DNA from: Blastopirellula marina
GTDB taxonomy: Bacteria > Planctomycetota > Planctomycetia > Pirellulales > Thermoguttaceae
Length of the DNA stretch: 43,670 nucleotides
Assembly (NCBI GenBank): GCA_020721945.1
Contig: DYLT01000005.1
Location: 1 to 43,670, forward strand
Direction of reading: 5' to 3'
Both the position numbers and the translations under genes were made by a program. Below are positions 1 through 43,670 of the stretch, piece after piece. The notes under the pieces are model-generated. The model saw only the letters and a program-made list of their open reading frames with translations. It had not been told where the DNA came from and did not search any database. Position 1 is the stretch's first letter. Each line of letters begins with the position of its first letter.

Positions 1-1065
1 GTGCAGCGCGCTGGCCGCATCCTGGTCGGCCGGCGGGCGCTCGGGGCCGCGTTTCCACGGACGGCCGCACTCGGTGATCCAAAGCGGCATTGCGGGGTGG
101 CCGTATTTCGCGAGCCAATCGCGGTACCGCTCGACCAAGGACTCCATCTCCATCGCCCTGCCGTAGGTGTGGAAGCTGAACGCATCGAGGCACGCCAACA
201 GGCCGTTCTCGGCGGCGGTCTCGAGGAATTCGCGGTTGTGGTGCGCCACCACGCCGCCGACGATCGGCTTTCGATCGGCGTGGTGGCGAAGCCCGTGGGC
301 CAACGCCCGCACCAGCGCCGTGTACTGGTCGGCGGGCAGGTCGCCGCCAAAGAAGATGTCGGGCTCGTTCCAGATTTCGACCGCGCCCCAGGCTGGGCTC
401 CATGGCCGGGCGATCTCGCGCCACGAGCGGCTCGCCGCGATCAAGTCGTCGGGGTACTTGGCCACGCGGCCCATCCACCCGGGCGCGTCGTGGGCCATTT
501 CAAGCACCTCGACCCCGTGCGCTCGGTAGGTTCGGCGGAGCGTGTCGAACCGCACCGCGCCCTGCCAGTCCCAACGGCCGGCGGCCGGATGCACCGCCCC
601 CCACGTCAGGCGCTCGCGGATCATGCCGATGCCGCACCGCCGCGCCGCCCGAATCAGCCCCTCGCGCGTCGCGTCGTCCCCAACCAGCCATGACAAGGCC
701 CCATCGATGGCGAAATACGGATCGGGCGGAACCTTGCTCGCGGGCAAAGCCACGATGCCGAATCGCTGCTTGGTCGAGGGGAACTCGATCTCGTAGAACC
801 CTGGCGCGAGCTTGACGATGGCCCGAACCCGCCCGGATGCCACCTGCCCCAGACCCGAGCGGTCGGGCTCATGGGACCCATCGTACGAGGAAATCGTGTA
901 GGGCACCGGTCCGGTGGACGCGCCTTCGATCTTCCATTGCAGCACGGCCGGTTGGTCCGGCGTCACGAAGAACTGCTCGACCCCCACGGGCGCAAGCGTC
1001 GCTGCAGCGGCCTGGACCGCCACCATCGCGCCCACGACGACACCCCCGACGGCCAAGCGACCCAT
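1..1065 (-). CDS. Secreted glycoside hydrolase of the clan-A (beta/alpha)8 type, 3' end beyond the window
   Basis: The minus frame is open from an ATG at 1065 to the window edge, giving 355 codons without a stop, so the C-terminus is missing. A purine-rich GGGAGCAAGG lies just upstream of the ATG. Residues 1-22 are a hydrophobic Ala/Val-rich signal peptide, so the enzyme is probably exported. The central part shows the two carboxylates expected in retaining clan GH-A enzymes: an acid/base Glu near residue 234 in 'VEIWNEPDIFF' and a nucleophile Glu near residue 332 in 'LWITECGRPW'. Between them 'DAFSFHTYG' resembles a conserved strand of GH39-like enzymes. A role in hydrolysing plant or algal polysaccharide is inferred; the exact GH family and substrate cannot be told. 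The first ~100 residues after the signal look like a beta-sandwich, not catalytic barrel. The antisense strand is also open but has no family signature. Confidence 0.85.
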   Translation of the reverse strand, partial: MGRLAVGGVVVGAMVAVQAAAATLAPVGVEQFFVTPDQPAVLQWKIEGASTGPVPYTISSYDGSHEPDRSGLGQVASGRVRAIVKLAPGFYEIEFPSTKQRFGIVALPASKVPPDPYFAIDGALSWLVGDDATREGLIRAARRCGIGMIRERLTWGAVHPAAGRWDWQGAVRFDTLRRTYRAHGVEVLEMAHDAPGWMGRVAKYPDDLIAASRSWREIARPWSPAWGAVEIWNEPDIFFGGDLPADQYTALVRALAHGLRHHADRKPIVGGVVAHHNREFLETAAENGLLACLDAFSFHTYGRAMEMESLVERYRDWLAKYGHPAMPLWITECGRPWKRGPERPPADQDAASALH

Positions 1066-1104
1066 CACCTTGCTCCCGACGGTTCAATGTTTCACGCCGA
1101 GTAA

Positions 1105-1170
1105 CGTTCCCGGAGACTGTCCTGAGTCTGGCGGCGAAGCCCGCGACCATGGGAACCATCCCCGGGAACG
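1105..1170. repeat. Palindromic dispersed element, copy A
   Basis: A 66-bp intergenic element is bounded by a perfect 9-bp inverted repeat: CGTTCCCGG at 1105-1113 and CCGGGAACG at 1162-1170. Its core (GAGACTGTCC... GGCGGCGAAGC) aligns with copies at 11632 and 14371. It lies between the Hsp20 stop and the glycoside hydrolase start, both on the minus strand, so as RNA it could fold and end hsp20 transcription; that function is inferred. Confidence 0.6.
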
Positions 1171-1181
1171 GTTCGACCCGT

Positions 1182-1631
1182 CTAGGCCTTCACCTCGATC
1201 TTCTTAGGACGCATCGCCTCGCTCTTGGGGACCGTCACGCGGAGCACGCCGTCTTTGTACTCGGCTTCGATCCGATCGGGATCGACATCCGCGCCCAGGG
1301 GGAAGACCCGGCGGAAATGTCCGTATTGCCGCTCGATGCGGTGCCAGGTCTTACCCTTCTGTTCGGTCTCCTCCTTGCGTTCGCCGGAGATCCAGAGGTT
1401 CCCATCCTTGACTTCCACGGTGAAGTCGTCGGCCTTCAAGCCCGGCAGGTCGACCGCGATCTCATAGTGAGTATCGGTCTCCGCGACATTGGTCCTTGGC
1501 GCGAACGCGAGGACGTGTTCCCCGCCGTTCTCGTGGCCCAAGAAGTCGCTAAACCGTTGGTCCATCTCCCGGCGGAACCGCTCGAAGACCTGGGGGGCGC
1601 CAAAGCCCCACGGAACAAGCGATCGTACCAT
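1182..1631 (-). CDS. Small heat shock protein, Hsp20 / alpha-crystallin family
   Basis: The protein has 149 residues. The ATG at 1631 is chosen because a strong GGAGGAGG ribosome site sits about 10 bases upstream; the frame stays open further upstream, but that extension is basic and lacks family similarity. The alpha-crystallin domain covers about residues 45-140, beginning at 'TNVAETDTHYEIAVDLPGL', with 'VEVKDGNLWISGER' in the middle and the classic 'YKDGVLRVTVPK' near the end. It ends in 'KKIEVKA', which contains the I-x-V motif small Hsps use to join oligomers. Family members are ATP-independent holdases that bind unfolding proteins in the cytoplasm. The upstream inverted repeat at 1669-1694 may take part in its regulation. 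Confidence 0.95.
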   Translation of the reverse strand: MVRSLVPWGFGAPQVFERFRREMDQRFSDFLGHENGGEHVLAFAPRTNVAETDTHYEIAVDLPGLKADDFTVEVKDGNLWISGERKEETEQKGKTWHRIERQYGHFRRVFPLGADVDPDRIEAEYKDGVLRVTVPKSEAMRPKKIEVKA

Positions 1632-2087
1632 GTGTGTGCCTCCTCCTTCGTGCCTTGTATCGTTATTAGGAAGCGCTCCTCGCAGGGCGCTTCCGAAACC
1701 AACCATCCATTCGAAACCGCCCACGCGCGGCAGGCGATTTCGAAGGACCGGCGACCATTGCCAGCCCGAGTTGGCAAAAGCAAAGCGCGTGCCAAAGCAT
1801 TTCAAGCGCATCGCCGTGCCGAGCATCGCCGAGACGATTTTCCAACCTCTTGAGCGCCAGCAGGTTGCGACAAGCCCGACGCACGGCCGCCAAGCGGCGT
1901 CTCGGAGGGTAGCTTTGCGGGTCGCGTCAAATTGGCAGGCACAGCCCGCCAAAGCCGGGGCCCTCGGTGTCAAACGGACAAGCCCCCTAACAGGTGTAGC
2001 GATGCACCCCGCAACGGAGGCCCATGACGCAGGCGACCGGGCGAGGCTGCGGCGATGGCCTCGCGCGGGCCCGATCGCGCGAAACCC
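1632..2087. other. Non-coding stretch upstream of hsp20
   Basis: About 456 bases hold no credible gene: open frames here are shadows or extensions without a family pattern or ribosome site. Apart from the 1669-1694 inverted repeat, a smaller palindrome TTGCCA/TGGCAA lies near 1757-1776. No clear -10/-35 pair was found for hsp20. Confidence 0.5.
1669..1694 (-). promoter_or_regulatory. Perfect inverted repeat in the hsp20 leader
   Basis: GGAAGCGC at 1669-1676 and GCGCTTCC at 1687-1694 form an uninterrupted 8-bp inverted repeat with a 10-base loop, 38 bases upstream of the hsp20 ATG. Between the repeat and the ribosome site is a locally AT-richer stretch (CCTAATAACGATAC). It does not match the CIRCE operator (TTAGCACTC-N9-GAGTGCTAA). 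An operator for an unknown repressor or an RNA hairpin in the 5' leader are both possible; neither can be decided from sequence. Confidence 0.5.
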
Positions 2088-3323
2088 TCAGTTCGCCGGA
2101 CCGCGTGTCACCATGGCCTCGAACACGCGGCCTCGCCGAACGCGGCGCACCGTGAACTTCGCTCCGGCTTCCTCGTACTCGTCGCCCACGCGAGGCGGCC
2201 GATCCAAACGCCGAAGCAGCCACGCCGAGACGGTGCCGGCTTGCTCGTCCAGCGGCAGCTCGAGTCGGCGTGCCACATCGGCCATCGGCAGGCCACCGCC
2301 GATCATCCACGTCCCGCCCGACAGGGCGTGGAACATCCGCGGCAAGTGATCGAATTCGTCTTCCAGCTCGCCGACCAGTTCCTCGACCAGGTCCTCCATG
2401 GTGATCAGGCCCAACGTGACCCCGGCCACGTCGCGCACGACCGCGACGTGGATGTGCTCGTTGACGAACGTTCGCAACAGATCGGCGGCCGAGTCGTCCG
2501 GCGACGCGAAATGGATCGGGCGGATGATTCCGCGAAGGCTCGGGTCGCCGGGATTCATGCGCATGTAGTAGACCAGTTCCTTGAAATTGACGTAGCCCAC
2601 CACACGGTTCGGATCGCCGTCTTCGCAGACCGGATACCTGGTGTGGGCATCGATGTGCGCCGTAGTCAGCGCCTCGGTAAGCGTTTGCGACGTCGAGAGA
2701 AAGGCGATCTGTTCGGTGGGAAGCATCACGTCGCGCAGCCGCAGGCCGCTCATGCGCGCGGCCGAAACGATGATCCGTTCCTGCTGGGGACCGATCTGGT
2801 TCGAAAGCCGCGCGAGCCCAGCCAGGGCCGTAATCTCCTCGATCGTGGCTGGCGGGCGGTCCGTCTTGCGGCGGACCTCGAAGGGGCGGTTGATCCAGTG
2901 GGTCCAGCGAATCACGGGCCGAAAGACGATCACGGCCCAATGCAGGGGCCGGGCGATCCAACCGGCCAACTCGCGGTTGAACCGCACCCCCAAGGTCTTC
3001 GGCAGGATTTCCGTGAACTGCAGCATCGCATACGTGAAGATTAGCGAAAACAGCCATATCCATCGATCGCCGAAGATTTCGTCGAACTGGGCCCCGGCGA
3101 CCGACGCCCCGATCGTGTGCGCGGCTGTGTTCAACAGCAGAATCACCGCGATCGGCGACTGCACGTCGCTCTTGAAACGCCGCCAGATCGCGCCAGCCTC
3201 CGGATGCCGTTGCGAGAGACCCGCCACCTGGTTGGGCGTCAGACTCAGCAACGTGGCCTCCAGAAGCGAACACAGGAAGGAAATGCCCAAGGCAATCGCC
3301 AAGGCGATGACAAACAGGACCAT
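2088..3323 (-). CDS. CNNM/CorC-type transport protein (DUF21 membrane domain, CBS pair, CorC_HlyC domain)
   Basis: The protein has 411 residues and starts at ATG 3323 behind GAAGGAG. Residues 1-150 form the CNNM (DUF21) membrane domain with hydrophobic segments near 1-25, 57-78, 88-107 and 120-137; the 'FTEILPKTLG' segment is typical of this family. A pair of CBS domains follows (about 195-325), including 'TRYPVCEDGDPNRVVGYVN' and 'ITMEDLVEELVGELEDEFD'. The last ~80 residues, with 'WMIGGGLPMADVARRLELP', form the CorC_HlyC transporter-associated domain. Relatives include bacterial Mg2+/Co2+ efflux proteins and animal CNNM magnesium transporters, so metal-ion transport across the inner membrane controlled by nucleotide binding to CBS is the best inference. 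It has often been called hemolysin, which is not supported as a function. Confidence 0.92.
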   Translation of the reverse strand: MVLFVIALAIALGISFLCSLLEATLLSLTPNQVAGLSQRHPEAGAIWRRFKSDVQSPIAVILLLNTAAHTIGASVAGAQFDEIFGDRWIWLFSLIFTYAMLQFTEILPKTLGVRFNRELAGWIARPLHWAVIVFRPVIRWTHWINRPFEVRRKTDRPPATIEEITALAGLARLSNQIGPQQERIIVSAARMSGLRLRDVMLPTEQIAFLSTSQTLTEALTTAHIDAHTRYPVCEDGDPNRVVGYVNFKELVYYMRMNPGDPSLRGIIRPIHFASPDDSAADLLRTFVNEHIHVAVVRDVAGVTLGLITMEDLVEELVGELEDEFDHLPRMFHALSGGTWMIGGGLPMADVARRLELPLDEQAGTVSAWLLRRLDRPPRVGDEYEEAGAKFTVRRVRRGRVFEAMVTRGPAN

Positions 3324-3489
3324 GGTCGTCTCCTTCGTGGTTCCCGCGGCAAGGTCGCGGCGCTTCCTTACCCCTTCAGCTTGGCCCCACCGGTTGTCTC
3401 GCGGGCCTGAAGGGCCCGGGCTGTCACGGGCCGGGTTCCTCGTGGCCTGCGGGCCCCCAAGACCCCCAAGCACCCGAAACCGCCCACGG

Positions 3490-3903
3490 CTACGGCCTGC
3501 TTCCCGCCACGGCGGACTGACTAGGCATGGCGCGGAGATACGGGCGCATGCCCTCGAGGGTCTTCGGCCCGATGCCTCGCACGCGGCGCAAGTCGTCGTG
3601 ATCTCGGAACGGCCCAAGCGTCCTCCGCGACTCGACGATCCGCTTGGCCAGCGTCTCGCCAATGCCCGGAAGCAGCACGAACTCCGGCCACGGGGCTTGG
3701 TTGATGTCGACCTCGAAACGCACGGTTTGGGGCGCGGCGTGTTCTACTTCGAGAAGCCGTCCGGCGTGACCGCCCCGGAGGGCCCACCAGCCCATCATCG
3801 ACGCCAGCCCGACCAGCACGAGCAGCGCAACGGCCGCCTGATCGGCCCGTCGGAGCAACCATGACGGTCGATCGAGCGGCCTGGGAGACGAGTCCAGCGG
3901 CAT
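3490..3903 (-). CDS. Helix-hairpin-helix membrane-anchored protein, ComEA-like
   Basis: I place the start at ATG 3903, giving 137 residues; ATGs at 4005 and 4032 are in frame, but the extra residues are Arg/Trp-rich and look non-coding. One transmembrane segment spans about residues 21-41. After a short linker come two helix-hairpin-helix motifs: 'LLPGIGETLAKRIVESRR' (77-94) and 'VRGIGPKTLEGMRPYL' (108-123). The 'DINQAPWPEF' lead-in is the usual opening of the ComEA DNA-binding domain. ComEA proteins bind incoming double-stranded DNA at the cell surface during transformation; short HhH proteins of this kind also occur with unclear roles. It lies 166 bp upstream of the CNNM gene on the same strand and points away from nadC. 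Confidence 0.85.
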   Translation of the reverse strand: MPLDSSPRPLDRPSWLLRRADQAAVALLVLVGLASMMGWWALRGGHAGRLLEVEHAAPQTVRFEVDINQAPWPEFVLLPGIGETLAKRIVESRRTLGPFRDHDDLRRVRGIGPKTLEGMRPYLRAMPSQSAVAGSRP

Positions 3904-4254
3904 CGGGCCTTGCTTCCAAGAGGGGTTCTCGCGCGCCGAGCGTGCGGCGCGTGCAACGCACCATCGGGCCGGTTGCGTCGCCGGCCGCCAAGGGTCGGTG
4001 GACATGGTCGCCCGCCCCAAGGGTCCGGCCATCCGCGCGGCTTGTCGTAATTATGCTCCCGGACACGCACGACGGCTACCCCGCGCCCTCCAGTGGGGCT
4101 TTCCGGGTGACCCATCCCACCGATATTCTTTACTGGATGCCCTTCGGTAGCATGGACCCAAGTCATTCGGAATATGCGTGTGAATTCCCCACAACTGAGT
4201 CATGCCTCTTTGGGAATACCGTCGGACCACGTCGTGAGTTCAGGGAGATCGGTA

Positions 4255-5202
4255 TTGCGCAAATCCATCTCTTCCAAGGACTTCGATCAACTCGCCTGGA
4301 ATCCGACACTCGAAGAAGCGTGTCGCGAATTGGTGCATATGGCGATCCGGGAGGACCTGGGGCCTTTGGGCGACTGCACGACCCAAGCCTTGGTCCCCAA
4401 GGGCGCGGCTGCGCGAGCCTCGGTGGTTGTCCGTCAAGCCGGCGTGGTCGCTGGCATTTCGGCCGCACCCGTCATCCTTCAGGAATTCGACCCCGACCTC
4501 CAGTGGTTCCCTGAAACCACCGACGGCAAATCGGTCAAGGCCGGACAAACCCTCGGTCGCCTCGAGGGCCCGGCCAGCTCCTTGCTGACTGCCGAGCGAA
4601 CGCTGCTGAACTTTTTGGGCCGGTTGTCGGGCATCGCCACGTTGACTCGCAAGTACGTCGACCAGGTCGCGGGAACGAAGGCGGCCATTTACGACACGCG
4701 GAAGACCACCCCCGGATGGCGCCGACTGGAAAAGTACGCAGTACGCTGCGGTGGGGGCAAAAATCACCGCACCGGACTGTTCGATGCGGTGCTCATCAAA
4801 GACAATCACCTGGCCTTCGGCGCTGCCGATGCACACGACCTGTCGGCTCGTTTCACCCCCTCCCAGGCGGTCGCCAAGGCCCGGCAGTGGATCGAGAAGC
4901 GAGTCCCTCAGTTGGTCCGCTCGCGCATGATCGTCGAGATCGAAGTCGAGACGTTGGACCAGCTTACCGAGGTGTTGTCGGCCGGGCCCGACCTCGTCTT
5001 GCTCGACAACATGGCGCCCGATTTGCTTCGACAGGCCGTCGCCTGCCGCGATCGCCTCATGCCCAAGGTGCAGCTCGAGGCGTCCGGCGGAATCGACGTG
5101 GCGACGGTTCGAGCCGTGGCCGAAACCGGCGTGGATCGGATCAGCATCGGGGCGCTGACGCATTCGGCCGTGGCGCTGGACCTCGGCTTGGATTGGCAAT
5201 AG
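4255..5202 (+). CDS. nadC: Nicotinate-nucleotide pyrophosphorylase (quinolinate phosphoribosyltransferase)
   Basis: NadC converts quinolinate and PRPP to nicotinate mononucleotide, CO2 and pyrophosphate in de novo NAD synthesis. I prefer the TTG at 4255 (315 residues) because AGGGAGA sits at good spacing; an in-frame ATG at 4174 would add 27 residues but has no ribosome site. Family landmarks are 'AIREDLGPLGDCTTQALVP' at the N-terminus, 'LTAERTLLNFLGRLSGIAT', 'DTRKTTPGWRRLEKYAV', 'GGGKNHRTGLFDAVLIKDN', 'VEIEVETLDQ', 'LLDNM' and 'LEASGGIDV', followed by 'RISIGALTHS'. The Arg, His and Lys residues in these motifs line the quinolinate and PRPP sites in known structures. No nadA or nadB is in the window. 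Confidence 0.96.
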   Translation: MRKSISSKDFDQLAWNPTLEEACRELVHMAIREDLGPLGDCTTQALVPKGAAARASVVVRQAGVVAGISAAPVILQEFDPDLQWFPETTDGKSVKAGQTLGRLEGPASSLLTAERTLLNFLGRLSGIATLTRKYVDQVAGTKAAIYDTRKTTPGWRRLEKYAVRCGGGKNHRTGLFDAVLIKDNHLAFGAADAHDLSARFTPSQAVAKARQWIEKRVPQLVRSRMIVEIEVETLDQLTEVLSAGPDLVLLDNMAPDLLRQAVACRDRLMPKVQLEASGGIDVATVRAVAETGVDRISIGALTHSAVALDLGLDWQ

Positions 5203-5401
5203 GGCCGCATCGAGCGAGTTCGATTGCGTCGGGCCAGTTTGCCAAGAAAACGGTTTGGATCGTTTGCCGGGGTTGTCCGATAAAGGTAAAGAGGATCGGT
5301 GGCGATCCAAGTCCGCAGATCCTACCCAGGAGGGAGCCTCGCGACGGGACAGACCGAAACCCGGACCCGCAGTCCGGTCGCGCGGCCGTCAGGGAAGACC
5401 C

Positions 5402-7048
5402 ATGAGAATTCGTGCGCGCGTTGGCCTGCTCGGCGCGTTCGCCGCCGCCGGACTGGGAGCTGCTCTCTGCATCGGAACCGCGATCCACCCGGCAGTGGAC
5501 ACGGTGCCCGTGGCCCCGAATGCCGTCGCCTCGTGGTCCACGACGGGCCCCAGCGCGCCGGCGACCCCATCCGATCGGCGAGCCGATGCCGCGTTCGATG
5601 GGCCGGCCCGCCGGGAACCAACGGCACCCATCCGCTTGGAAGGGCCCAAGCCGCCTCATCCGACCCACCCGTTGCGGCTCGCGAGTGCCGACGATTACCG
5701 TCCTTCCGAACCGGGCGGATCGGCCACGCCATTGGCGGGCAGCGCGCCGGCTTCGTGGGGCGCGACGAGCCCGTGGTCGAAGGCCCATCGCAACGAATTC
5801 AGCGGCCCGGGTCTTTCGGGGCGCTTCTTGGCGGCGCGGACGGAGGCGGAGGATCCCGACGCCCTTGTTCGTTCGTTCGAAGAGTACCGTGGGCTTCGCC
5901 GCCCGTTGGAACGCACGGCAACGCGCTCGTATGCCCCCCGGCATCTCGCCGCCGCGGAACTTCGGCCCCTGGTCGAGGCGCTCTTGGACGAGGGGCTTGG
6001 CGAAGCGCGACTCGCGCCTCGGATTCACGTCGGCGGCGGCGCCTCGGGCGGCCCGAACCACGCAGCACCCGTGCTCGCGGTCCGCAGCGCCCTCGAAACG
6101 CTCGATCAGCTCGATCTGATCGTTCCGCTGTTGGATGTGCCGCAACCCTTCGTGACGCTCGACGCGGTGGTCTTGAGTGTGAGGTTCGGCGATTCGTCGC
6201 CGGCGGGGATCGACTTCGCCCGGCTCCACGAGCAACAGATTCTCTTCCCAGCGTGGCGTTCCCATGGAACGAAGGGGATCGCGCCGTGGGGGTTCAGTTT
6301 GAATGGATTGAAGTTCGCGTACCTCGAAGGCGGCCTCGGCCGGCTGGTCGAGGCCTTGGCGCCGGTGGGTGCGACGGATGTGCTCGCGGCGCCTCGGGTT
6401 GCGGTCCTCAACGGGCACTCGGCCGAACTGCTCGCGCCGCCCGAGCGGCTGCAAATTCGCCCTCTAGTTTCGGGCGACGGCACCATCCGCCTGGAAATCT
6501 GGGCGGACGAGCAGCCGGGCCCGGTCCGCGCCACCGCGTCGCCGGAGCGCGGCTCGGCGGCGCGGCGTGCCGTCGCGATGGCGCGCGACGGCACGACCAT
6601 GGTCTTCGGCGGTTGGCTCCGCGAGAAGCAGTCCCCCGCAGCCGCTGCGCCGGCCCGGCGCGACCGGCTGGTGCTTTTCCCATCCAAGCCCGCTTGGGCG
6701 CCCGTTACGGTCGATCGTCGCGAGATCCTTGCGGTCGTGGCTGTCAAGGTGGTCTGGGATGGCCCCGACCCCCGGGCGGTGCCGATGGAGCGGCTGAGCC
6801 TGGACTTCCGCCGTTCGGTTGCCGGGCGGTTCGCGCGGGCCGCCGAACGTGCCGAAGCCGCGGGGGACCTCGCGACGGCCTTTCGATTGACCGATCACGC
6901 GCTTCGGTTCGACCCCGAGCTGAAGATGGCAATCGACCTGCGAAACCGGCTCTGGACAACCCGCCCGACGGAAATCCGCATCGTCGGCCCGACCCCCATC
7001 GCGGAACCGGTGGCGCAGCGTTCCGCGGCGTCCGGGTCCCTGCGATGA
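5402..7048 (+). CDS. Secretin-domain (GspD/PilQ-like) exported protein
   Basis: The protein has 548 residues and starts at ATG 5402 behind AGGGAAGA; the frame is open further upstream but without signs of coding. Residues 1-25 are a signal peptide, followed by a long Pro/Ala-rich low-complexity stretch to about 150. An N-domain-like part follows ('RHLAAAELRPLVEALLDEGLG'). The secretin-like part has 'PFVTLDAVVLSVRFG', then 'DVLAAPRVAVLNGHSAELL', the signature in which secretins read 'PxhxxxNGxxA', and later 'GTTMVFGGWLREK', matching the 'TxxhhGGLh' strand. A tail of about 100 residues resembles a TPR-like helix pair. Secretins form outer-membrane rings of type II/III secretion and pili. This is a solitary, divergent member with no secretion genes nearby, so pore formation is uncertain. 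Confidence 0.75.
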   Translation: MRIRARVGLLGAFAAAGLGAALCIGTAIHPAVDTVPVAPNAVASWSTTGPSAPATPSDRRADAAFDGPARREPTAPIRLEGPKPPHPTHPLRLASADDYRPSEPGGSATPLAGSAPASWGATSPWSKAHRNEFSGPGLSGRFLAARTEAEDPDALVRSFEEYRGLRRPLERTATRSYAPRHLAAAELRPLVEALLDEGLGEARLAPRIHVGGGASGGPNHAAPVLAVRSALETLDQLDLIVPLLDVPQPFVTLDAVVLSVRFGDSSPAGIDFARLHEQQILFPAWRSHGTKGIAPWGFSLNGLKFAYLEGGLGRLVEALAPVGATDVLAAPRVAVLNGHSAELLAPPERLQIRPLVSGDGTIRLEIWADEQPGPVRATASPERGSAARRAVAMARDGTTMVFGGWLREKQSPAAAAPARRDRLVLFPSKPAWAPVTVDRREILAVVAVKVVWDGPDPRAVPMERLSLDFRRSVAGRFARAAERAEAAGDLATAFRLTDHALRFDPELKMAIDLRNRLWTTRPTEIRIVGPTPIAEPVAQRSAASGSLR

Positions 7049-7152
7049 GCGCGCCGGCAACCTGGGCCGACGGCGCAGGTAGACAACCCGCGATAAGGGG
7101 GCTATCGTAACCAGGGGCCTCACCTCGCACACCGGGCGTCTTCCGGCCTGTC

Positions 7153-7575
7153 ATGCGCGTCCGCGATCTGATCGACATGTTGAGGCGTTTCCCGCCTGAG
7201 GCGGTGGTGCGACTCTGTGTCAGCCTGCCCAACCGCGTCATCGAGACCCACGAGGTCCTCTGGGTCGGAGACTACGGCGGCGGCCCTCAGATCAACGCCA
7301 TGCTCGATTTCCGGGGGTTCCAGGTGTACGTCGGCTGTGGGCTGGAGCAAATGGTCCGCGAGGTGCCGGCCGAGCCGCCGGTGGACCTCGGCAAGTACCG
7401 CGACCCCATCGAGGCAGCCCGGGTCCGCGATTTCTACGTGATCCACCGCGGGCTGAACGAGCCGCTGGCTTTTCCCGATTTCGATTACGAGCACTGGATT
7501 CCCCCGCGCACGGTCTCGGGCGAGTACAACCCCATCATTGCCGAGATCCTGCGGGAGAAGCTGCTGCGCGAGTAG
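7153..7575 (+). CDS. Conserved-looking protein of unknown function, 140 residues
   Basis: The start at ATG 7153 has no obvious ribosome site. No signal peptide or membrane segment is visible, so it should be cytoplasmic. The N-terminus, 'MRVRDLIDMLRRFPPEAVV', resembles the opening of many small bacterial and phage proteins with a 'VxxLIxxLxxhPxdAxV' pattern and unknown function. The rest is acidic and aromatic-rich, with 'YEHWIPPRTVSGEYNP' near the end. Its last 41 bases overlap the convergent propeller pseudogene (stop at 7535), an unusual tail-to-tail overlap. I cannot assign a function. Confidence 0.7.
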   Translation: MRVRDLIDMLRRFPPEAVVRLCVSLPNRVIETHEVLWVGDYGGGPQINAMLDFRGFQVYVGCGLEQMVREVPAEPPVDLGKYRDPIEAARVRDFYVIHRGLNEPLAFPDFDYEHWIPPRTVSGEYNPIIAEILREKLLRE

Positions 7576-10500
7576 GAGGCGTGGCGATCACCTCGGCCGG
7601 CACAAAGGCCTGCGAGACGGGCAGGTAGTTGCACGTGCAGCCCCCGGTGAGGCTCGGCATGTTGAGCACGCCATCGGCGGGGAACAGGTTGTTGCTGCAC
7701 GCGGCGCGCACGTTCCAAAAGAGGACGATCTGGCGCGAGGCCAGGTCGATGCACGCCGCGTTGCCCAGGCACCGCGTGGTGACGAGGTGGGCGCTGGCCC
7801 GGGGGATGGTGCATCCGCGCCGCGTCCAGCGCATGGCGTCGCCGGCCGGCTTGCCCGTGCGCAAATCGTACTCGACGTAGCTTTCCGCGGTTCCGAAAAG
7901 CAGCTTGGCGCCCAGCACGAACAGCGGTTTGGGCAGGCTTTCGGCCGAGAGCTTGCTGCCGGGCTTGGGCCCCTCGTCGGGGAGCGCGGCCAGCAGCGTT
8001 CCGTCGGCGGCGCGGTACGCACCGGAGGAGAGCACCACCGCGTCGAGCGGTGCGCTGTAGCGCACTTCGGACCCGCCGGCGATTTCCCACAAGACCTTGC
8101 CCGAGGCGAGGTCGAACGCCCGGGCCTTCGCATCCCGATCGGCGGTCGCGCCCCACCGCTTGACGGTCCGTTCGGAGCAGAACACCTTGCCGCCCCCGAC
8201 CGCGACGCTCAGGTTCGCGCGAGCGCCCTCGTGTTTCCATGCCAGGCGGCCGCTGTGGCGGTCCACGCACACGAGGTGCTTGCCGCTTTGGCCCGCCAAA
8301 CGGCCCTGGCAGGCGCGGAGGTTGAGCCACGGTCCGGCCAGATCGTCGGGCAGGTCGAATTGCGCGGTCTTCCGGCCGGTGGCCGGGTCGATCGCGACGC
8401 AGGTCCTGCCGCCGGCCACGTAGAGCGCGTCGTCGGCGAGGACCATCTGGTCGGTCTGCTTGTGGCCGAAGGGAAGTTCAGCCTCCCAAAGCCGCTTGCC
8501 AGTGTACACGTCGACGGCCGAGAGGTGGTTGGCCTTGAGGAACATGCGGCCGCCGCCGACGCGCACCAGGGTCGCGCCCGGAATGCGGATCCAACGCGGG
8601 GGCGTGTCGAACCAGAGCAGTTCGAAGGGGGCCTTGAGGAACTGCTCGGACGAGGCGCCCGTGTTGGCCGCGTCGGCCGCCTCGTGCGACCAGGGAGCCG
8701 CGCCGGAAAGCGGTCCTTCGCGCGAGACGACGACCCACCGGCCCAAGACCCGCGCCGCGGCACCGACCAGGCCGCTTCGCGGGACGTCCTCGACGAGGCG
8801 TTCCTGGTCCGCCGGGGGCGCCGGCAAGCAGAGCGATCCGCCGTAGGGGCGCAACCTGGGAAAGAGCGCTGTAATCAGAGACCGGTCGGCCGGAGCCCCC
8901 ACGGTGGACCAATCCTCCGAAACCACCAGGCTGGCCAGATACGGGGGCAAAGGCGCTGCGAGGGCATCGCCTTCGTACACACTCGCCCGCACCCCGTACC
9001 AGCCCGCGCGGTGAAGCCGCTCGCGCAGCCGGGCCACCTTGACCGGATCCCGCTCGAACACGATCGCATCGAGTCTCGACTGCCGGACGATCTCTTCCAC
9101 CAGCCGTCCCGAGCCGGCGCCGATGACCAGCGCATAGCCTTCCCGCACCTTGGTGGTCCGAAGGAGGTCGGCGGCCGTCGTGGTCCATGCATCGGCCGAC
9201 CCCGCGGGCGCCGTGGGAAGGGCGTGGACGACCGGCGGGGCCTTCGGCTCCGCGCCGAACGCGTACAGCGAACCCTCGCGCGTGACCACGAACAGCTTGC
9301 CGGCCGCGGCCAGCAGGCGGTGCGGCGTGCCCTCGATGGCCGCGCGCCAGACCACCTTCGGCGATTCGCCCGCCGGGGGAAGACGCACCGCCTCGATGAC
9401 CCCCGGGCCGGCAAGGTAGAGGTGCGGGCCCGCGTGGATGTGAACCTTCAGCTTCGACGGCAGACGCCAAAGCGTGCGGAAGGTGGCCGTCCACTTGTCG
9501 GGATACGGGTCGTCGGGGTGGCTCTTGGCCAGTTCGGCAGGGCTCCTCTCCTCGCGTTTCGCCTCGGCAAGATCAGAGGCCACCACGCCCCGGTCGTTGT
9601 GATACATCACGTTCGAGGCGAAGACCGGCTCGTCGAACTCGCCAAGGTCCTTCTGGTTCGTCGGATCGACACGAAGGCGAGTAAACCCACCGGCATAAAG
9701 CATGGCTTTGAAGTCGGTTCCCTTGGGCGGTTTGGGGAACCGCTCGTCGTTGGGCCGGGCAACGTCGTACAAATCCCCGCCGTGGCTGAGGTAGTTGAGC
9801 GAGCCGGCCACGAACCACGTGCCCTTGGGCAACCGGTTGCGTCCGCCCCAACCCATCGTGTAGGTGCCCAGCTTGCCGGTCTTCAAATCGAGGAAGGCGG
9901 GAAGTTGAGCGCCGCAGGGGACCACCAACATGCCGTGGACGACCGCCAGGTAGCCCTGCGGGGTGAGCCCCGCTTCGTGGGCGACCCCGTGGTCCATGTT
10001 GGCCTTGGCGATGCGGTTGCTGTCGGTGTTCGACCAGACGAGTTGGCCGGACCGGGCGTCCAGGGCGTAGATCCCCACGCCATAGCCCGACCAGATGCCC
10101 GCGCCGAAGTACACGATCCCGTCGTGGAGCACCGGCCCGCCGCGGGCGGGGAAGAGTGAGATGAGCCTTCCGCGCAATAGAGATGCCCATCGTCGGACAC
10201 GAAGTAGACGGCGTCTTCCCACGCCACCGGCGCGAAGCGAACCGGACCCTCGGCGAAGAATTGCCATCGCGGGGCCCCCGTCTCGGTATCCAGGGCGGTG
10301 ACGGTGTCGGTGACCATCGAGGGGACGAACATCGTTCGCCCCAACACCACCGGCTCGTACGTGGCGTCGAACCGCAAACGCACCTCGCCGGGAAAAGCCG
10401 GACGTGGGGCCGGCAGGTGGCGCACCCACGCCAGGTGCAAGGCCGCCGGCAGTTGCTCGTCCGACGAAGCGCTGCGGTTGGCGTCGCGGCGGTACTGGGG

Positions 10501-10578
10501 CCAGTCGCCGCCCCTCGCGGCCGGAATCGCAGCGGCCAACGCGATCACCCCGACAACTAGAGCCCACGTTCGTGGCAC
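7535..10578 (-). pseudogene. Exported PQQ-type beta-propeller / methyltransferase fusion, broken by an internal deletion and frameshift
   Basis: The N-terminal piece starts at GTG 10578 (GAGGAGG five bases upstream) and encodes a signal peptide, the 'DWPQYRRDANRSA' opening common in planctomycete propeller proteins, and PQQ-like blades to 'YFVSDDGHLYC' near 10175. The remainder, from 'RLISLFPARGGPVLHDG', lies in another frame from about 10170 to the stop at 7535. The ~22-24 residues usually joining these motifs (end of one blade and a 'GGP...LGN' loop) are absent, so the lesion is a deletion of roughly 70 bases that is not a multiple of three. The downstream part reads blades, then a SAM-methyltransferase-like domain at about 9190-8760 ('ALVIGAGSGRLVEEI', 'VFERDPVKVARLRERL'), then more blades. 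About 980 downstream codons remain open, so inactivation is recent, or the break is an assembly fault. Confidence 0.85.
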
Positions 10579-10884
10579 GGCATCCTCCTCGCGACGGTCG
10601 AGTCGCCCATCCCTTGTCGAAAACCGGGCCCCTTGCCGCGGGACCTTCCTCGGCATGCCTCTGTCACAGCGCGCGCCCACGGTGACCGCAAGAGGGTCTA
10701 CCCGGCGCGGCGTGACATACGGGGTGGTTCCCGGGCCCTCCACGAGGTTCCCCCGGGAGGAGGTTGCCCGCCGCCGTAGAATGCCGACGATTGCAGGGCG
10801 GGCGAATCGTTGGGCCCGTCGTGACCCTTCGCGAGGATCGTCCTCGTCGAGACTTGCCAGACTTCGATGCCTCAGGAGCGACCG
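10579..10884. other. Divergent intergenic region
   Basis: About 306 bases separate the propeller pseudogene (minus) from the glutathione peroxidase (plus) and should hold both promoters. A TAGAAT hexamer lies near 10777 on the plus strand but I see no -35 at proper spacing. No gene, repeat or terminator stands out. Confidence 0.4.
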
Positions 10885-11469
10885 ATGTTTCGTCTGTTCG
10901 TCCTCGTCCTGGTTGTCGGTGGGTACGCCTTGGCGACCAGCGCCTCGCACGGCGCTGATCCGCGAACGGGTCGGAGGCCGTTGGCCCTCGATTTTCGCAT
11001 GAAGACGCTGGCCGGCAAGGAGGTCGACCTGGCGACGTATCAGGGCAAGGTGCTCTTGGTGGTCAACGTGGCCAGCAAGTGTGGCCTGACCCCTCAGTAC
11101 CAGCAGCTTCAAGCCCTGCACGAGAAGTACGCCAAAGACGGTCTGGCCATCCTGGGCTTTCCGTGCAATCAATTCGGCAAGCAAGAGCCGGGCACGGCCA
11201 AGGAGATCCAGGAGTTCTGCCGCGTCAACTATGGCGTCACGTTCGATCTGTTTGCCAAAGTCGAGGTCAACGGGCCTGGGGCTTGCGGATTGTACAAGTA
11301 CCTCACGTCGGTCGAGACCAAACCGCAGGGGCCCGGCAAGATCCGTTGGAACTTCGAGAAGTTCATCATCGGCCGTCGCGGCGAGGTGGTGGCCCGCTTC
11401 GACCCCAAGACCCACCCCGACGACCCCGAGGTGATCCAGGTCATCGAGGCTGAACTGGCCAAGAAATGA
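10885..11469 (+). CDS. Exported glutathione peroxidase family protein
   Basis: I choose ATG 10885 (194 residues) because CAGGAG stands seven bases before it; an in-frame ATG at 10867 has no such site. Residues 1-24 form a Sec signal peptide, so the protein should act in the periplasm. Family motifs follow in order: 'LLVVNVASKCGLTPQY' with the catalytic Cys66, 'LGFPCNQFGKQEPG' with Gln96 of the active-site set, and 'IRWNFEKF' with Trp155 and Asn156. The catalytic residue is cysteine, not selenocysteine; such bacterial enzymes usually take electrons from thioredoxin and reduce hydrogen peroxide or lipid hydroperoxides. It stands alone as a transcription unit. Confidence 0.95.
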   Translation: MFRLFVLVLVVGGYALATSASHGADPRTGRRPLALDFRMKTLAGKEVDLATYQGKVLLVVNVASKCGLTPQYQQLQALHEKYAKDGLAILGFPCNQFGKQEPGTAKEIQEFCRVNYGVTFDLFAKVEVNGPGACGLYKYLTSVETKPQGPGKIRWNFEKFIIGRRGEVVARFDPKTHPDDPEVIQVIEAELAKK

Positions 11470-11631
11470 CGGTTGGCGCGGCGGCTGCGAGGCGTCGCAG
11501 GCCGGTGGTCTGGGTGTGCTCTGTCCGGTGGTGAGGACACCACGGTTGGGAGGACCGCCGGGTCTGGGCGCCAGGTTGCCCGACCTCGGCCCGCGCAGTA
11601 TTATGCCGGGTCTGGGGTTCGGCATGGGGTA

Positions 11632-11690
11632 ACCGTTCCCGGGGACTATCCCGATTCTCGCGGCGAAGCCGGGGAAGCAGCGGGGGTCCC
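11632..11690. repeat. Palindromic dispersed element, copy B
   Basis: The sequence CCGTTCCCGGGGACTATCCC, followed by GATTCTCGCGGCGAAGCC and ending in GGGGGTCCC, shares its order of blocks with copies A (1105) and C (14371). Its terminal inverted repeat is less perfect than in copy A. It lies between the glutathione peroxidase and the ADP-ribosylglycohydrolase, 28 bases before the latter's start. A separate short hairpin (GTGGTG/CACCAC) is at 11528-11543. Confidence 0.55.
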
Positions 11691-11717
11691 TTTCGCGGCA
11701 GGCCCGAGGGTGCGATC

Positions 11718-13394
11718 ATGAAGCGCGTGGTGTGTGTTGGCGTCGTTGTGCTGGTTGCCGCGGCGGACGTTTCCGGGTCCGCCGCCGAGTTCCGGCGTCT
11801 GCCCGTGGCTGTGTACCGCGACAAGATGGCCGCCGGCTGGATCGGGCAGATGGTGGGCGTGGGCTGGGGCGGACCCACCGAGTTCCATAGCCAGGGGCAG
11901 ATCATGCCCGAGGCCAAAGTGCCCAAGTGGCAGCCGGGCATGGTCAACCAGTTTCACCAGGACGACCTCTACGTCGAGCTGACGTTTGTGCGTACGCTCG
12001 CGCAATATGGGCTTGACGTGCCGATCCGGCAGGCGGGCATCGACTTTGCCAATAGCGGCTACCCGCTCTGGCACGCCAACCATGCCGGGCGCGACAACCT
12101 GCGCCGCGGCATTGCCCCGCCCGACTCGGGCCACCCCAAGTTCAACGCCCACGCCGACGACATCGACTACCAGATCGAGGCCGATTTCTCGGGTCTGGTC
12201 GCGCCGGGCATGCCCAATCTCGCCATCGAGTTGGGCGAGAAATTCGGCCGGCTGATGAACTACGGCGACGGCGTGTACGGCGGCCAGTTCGTCGGCGGGA
12301 TGTACGCGGCGGCGTTCTTCGAGGACGACCCAATCAAGATCGTCGAGGCCGGCCTGGCCTGCATTCCCGCCCAGAGCCAGTATGCCGAGTGCATCCGCGA
12401 CGTGCTGGCCTGGTACCGCGACGAGCCCACGGCTTGGGAAAAGACCTGGCAGCGCATCGACGCCAAGTACCATCGCCAACCGGCCTACCGGCGCTTCTCG
12501 TGCAACAAGGGGGCTTTCAACATCGACGCGAAGATCAACGGCGCCTACATCGCGATGGGCCTGCTCTATGGCCAGCGCGATCTGGAGAAGACCATCATCA
12601 TCTCGATCCGCTGCGGCCAGGACTCGGACTGCAATCCTTCGAACGCCGCGGGCGTGCTCTTCACCACCGTGGGGATGAAGCGACTCCCCGACCGGTTCAA
12701 GGCGGCGCTCGACGACAAGGCCGTCTTCAGCCATACGGCCTACCACTTCCCCAAGCTGCTTTCGGCCTGCGAGAAGATCGCCCGCCAGGCCGTGGTGCGG
12801 TCCGGCGGCAAGATCGAGCCGACCGACGCCGGCGAGGTGTTCGTCATCCCCGTGATCGCGCCCCGGCCGGGCCCATTGGAACAGTGCTGGGCCCCGGCCC
12901 CGTCGGCCAACAGCCGGTTCGACCCATCCGAATCCCGCAAGATCACGGCCCTGTCGGAACGCCAACAGCGCGAGGCCGATCTGGCGAAGGTGGCCCCCGG
13001 CTGGACCATGGCCCACTGCGGGCCCGATATGGACCCGGGGCTCAAGGCCGAGTTCCGCGGCAAGAAGAACGTCTTTTTGACTCACCCGCTCAACCGCCAG
13101 ACGGGTTGCACCCTCTCGAAGCACGTCGAGGTACCGTCGGGCAAGAAGACCACGCTTTGCATGGTCGTTAGCCATCATCCCGAGGGTGACTGGACCCTCG
13201 TGGTCCGGGCCAACGGCAAGGAGTTGCTCCGACGGCCGATTGGGCCCGAGACGGCCCCCGGCGGCTGGGCCACCGTGACGGTCGATCTGTCGCCGTACGC
13301 GGGCAAGAGCGTGCAACTCGAACTGGTCAACCAGCCCGACGGGTGGCGATGGGAAGCGGCGTACTGGGCGGAGATCGCGATCCGCTCGGAGTAG
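11718..13394 (+). CDS. Exported ADP-ribosylglycohydrolase family protein with C-terminal beta domain
   Basis: The protein has 558 residues, starts at ATG 11718 after GAGGG, and carries a signal peptide (residues 1-22), placing it outside the cytoplasm. The ADP-ribosylglycohydrolase fold covers about residues 30-350: 'KMAAGWIGQMVGVGWGGPTE', the acidic pair 'QDDLYVEL' at 82-83, and 'RCGQDSDCNPSNAAGVL' (299-315), whose acidic residues bind the two metal ions in the family. The last ~130 residues are a beta-sandwich-like module ('WTLVVRANGKELLRRP', 'YAGKSVQLELVNQPDG'), which may bind carbohydrate. Exported planctomycete members are numerous, and their substrates are mostly unknown; removing ADP-ribose from proteins should not be assumed. 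The phosphatase gene starts two bases after its stop, so the two are probably co-transcribed. Confidence 0.93.
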   Translation: MKRVVCVGVVVLVAAADVSGSAAEFRRLPVAVYRDKMAAGWIGQMVGVGWGGPTEFHSQGQIMPEAKVPKWQPGMVNQFHQDDLYVELTFVRTLAQYGLDVPIRQAGIDFANSGYPLWHANHAGRDNLRRGIAPPDSGHPKFNAHADDIDYQIEADFSGLVAPGMPNLAIELGEKFGRLMNYGDGVYGGQFVGGMYAAAFFEDDPIKIVEAGLACIPAQSQYAECIRDVLAWYRDEPTAWEKTWQRIDAKYHRQPAYRRFSCNKGAFNIDAKINGAYIAMGLLYGQRDLEKTIIISIRCGQDSDCNPSNAAGVLFTTVGMKRLPDRFKAALDDKAVFSHTAYHFPKLLSACEKIARQAVVRSGGKIEPTDAGEVFVIPVIAPRPGPLEQCWAPAPSANSRFDPSESRKITALSERQQREADLAKVAPGWTMAHCGPDMDPGLKAEFRGKKNVFLTHPLNRQTGCTLSKHVEVPSGKKTTLCMVVSHHPEGDWTLVVRANGKELLRRPIGPETAPGGWATVTVDLSPYAGKSVQLELVNQPDGWRWEAAYWAEIAIRSE

Positions 13395-13396
13395 CC

Positions 13397-14077
13397 ATGT
13401 CCGGCCGACTCATCGCCCTCGGCGACATCCACGGTTACTCGGTTGCGCTCGGGGCACTCGTCGAGGCCATGCAGCTTGGCCCGGAAGACACGGTGGTCAC
13501 GCTGGGCGACTACGTGGATCGCGGCCCCGATAGCCCGGGCACCCTCGAGATGCTCGTCGGCCTGCGCAACCAATGCCACCTGGTGCCGATTCTGGGCAAC
13601 CACGACGAGATGCTCCTTCAAGTGCGGGGCGGCTCGCCTGGTTTCAGCGACTGGCTGGGCTACGGAGGGCGCGAAACGCTCGACGCCTACGGCTGCACCC
13701 ACCCGAACCAAATCCCCAACCGGCACATCGAGTTCCTTGAGAACTGCGTTTGGTACTACGAGACCGCCCGGCATTTCTTCGTCCACGCGAACTACCTCCG
13801 CCATCTGCCGCTGGAAGAGCAGACCGAGTACGAACTGCGGTGGGAATCGCTCCACCACCGCCGCCCCGGGCCGCACTACTCGGGCAAGATCGCCATCGTG
13901 GGCCACACAGCCCAGAAGAGCGGCGAGGTACTCGACCTGGGCTATCTGAAGTGCATCGACACGTGCTGTTACGGCGGCCAGTGGCTCACGGCGATGGACG
14001 TGGATTCGGGCCGGATCTGGCAGGCCGATGCCCAGGGACGGTTACGGGATCGCCAAGGCCCGGACCCAACGCCCTGA
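13397..14077 (+). CDS. PPP-family metallophosphoesterase (serine/threonine phosphatase-like)
   Basis: The protein has 226 residues. ATG 13397 follows the previous stop by two bases, with GGAG upstream inside the preceding gene. The PPP motif set is complete: 'ALGDIHGYSVAL' (GDxHG), 'TLGDYVDRGPDSPGTLEML' (GDxVDRG), 'ILGNHDEMLL' (GNHD), a histidine in 'FFVHANY' and 'IVGHTAQKSG' (GHT). These residues hold the two metal ions. Bacterial relatives, such as PrpA/PrpB-like enzymes, remove phosphate from Ser/Thr/Tyr or hydrolyse diadenosine tetraphosphate; which applies here cannot be told. No signal peptide is visible, in contrast to its exported operon partner. Confidence 0.93.
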   Translation: MSGRLIALGDIHGYSVALGALVEAMQLGPEDTVVTLGDYVDRGPDSPGTLEMLVGLRNQCHLVPILGNHDEMLLQVRGGSPGFSDWLGYGGRETLDAYGCTHPNQIPNRHIEFLENCVWYYETARHFFVHANYLRHLPLEEQTEYELRWESLHHRRPGPHYSGKIAIVGHTAQKSGEVLDLGYLKCIDTCCYGGQWLTAMDVDSGRIWQADAQGRLRDRQGPDPTP

Positions 14078-14519
14078 AATTCGCCCGATCGCCGCGGGGG
14101 AGCCGCGGGGGGGTCGATGGGTCGCGCGGGCCGTGGCGCGCCGCCTCGTGGCAACGGCCCGTGTGGCCAAAAGGCAACGCGCCCGCTCCTAGGACCGGCA
14201 CTCGGGCGACGCAATCCTCGCAGCATCCGGCACTTCTGGCGGCCCGAACACGGCCAGGGTTGCGCCGGCACGCGCGTTGCACGGGCCACACCCTGCTGCC
14301 CCATCGTCGCCCTGTGCCGGAGTCTCGCTCGTGCGTTTGCAGAACAGTCTGGTTCGTCCGTCGTTTCCTGATGCCGGCGACTGCCGCAATTCTCGCGCCG
14401 AAGCGCGCGACAAGGGGACGATCCCCTTCGCGCGTCAAGGAGATAGGCCGGTTTCTCGGCCCACAAAGGGCCGAACAACGAGCCAGTCCTCAGCCTGTGG
14501 ATTACGTCCGTGGTTCGCC
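14078..14519. other. Intergenic stretch containing dispersed element copy C
   Basis: These 442 bases hold no credible gene. An open frame from 14277 runs into the next gene, but the added N-terminus crosses the repeat at 14371-14436 and looks non-coding. A good AAGGAGAT ribosome-like site is at about 14438 with no start codon at useful distance. Confidence 0.45.
14371..14436. repeat. Palindromic dispersed element, copy C
   Basis: The element reads GGCGACTGCCGC, then AATTCTCGCGCCGAAGCGCG, then an arm pair AAGGGGA/TCCCCTT flanked by CGCGCG on both sides. The right half alone is a strong hairpin. The central TTCTCGCG-CGAAGC block is shared with copy B (11632) and, with changes, copy A (1105). 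Confidence 0.55.
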
Positions 14520-15317
14520 GTGGTGTGGGCGTTCGGCACCGCGCTGGCGCTTGGAGCCGATCCGGTCCCGACCCGCGCGCAGGTGGCGGTCCACCTCGAG
14601 GACGGCCGCACGGTGACCGGCGAAGTGGACGCGGCGACCGACGACGAGCATCTGTGGCTGCGCACGACGGCCCCGGGGATTGCCTTCAGCCGCGCGATCG
14701 CGTGGAACAACATCGTCGCGGTCGACCACGGCGGCACGCAGTGCCCGGCCGCCGAGTTCCGGCCGATCGCCGAACAGATCAAGACCCCGCTGCCCGAGGG
14801 CTTCTTTGCGTCGCCCGAGGCGCGATTGCCTCGAGCGTCCTCGCCGCGTGCCGAACCCGCTCGGCCCAACCGGGTGGCCTCGCTGGAACTCGAGGCGCGC
14901 ATGGCCAACTGGGACGCCGACGCGCTGCCCGACGGTCTGGAGCTTCGGATCCGGCCCATCGACGACCGCGGCAGGACGGTTCGCGTGGACGGGGACCTGG
15001 ACGTGCGCCTCGTGGGGCAACGGATCGCGGGCCGAAATGCTTCCGGCGCGTTTTCCGAGCTGGGCCATTGGGGCGAACGGGTCCGTGCCGACGAGGTCAA
15101 GCCGTTCGGCGCGACGTACCGCGTGCCCTTCCGCGCGGTGCATCCCGAACTCGACCCGGGGTTCAGCCCCGACGGCGTGGTCCACGCCCGACTCGGCGTT
15201 TCCGGCCAAGGGGTGTTCGAGGCCTCGGCATCGGTGTATCTGCGCACCTTTGGGCGGTTGCGAGACCAGCTTCAGCTCCGCAAGAACGCCCGCTTCTTTC
15301 CCTTCGAGCGGCCGTAG
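14520..15317 (+). CDS. Exported protein of unknown function
   Basis: The frame is open from 14277, but I place the start at the GTG pair at 14520/14523 because the upstream part overlaps a dispersed repeat; this gives about 265 residues, with the start uncertain. The N-terminus 'VVWAFGTALALGADPVPT' resembles a short signal peptide. The first ~60 mature residues ('VHLEDGRTVTGEVDAATDD') look like a small beta-barrel repeat seen in many planctomycete exported proteins. After a linker, residues ~110-255 appear to be a beta-rich domain ('LEARMANWDADALPDGLEL'). I do not recognise the family. Confidence 0.6.
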   Translation: MVWAFGTALALGADPVPTRAQVAVHLEDGRTVTGEVDAATDDEHLWLRTTAPGIAFSRAIAWNNIVAVDHGGTQCPAAEFRPIAEQIKTPLPEGFFASPEARLPRASSPRAEPARPNRVASLELEARMANWDADALPDGLELRIRPIDDRGRTVRVDGDLDVRLVGQRIAGRNASGAFSELGHWGERVRADEVKPFGATYRVPFRAVHPELDPGFSPDGVVHARLGVSGQGVFEASASVYLRTFGRLRDQLQLRKNARFFPFERP

Positions 15318-15365
15318 AGCATGCGGGCCGTGGTTGCGGTAGCGGCCGGGCTTGCCCTCAGCCGT

Positions 15366-15400
15366 GCAGGTGGGCAGCGCCGGCTTGCAACCGGCCGGCA
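15366..15400. repeat. Short palindromic repeat at a pseudogene break
   Basis: GCCGGCTTGCAACCGGC with neighbouring GCAGGTGGGCAGC resembles the GGCAGGTTGCCAACCT family seen twice at 37923-37983. The coding similarity of the lyase-like remnant ends where this sequence begins, so it may mark an insertion or deletion endpoint. The match is by eye only. Confidence 0.4.
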
Positions 15401-15757
15401 CGCGATACCACTCGCGGTCTTCGAGCGTGTCGGTTCGGACCGCGCGGAGCGCCGGGCCGTCGAAATAGAACCGTCGGCCGCCGCGCGCCACGCAGGCCAT
15501 GTTCGGCGAGATCTTCTCGCCCGCCGTCAACTGGACGAGTCGCGCGGCCGGAACCTCGAGCAAGTACCACTGGTACGCCCCCGTGCGGTTCGACACGAAG
15601 ATGGCGTTTTCCGCCCCATCGCCCACGAACGCCCAGGACGTGAAATACCGGTGCACGTTGCTCGATCCGTCGCCGGTCAACCCGGGGACGGCTCGATGGC
15701 ATGAGGTTTCGCCGCGTCGCGTTGCTGCCAGCGACGTGGAAACGTCTGCCCGCGCAT
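15401..15757 (-). pseudogene. Remnant of an oligogalacturonate-lyase-like / TolB-type beta-propeller gene
   Basis: The minus strand encodes a stretch much like the N-terminal blades of oligogalacturonate lyase family proteins: 'VHRYFTSWAFVGDG', 'AIFVSNRTGAYQWYLLEV', 'RLVQLTAGEKISPNMACV' and 'RRFYFDGPALRAV'. A plausible start, 'MRGQTFPRRW', lies at 15757 but in another frame and meets a stop at 15677, so a frameshift falls near 15680-15740. Similarity stops at 'YRVPAG' (~15401), beside the repeat at 15366-15400; the remaining two thirds of a normal ~400-residue protein is absent. The family cleaves pectin fragments. The remnant starts 15 bases downstream of the ATC hydrolase stop on the same strand. 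Confidence 0.75.
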
Positions 15758-15771
15758 AGGCGAACCACTTG

Positions 15772-16263
15772 TCACGCTCCCGGGCCTGGCCGCAGGTGCA
15801 GGCAGCAGCATCCGTCGCCGCCGGGCTGCCAGGTGTCGGCCCAGAACGTGAACCCGGCCGATTCGAACTGGCCATTGTCGACGCGGGCGGCGATGCGGCA
15901 AAGCCTGGCGACTTCGTCCTCGGCCAGACCCGCCTCGAGCCACGCTTCCTTGAGGGGGCAGCGGTGGAACTTGATGTCCAACGCGTCGGGACCGCTGCGG
16001 AGCAGCTCAGGCTCGAACGCCCGGCCCCGGTCGGCCAGACCGCCGAGAAAGGCCCGCTGGACTCCCTCCAGATCGGCCGGAGCGAAGGCCGCGTATTTCG
16101 GGGCTTTCTGCTGGCCGCGCCGGTAGATCGCCCGCGCTATCAGCGCTTCGGCCTTCTCCGCCCCCAGTTCGTTGCGAAGTTCGTCGAAGATCAGATAGTA
16201 GATCATCGCGCGGTTCTTGAACTGCTCGTAAAGCTGTTGCCGGAGTTCGTCTTCCTGCGACAT
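15772..16263 (-). CDS. L-2-amino-thiazoline-4-carboxylic acid (ATC) hydrolase family protein
   Basis: The protein has 163 residues from ATG 16263, behind GGTGGAG; an in-frame ATG at 16362 would add 33 atypical residues. The sequence agrees with the family throughout: 'QQLYEQFKNRAMIYYLIFDE' near the start, 'AIYRRGQQKAPKYAAFAP' in the middle, 'FHRCPLKEAWLEAGL', 'ARLCRIAARVDNGQFE' and 'FTFWADTWQPGGDGCCCLHL' at the end. The named activity opens the thiazoline ring of ATC to S- or N-carbamoyl-L-cysteine in the bacterial route to L-cysteine; most members are uncharacterised. No signal peptide is seen. No carbamoylcysteine hydrolase gene lies nearby, so the pathway assignment is weak although the family is clear. 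Confidence 0.9.
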   Translation of the reverse strand: MSQEDELRQQLYEQFKNRAMIYYLIFDELRNELGAEKAEALIARAIYRRGQQKAPKYAAFAPADLEGVQRAFLGGLADRGRAFEPELLRSGPDALDIKFHRCPLKEAWLEAGLAEDEVARLCRIAARVDNGQFESAGFTFWADTWQPGGDGCCCLHLRPGPGA

Positions 16264-16406
16264 GGCTCCACCTGGGGCTGGGAAGGTTCCATGGTACGGC
16301 CACCACGCCATTCTACCCGGGAAGCCGCGCGACGGCACCTCCGGGGCGGGAACGTAGCGCACGCGTCAGACCGCCGGTCGGCTGGCGCATGGTCCACGAC
16401 GGCCGG

Positions 16407-18044
16407 TCAGCGCGAGGCCATCGACTGTTGCAGCACTTGGACCGCGGCGAGGACGAAGGGGTCCTCCGCGGACGAGACGGCCGCGTGGCCGGGTTCCAGC
16501 GGCCGGGAAACCTGATGGACCACGACGTGCGGCTCGACTCCCACGCCGCTGTACGGCCGACCGCTCGGCGAGTAGAACTTGGCCGTGGTCAGGCGCAGAC
16601 CAGCCGCGCCTTGGCTCAGCGTAAAGATGCCCTGGACCGAGCCCTTGCCGTAGCTGCGTTTGCCCACCACGGTGCCGCGGCCGTGCTCGCGGATCGCGCC
16701 GGCGAAGATCTCGGCGGCACTAGCGCTATCGTGGTCGATGAGCACGACCAAGGGCACGCGCCAGGTGCCGGCCTCGTGGGCCGCGTAGGCGGCGTCCTCG
16801 TGGGCGTTGCGCCCATGCGTGCTGACGATCACGCCGCGCTCGATAAACAAGTCGGCGGCCTCCACGCCCGAACGGAGCAGCCCGCCCGGGTTCCCCCGCA
16901 CGTCGATCACCAGGCTCCTCATGCCCGAGCGATACAGCTCCCACAAGGCTGCGTCCAAGTCGCGCGCGGTCGTCTCCTGGAAGCAGGTCAGTTTGAGGTA
17001 GCCGACCCCTATAGCGCCGGGAAGCATCTTCACCTCGTCGACGCTGGGCACCTCGACGCGGCGGCGGCGCGCGAGGGTCTGGCGCACCTGGCCGTCGGGC
17101 GTCTTGACGCCGAGGACCACCGAGGAACCCTCGGGTCCTTGCAGCAGGGTCGCCGCGCCGTCGGTCGTGGCGGTCGCGGTCGACTGGCCGTCGACGCTGA
17201 CGATGCGGTCGCCCTCGCGCAGGCCGGCCTCTTGCGCGGGGCTGTTGGGGATCACGCGGACGATCGTCAACGAACCGTCCACGGCCTTGAGTTCAATCCC
17301 TAGACCGACGAAATTGCCGCGGATCTGCGAGTACACCTCGGCCAGTTGGTCGGGGGTCAGGTATGCCGAGTAGGCGTCGAGCGAACTGGCTGCCGCCGCG
17401 ACGTACTCGAGCACCACCGCCGCCGGCGAAAGCCCCAGCCGCCGCTGGGCCAGCGCGGCGGCCTGGGCGACCGCGTCGCGGGCATCGGTTCGGGACTGAA
17501 TCACGCGACCCGAAAGCATCGAGCGCAACTCGCGGCAAAAACCGTCCAGCGGCCGGCCCATCCAGGCGGGGGCATTCGCCTGGAGGAACGCGGTTTCGCC
17601 CAGCGCGACCTCGAAGCCGGTGGTACCCGCGTCCACCGCGTCCTTCCATCGCGGCACATCGACGTAATGGGCCTGGATCTTCAGCAGCACCTCCTGGTAC
17701 AAGCTCAAGGCCTCCGACGGCGTCGTGCGCTGGAGCAGATCGCGGTAGCTGCGGTCGTGATAGCGCCGTGCCAGATCGTAGTGGAGCCTCGCGACGTCGA
17801 ACCGCCGCTTGAGGTTCTCTTCGCCGGGGAACTGGCGCAAGGCGTCCTCGTAGTGGCTCAGCGCCTCGCCCCAACGCCTTTCCGATTCCATCTGCTGCCC
17901 GCGGCGCAGCAACTCGCCGAGGTCCGGCGCCTTGGGCAAGGCGATGGTCACGGCCGATTGGGCCAACACGGCCGCGACCAGGGTCCAGTACGCCAGCGTC
18001 GCGAAGAGCAAGCGGCGGCCGACCGCAACGAGGTTCCGTCTCAT
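16407..18044 (-). CDS. S41 family C-terminal processing peptidase with PDZ domain
   Basis: I choose ATG 18044 (545 residues): it gives a clear signal peptide ('LLFATLAYWTLVAAVLA', residues 12-28), and the promoter at 18124-18152 excludes longer starts at 18120 and 18191. Residues ~40-125 look like TPR-type helices ('RWGEALSHYEDALRQFPGEE'). A PDZ domain covers about 243-325 ('GLGIELKAVDGSLTIVRVIP'). The S41 domain follows: 'SLVIDVRGNPGGLLRSGVEA', the catalytic Ser near 442 in 'DHDSASAAEIFAGA', and Lys467 in 'GKRSYGKGSVQGIF'. Such proteases trim or degrade envelope proteins by recognising their C-termini. The gene lies 143 bp upstream of the ATC hydrolase on the same strand. Confidence 0.95.
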   Translation of the reverse strand: MRRNLVAVGRRLLFATLAYWTLVAAVLAQSAVTIALPKAPDLGELLRRGQQMESERRWGEALSHYEDALRQFPGEENLKRRFDVARLHYDLARRYHDRSYRDLLQRTTPSEALSLYQEVLLKIQAHYVDVPRWKDAVDAGTTGFEVALGETAFLQANAPAWMGRPLDGFCRELRSMLSGRVIQSRTDARDAVAQAAALAQRRLGLSPAAVVLEYVAAAASSLDAYSAYLTPDQLAEVYSQIRGNFVGLGIELKAVDGSLTIVRVIPNSPAQEAGLREGDRIVSVDGQSTATATTDGAATLLQGPEGSSVVLGVKTPDGQVRQTLARRRRVEVPSVDEVKMLPGAIGVGYLKLTCFQETTARDLDAALWELYRSGMRSLVIDVRGNPGGLLRSGVEAADLFIERGVIVSTHGRNAHEDAAYAAHEAGTWRVPLVVLIDHDSASAAEIFAGAIREHGRGTVVGKRSYGKGSVQGIFTLSQGAAGLRLTTAKFYSPSGRPYSGVGVEPHVVVHQVSRPLEPGHAAVSSAEDPFVLAAVQVLQQSMASR

Positions 18045-18123
18045 GCAAGCAACCATCCGGGGGGAGTACGCCATCGCGCCGCAAGCCAGGACAGAAAGCG
18101 AGCGGTACGATCCGGCCAACATC

Positions 18124-18152
18124 AATATAGAACACGTTTCCGGCGGCGTCAA
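18124..18152 (-). promoter_or_regulatory. Sigma70-type promoter of the S41 peptidase gene
   Basis: On the minus strand, TTGACG (18152-18147) and TATATT (18129-18124) are separated by exactly 17 bases, and each matches consensus at 5 of 6 positions. Transcription would start near 18117, leaving a 5' leader of about 73 bases to the ATG at 18044. The remaining spacer back to the histidine kinase stop at 18337 shows nothing else. Confidence 0.7.
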
Positions 18153-18336
18153 AAAAACCGCGGCACCATGGGGCCGGCACAACCGATACATCCCGCATGT
18201 CCACGCGTCCCGCGGCCGTCTGGTGACGGACGCGCCCAGCCGTGCCGAAATGACCGGCGGCCGGGATTTTTCCGGTTCTCGCGTTGGCGTGCGCGGCGAT
18301 GGGCCAGGCCGCGGCCCGAGATCGCCGGCACCCCGA

Positions 18337-21507
<3,171 letters not shown>

Positions 21508-21517
21508 AAGCGCGGGC

Positions 21518-22393
21518 TCACATGTTGAACAGATCGGCGTTGAGGGCCAATTCGCGATCCAAATCTCCGGCCAGCACGGCCAAGTCCTCCTTCGACAGCG
21601 AGAGGGCCGTCAGCACCTGGGTGCTGCCGGTCATCAGCTTCAGCCCCACCGAGGGGATGCCTTTGAACGTACAAAGCAGATTGCCGATTTCGACGCACCG
21701 GACCACGTCGGCCGACGGGCCCCGGTAGTTCTCCGCGGCGTGATGATAGCCGATGGCCGCCCGGACCGGCTCTGGAAACCCCCAGTCTTGCGCGACGCAC
21801 TCGCCCAGCACCGCGTGATCGAACCCCAGAAAATCCCGCTCGACCTCGACCAGGGAGGAGCCGGCGGCCAGGGATTGCACCATCTGGCAGAAGGGCCGGT
21901 GCGCGTACTGGTCTTCGAGAATGATGCCCAGGTCGTGCAGCAGGCCCGCCAGAAACGCATCCTCGAAGTTCAGGAACTTCAGACGCATGGCGACCATGCG
22001 CGCGCACAGCCCCACCGAAACCAGGTGCCGCCAGAGGTCCGAGCGGCGGTACGGGCCGATCGCCTCGTCGCTTCGGAACATGTCGGCCACGCCCGCCGTC
22101 ATGGCCAGATTGCGAATCTGCTTCAACCCGAGATAGGCCACGGCCTGCTGAAGATTCGTGATCTTCATGCGCACCCCGTAGGCCGACGAGTTCACGCAAC
22201 GAAGGACTCGGGCCGACAGGGCGGCATCGGCCTCGAGAATCCGTTTCATATCCGCGGCCCCCGAGTTCGGATCGTTGGCGACCTCCATGACCTTCAAGGC
22301 CACGTGCGGAAGTGTCGAAACCTCGCCGATCCTCCGCACAAGCCTCTCCAACGGCGCGCCGGCGGTTGACGTCGGAAGGGAAATGGCCGACAT
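21518..22393 (-). CDS. HDOD domain protein
   Basis: The protein has 291 residues from ATG 22393. The HDOD domain covers about residues 15-215: 'LERLVRRIGEVSTLPHVALK', 'DAALSARVLRCVNSSAYG' and 'AVAYLGLKQIRNLAMTAGV'. 'FLAGLLHDLGIIL' preserves the HD pair in the third helix, and 'AIGYHHAAENYRGPS' is typical of the end of the domain. HDOD proteins are HD-like modules, usually without shown phosphodiesterase activity, that act in signalling of motility, surface growth and secretion. The hybrid kinase follows on the same strand with a 10-base gap, so both probably belong to one pathway. Confidence 0.95.
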   Translation of the reverse strand: MSAISLPTSTAGAPLERLVRRIGEVSTLPHVALKVMEVANDPNSGAADMKRILEADAALSARVLRCVNSSAYGVRMKITNLQQAVAYLGLKQIRNLAMTAGVADMFRSDEAIGPYRRSDLWRHLVSVGLCARMVAMRLKFLNFEDAFLAGLLHDLGIILEDQYAHRPFCQMVQSLAAGSSLVEVERDFLGFDHAVLGECVAQDWGFPEPVRAAIGYHHAAENYRGPSADVVRCVEIGNLLCTFKGIPSVGLKLMTGSTQVLTALSLSKEDLAVLAGDLDRELALNADLFNM

Positions 22394-22741
22394 ACACTCA
22401 CTGCCTCGCTGAGAATGGGTAGGGAAACCAAACGTCCTGCGCCCATATCAAAAGGTAGGTTGCGATTCGCACGCCCGATTGCGGAGCCCTCGGACTCTTG
22501 TAACCTAACCATCAGGAGTGTGATAAACCCCCTCGCATGATGCTATTCATCACTGGACCCTATGGGGGGGCGCGATATTGCTCGGCTGGTCGAGGGCCCC
22601 TGCGGGGCGCAACCCGACAAGACGTGGCCACCCTCCGAGCGAACACGCCAGCGCGTGGCCCTGTCTTGCAGCCGACTTCCCGCGGAGTCACGATACAACG
22701 TTGCCGGTTCGGCGTACTGCCCGTGCAGCGAGGAACATGCG
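22394..22741. other. Divergent intergenic region between HDOD and GYF genes
   Basis: About 348 bases without a gene, expected to hold promoters in both directions. Apart from the plus-strand candidate at 22498-22527 I see no convincing signal; no minus-strand promoter for the HDOD gene could be defined. Confidence 0.45.
22498..22527 (+). promoter_or_regulatory. Possible promoter of the GYF-domain gene
   Basis: TTGTAA (22498-22503) and GATAAA (22522-22527) are spaced by 18 bases, each matching sigma70 consensus at 4 of 6 positions. The leader to the ATG at 22742 would be about 208 bases. This is a weak prediction. Confidence 0.35.
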
Positions 22742-24097
22742 ATGGCGCCAATCGAGTGGTATTACGCGCAGGGGAACCAACAGCGCGGGCCCGTGACCGC
22801 GGCAGAGCTGAAACTCTTGGCCGACCGTGGAGAACTTTCGCCAGACGACTTGGTATGGCGGGCTGGTATGGAGGACTGGATCGCGGCACGCAAGGTCAAA
22901 GGTCTGTTTGACAGTCCTCCCCGGTCGGTCGCTGCCCCCGTCCCCGCGCCTCCGCCGGAGCCGGTGCCTGCCAGCCGACCTCAGACGGTCCCGAGCACGT
23001 CGTCGGCCGACGCGATCCCCGCGACCACGGCCCCGGCAAACCGGCTCCATGTGGCGTTCGAACGGTCCCCGGCCGCCTTCGAACGCTCGCGCGAGGGCAG
23101 CGCGCGCCATCTGTTCGACTATCTCCTCGAGGCTGCCCGACCCCGTTTCACGCCCGCCTTCGTCGATGCGACCGCCAGGTTGTTCACCTGGGTCGGGCAC
23201 TACGGGCTTTACGCGGCGATGGCCTTGGTGCTCGTCTTCCACGTCGCCTTGGCAGCGCGGAGCAATCGCTTCTGGAGCTTCGTCGTGGGGTTGGTTCTGA
23301 CCGTGGCGCTAGCCTTGCTGCAATACGCCGCCAGCCGGTTTTCTGGAACGCTGGTTCGGCTGGATCGTTCGACCTCAGGGCAGATGGCCTCGACCGCCTT
23401 CCTGGACTGCCTGGCCCTGTCGTGCTCGGTGCTGGGCTTTCTGTGCCTGGTGGGGCTAACGCTTTTGGCCCTTCAGTCCAGGACGTTCTCCTGGCTTCTG
23501 CCCGCCTTGGCGACATTCATTGTCTGCCACTATGCGGCCATCGTGGCCATCAACCCCGAGACCCTCCGAATGACCATCTCGGCCGAGACCACCGTTTCGG
23601 ACGAAGCCATCGGGGTGGTCACCGCGTTGGCCAAGATGGCACTTCGCATCGGCCCCGTGGCCTTCGGTGTGGGGGTCGTCTGGGGCGGTGTGAAAATGCT
23701 CTGGGCGATTGCCTTGGTGCTTTTCCCGGCAACCGCGGCCTCCTCGGCCAGTGTGTCAGGGCTGGATGCCTTGATAGGCGGTTCTGTGTCACCCTTGGGA
23801 GTGGGGTTAGGCAGTGGCTTAGGTGGGCTGGGTGACCTGGATCATCTAAGTCCACTGGATGGGTTATCATCGGGCCTAGGCGGTGCTTCCTCCCCGCTGC
23901 TCGGCGAGTTGACCAGGTTCCTCCCCGCGCAGGCCGCCGCCGCGTCGGGGATATGGACCCTCTTCCTGTCAGCCGCACTGCCCACGTTGCTCTATGTTGT
24001 CTTCCTATTCTCCTATGTGATGGTCGATCTGCTTCGGCTGTTCCTCGCTTTGGCACGCCGGATCGCGGATTTGGCCGAGGTCAAGGAGGAGCATTAG
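22742..24097 (+). CDS. GYF-domain multi-pass membrane protein
   Basis: The protein has 451 residues from ATG 22742, with GAGGAA upstream. The N-terminal ~50 residues are a GYF_2 domain ('IEWYYAQGNQQRGPVTAAEL' then 'LVWRAGMEDWIAA'), a small module that binds proline-rich peptides in better-studied proteins. A Pro/Ser/Thr-rich linker (55-105) follows, then about six hydrophobic segments between residue 155 and the end, interrupted by a Gly/Ser/Leu-rich stretch near 345-395 ('LGVGLGSGLGGLGDLDHLSP'). The tail 'ARRIADLAEVKEEH' is charged and probably cytoplasmic. The combination is widespread in planctomycetes, without known function. It ends about 160 bp before the rpsJ start, but that operon has its own promoter, so co-expression is not implied. 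Confidence 0.85.
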   Translation: MAPIEWYYAQGNQQRGPVTAAELKLLADRGELSPDDLVWRAGMEDWIAARKVKGLFDSPPRSVAAPVPAPPPEPVPASRPQTVPSTSSADAIPATTAPANRLHVAFERSPAAFERSREGSARHLFDYLLEAARPRFTPAFVDATARLFTWVGHYGLYAAMALVLVFHVALAARSNRFWSFVVGLVLTVALALLQYAASRFSGTLVRLDRSTSGQMASTAFLDCLALSCSVLGFLCLVGLTLLALQSRTFSWLLPALATFIVCHYAAIVAINPETLRMTISAETTVSDEAIGVVTALAKMALRIGPVAFGVGVVWGGVKMLWAIALVLFPATAASSASVSGLDALIGGSVSPLGVGLGSGLGGLGDLDHLSPLDGLSSGLGGASSPLLGELTRFLPAQAAAASGIWTLFLSAALPTLLYVVFLFSYVMVDLLRLFLALARRIADLAEVKEEH

Positions 24098-24159
24098 GAA
24101 GATCGGGGCAAGGGTTGTGGGGTAGGGCCAGAAGCGTTCGATGTTTTTCGCCGGGGGCG

Positions 24160-24188
24160 TTGACACACCGCGGGCCAAGCGGTAGCAT
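24160..24188 (+). promoter_or_regulatory. Promoter of the S10 ribosomal operon
   Basis: A perfect TTGACA -35 box (24160-24165) is followed after 17 bases by TAGCAT (24183-24188). Transcription would start near 24195 and give a leader of about 66 bases before the rpsJ GTG. The leader contains a small hairpin (TTCCC/GGGAA around 24198-24212). This is the best promoter match in the window and fits high ribosomal expression. Confidence 0.75.
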
Positions 24189-24260
24189 CTTTGGTTTCCC
24201 CAGTTGGGAATATCGCTCGTATTGGCAAGTCGGTGGTCGCGCAAGGCGGGAGAAACGTCT

Positions 24261-24599
24261 GTGTCTGGTCAAACGAACGAAGTGATTCGCATCCGCATGG
24301 AGGCCTATGACCACGCGGTTCTCGACCAAAGCGCGGCCGAGATCGTCGATACCGCCAAGCGGACCGGGTCGGTGGTGCATGGCCCGATTCCGCTGCCGAC
24401 CCGCATCGAACGCTACACCGTGCTTTCCAGCCCGCACATCGACAAGAAGGCTCGGCAGCAGTTCGAGATCCGCACGCACAAGCGGGTGATCGACATCATG
24501 CAAGCGACGGCCAAGACGATCGAGGCGTTGAACAAACTGAGCCTGCCGGCAGGCGTGGACATCAAGATCAAGGCTTCCAGCCGCCGGCAGAAGCGTTAG
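24261..24599 (+). CDS. rpsJ: 30S ribosomal protein S10
   Basis: The product has 112 residues from GTG 24261, which has GGGAGAAA seven bases upstream; the longer ATG frame from 24204 has no support. '[17 protein letters not shown]' at the start, '[15 protein letters not shown]' and '[11 protein letters not shown]' are the S10 signatures. S10 sits in the head of the 30S subunit and also serves as NusE in transcription antitermination. It is the first gene of the superoperon, as in most bacteria. Confidence 0.97.
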
Positions 24600-24682
24600 A
24601 ATATCGATTCTGGGCATTCACCGAAGCAGTTCCCCGAGACCCTCTATGGACCGGAAGCTGCGTGGGTAAACCCAGCGGATAA

Positions 24683-24714
24683 CCTCGGGGGTGTGCTTGG
24701 GTGGCCCCCGCGAG
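24683..24714 (+). promoter_or_regulatory. Possible RNA hairpin before rplC
   Basis: CCTCGGGGG (24683-24691) can pair with CCCCCGCGAGG (24704-24714) with one bulged base, inside the 156-base rpsJ-rplC spacer, the longest gap in the S10 part of the operon. A smaller GGGT/ACCC hairpin lies just upstream. A translational or attenuation control element is possible, but no known leader motif is recognised. Confidence 0.35.
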
Positions 24715-24755
24715 GCTGGCAATTCCCACGGGCGACGTGTTCAAAGGCAAGAGCG

Positions 24756-25465
24756 ATGGCCATTGGATTGCTAGGGCGCAAGGTCGCCATGACGCAAATC
24801 TATGATGCCGCGGGCGACGTGATCCCGGTCACGATCATCCAAGCGGGCCCCTGCCGCGTCCTCCAGCTTCGATCTACCGAGCGGGATGGGTACGAAGCGG
24901 TTCAACTGGGGTATCTGGATAAGCCACGCCGTCTTGCCTCGCGCAGCCAGCGCGGACACGTCGCCAGGCTCGACGGCAAGCGCCAGCGGCGCCAAGCCGC
25001 GGTGTGGCTGCCGTGCCCAAAGCCGATTGCGAGCCCCAACGCCTGATTCGCGAGTTCCGGGTGCCGATCGAGGGTTTTCAGGTGGGGCAGGTGCTCGACG
25101 TGGGGCTCTTCGAGGGCGTGGCCGCGGTCGATGTGATCGGCACCTCGAAGGGCTGCGGGTTCGCCGGCGCGATGAAACGGCACAACTTCCGCGGCCAGCG
25201 CGCCTCGCACGGGGTGAAGAAGGTCCACCGGCATGTCGGGTCGATCGGCATGAACACGTTTCCCCATCATGTGTTCAAGGGGAAGCGCATGGCGGGCCAC
25301 ATGGGCCACGCGCGCGTGACGGTCCGCAATCTCAAGCTGGTGCGGATCGACAAGGAGAACCATCTTCTGTTGGTCAATGGGGCGGTTCCGGGGCCCAACG
25401 GCGGCTATGTGATGATCCGCCCGACGAACAAGCTTCCCGGCCCCGCACCCGCCAACGCGACCTAG
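24756..25465 (+). CDS. rplC: 50S ribosomal protein L3, reading frame interrupted by a one-base frameshift
   Basis: The first part from ATG 24756 reads 'MAIGLLGRKVAMTQIYDAAG' and continues as good L3 to 'GKRQRRQAA' at 25001. The second part lies in another frame from about 25001 to the TAG at 25463: 'AAVPKADCEPQRLIREF', 'GTSKGCGFAGAMKRHNF', 'GKRMAGHMGHARVTVRN'. Adding one G to GCGGTGTGG at 25001-25002 restores a single frame of 236 residues, a normal L3 length, with a natural junction. L3 is an early-assembly protein near the peptidyl-transferase centre and is essential, so a sequencing or assembly error in a G run is the likeliest explanation. The first frame alone ends with TGA at 25044. Confidence 0.93.
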
Positions 25466-25495
25466 CGCCGGCCCGCACTGGAAAGGGAAACACCG

Positions 25496-26131
25496 ATGGT
25501 CAGCTTGCCCGTCTACAACCGAACCGGCCAGGAAGTCGGCACCTACGAGATCGACCCGGCCGAATTGGCGCCGCGCATCAGCAAGCAGTTGCTGCACGAC
25601 GTGGTCGTCATGTATCAGTCGAATCAGCGGCAAGGCACGGCTCAGTCGAAGGGCCGCGGGGACGTGGCCGGCAGCACGCGGAAGATGTATCGGCAGAAGG
25701 GCACGGGCAATGCCCGGGCAGGGCATCGCCGCAGCCCGATCCGTCGAGGTGGGGGACATGCCTTTGCCAAGCGGCCGCGCGACTGGGGCTATCGGCTGCC
25801 GAGGCGCGCCGTGCAACTGGCCACCCGCATGGCGCTGGCCGCGAAGATCGCCGACCACGAGGTCACGCTGATCGACGAATTGTCCTTCGCCGAGCCCAAG
25901 ACCAAGGACATGGCCGCGATCCTCAAAGCGCTGAAGATCGACGGCCAGCGCCTCCTGGTGGCGGTCGAGGGGTACAGCGCTTCCTTGTACAAGAGCGTCC
26001 GCAACCTGGCCGGGGTGTCCGTCCTTCCGGTGAACGAGATCAACGCGTTGGAGGTGCTGAGCCCTCGGTCGGTGTTGATGACCAAGGCGGCGCTGGACGC
26101 CTTCCGCGCCAAGGCCGCGGCAGGCCGCTAG
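25496..26131 (+). CDS. rplD: 50S ribosomal protein L4
   Basis: The product has 211 residues from ATG 25496, after AAAGGGAAA. The long loop that reaches into the peptide exit tunnel is evident in 'KMYRQKGTGNARAGHRRSP' and 'RRGGGHAFAKRPRDW'. 'SVLMTKAALDAF' near the end is usual for L4. In enterobacteria L4 also represses its own operon; nothing in this leader shows that here. It follows rplC by 30 bases. Confidence 0.97.
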   Translation: MVSLPVYNRTGQEVGTYEIDPAELAPRISKQLLHDVVVMYQSNQRQGTAQSKGRGDVAGSTRKMYRQKGTGNARAGHRRSPIRRGGGHAFAKRPRDWGYRLPRRAVQLATRMALAAKIADHEVTLIDELSFAEPKTKDMAAILKALKIDGQRLLVAVEGYSASLYKSVRNLAGVSVLPVNEINALEVLSPRSVLMTKAALDAFRAKAAAGR

Positions 26132-26159
26132 GCAATTGGCATAGTCAGGAGCGAAGGTC

Positions 26160-26474
26160 ATGGCCCAGGCATACGCGAATAGCCCCGGATCCGGGTTGGA
26201 GCCCTACCAGATCATCCTCCGGCCGTTGGTCACGGAGAAAGGGTTTCACAAGGCCGAGCGGCTCAATCAGTACGCCTTCGAGGTGAACGTTCTGGCCAAC
26301 AAGGACGATGTGCGGCGGGCCGTGGAGGAGCTGTTCGACGTGAAGGTGGTGCGCGTCCGCACCCAGAACCGTCAGGGCAAGCCGCGGCGAACGAAGTTCC
26401 GCCAAAGCGCCACCAAGGCGTGGAAAAAGGCCGTCGTCACGCTGCACGAGAACGATCGGATCAACTTCTTCTGA
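26160..26474 (+). CDS. rplW: 50S ribosomal protein L23
   Basis: The product has 104 residues from ATG 26160, with AGGAG upstream. The core '[18 protein letters not shown]' and '[20 protein letters not shown]' identifies L23, as does '[16 protein letters not shown]'. L23 lies at the tunnel exit and docks trigger factor and SRP. The N-terminal dozen residues (Gly/Ser/Ala) are a small extension compared with E. coli. Confidence 0.97.
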
Positions 26475-26490
26475 GGGAAGCCTGCCAGCC

Positions 26491-27345
26491 ATGGGTATTC
26501 GCCACTACAAGCCGACCAGCCCTGGGCGACGGGGAGCCAGCGTGAGCGACTTCGCCGAGCTGACGCCCGGCGCCACGCCGGAGAAGTCCCTTTTGCGCCC
26601 CAAGCGCAAGCGGGGCGGGCGCAACAACCAGGGGGTGATTACGGCCCGGCACCGCGGGGGCGGGCACAAGCGCGCGTTTCGCCTGATCGACTTCCGTCGC
26701 AACAAGGACGGCATTCCGGCCGTGGTCAACTCGATCCAGTACGATCCGAACCGCAGCGCCCGCCTCGCCCTGTTGTTCTATGCCGACGGCGAGAAGCGCT
26801 ACATCCTCGCGCCCGAGGGACTCAAGGCCGGCGACAAGGTGATGAGCGGCCCGGACGCGCCGCCGGCCGTCGGCAACTGCCTGCCGCTGTCGGCCATCCC
26901 GCTGGGCTTGACGATCCACGCCATCGAGATGCAGCCGGGCCGGGGGGCGGCCCTGTGCCGCTCCGCCGGGGCCAGCGCCGTGCTGGCCGCGCGCGACGCC
27001 GACTGGGCCCAGATCAACCTGCCCAGCGGCGAGATCCGCCGCGTCCCGGCGACCTGCCGAGCCGTGATCGGGGCCGTGGGAAACGCGGACCACATGGGCA
27101 TCGTGATCGGCAAGGCGGGTCGCAACCGCTGGCTGGGTTGGCGCCCCTTTGTCCGGGGCACGGCCATGAACCCCATCGACCATCCCCACGGGGGCGGCGA
27201 GGGACGAACCAAGGGCGGTCGGCATCCCGTCAGCCCCACCGGCAAGTCGGCCAAGGGCGGCCGCACCCGCAAACGCCACAAGCCATCGAACCAAGCCATT
27301 GTGCGCCGGCGGCGCTCACGCCGCTATGGCGTGCTGAAGATTTGA
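26491..27345 (+). CDS. rplB: 50S ribosomal protein L2
   Basis: The product has 284 residues from ATG 26491, with AGGGAAG upstream. It is full length and shows '[15 protein letters not shown]', '[14 protein letters not shown]' and the C-terminal '[19 protein letters not shown]', whose histidine region supports peptidyl transfer and subunit association. The end, '[13 protein letters not shown]', is basic as expected. A spacer of 64 bases follows before rpsS. Confidence 0.98.
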
Positions 27346-27409
27346 CCGGCCAAGACCGACCGGTTCGCAGGCCAATGGGAACCATGACGCAACGGGCGGA
27401 CGACCGAGC

Positions 27410-27679
27410 ATGAGCAGATCACTGAAAAAAGGCCCCTTCGTCGATCACAAGCTCTTCCTCAAGGTGGAGAAGCTCAACGAGGCGGGCCGGAAGGAGCCCA
27501 TCAAGACCTGGGCCCGGGCGTGCACCATCGTGCCCGAGTTCGTCGGCCATACGTTCCTGGTCCATAACGGCAAGCAGCACCTGAAAGTGTTCGTGACCGA
27601 GGAGATGGTAGGGCATCGGCTGGGCGAGTTCGCGCCCACCCGCACCTTCCGCGGCCACGGCGGCAAGGGGAAGAAATAG
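27410..27679 (+). CDS. rpsS: 30S ribosomal protein S19
   Basis: The product has 89 residues from ATG 27410; the upstream ribosome site is weak. '[20 protein letters not shown]' opens the protein, and '[20 protein letters not shown]' and '[10 protein letters not shown]' complete the S19 pattern. S19 binds 16S rRNA in the head with S13. Confidence 0.97.
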
Positions 27680-27702
27680 GCGCACTACGAGGGAACCTGA
27701 CC

Positions 27703-28029
27703 ATGGGATACCAAGCCGTACATCGGTTCGCGCGGATCAGCGCCCGAAAAGTCCGCCCCCTGGCCGATTTGGTCCGCGGACAGTTCGCCGATGACGCGCT
27801 GAACGTCCTCCGCTACCAGCCGCACCGCGGCGCCCGGATGCTCGAAAAGGTCATCCGCAGCGCCTTGGCCAACGCGGAGGACCGCCGGGCGCCGAATTTG
27901 AACGCCCTCATGATCGTCGATGTCCGCGTCGATGGCGGCCCGATGTTCAAGCGGCTTCAACCCAAGGCGCGGGGAATGGCCTCGATCATCAAGCGAAGGA
28001 TGTCGCACATCCGCGTGGAGCTGGAATAG
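27703..28029 (+). CDS. rplV: 50S ribosomal protein L22
   Basis: The product has 108 residues from ATG 27703, with GAGGGAA upstream. 'HRFARISARKVRPLADLVRG' at the start and 'KRLQPKARGMASIIKRRMSH' near the end mark L22; the latter is the beta-hairpin that lines the exit tunnel and is a site of macrolide-resistance changes in other bacteria. rpsC follows after four bases. Confidence 0.97.
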   Translation: MGYQAVHRFARISARKVRPLADLVRGQFADDALNVLRYQPHRGARMLEKVIRSALANAEDRRAPNLNALMIVDVRVDGGPMFKRLQPKARGMASIIKRRMSHIRVELE

Positions 28030-28033
28030 ACGT

Positions 28034-28747
28034 ATGGGCCAGAAAGTCAATCCGATCGGGTTTCGCACCGGCGTGATGACCGGCTGGAAGAGCCGGTGGT
28101 ACGCCTCGAAGCAGGAATTCGCCGAGCTGCTCGTCGAGGACCAGAAAATCCGCAACTTCATCAAGAAGCGGACGGATTCGTCGGGCAAGCCGATGTACCC
28201 GATGATCGCCAAGATCGAGATCGAGCGCACCCGCGACGAGGTCAAGGTCGTCCTGCACTCCGCCCGCCCCGGCGTCCTGATCGGGCGCAAGGGCGAGCGG
28301 GTCGAGGAGCTCCAAAACGACTTGCAGAACCTCATCGGCCGCCGCGTGAATATCAAGATCGAAGAGATCAACCGGCCCGAAGTCGTGGCCCAACTCGTCG
28401 CCGAGGACATCGCCGAGCAACTGAGCAAGCGGGCCAGCTTCCGCCGTACCATGAAGCGGGCCCTCGACCAGACCATGGAGGCGGGCGCCAAGGGAATCAA
28501 GATCCAGTTGGCCGGCCGCCTCGGCGGCGCCGAGATGTCGCGCCGCGAGAAAGCCATCGCCGGATCGATGCCGCTGAGCACGCTGCGGGCCAGGATCGAC
28601 TACGGCTTCGCCGAGGCGTGGATCGCCCAGGGCCATATCGGCGTCCAGGTCTGGATCAACCAAGGCACGTACGAGGAGCAAACCGATGGCGCTGATGCCC
28701 AAACGGGTCAAGCACCGAAAAAGCCAAAGAGGGCGTATAAAAGGTAA
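28034..28747 (+). CDS. rpsC: 30S ribosomal protein S3, with C-terminus overlapping rplP
   Basis: The product has 237 residues from ATG 28034, four bases after rplV, so translation is probably coupled. 'MGQKVNPIGFRTGVMTGWKS' opens it; the KH domain carries 'GVLIGRKGERVEELQNDL'; the S3 C-terminal domain includes 'GRLGGAEMSRREK'. S3 lines the mRNA entry channel. The last ~20 codons ('DAQTGQAPKKPKRAYKR') run through the ribosome site and first 62 bases of rplP in another frame, a long overlap for such conserved genes. Confidence 0.97.
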   Translation: MGQKVNPIGFRTGVMTGWKSRWYASKQEFAELLVEDQKIRNFIKKRTDSSGKPMYPMIAKIEIERTRDEVKVVLHSARPGVLIGRKGERVEELQNDLQNLIGRRVNIKIEEINRPEVVAQLVAEDIAEQLSKRASFRRTMKRALDQTMEAGAKGIKIQLAGRLGGAEMSRREKAIAGSMPLSTLRARIDYGFAEAWIAQGHIGVQVWINQGTYEEQTDGADAQTGQAPKKPKRAYKR

Positions 28748-29102
28748 GGCGACGCGCGGCAACCGGGTCGTCTTCGGCGACTATGGTCTCCAGGCGACCC
28801 AGGGCGGCTGGATCAGCGCGCAGACCATCGAGGCCGGCCGCATCGCCGCCCAGCAGTACCTGCGCACCGAAGGCCGCCTGTATATTCGCGTGTTCCCCCA
28901 CAAGCCGATCACGTCGATCCCGTTGGAAACGCGCATGGGCAAAGGCAAGGGCGAACCGGAGTATTGGGCTGCCGTGGTCAAGCCGGGCAACGTGTTGTTC
29001 GAGATCGGCGGCGTCTCCGAGGAGGCGGCTCGCCTGTGCTTCACGCGCCTGGCCCACAAGATGCCGGTCAAGGTCCGCTTTCTCCGCAGACGCCCCGTCT
29101 GA
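28686..29102 (+). CDS. rplP: 50S ribosomal protein L16
   Basis: The product has 138 residues. ATG 28686 is chosen over 28695 because GAGGAG lies eight bases before it, inside rpsC. 'MALMPKRVKHRKSQRGRIKG', 'FGDYGLQATQGGWISAQTIE', 'MGKGKGEPEYWAAVVKPG' and 'LAHKMPVKVRFL' are all typical. L16 helps to place tRNA in the A site. Confidence 0.97.
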   Translation: MALMPKRVKHRKSQRGRIKGKATRGNRVVFGDYGLQATQGGWISAQTIEAGRIAAQQYLRTEGRLYIRVFPHKPITSIPLETRMGKGKGEPEYWAAVVKPGNVLFEIGGVSEEAARLCFTRLAHKMPVKVRFLRRRPV

Positions 29103-29125
29103 ATTGCGAACGAACGAGTGAGGTT

Positions 29126-29368
29126 ATGGCGAAAGTCAAGGTGTCCGAACTGCGGGACATGAGCGACGAGCAGTTGGCGCTGACGCTCAAGGAGGCTCGG
29201 GAGAACCTCTTCCGGCTGCGCCTCCAGGCCGAGACCGAGCGGCTCGATGCCCCCAGCGAGCTGAAGAAGCATCGCCGGCTGATCGCCCGCGTGCACACGA
29301 TCCAGCGCGAGCGCGAGTTCAAGGCCGCCCGCGCGGCGGCGCAGAACCCCCAGGCGCCGCAAAGCTGA
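29126..29368 (+). CDS. rpmC: 50S ribosomal protein L29
   Basis: The product has 80 residues from ATG 29126, behind GTGAGG. 'VSELRDMSDEQLALTLKEAR' and 'ENLFRLRLQAETERLDAPSE' match the two-helix L29 fold, which sits beside L23 at the tunnel exit. The Ala/Gln-rich end (about 10 residues) is a short extension. Confidence 0.95.
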   Translation: MAKVKVSELRDMSDEQLALTLKEARENLFRLRLQAETERLDAPSELKKHRRLIARVHTIQREREFKAARAAAQNPQAPQS

Positions 29369-29384
29369 GCGGAGGAAACCCAAC

Positions 29385-29720
29385 ATGCCAAGACGAGTGG
29401 CCGTGGGCATTGTGACTGGCGACAAGACCGCGAAGACGCGCCGCGTCGAGATCGCCCGGCTGGTGCGCCACCCCAGATATGGCAAGACGCTGCGCCAGCG
29501 GACCGTCTGCTACGTCCACGACGAGAACAACGAATCGCACCTAGGCGACACAGTCGAGATCCAGGAGAGCCGGCCCATGTCGCGGACCAAGCGTTGGCGC
29601 CTGGTGCGCGTGGTGGCCAAGAGCCGGCTGGTCGACGTCAGCCAGCTCCGCGGGGCGGCGCGGGGGCGACCCGGCGCCGAACTCCAGGGACCCGCGGCCG
29701 AGGTTCCTTCCGCGGAGTGA
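29385..29720 (+). CDS. rpsQ: 30S ribosomal protein S17 with C-terminal extension
   Basis: The product has 111 residues from ATG 29385, with GGAGGAA upstream. The OB-fold core spans about residues 1-85: 'VGIVTGDKTAKTRRVEI', 'YVHDENNESHLGDTVEIQES' and 'RPMSRTKRWRLVRVV'. The last ~22 residues (Gly/Ala/Pro-rich) extend beyond the usual ~85 and look unstructured. Confidence 0.97.
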   Translation: MPRRVAVGIVTGDKTAKTRRVEIARLVRHPRYGKTLRQRTVCYVHDENNESHLGDTVEIQESRPMSRTKRWRLVRVVAKSRLVDVSQLRGAARGRPGAELQGPAAEVPSAE

Positions 29721-29786
29721 TCGCCGTCGGGTCGGAGGACAGCGAGGCCAGGCCGCTTGCGCCGGGTGGGAGAGGAAGGTGTTGCC

Positions 29787-30155
29787 ATGATTCAGATGCA
29801 GACGCGACTCGCCGTGGCGGACAACACGGGGGCCAAGGAACTGATGTGCATCAAGGTGTTGGGTGGGTCGCGGCGCCGCGTCGCCGGCCTGGCCGACGTC
29901 GTGGTGTGCAGCGTGAAAAGCGTGATCGCGGGAAGCGATTTCAAGAAGGGAACGGTCGTCAAGGCGGTGATTGTCCGGGCCAAGAAGCCCACCCGGCGCT
30001 CCGACGGGAGCTACGTCCGGTTCGACAGCAACGCCGCGGTGATCATCGACAACGATAACAACCCCCGCGGCACGCGCATCTTCGGTGCCGTGGCCCGCGA
30101 ACTCCGCGAACGGAATTTCATGAAAATCGTGAGCCTCGCCAGCGAGGTGGTCTGA
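29787..30155 (+). CDS. rplN: 50S ribosomal protein L14
   Basis: The product has 122 residues from ATG 29787, behind GAGAGGAAGG. '[20 protein letters not shown]', '[19 protein letters not shown]' and '[20 protein letters not shown]' identify L14, a highly conserved protein at the subunit interface. Its TGA stop shares a base with the rplX ATG (TGATG), indicating coupled translation. Confidence 0.98.
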
Positions 30156-30508
30156 TGCGCATCAAGATGAACGATACGGTGCTGGTGACCAGCGGCGACG
30201 ACAAGGGGAAGCGCGGGCGGGTGCTGCGCGTCGACCGCGCCGGCGGCAAGGTCGTGGTCGAAGCCGTCAACAAGGTGTGGAAACACGTCCGGCGGAGCCA
30301 GAAAAACCCCCAGGGCGGCAGGCTCTCCAAGGAACTGCCCATCGACGCCTCGAAGGTCCAACTGGTCTGCACCGCGTGCAACCGGCCGACCCGGGTCGGC
30401 GCCCGCCGGGCCGCCGACGGAAGCAAGGAGCGGTTCTGCAAGAAGTGCGGCGCGACGCTCGGGCAGATCGCGCCGGCCAAGGCCCGCCGCGCCACCCAAG
30501 AGGCTTAA
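30155..30508 (+). CDS. rplX: 50S ribosomal protein L24, cysteine-containing form
   Basis: The product has 117 residues and starts at ATG 30155, overlapping the rplN stop by one base. A KOW motif lies in residues ~5-35 ('VLVTSGDDKGKRGRVLRVDR'). Cys72, Cys75, Cys95 and Cys98 ('CTAC...CKKC') make two C-x2-C pairs that could bind zinc, as in some other bacterial L24 proteins. L24 starts large-subunit assembly. Confidence 0.97.
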   Translation: MRIKMNDTVLVTSGDDKGKRGRVLRVDRAGGKVVVEAVNKVWKHVRRSQKNPQGGRLSKELPIDASKVQLVCTACNRPTRVGARRAADGSKERFCKKCGATLGQIAPAKARRATQEA

Positions 30509-30523
30509 CTCGGGTAGACGAAC

Positions 30524-31069
30524 ATGACACCCCGATTGCTCGAACGATACGAAAAAACGATCCTTCCCAAGCTCCGCGAGCAGCTCGGGCGATCGAATCG
30601 CCTCGCGCTTCCCCGGTTGGAGAAGATCGTCATCAACATGGGCGTGGGCGCGGCGATCGGCGAGAAGAAGTACCTCGAGGAGGCCGTCGACGCGCTGGCG
30701 CAGATCGCGGGCCAGAAACCCGTGATCACCCGGGCTCGCAAGTCCATCGCCGGCTTCAAGCTCCGCGAGGGGATGGCGATCGGGTGCATGGTGACCCTGC
30801 GCGGCTGGCGCATGTACGAGTTCCTCGATCGGCTCACCTCGCTGGCGTTGCCGCGGGTCCGTGACTTCCGCGGGGTCGATCCGAAGGCCTTCGACAAGCA
30901 CGGCAACTACAGCCTGGGCCTGTCCGAACAGTTGGTCTTCCCCGAGTTGAATCCGGACAAGTACTCGCGGCCGCAGGGCATGACCATTACGATCGTCACC
31001 AGCACCGACCGCGACGACGAAGCCCGCGAGCTGCTCCGCGGTTTGGGCATGCCGTTCCGGTCCGAATAG
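30524..31069 (+). CDS. rplE: 50S ribosomal protein L5
   Basis: The product has 181 residues from ATG 30524; the ribosome site is weak. '[17 protein letters not shown]', '[20 protein letters not shown]' and '[16 protein letters not shown]' are standard L5 segments. L5 binds 5S rRNA and contacts P-site tRNA. Confidence 0.98.
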
Positions 31070-31087
31070 GGGAGAAAGCGCACTTCC

Positions 31088-31273
31088 ATGGCAAGCAAAT
31101 CGAAGATCGTCAAGGCCGCCCGGCCGCCCAAGTTCTCCACGCGGCGGCACAACCGCTGCCGGCTGTGCGGCCGGCCGCGGGCGGTGTACCGGAAGTTCGG
31201 GATCTGCCGGATCTGTTTCCGCAAACTGGCGGATCAAGGGATGATTCCCGGGGTGAAGAAGGCGAGTTGGTAA
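31088..31273 (+). CDS. rpsN: 30S ribosomal protein S14, zinc-binding short form
   Basis: The product has 61 residues from ATG 31088, behind GGGGAGAAAG. Cys24, Cys27, Cys40 and Cys43 form a zinc site (CRLC...CRIC), which marks the short C+ (type Z) S14. '[18 protein letters not shown]' is the typical end. It assembles late into the 30S head. Confidence 0.97.
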
Positions 31274-31290
31274 CAGGGACCCCACCAGAC

Positions 31291-31686
31291 ATGATGACCG
31301 ACCCCATCGCCGACATGTTGACCCGTATCCGGAACGCGGTGCGCGTCGAACGGCCCTTCGTCGAGATGCCGCTTTCGAAGGTCAAACGCGGATTGGCCGA
31401 AGTGCTCAAGCGCGAAGGCTACATCTGGGACTGGGAGGAGGTTCCCGCGCAGCCCGTCCACCAGATCCGCTTGCACTTGAAGTACGGGCCGAACGGAGAG
31501 CGCGTGATCCGCCACGTTCGCCGCGTCAGCACGCCGGGCCGCCGCGTGTACGCCGGCGCCGCCAAGCTCAAGCCCGTGCTCAACGGATTGGGGATCTCGA
31601 TCATCAGCACTAGCCGCGGGGTCGTCAGCGACCGCGAGGCCCGGCGGCGCAACCTCGGCGGCGAGGTGCTCTGCGAGATCTGGTAG
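31291..31686 (+). CDS. rpsH: 30S ribosomal protein S8
   Basis: The product has 131 residues from ATG 31291 (a second ATG is at 31294). 'MTDPIADMLTRIRNAV', 'RRVSTPGRRVYA' and 'ISIISTSRGVVSDREARRRN' define S8. In E. coli S8 represses the spc operon at the L5 region; no clear S8-binding fold was found here by eye. Confidence 0.97.
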   Translation: MMTDPIADMLTRIRNAVRVERPFVEMPLSKVKRGLAEVLKREGYIWDWEEVPAQPVHQIRLHLKYGPNGERVIRHVRRVSTPGRRVYAGAAKLKPVLNGLGISIISTSRGVVSDREARRRNLGGEVLCEIW

Positions 31687-31712
31687 GCCCCTAACGCGAA
31701 ATAGGTGCTGTG

Positions 31713-32258
31713 ATGTCCCGATTGGGTAAGAAGCCGGTCGCCGTGCCCGACCAAGTGAAGGTCCAAATCGTCGACCGCACCATTGCGGTCGAAGGTCCGC
31801 TGGGCAAGCTCGATCTGGCGATTCCTGACGGCATCGCCGTGCGAGTCGACGAGGCGTCCAAGAGCGTCGTCGTGTCGCGCCAAGACGACCTGCGCCAGAT
31901 GAAGGCCCTCCACGGCCTGGTCCGCGCCCTGGTGCAGAACATGATGGTCGGAGTGACCAAGGGCTACGAGAGGAAGCTCGAGATCGTGGGCGTCGGCTAC
32001 CTCGCCGCCGTCCAGAAGGGCGTGCTCCAGTTGCGCGTCGGCCTGGCCAACGAGCTTCAGAAGCCCATTCCCCCCGATCTGAAGGTCACCTGCCCCGACC
32101 AGCAGCACGTGGTGATCCAAGGGATCGACAAGCAGAAGGTGAGCCAGTTCGCGGCCGAGGTGCGGGCATTGCGCAAGCCGGAGCCGTACAAGGGCAAAGG
32201 CATCCGTTACGACGGCGAGGCCGTCCGCCGCAAGCAAGGCAAGGTCATGGCCAAGTAG
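31713..32258 (+). CDS. rplF: 50S ribosomal protein L6
   Basis: The product has 181 residues from ATG 31713, with AGGTG upstream (an overlapping GTG at 31710 is less likely). '[17 protein letters not shown]', '[19 protein letters not shown]' and '[20 protein letters not shown]' are typical L6 blocks. L6 lies by the sarcin-ricin loop, where elongation factors bind. Confidence 0.97.
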
Positions 32259-32323
32259 CCTGGGGGGTACCGTCGCCCGGCCGCAGAAACACCCAGGCAC
32301 GTATTCGAGCGAGAGTAACGAAC

Positions 32324-32812
32324 GTGAGACACGCCAAGCGAATCGGCCGTCAACGCCAGCGCCGTCGGTTCCGCATCCGCAACGCGCTGAAACGCGATGC
32401 CACGCGGCCGCGGTTGTCGGTCTTCCGCAGCCACAAGCACATGTACGCCCAGATCATCGACGATGCGGCCGGCCGCACCCTGGTCGCGGCCAGCACGGTC
32501 GAGAAGGACCTGCGCGCGGCGGTCGGGTACGGCGGAAACACCGCCGCCGCCGCGGCCGTGGGCAAGACCCTGGCCGAGCGGGCGATGGCCGCCGGAATCA
32601 AACAGGTGTACTTCGACCGCCGCGAGTACCGGTACCACGGCCGGGTCGCTGCCCTGGCCGACGCGGCCCGCGATGCCGGCCTGGACCTGGGCGCCAAACG
32701 CGAAGTCCCCGTCGCCCCGGAGCCCAAGGCCAAGAAGCCCGCCGGCAAGAAAGACCAAGAGGGCCGACCTAAGAAGGAAGGCAAAAAGAAGGCGGAAGCC
32801 CCGGCCGGCTAG
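32324..32812 (+). CDS. rplR: 50S ribosomal protein L18 with lysine-rich C-terminal tail
   Basis: The product has 162 residues from GTG 32324, with GAGAG upstream. The L18 core (1-123) includes '[20 protein letters not shown]' and '[20 protein letters not shown]'. About 39 further residues form a Pro/Lys/Glu-rich tail ('[19 protein letters not shown]') absent from E. coli L18. L18 binds 5S rRNA with L5; the tail could add RNA contacts, which is inference. Confidence 0.96.
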
Positions 32813-32881
32813 GATCAGGATCCGACCCTGGAAATGGCCAACGCGACCGTTGCCTGAACCCCCAACCCCGAACCCTGTCCC

Positions 32882-33379
32882 ATGGCTACCGACGCGACAC
32901 GAGAATCGACCCGAGGGGAATTGATCGACAAGGTGGTCAAGATCCGGCGGTGCGCCGCCGTGGTCAAAGGGGGCCGCCGCTTCAGCTTCACGGCCCTGGT
33001 GGTCGTCGGCGACGGCAAGGGTCGCGTCGGCTGGGGATACGGCAAGGCCAACGAGGTGCCCCCGGCCGTCGAGAAGGCGATCAAGGACGGGGCGCGGAGC
33101 ATGATCGAGGTCCCCATGGCGGGCACGACCATTCCGCACACGGTCAAGGGGCAGTTCGGCGCGGCCCAGGTCGTCCTGGTGCCCGCCATGCCCGGCACCG
33201 GCGTGATCGCCGGCAGCGCGGTCCGCGCGGTGTGCGAGGCCTGCGGCATCCGCGACATCCTTACCAAGAGCTTCGGCTCCACCAACCCCCATAACCTGGT
33301 CAAGGCCGCCATCAGCGCCCTGAAGGAATTGCGGGCGCCAAGCGAAGTGGAGCGGCTTCGCGGAGTATCGCTGACATGA
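32882..33379 (+). CDS. rpsE: 30S ribosomal protein S5
   Basis: The product has 165 residues from ATG 32882; no clear ribosome site. '[20 protein letters not shown]', '[20 protein letters not shown]' and '[15 protein letters not shown]' are S5 hallmarks. S5 lies at the mRNA entry and affects decoding accuracy. It overlaps rplO by four bases (ATGA), so the rpmD gene that often stands here is missing. Confidence 0.98.
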
Positions 33380-33876
33380 ACCTGAACGACATCCATCGCG
33401 CGATCACCAAGCACCGGAAGCCGAAGCGTCTGGGACGCGGCAAGGGGACCGGTCAGGGCAAGACCGCTGGCCGCGGACACAAGGGGCAAAAGGCCCGCGC
33501 CGGCTGGTCGGCCCCCCCCACGTTCGAAGGCGGCCAGATGCCCCTGGCCCGGCGCGTCCCCAAGCGGGGCTTTCACAACGCTTGGGCCGACGACGTCGCG
33601 ATCGTCAACCTCGGCGACATCGACGCGGTGTTCGACGCCGGGGCCGAGGTGACCCTCGAGTCGCTGCGAGCCAAGAAGCTCGTCAAGGGCCAGTTCGAGG
33701 TCCTCAAGGTGCTCGGCGATGGCGCGTTGACCAAGCCCGTGAAGGTCTCGGCCCACCGGTTCAGCAAGTCCGCGCTGGAGAAAATCCAACAGTCCGGCGG
33801 CGAGGCGATCGTGCTGCCCGACAAAAAACCCGTCGTCAAGAATAAGCAGCGATCGGCCCGATCGAGCGATTCCTGA
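33376..33876 (+). CDS. rplO: 50S ribosomal protein L15
   Basis: The product has 166 residues; its ATG at 33376 overlaps the rpsE stop (ATGA). '[20 protein letters not shown]' and '[19 protein letters not shown]' are the conserved N-terminal L15 blocks. The C-terminus ends in a short basic Ser-rich tail. L15 is a late-assembling large-subunit protein. Confidence 0.97.
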
Positions 33877-33951
33877 ACGAAGGCGTCCCGGGGTGCCACG
33901 GGCTGGGCCCGCCCGCCACCGCCACCGGGACCACAAAGGACGGATCGACCC

Positions 33952-35292
33952 ATGTGGGAAAAAATCCGCGTCGTCTTCACGATCCCCGAGCTGCGCCAGA
34001 AGATCGGCCTGACCCTGCTTCTGCTGGCCATCTACCGCGTTGGGTACTGGGTCACGCTGCCGATCGTCGACCACAAACGGATGGTGGCCTTCTTCAGCCA
34101 GGCGACCGCGGGCTGGATGGACGTGATCGAACAGGCCACGCTCTTCAGCGCGAGCCAACTCAGCCAGGCCACCATCTTCGGCCTGGGGATCATGCCCTAC
34201 ATCTCGGCTTCGATCATTTTCCAATTGCTGGCCAGCGTCTACCCCCCGCTCGAACAGCTCCAGAAAGAGGGCGAAAGCGGACGCAAGAAGATCAACGAGT
34301 ACACCCGGTACGCCACCGTCGTGCTCTGCATCTTCCAAAGCCTGTTCTATGTGCGCTATCTGGCGGGGGTCCAAACCAGTGAAGGACCGTTGCTCCGCGA
34401 GGGCTTTGGTACGTTCGGCTGGCAGTTGACGGCAGTACTCACCATGACCGCCGGAACTACCTTCCTCATGTGGCTCGGCGAGCAGATCGATGAATATGGC
34501 ATCGGCAACGGCATCAGTCTGTTGATCATGGCCGGCATCCTCGCACGCATGCCGCACGCCGGCCTCGAGCTGCTCCAGCAAACCGGCGCCGAACTGGGCG
34601 GCACCGGGGGCAAGATCGGCATCGAAAAACTACTGGTCCTGGCGGCCTTGTTCGTCGCGGTCGTCGGCTGCGTCGTCTTCATCACCCAAGGTCAGCGCCG
34701 CATCCCCACCCAAAGCGCCAAGCACGTGCGCGGTCGCAGGGTCTACGGCGGCACCCGGCAGTACCTCCCGCTGCGGGTCAACCAGTCGGGCGTCATGCCG
34801 ATCATCTTCGCCAGCAGCTTGCTCCTGTTCCCCCAGGTGCTTTTCCAGTGGCTCGAACGTGCCTACCCGAACTCGCTGTGGGCCAACATCGCCGACGTGT
34901 TCAAACGTGGCGAATCGTACACGTACAACCTGATGTACGTGCTGTTGATCTACTTCTTCTGCTACTTCTGGACAGCCATCACCTTCAACCCGAAGGACAT
35001 GGCCGACAACCTCAAGAACCACGGCACGTTCATCCCGGGTTACCGGCCAGGCCGCCGCACCGCGGACTATCTCGAAAAGGTGATGGCGCGCATTACCTAC
35101 GTTGGGGCGGGCTTTCTGGCGGTCGTCGCCATCGCCCCGAGCATCGTCGCCTCGTCCATGGGCATCGGCTACAATATCGCCAGCTTCTACGGTGGCACGG
35201 GCCTGTTGATCGCCGTCAGCGTGGCCTTCGACCTGGTGCAGAAAGTCGACAGCCACCTCGTGATGCGCAACTACAAGGGCCTCTTGGAGTAA
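33952..35292 (+). CDS. secY: Preprotein translocase subunit SecY
   Basis: The product has 446 residues from ATG 33952, with AAAGGA upstream. Ten hydrophobic segments are present, with SecY motifs 'GIMPYISASIIFQLL' in helix 2, 'YGIGNGISLLIMAGI' in helix 4, 'LPLRVNQSGVMPIIFASSLL' in helix 7 and 'SHLVMRNYKGLLE' at the end. SecY forms the protein-conducting channel of the inner membrane with SecE and SecG. Placement after rplO is the ancestral bacterial order. Confidence 0.98.
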   Translation: MWEKIRVVFTIPELRQKIGLTLLLLAIYRVGYWVTLPIVDHKRMVAFFSQATAGWMDVIEQATLFSASQLSQATIFGLGIMPYISASIIFQLLASVYPPLEQLQKEGESGRKKINEYTRYATVVLCIFQSLFYVRYLAGVQTSEGPLLREGFGTFGWQLTAVLTMTAGTTFLMWLGEQIDEYGIGNGISLLIMAGILARMPHAGLELLQQTGAELGGTGGKIGIEKLLVLAALFVAVVGCVVFITQGQRRIPTQSAKHVRGRRVYGGTRQYLPLRVNQSGVMPIIFASSLLLFPQVLFQWLERAYPNSLWANIADVFKRGESYTYNLMYVLLIYFFCYFWTAITFNPKDMADNLKNHGTFIPGYRPGRRTADYLEKVMARITYVGAGFLAVVAIAPSIVASSMGIGYNIASFYGGTGLLIAVSVAFDLVQKVDSHLVMRNYKGLLE

Positions 35293-35298
35293 GACCCC

Positions 35299-35859
35299 AT
35301 GCGACTGGTATTCATCGGCCCACCCGGCGCGGGAAAAGGCACCCAGGCGGAAAAGATCGTCGCCCGGTATCAACTGGCCCACCTGTCGACCGGGGACATG
35401 CTTCGGGCGGCACGCGCCGCGGGCACCGAACTGGGGCGCAAGGCCGACCAGTACATGTCGGCCGGGCAGCTCGTGCCCGACGACCTCATCATCGCGCTGA
35501 TCCGCCAACGACTCGAACAGCCCGATTGCCGGGGTGGATATCTCCTCGACGGCTTCCCTCGAACCATCGCCCAGGCCGAAGCCCTCGACCTCATGCTCGC
35601 CGAGAAGGGAACGCCCCTCGATGGGGTATTGGAGCTCCAGGTGGACGACGAGGCGATCAAGCGGCGCCTGGCGGGGCGCGGCCGCGCCGACGACAAGCCC
35701 GAGGTGATCGCCCAACGCCTCGTCGCCTACCACCAGCAAACCGCGCCCTTGCTGGACTACTACGGCCGAGCCGGTCTGCTCCGATCGATCGACGGCATGG
35801 GCACGATCGACGAGGTCTTTGCCCGGGTTCGGAGCGTGCTGGATCCGTTGGCCGGCTGA
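35299..35859 (+). CDS. adk: Adenylate kinase, short form
   Basis: The product has 186 residues from ATG 35299, with GGAGTAAG upstream and six bases after secY. The P-loop 'GPPGAGKGTQ' covers 7-16, 'HLSTGDMLRAA' and 'GYLLDGFPRTIAQAEAL' follow. The LID is short ('GRGRADDKPEVIAQRL') and without the Cys-type zinc site, so this is a short-lid AMP kinase. It interconverts ATP, ADP and AMP. Confidence 0.97.
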   Translation: MRLVFIGPPGAGKGTQAEKIVARYQLAHLSTGDMLRAARAAGTELGRKADQYMSAGQLVPDDLIIALIRQRLEQPDCRGGYLLDGFPRTIAQAEALDLMLAEKGTPLDGVLELQVDDEAIKRRLAGRGRADDKPEVIAQRLVAYHQQTAPLLDYYGRAGLLRSIDGMGTIDEVFARVRSVLDPLAG

Positions 35860-35871
35860 GGGCCCCATCCC

Positions 35872-36750
35872 GTGCAAAGCCGACGGAAGCCACGACGCGA
35901 GAACAAATCGCCTCAGAACCTGGAGATGATGCGCCGAGCGGGTCTCCTCGTGTGGGAGGCCCTGCACCGGGTCGTGGCCCCGATGATTCGGCCCGGGGTG
36001 ACGACCCGCGAAATCGACGCCGCGGTGGAACGCACGTTCCGCGAACACCACGCCCTGTCGTTGTTCAAGAACTACGTTCCCGAAGGCACCAACGTGCCGC
36101 CCTTCCCCGCCGTCACCTGCATCTCGATCAACGAGGAAGTGGTCCACGGCATTCCCGGTCCGCGGCAGCTCAAGGAAGGCGATATCGTCAGCATCGACAC
36201 GGGCTGCAAACTCGACGGTTGGTGTGGCGACGCGGCGTATACCTATCCCGTCGGCCAGGTGGATCCCGAAGTCCGGCGCCTGCTCGAGGTGACCCAGGGC
36301 GTTCTCGATCTGGCCATCGGCCTGATGGCCACGGCCTCACGCTGGAGTCAGGTGGCCGCCGAAATGGAAAAATACGTCAAGGATCACGGGTTCTTCGTCG
36401 TCGAGGCGTTCGTGGGCCACGGCATTGGGCGCGAGATGCACGAGGATCCGCAGGTGCCCAACTTCGTGAGCGACCAGCTTAAGAAAAGCGGCGATTTCGC
36501 CCTGGAACCAGGGCTGGTGATTGCCATCGAACCCATGGTCAACATGGGCACGAAGCGGGTCCGCACCAGGCCCGACCGATGGACCCAGGTCACCGCCGAC
36601 CGCCGGCCGAGCGCCCACTTCGAGCACAGTGTCGCCGTTACCGCCGATGGCCCTTACGTGTTGACTGCGGCCCCGGGGAAGGATCGCCCCACCACATCAG
36701 GGGGAATCCACAAGAGCATCACGCTCGGCGAGACGCTTAACCCACCTTAA
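35872..36750 (+). CDS. map: Methionine aminopeptidase, type I
   Basis: The product has 292 residues from GTG 35872, with GAGGG upstream. The metal ligands are all present: Asp109 ('SIDTG'), Asp120 ('CGDAAYTY'), His183 ('[13 protein letters not shown]'), Glu220 ('IAIEPMV') and Glu251 ('FEHSV'); His92 in 'VVHGIPG' is the usual active-site histidine. It removes the initiator Met from new proteins. The last ~30 residues exceed E. coli MAP. The infA gene that often follows is absent. Confidence 0.97.
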
Positions 36751-36841
36751 ATACATTGGACTGGGTAGGGACCGCGCACGACTTCGGCGCATGGTCCCTT
36801 ATGGTTTTCGATGGTTTCTGGGGTGAATTCGCCCAGGGGCC

Positions 36842-36871
36842 TTGAGCAAAACGGGTTCCATTCCCTATACT
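36842..36871 (+). promoter_or_regulatory. Internal promoter before rpmJ and the alpha operon
   Basis: TTGAGC (36842-36847) and TATACT (36866-36871) are 18 bases apart and match sigma70 consensus at 4 and 5 of 6 positions. The start would be near 36878, leaving a ~39-base leader to rpmJ. It falls in the 166-base gap after map, the longest in the superoperon, so rpmJ to rplQ may form a separately controlled unit. Confidence 0.65.
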
Positions 36872-36916
36872 GAGATACTTTGCCACGTTCGTCGATTGGT
36901 TACATGGCAGGTCAAC

Positions 36917-37030
36917 ATGAAAGTTCGCGCCAGCGTGAAACGGATTTGCGAGCATTGCAAGATCGTCCGCCGTCGCGGAATCGTGTTCGTGGTTTGCACG
37001 AATCCACGTCACAAACAGCGCCAAGGTTGA
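36917..37030 (+). CDS. rpmJ: 50S ribosomal protein L36
   Basis: The product has 37 residues from ATG 36917, with GGCAGG upstream. Cys11, Cys14, Cys27 and His32 ('ICEHCK', '[13 protein letters not shown]') form the zinc knuckle of the C+ type L36. It is the smallest gene in the window. Confidence 0.97.
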
Positions 37031-37089
37031 CGCCCAGAAGCCTTTGCGCTGGAGCCGCCGCGCGCCGAACCCTTTGAGGGAGTTGTCAG

Positions 37090-37473
37090 ATGCCTCGTTT
37101 GCTGGGTGTTGATATCCCGGGAAACAAGCCCGCCCATGTTTCGCTGAGATGCCTCTATGGGGTAGGTCCAAAGACTTCCCTGGAGCTGTGCCACAAGGCG
37201 GGGGTTAACCCGAACGGGCGTGCCAGGGACCTCCGCGAGGACGAGCTTGCCCGGCTCGCCGCGTTGCTCGATAAAGACTACACCGTCGAAGGTCAGTTGC
37301 GGCGCCAGGTGAGCCAGAACATCCAGCGGCTGAAAGACATCGGCTGCTATCGCGGAATCCGGCATCGGCGAGGGTTGCCGGTGCGCGGGCAGCGCACGCG
37401 CACCAATGCCCGAACCCGCAAGGGACCGAAAAAGACCGTGGCCGGCAAGAAGGGCGTTAAGGATCTCCGGTAG
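37090..37473 (+). CDS. rpsM: 30S ribosomal protein S13
   Basis: The product has 127 residues from ATG 37090, with GAGGGAG upstream. 'MPRLLGVDIPGNKPAHVSLR', 'YGVGPKTSLELCHKAGVNPN' and 'GIRHRRGLPVRGQRTRTNAR' are the S13 signatures; the last is the tRNA-contacting tail. S13 forms intersubunit bridges from the 30S head. Confidence 0.98.
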   Translation: MPRLLGVDIPGNKPAHVSLRCLYGVGPKTSLELCHKAGVNPNGRARDLREDELARLAALLDKDYTVEGQLRRQVSQNIQRLKDIGCYRGIRHRRGLPVRGQRTRTNARTRKGPKKTVAGKKGVKDLR

Positions 37474-37533
37474 CCGCTCCGAGTCCAACCACCACAAAAG
37501 ACACCCACCAGCCAGCAGGGAGCCAAACCAGCC

Positions 37534-37914
37534 GTGGCCAAAGCTGCACGACGCAAGACCCGCCGCAACGTCACCGTGGGAGTCGCCCACATCAAGGCGA
37601 CGTTCAACAATACGACGGTCACGATCACCGACACCAAGGGCGATACGTTGTGTTGGGCCAGTTCGGGGACGAGCGGGTTCAAGGGGAGCCGCAAGAGCAC
37701 GCCCTTTGCAGGCCAGATGGCGGCCCAGCAGGCCGCCGAGAAGGCGTTGAAGTTCGGCGTCAAAGAGGTGGAGGTGCGTGTCAAGGGCCCTGGGAGCGGT
37801 CGCGAGAGCGCGATCACGGCCCTTCAGGCGGCGGGACTGACGATCAAATCGATCGAGGATGTCACCCCCTTGCCGCACAACGGGTGCCGTCCGAAGAAGC
37901 GGCGTCGCGTGTAA
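37534..37914 (+). CDS. rpsK: 30S ribosomal protein S11
   Basis: The product has 126 residues from GTG 37534, behind AGGGAG. '[20 protein letters not shown]', '[19 protein letters not shown]' and '[18 protein letters not shown]' are typical. S11 lies on the 30S platform near the E site. Confidence 0.98.
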
Positions 37915-37922
37915 GGCCGTTC

Positions 37923-37983
37923 GGCAGGTTGCCAACCTCCCGACGGCGAACCGAACCATCTGGCGGCAGGATGCCAACCTGCC
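37923..37983. repeat. Two direct copies of a 19-bp palindromic repeat between rpsK and rpsD
   Basis: GGCAGGTTGCCAACCTCCC at 37923-37941 and GGCAGGATGCCAACCTGCC at 37965-37983 differ at two positions and each forms a small hairpin (GGCAGG/CCTGCC in the second). They fill most of the 108-base rpsK-rpsD spacer. A related sequence is at 15366-15400. Their presence in a ribosomal operon suggests a spread repeat of REP type or a local RNA processing site. Confidence 0.6.
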
Positions 37984-38022
37984 CCGCAGGGATTTTCCGT
38001 TGAATTGGGAGTAAGACCCGGT

Positions 38023-38649
38023 ATGGCTCGCATCACTGGCCCCGTGTGCCGCCTGTGCCGCCGCGAGGGCGTCAAGCTGTTCTTGAAAGGCGCGCGGTGC
38101 GACACCGACAAGTGCGCCGTGACCCGCCGGCAAACCCCGCCCGGTATGCACAACTACCGCCGGGGCAAACTGACCGACTATGGCCTTCACCTCCGGGAGA
38201 AGCAGAAGGTCAAGCACTATTACGGCGTGCTTGAGCGGCAGTTCCGGCAGTTGTTCCACGAGGCCCAGCGGAGCAAGGGGAACACGGGCGAGGCGTTGAT
38301 GAGCCTGCTGGAGCGACGGTTGGACAATATCGTTCACCGGCTCGGATTTGCCTTGTCGCGGGCCCAGGCGCGGCAGATCGTGCGGCACGGGCACATCCTG
38401 GTCAACGGCCGGCGCGTCGACATTCCCAGCTACCTGGTACGGCCTGGGGATGTCATCTCGGTTAAGCCCCGCCCCAAGATCGTCGAGGCGATCCAGGCGA
38501 ACATGGCCGAGAACCGGCACACGGTGCCCGATTTTCTCCAAGTCACGGCAGGCCCGCAGCCGGAGGGGCACGTGTTGCGCGCTCCGGGGGTCGACGACGT
38601 CTCGATCCCGGTTCAAGTCCAGTTGATTCTCGAGCTGCTCTCGCGGTAG
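38023..38649 (+). CDS. rpsD: 30S ribosomal protein S4, zinc-type N-terminus
   Basis: The product has 208 residues from ATG 38023, with GGGAG upstream; a longer frame from 38005 adds six unlikely residues. Cys9, Cys12, Cys26 and Cys31 form a likely zinc site. The S4 RNA-binding domain lies at about 95-160 ('[20 protein letters not shown]', '[19 protein letters not shown]'). S4 is a primary 16S rRNA binder and, in E. coli, represses the alpha operon. Confidence 0.98.
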
Positions 38650-38677
38650 TTTCGTCGGACCTTGTCGGAGACTTCCC

Positions 38678-39676
38678 ATGCGTATTCGATGGCGCGGACT
38701 CGAGCTTCCCAGCCAGGTGACTTGCGACCACGCCTCGCTGACGTCGACGTACGGCAAGTTCGTCGCCGAGCCCTTTGAGCGCGGGTTCGGCGTGACCATC
38801 GGCAACAGCCTTCGGCGCATTCTGCTGTCGAGCCTGGAGGGGGCGGCCGTCACGCGGATCAAGCTGCATGGCGCCCAGCACGAATTCACAACCCTGCCCG
38901 GCATCGTCGAGGACGTCACCGACATCGTGCTCAACGTGAAATCGCTCGTGGTCAAGAGCCACATTCCGCAACCCCGGCTCTTGCGCATCGAGAAGAACGC
39001 GCGGGGCGTCGTCACCGGGGCCGACGTGCGCGGCGACGACCAGGTCGAGGTGATCAACAAGGACCTCGTGATCGCCACCCTCACCGAGGACGTGGACTTC
39101 GTCATGGAACTGGTCGTGGAGACGGGCCGAGGTTACGTCCCCGCCACGGAACACACGCCCCAGGTCCAGGAAATCGGTGTGATCCCCGTCGATGCCGCGT
39201 TCAGCCCCGTCGTCCGGGTCCGCTACGAGGTCGAAGAGACCCGTGTCGGCCAGAAGACCAACTACGACCGGCTGACCATGGAGGTGTGGACCAACGGCTC
39301 GCTCGGCCCCGAAATGGCCGTCGTCGAGGCCGCCAAGATCCTCCGCAAGCACCTGAACCCCTTTGTCCAATACAACGAGCTGGGGCAACGCATCCACGGC
39401 GAGCCGCGCTCGGCTGCCGCCAGCGTGCTCGACCCGGGCACCGAAGCCAAACTGAATTTGACGTTGCGCGATCTGAACCTCTCGGTGCGGGCGTCCAACT
39501 GCCTGGAGTCCGAGAACATCCGCACGGTCCGCGATCTCGTTTCCCGATCCGAGGAACAGCTTCTGGAGGTGCGGAACTTCGGCGAGACCACGCTGAGCGA
39601 GGTGAAGGAGAAACTGGCCGACTTGGGTCTTCGGCTGGGCATGCGCCTGCCGCCTCCGACGCCCACCCCGTTCTAG
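38678..39676 (+). CDS. rpoA: DNA-directed RNA polymerase alpha subunit
   Basis: The product has 332 residues from ATG 38678, with GGAGA upstream. The N-terminal dimerisation domain has '[20 protein letters not shown]' and '[18 protein letters not shown]'. The C-terminal domain (about 255-325) has '[20 protein letters not shown]' and '[19 protein letters not shown]', which contact UP elements and activators. It is full length and follows rpsD as in most bacteria. Confidence 0.98.
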
Positions 39677-39755
39677 CCGCGCGCCGCGCAATCGCCGCAC
39701 GCCTCGACCCGCCCGCGAGAACCCGAACTACGATCCCTACCAGGAAACGACGACC

Positions 39756-40400
39756 ATGCGTCATCGCGATAAAGGCCGCAAACTCGGACGCAACCCGAAC
39801 CACCAGCGGGCATTGCTCCGCAACCTGGCCGCCGCCTTGTTCCTGACGGAGCGGCGCGCGGAGGACGAACCCAACGCCCCGAAGACGCGCGGGCGCATCA
39901 TCACTACGCTCGCCAAGGCCAAGGAGGTCCGCCCCCTGGTCGAAAAATGCGTCACGATCGCCCGGCGGGCGCTGGTCCATCAGGTCGAAGCCGACCGGCT
40001 GAAGCCCGACGTCGATCGCTATACCGAGGCCTGGCGCGCATGGCGATCGAGCCCCGAGTGGCGCGAGTGGGCGCGCGCGATGGCCCCGGTGGTCGCCGCC
40101 CGCCGACGTGTCCTCCAGCTCGTCGGCAACAAACAGGCGGTGCGCGTGCTCTTCGACGAGATCGCGCCGCGCTTCGAAGAACGCCAGGGCGGCTATACGC
40201 GAATCCTCCAATTGGCCAAGCCGCGGCGAGGCGATTCGGCCCCGCGCGCGGTGCTCGAGTTCGTCGGCGTGCGCGACCGCGCGCGCCGCAAGGCGCAACG
40301 GCCCAGCATCGAGGCCGAACCCGAGTCTGCCCCCGAATCGACCAGTCCACCCCCGGCCGTTTCGCCGGAGGCGGCACCCGAACCCGCCGCCCAGCCCTAA
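39756..40400 (+). CDS. rplQ: 50S ribosomal protein L17 with two insertions and a C-terminal tail
   Basis: The product has 214 residues from ATG 39756, with AGGAAA upstream; E. coli L17 has 127. Core pieces are 'MRHRDKGRKLGRNPNHQRAL', 'TLAKAKEVRPLVEKCVTIAR' and 'RFEERQGGYTRILQL'. Insertions lie at about residues 32-47 and 75-118 (the latter Trp/Arg-rich and likely helical), and residues ~176-214 form an acidic Pro-rich tail. L17 sits at the tunnel exit. No terminator was evident after the gene, although it is the last ribosomal one. Confidence 0.95.
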   Translation: MRHRDKGRKLGRNPNHQRALLRNLAAALFLTERRAEDEPNAPKTRGRIITTLAKAKEVRPLVEKCVTIARRALVHQVEADRLKPDVDRYTEAWRAWRSSPEWREWARAMAPVVAARRRVLQLVGNKQAVRVLFDEIAPRFEERQGGYTRILQLAKPRRGDSAPRAVLEFVGVRDRARRKAQRPSIEAEPESAPESTSPPPAVSPEAAPEPAAQP

Positions 40401-40577
40401 GGCCCCTGGCGCCGACCGCTTCGTTCGTGGTGCGGGCGCGGTCCGCCGATCGGCCGGCGTTCCCCAGGGAAGCTCTTGCCTCGGCGGCGTGCTCGGTTTA
40501 CCGTGCGGGTACCTGTCGGACGGTTGGCCGCCCTCGGCGCTGTCCAGCGTGTTCCGCGTGATTCGATCGAGCATCCC

Positions 40578-41467
40578 AGATCGACGTGCCGGCCGACCGC
40601 GTGTTCGTGCGCCTGGATGCCTACAAGCAGGCCATCGATTGCGGCGTGGATCTCGTCGTGATGGCGACGTCCCCCGGCTTCCGGCCGATGCACTACGCCT
40701 ACGCGGTGCAACAGGGCAAGCACGTGTTCATGGAAAAGCCCTGCTGCACCGATGCCCCTGGCTACCGTTCGCTCGTCGAGTCGAACAAGCTGGCCGACCA
40801 GAAGAAACTCAACGTGGTGGTCGGCCTCCAGCGGCACCACCAGGCAGGCTATCTCCAGGGTGTCAAGGAAATCCACGACGGCAAACTGGGCGACGTCGTC
40901 TGCCTGCGCGTGTACTGGAACGGCCTCGGAGGCGGCGCACGCGAACTCGGCTCTGGTCCGCAGAACGATCCCAAGGAAATGGAGTTCCAGGTGCGCCACT
41001 GGGGTTGCTTCCGCGGCAATTACGGCGATATCTTCGACCATCACGCCGTCGCATTCAGCTTCGCCGATGGCACGAAGATGTTCAGCCAGTCGCGCCACAT
41101 CGAACACACCTGGGACCAAGGGAACGAGTTCGTCCACGGCACCAAGGGCAGTCGCAGCGTCCACACCGGCGGCGGGCCCAAGCTCGAAAGCGGCAATCCC
41201 TACGACCAGGAACACATCGACCTGGTCAAAGCGATCCTTGCCGACACGCCACTCCACGAAGGCTGGTTCGGCGCGGTCAGCAGCATGACCGCGGTCCTCG
41301 GCCGCATGGCGACGTACTCGGGCCAGGTGGTCAAGTGGGACGACGCCGTCGCCAAGGGCCCCCGCGAGGCGCCGGAGCACATCGCCTGGGACGCCAAGCC
41401 CCGCTCGCTCCCCGGCCCCGACGGCTTCTATCCCTTCCCCATGCCCGGCACCTACAAGCCGTACTAG
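40578..41467 (+). pseudogene. Gfo/Idh/MocA family oxidoreductase remnant, N-truncated with internal deletion
   Basis: Similarity begins abruptly at 'QIDVPADRVFVRLDAY' (about 40578); the export signal, the Rossmann GxGxxG strand and ~100 further residues are missing, and no signal or ribosome site precedes it. 'VDLVVMATSPGFRPMH' and 'GKHVFMEKPCCTDAPG' show the family. Between 'MEFQVRHWGCFRG' and 'NYGDIFDHHAVAF' about 45 residues are absent in frame, including the usual 'GDHIVEQHxHNxD' active-site block. The frame is otherwise open to 41467 (293 codons from a GTG at 40586). Both losses remove the NAD-binding and catalytic parts, so the product would not work as a dehydrogenase. Confidence 0.8.
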
Positions 41468-41520
41468 CGAGGTTTCGCCCGGGGTACGGCCGCACCACGC
41501 GATGGGCGCGGCCCCCGAGC

Positions 41521-41539
41521 CACGCCCTTTCAGGGCGTG
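41521..41539. terminator. Hairpin between convergent genes
   Basis: CACGCCCT (41521-41528) and AGGGCGTG (41532-41539) form a perfect 8-bp stem with a 3-base loop in the 115-bp gap between the oxidoreductase remnant (plus) and the dehydrogenase (minus). A partial copy (AGGGCGTGG) follows at 41555. There is no T-run, so it is either a bidirectional terminator of GC-rich type or a repeat. Confidence 0.5.
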
Positions 41540-41582
41540 CCACCCGACGCTGCCAGGGCGTGGCCTCCGACCCGAAGACGGG

Positions 41583-42536
41583 TCAAGGACCGCGAGATTG
41601 ACCGGCTTTGTCCATGGCCGGACGATGGCACCAGTCGATATTCGACATCGAGGCCAGAGCCAGTTCCAGGGCCTGCGTGCCCGAACGCCCGTGGCCCAGC
41701 GCCGCCACCGAGAGGTAGAGTTGGTGAACCAGGGCCAGTCCGGGCAACGCGAGCCCCATGCGCCGGGCTTCGTCGAGCGCGATCCCCATGTCCTTGATGA
41801 AGTGTTCGACGAAGAACCCCGGGTCGAAGTTGTTGGCGATGACGCGGGGCGCCAGGTTCGCGAGGGTCCAGCTTTGGGCGGCGCCGGAGGCGATCGACTG
41901 GAGCACCGTGGGCAGGTCCAATCCCGCGCGATAGCCGTACAGCAACGCCTCGCACACGCCGATCATCGTGCCGGCGATGACGATCTGATTGACGAGTTTG
42001 GCGTGCTGGCCCGCGCCGGGTCCACCCTGCCGCACAATGGTCTTGCCCATCGCCTCCAGACACGGGCGCACGGCCTCGACGGCCTCGGCATCGCCGCCAA
42101 CCATGATCGAAAGCCTCGCCTCGCGCGCGCCCACGTCGCCGCCCGAGACGGGCGCATCGAGCGCGTACACGCCGCGCTGGAACGCGGCCTGGGCGATCTC
42201 GACGGCCAAGGCGGGCTGGCTGGTGGTCATATCGACGATGACCGAGCCCGGCCGGCACCCGGAAAGCACGCCCTCGGGACCAAGGATGACCTGGCGCACG
42301 TCGGCGGGATAACCGACGATGGTGAAGATGACCTCGGAGGCCTCGGCGACGGCTTTCGGCGAGTCGGCCCAACGGGCCCCGCGCCGCAACAGCGGCTCGG
42401 CCTTGGCCCTGGTGCGGTTGTAGACCGTGACTTCGTAGCCGGCCGATCGCACGTGGCCGCACATGCTGGCCCCCATCACCCCGGTGCCGATCCACCCGAC
42501 CCGAGTCCGCCCCGGCTCGACCGCACGCACGCTCAT
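41583..42536 (-). CDS. NAD(P)-dependent beta-hydroxyacid dehydrogenase (3-hydroxyisobutyrate dehydrogenase family)
   Basis: The product has 317 residues from ATG 42536, three bases after the preceding gene on the same strand. The dinucleotide-binding start '[20 protein letters not shown]' (GxGxMG), '[18 protein letters not shown]', the substrate-binding '[20 protein letters not shown]' and catalytic Lys in '[18 protein letters not shown]' (about residue 180) are all present. Family members oxidise 3-hydroxyisobutyrate, tartronate semialdehyde (reverse) or 4-hydroxybutyrate-type substrates; the exact one cannot be told. Its position after the FloA pair suggests co-transcription, not a shared function. 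Confidence 0.93.
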
Positions 42537-42539
42537 CGG

Positions 42540-43199
42540 CTAACTCCAACGTTCCTCGGGCCGGCGGAGGATCTCGCTGAGCACAATGGCCTGGCGCATG
42601 CCTTGGGGGTTGGCCAGCATCGTGGCCAGCGCGGCAACGGACGGACCGGCGGCCTCGATGCGGTCGGCCGGCGAGGTCGGTTCAACGAGCGCCACGGGTT
42701 GGGCGGCCTCGCCGGGCGCGGAGGCCAACGTGCCGATCTGGTGATCGAACTTCTCGTGCAGGTGGGCCTCGAGGCGGTCGTCGCTCTGGGCGACCTCCCA
42801 ACCCAGGTCCTGGGAGCCGACCTGCCCGAACTTCGGCGTGCCCAAGTACGTGCTGACGTGCTGGGCAACGGTCGAGCCGCCCGGGGCAACGACTTCGGGC
42901 TCGACGAATTCGGCGGCCGGCGTGGGACCTTGGCGCGTGGGCGGGACCGGTCGCGGCGGCCCGCCGGCCGGACGGCCTGCCCGGCGGCGCTGGGCGCGCT
43001 CGAGAAACTCGCGGATCTCCTCGGCCAAGGGGTCGCTGGGAGGCCGTGGGGGCCCCCCCGGACGCTGGCCGGGGCGTTGCGGCTCTTCCCGGTTTCGCGA
43101 CGCCAGGTGCCCCAGGGCGCTAAGCAACGCGAACACGATGAAGATGATCGCGCTGGCCACCCCGCCGAAATCACCAAACGGGAAGTCCCAGTCGCTCAT
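42540..43199 (-). CDS. Membrane-anchored protein of unknown function, FloA-linked
   Basis: The product has 219 residues; its ATG at 43199 overlaps the floA stop by four bases (ATGA), so the two are translationally coupled. Residues ~12-34 are a single transmembrane segment near the N-terminus ('[20 protein letters not shown]'). A Pro/Arg-rich disordered stretch (36-90) follows, with a short acidic helix '[18 protein letters not shown]'. A C-terminal helix ends in '[20 protein letters not shown]'. I recognise no family. The coupling suggests an accessory protein of FloA membrane assemblies. Confidence 0.85.
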
Positions 43200-43669
43200 G
43201 CCGGCGCTCCTGTTCGGGCTGGGCCGGGCGTGCCGGTGCGGGCGATGGCCGTGCGCATCTCCGTATCGGCCTGGACATTGCGAAGCCGGTAGTACTCCAT
43301 GATCCCCAGCGTTCCTGAGCGGAACGCCTCGGCGATCGCCTTGGGCACCTCGGCCTCGGCCTGAACCACTTTCGCCCGGTTCTCTTCGATCTGCGCAATG
43401 AATTCCTGCTCCTGCGCCACGGCCATGGCGCGGCTCCCTTCGGCCTTGGCCCGGGCGACGCGCATGTCGGCCTCGGCTTGGTCGGCCTGAAGCCGGGCGC
43501 CGATGTTGTCGCCCACGTCGATGTCGGCGATGTCGATCGACACGATCTCGAAGGCCGTCTGCGAGTCGAGGCGGCGCGACAACACTTTTTTCGAGATTTT
43601 GTCGGGGTTCTCCAAGACCTCGCTGTGGGTCTCGGCCGAGCCGATCGCGCTGACGATGCCTTCGCCGAC
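43196..43669 (-). CDS. floA: Flotillin-like protein FloA, 5' part beyond the window
   Basis: Only the C-terminal 157 codons are inside the window; the frame is open to the right edge. '[20 protein letters not shown]', '[20 protein letters not shown]' and '[20 protein letters not shown]' match the end of the SPFH-like domain and the Glu/Ala-rich coiled coil of FloA (YqfA-type) proteins. FloA forms membrane foci linked to functional membrane microdomains. '[20 protein letters not shown]' is also characteristic. It heads the coupled group with the unknown protein and the dehydrogenase. Confidence 0.93.
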
Positions 43670-43670
43670 G

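Follow-up and report, generated by a model that had tools for sequence, protein, structure and literature searches.

A methyltransferase-like domain between two propeller parts in a family of exported planctomycete proteins

The locus described here raises the question what a domain that resembles the class-I methyltransferases, enzymes that use S-adenosylmethionine (SAM), does in a protein that carries an export signal. It lies in a stretch of 43,670 nucleotides from Blastopirellula marina (contig DYLT01000005.1, assembly GCA_020721945.1; in the following called the window), on the minus strand, as do all parts of the encoded protein given below.

Gene structure and frame break

The gene (positions 7538 to 10578, with a GTG start at 10578) is disrupted. 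A first frame runs from the GTG, encodes the signal peptide followed by DWPQYRR, the start of the propeller, and ends near 10171; a second frame encodes the remaining 881 residues, up to the stop at 7538-7535. The closest relative, L013:7515-10634 from the Thermoguttaceae MAG A05DMB26, is 91% identical and intact, with all its 1040 aa in a single open frame; comparison of the two reveals that about 79 bases are missing near 10171 in the window copy (break site at 10168 to 10178). The broken N-terminal frame that had been noticed in the sequence-only reading is thus confirmed. On both sides of the break selection is still purifying (dN/dS of 0.15 upstream and 0.19 downstream), which indicates that the break is recent or an effect of assembly; the cause in the window copy would then be either a deletion of recent date or a gap in the assembly. 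The genome is fragmented (576 contigs), and in it no second intact copy was found, the next best paralog being 38% identical.

A search of genome contigs for further relatives returned one, L013. Of 31 stretches that matched the search pattern in viral contigs none was a relative, and plasmid records gave short propeller matches only. The neighbours of the gene in the clade of the window encode a glutathione peroxidase and an ADP-ribosylglycohydrolase. Two other open frames in the window lack a Pfam match: one of 597 aa at 5255-7048 (at a threshold of 1e-3) and one of 140 aa on the plus strand (7153-7575), whose terminal stretch of about 38 bases is shared with the 3' end of the minus-strand gene.

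Export signal, propeller parts and tails

The protein begins with a Sec-type signal peptide of 24 residues ahead of DWP (10507 to 10578), recognized heuristically by its hydrophobic core and not by a dedicated predictor. Of the 60 family rows that have an N-terminus, 57 show a signal-like hydrophobic segment directly ahead of the propeller start (the same heuristic was positive for 163 of 3200 random internal stretches), in agreement with the export proposed earlier; homologues are thus generally not without a signal. The exceptions are L009, where the segment lies further upstream, and L070 and L099, which have long N-terminal extensions. The extension of L099 places several hundred residues ahead of the propeller, and L070 has Ig/BiPBP_C-like domains added. 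Judged by eye, the signal segments are Sec-like rather than of the twin-arginine type.

The first propeller part is split over the two frames (10171 to 10506 in frame 1; the remainder, 9234 to 10170, in frame 2, as seen from the frame-2 translation and the Pfam scan) and the second one (7592 to 8707, PQQ_2) follows the methyltransferase-like domain. PQQ_2 scored above its gathering cut-off of 27.6 bits in both frames (27.9 and 65.7 bits), so that the domain does lie between two PQQ-type propeller parts, as had been proposed; the number of two propellers derives from sequence profiles, the full-length model (built from L013 and the two window fragments only) having a pLDDT of only 34.5. At that pLDDT the model does not show how the domain packs against the propellers. 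The family shares PQQ_2 and the repeated blade motifs with BamB and other proteins annotated as 'PQQ-binding-like beta-propeller repeat protein', but differs from these in the Rossmann domain between the two parts, and the BamB equivalog TIGR03300 scored 32.6 bits against a cut-off of 285.2. The PQQ-dependent dehydrogenase models TIGR03075 and TIGR03074 gave at most 15.9 bits against cut-offs of at least 480.

The stretch at 7631 to 7813, within the second propeller part, contains four near-invariant cysteines (C949, C987, C1007 and C1009 in L013), conserved in 61, 61, 60 and 60 of 61 family rows, respectively. A malectin domain was found above cut-off at the C-terminus of seven out of 13 scanned proteins, and L098 has a LamG domain (above cut-off) besides a malectin tail. 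The signal-like segments and the malectin and LamG tails together suggest that the protein is exported and may face sugars.

A predicted class-I methyltransferase fold

The middle part of the protein (8696 to 9193) was recovered by the profile of the domain with an E-value of 9.7e-54. The Pfam family Methyltransf_25 scored 22.0 bits on it, below the cut-off of 27, and exceeded this cut-off in relatives (34.1 bits in L055, 31.8 in L044 and 35.0 in L062). An AF2 model of the domain, for which the alignment consisted of L013 and the window only, reached a pLDDT of 67 and has the predicted strand order of the class-I methyltransferases, a seven-stranded Rossmann sheet with a terminal antiparallel hairpin. 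The top match of the model in Foldseek was 3dlc (MMP1179; E 4.5e-10), VIA-align gave a Z-score of 18.4 to 3t7t (BVU_3255; rmsd 2.4 over 153 residues), with all 1000 compared chains at a Z-score of at least 8, and a profile made from 38 family domains matched 3dlc by sequence (3.6e-7). These comparisons argue for a methyltransferase-type fold, as had been proposed from the letters alone, with known class-I enzymes as the best profile and fold matches and with the same strand order and terminal hairpin in the model. In contrast to these enzymes, the domain of the family is exported, is inserted between propellers and has often lost the pocket.

Distribution in the Planctomycetota

The family was found in 51 of 392 planctomycete genomes by a protein search and its domain in 57 of these 392 by a domain profile search, with up to at least nine matches per genome (a lower bound, as nine candidates were scored per genome). 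The architecture is found again and again in the phylum, far more than chance would allow. All matches listed for the domain lie in open frames of at least 741 aa, and free-standing cytoplasmic copies, which might represent an ancestor, were absent among them. The genome of the window also has weaker matches in two shorter frames (261 and 233 aa), which are probably ordinary methyltransferases.

There is a second arrangement, in which the signal peptide is followed first by the domain and then by the propellers (L010, L154 and L175-L204). In these proteins the glycine loop is again patchy (32 rows, among which L175 repeats L154 and L178 has masked residues). Two paralogs in the genome of the window itself, L010:3530-6670 and L154 (G000:C504 and G000:C433), have the Rossmann domain directly after the signal peptide.

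Paper listings that combine planctomycetes with methyltransferase domains, malectin, PQQ, propellers or MoeB contained neither the architecture nor the operon described below, and listings for periplasmic, exported or secreted methyltransferases yielded nothing. The association of the family with the CVPVF protein described below is new here, and both the wide planctomycete family and the linked operon go beyond the sequence-only reading.

Association with CVPVF and an eight-gene operon

Near many of the longer family members we found a gene for another exported protein, of about 340-500 aa, that begins with AC-x-(V/I)-PVF and that we named CVPVF. It has a C-terminal membrane segment in eight of nine aligned members, an invariant cysteine (C34) and a CxC motif. 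CVPVF has no Pfam or NCBIfam family, apart from one weak LPXTG-anchor match below cut-off, and no solved structure related to it by sequence was found. It is present in 50 of the 392 genomes, 45 of which are among the 57 genomes with the domain (Fisher p 4e-42, with kinship ignored); counted by family groups, 18 are shared between the 24 with the domain and the 19 with CVPVF. In at least 18 of the 50 genomes, from eight families, the CVPVF gene has a propeller gene no more than 12 kb away; this count is a lower bound, as part of the list of domain matches was used. One genome shows a fusion: L063:751-5568 is a single open frame of 1606 aa with the order propeller, Rossmann domain, propeller, malectin and CVPVF with its membrane anchor.

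The CVPVF gene heads a row of eight genes (L105:14725-19899 continued in L106:171-3519, and L122:1318-9321), in which it is followed by genes for an FtsX-like permease, a LolD-like ATPase, a ModA-like binding protein, a ModB-like permease, a ModC-like ATPase, a MoaD/ThiS-like and a MoeB/ThiF-like protein (all named by likeness). The same order was found in part at L108, L110, L111, L114, L120, L121 and L123. This eight-gene operon is conserved in Planctomycetota. Its members belong to the same superfamilies as the proteins of the known ModABC, LolCDE and MoaD-MoeB sets but their best matches remain below the family-specific NCBIfam cut-offs (the modA equivalog TIGR01256, for instance, gave 56.6 bits against 62.5 for the one protein concerned, from L102), and here they are combined with CVPVF. 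No recurring enzyme gene was seen by eye beside the MoaD/MoeB-like genes at 12 loci. A link of the operon to tungsten was considered and rejected: aldehyde:ferredoxin oxidoreductase (AOR, PF01314) is present in 82 of the 392 genomes and in nine of the 50 CVPVF genomes, where about 10.5 would be expected (overlap counted by eye).

The clade of the window lies outside the operon, and the CVPVF gene of its genome is on a separate contig (C456). For this clade a complex with CVPVF is therefore the weaker inference.

Conservation of the domain and the favoured explanation

The conservation of SAM-contacting residues in intact homologues, to which the sequence-only reading had pointed, turned out to be patchy. 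In the window, motif I of the class-I methyltransferases (E/D-x-G-x-G-x-G) is incomplete: the glycine loop GAGSG (9107 to 9121; translation and alignment) keeps GxGxG and the acid is replaced by V. In the main set of 63 rows (from 64 rows L011, at a contig edge, was dropped, and open reading frames scoring 100 bits or less were left out) this acid is kept in one row and absent in 62, and the three glycines are kept in 59, 27 and 35 rows. The acid that ends strand 2 fared better: it is E in the window and in L013, and D or E in 57 of the 63 rows and in 101 of 128 domains (the distinct ones from all loci examined, minus the controls). A D at position 564 occurs in 26 of the 63 rows. In a cytosolic control, the phylum's own protein-isoaspartate methyltransferases (PCMT), conservation of the glycine loop is at least 90% (27 sequences, as three of 30 loci were not usable and were dropped).

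Residues outside the pocket are much more constant, namely G507 (63/63), Y508 (52/63), R545 (60/63), G552 (59/62), Y554 (59/63), G555 (58/63), R603 (55/63), P604 (63/63), Y605 (54/63), G606 (57/63) and G607 (63/63). In the model these are predicted either in the second helix or at, or just before, the points where strands 1, 3 and 5 start. The SAM site of the class-I fold is located at the strand ends, so that the conserved residues would mark the edge away from it. Mean conservation was lower on the SAM side (0.46) than on the opposite side (0.64), a comparison that builds on the strand order in a model of moderate confidence and on positions chosen by hand. Between the window and L013, dN/dS is 0.32 for the domain core and 0.14 for both propeller parts, so that the rate in the domain is about twice that of the propellers in this one pair, one member of which is a broken gene.

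The explanation that we favour, and to which we would give an even chance, is that the intact gene encodes an exported double-propeller protein of the envelope with the role of a scaffold for binding. The domain with the class-I methyltransferase fold would have been recruited as an insertion between BamB-type propellers. It would serve mainly in structure or in interactions, apparently through the side that faces away from the SAM pocket, and the pocket, being dispensable in most members, would have been left to drift. In the lineages with the operon, the propeller protein probably acts together with the membrane-anchored CVPVF and the ABC transporters of the latter, on the outer side of the cytoplasmic membrane. 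A known precedent for a methyltransferase fold in which no binding of SAM was detected is Dre2/anamorsin (PMC3440578), where it stands beside a cysteine-rich functional part. The likeness is one of fold, and Dre2/anamorsin differs in being eukaryotic, cytosolic and an Fe-S protein.

Alternative explanations

Some of the observations count against a scaffold. GxGxG is kept in 49 of the 128 domains, and the strand-2 acid is present in all 49 of these versus 52 of the 79 others (p 3e-7, kinship ignored), as would be expected of a pocket that is in use. The window and L013 keep both GxGxG and this acid and thereby most of the pocket, and there is a clade of exported proteins with DxGCGDG. In total, ten of the 128 domains have the complete canonical motif I, and the N-termini of these ten proteins are again signal-peptide-like, followed by the propeller start. 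The exported paralogs with an internal domain and a full motif I (DxGCGDG) are L155, L157-L159, L162-L164, L206, L208 and L096. With 49 out of 49 GxGxG domains keeping the strand-2 acid and ten having the full motif, the pocket appears intact in some paralogs. We abandoned the idea of a pocket that is dead in the whole family, as it is complete in some exported members, and it thus seems to have been lost and kept in patches. SAM was not expected outside the cytoplasm in the sequence-only reading, which suggested another ligand or a scaffold role; this holds in part, in that the pocket has decayed in most members, but for the domains that keep GxGxG with the strand-2 acid or the full motif I, SAM or a SAM-like ligand is still conceivable.

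In a subset of the members the domain may therefore bind SAM, or a ligand like it, extracytoplasmically, and an extracellular ligand is possible for some. We regard it as rather unlikely, yet as the most serious alternative, that the domain does so in the pocket-keeping members as an enzyme or a sensor, with the ligand supplied by one of the two ABC systems or by cell lysis. The coupling and the canonical motifs speak for it. On the other side, the loss is patchy, with at least ten changes of the GxGxG state on the propeller tree and 19 on the domain tree, position 564 is not coupled to GxGxG (25 of 49 versus 43 of 79), only five independent pairs for GxGxG and the strand-2 acid were found on supported branches, without significance, and no recognizable SAM carrier was seen among the operon genes. 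The more far-reaching version, that planctomycetes have a set of exported propeller proteins that bind SAM or a close adenosyl ligand extracytoplasmically and work with CVPVF and the FtsX/LolD-type, ModABC-like and MoaD/MoeB-like system, we consider unlikely.

Slightly less unlikely than this last version is that the second propeller is the working part, with a metal or disulphide site formed by the four cysteines and matured by CVPVF, the ABC transporters and the MoaD/MoeB-like proteins, and that the Rossmann domain is a passive spacer. The near-invariance of the cysteines, the invariant C34 and CxC motif of CVPVF, and the ModABC-like and MoaD/MoeB-like genes in the operon are consistent with it. 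Conserved cysteines in an exported protein may, however, be plain disulphides, the AOR tungsten enzymes do not co-occur with CVPVF, and the Rossmann domain has conserved residues of its own.

Binding of SAM in the cytoplasm ahead of export, by a protein that is loaded or checked for folding, would make pocket and export compatible and would account for a kept pocket in an exported protein. Proteins are exported unfolded by Sec, and the Sec-like signals therefore speak against such loading, which we consider very improbable. A misassembly or annotation artefact that joined three parts from different genes, as the fragmented genome and the broken frame could suggest, is refuted by the intact relatives, since L013 as well as dozens of genomes, single-contig ones among them, have the identical order in one open frame.

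Implications

The favoured explanation thus remains that of an exported scaffold in which the methyltransferase-fold module would be structural or interacting. SAM chemistry is thought to be restricted to the cytoplasm, and here a whole exported family has the predicted methyltransferase fold, with up to at least nine copies per genome. The family would show either the reuse of an enzyme fold as an envelope scaffold or a hidden extracytoplasmic binding of adenosyl ligands. The link to the operon provides concrete candidate partners for the propeller proteins and makes the question testable.
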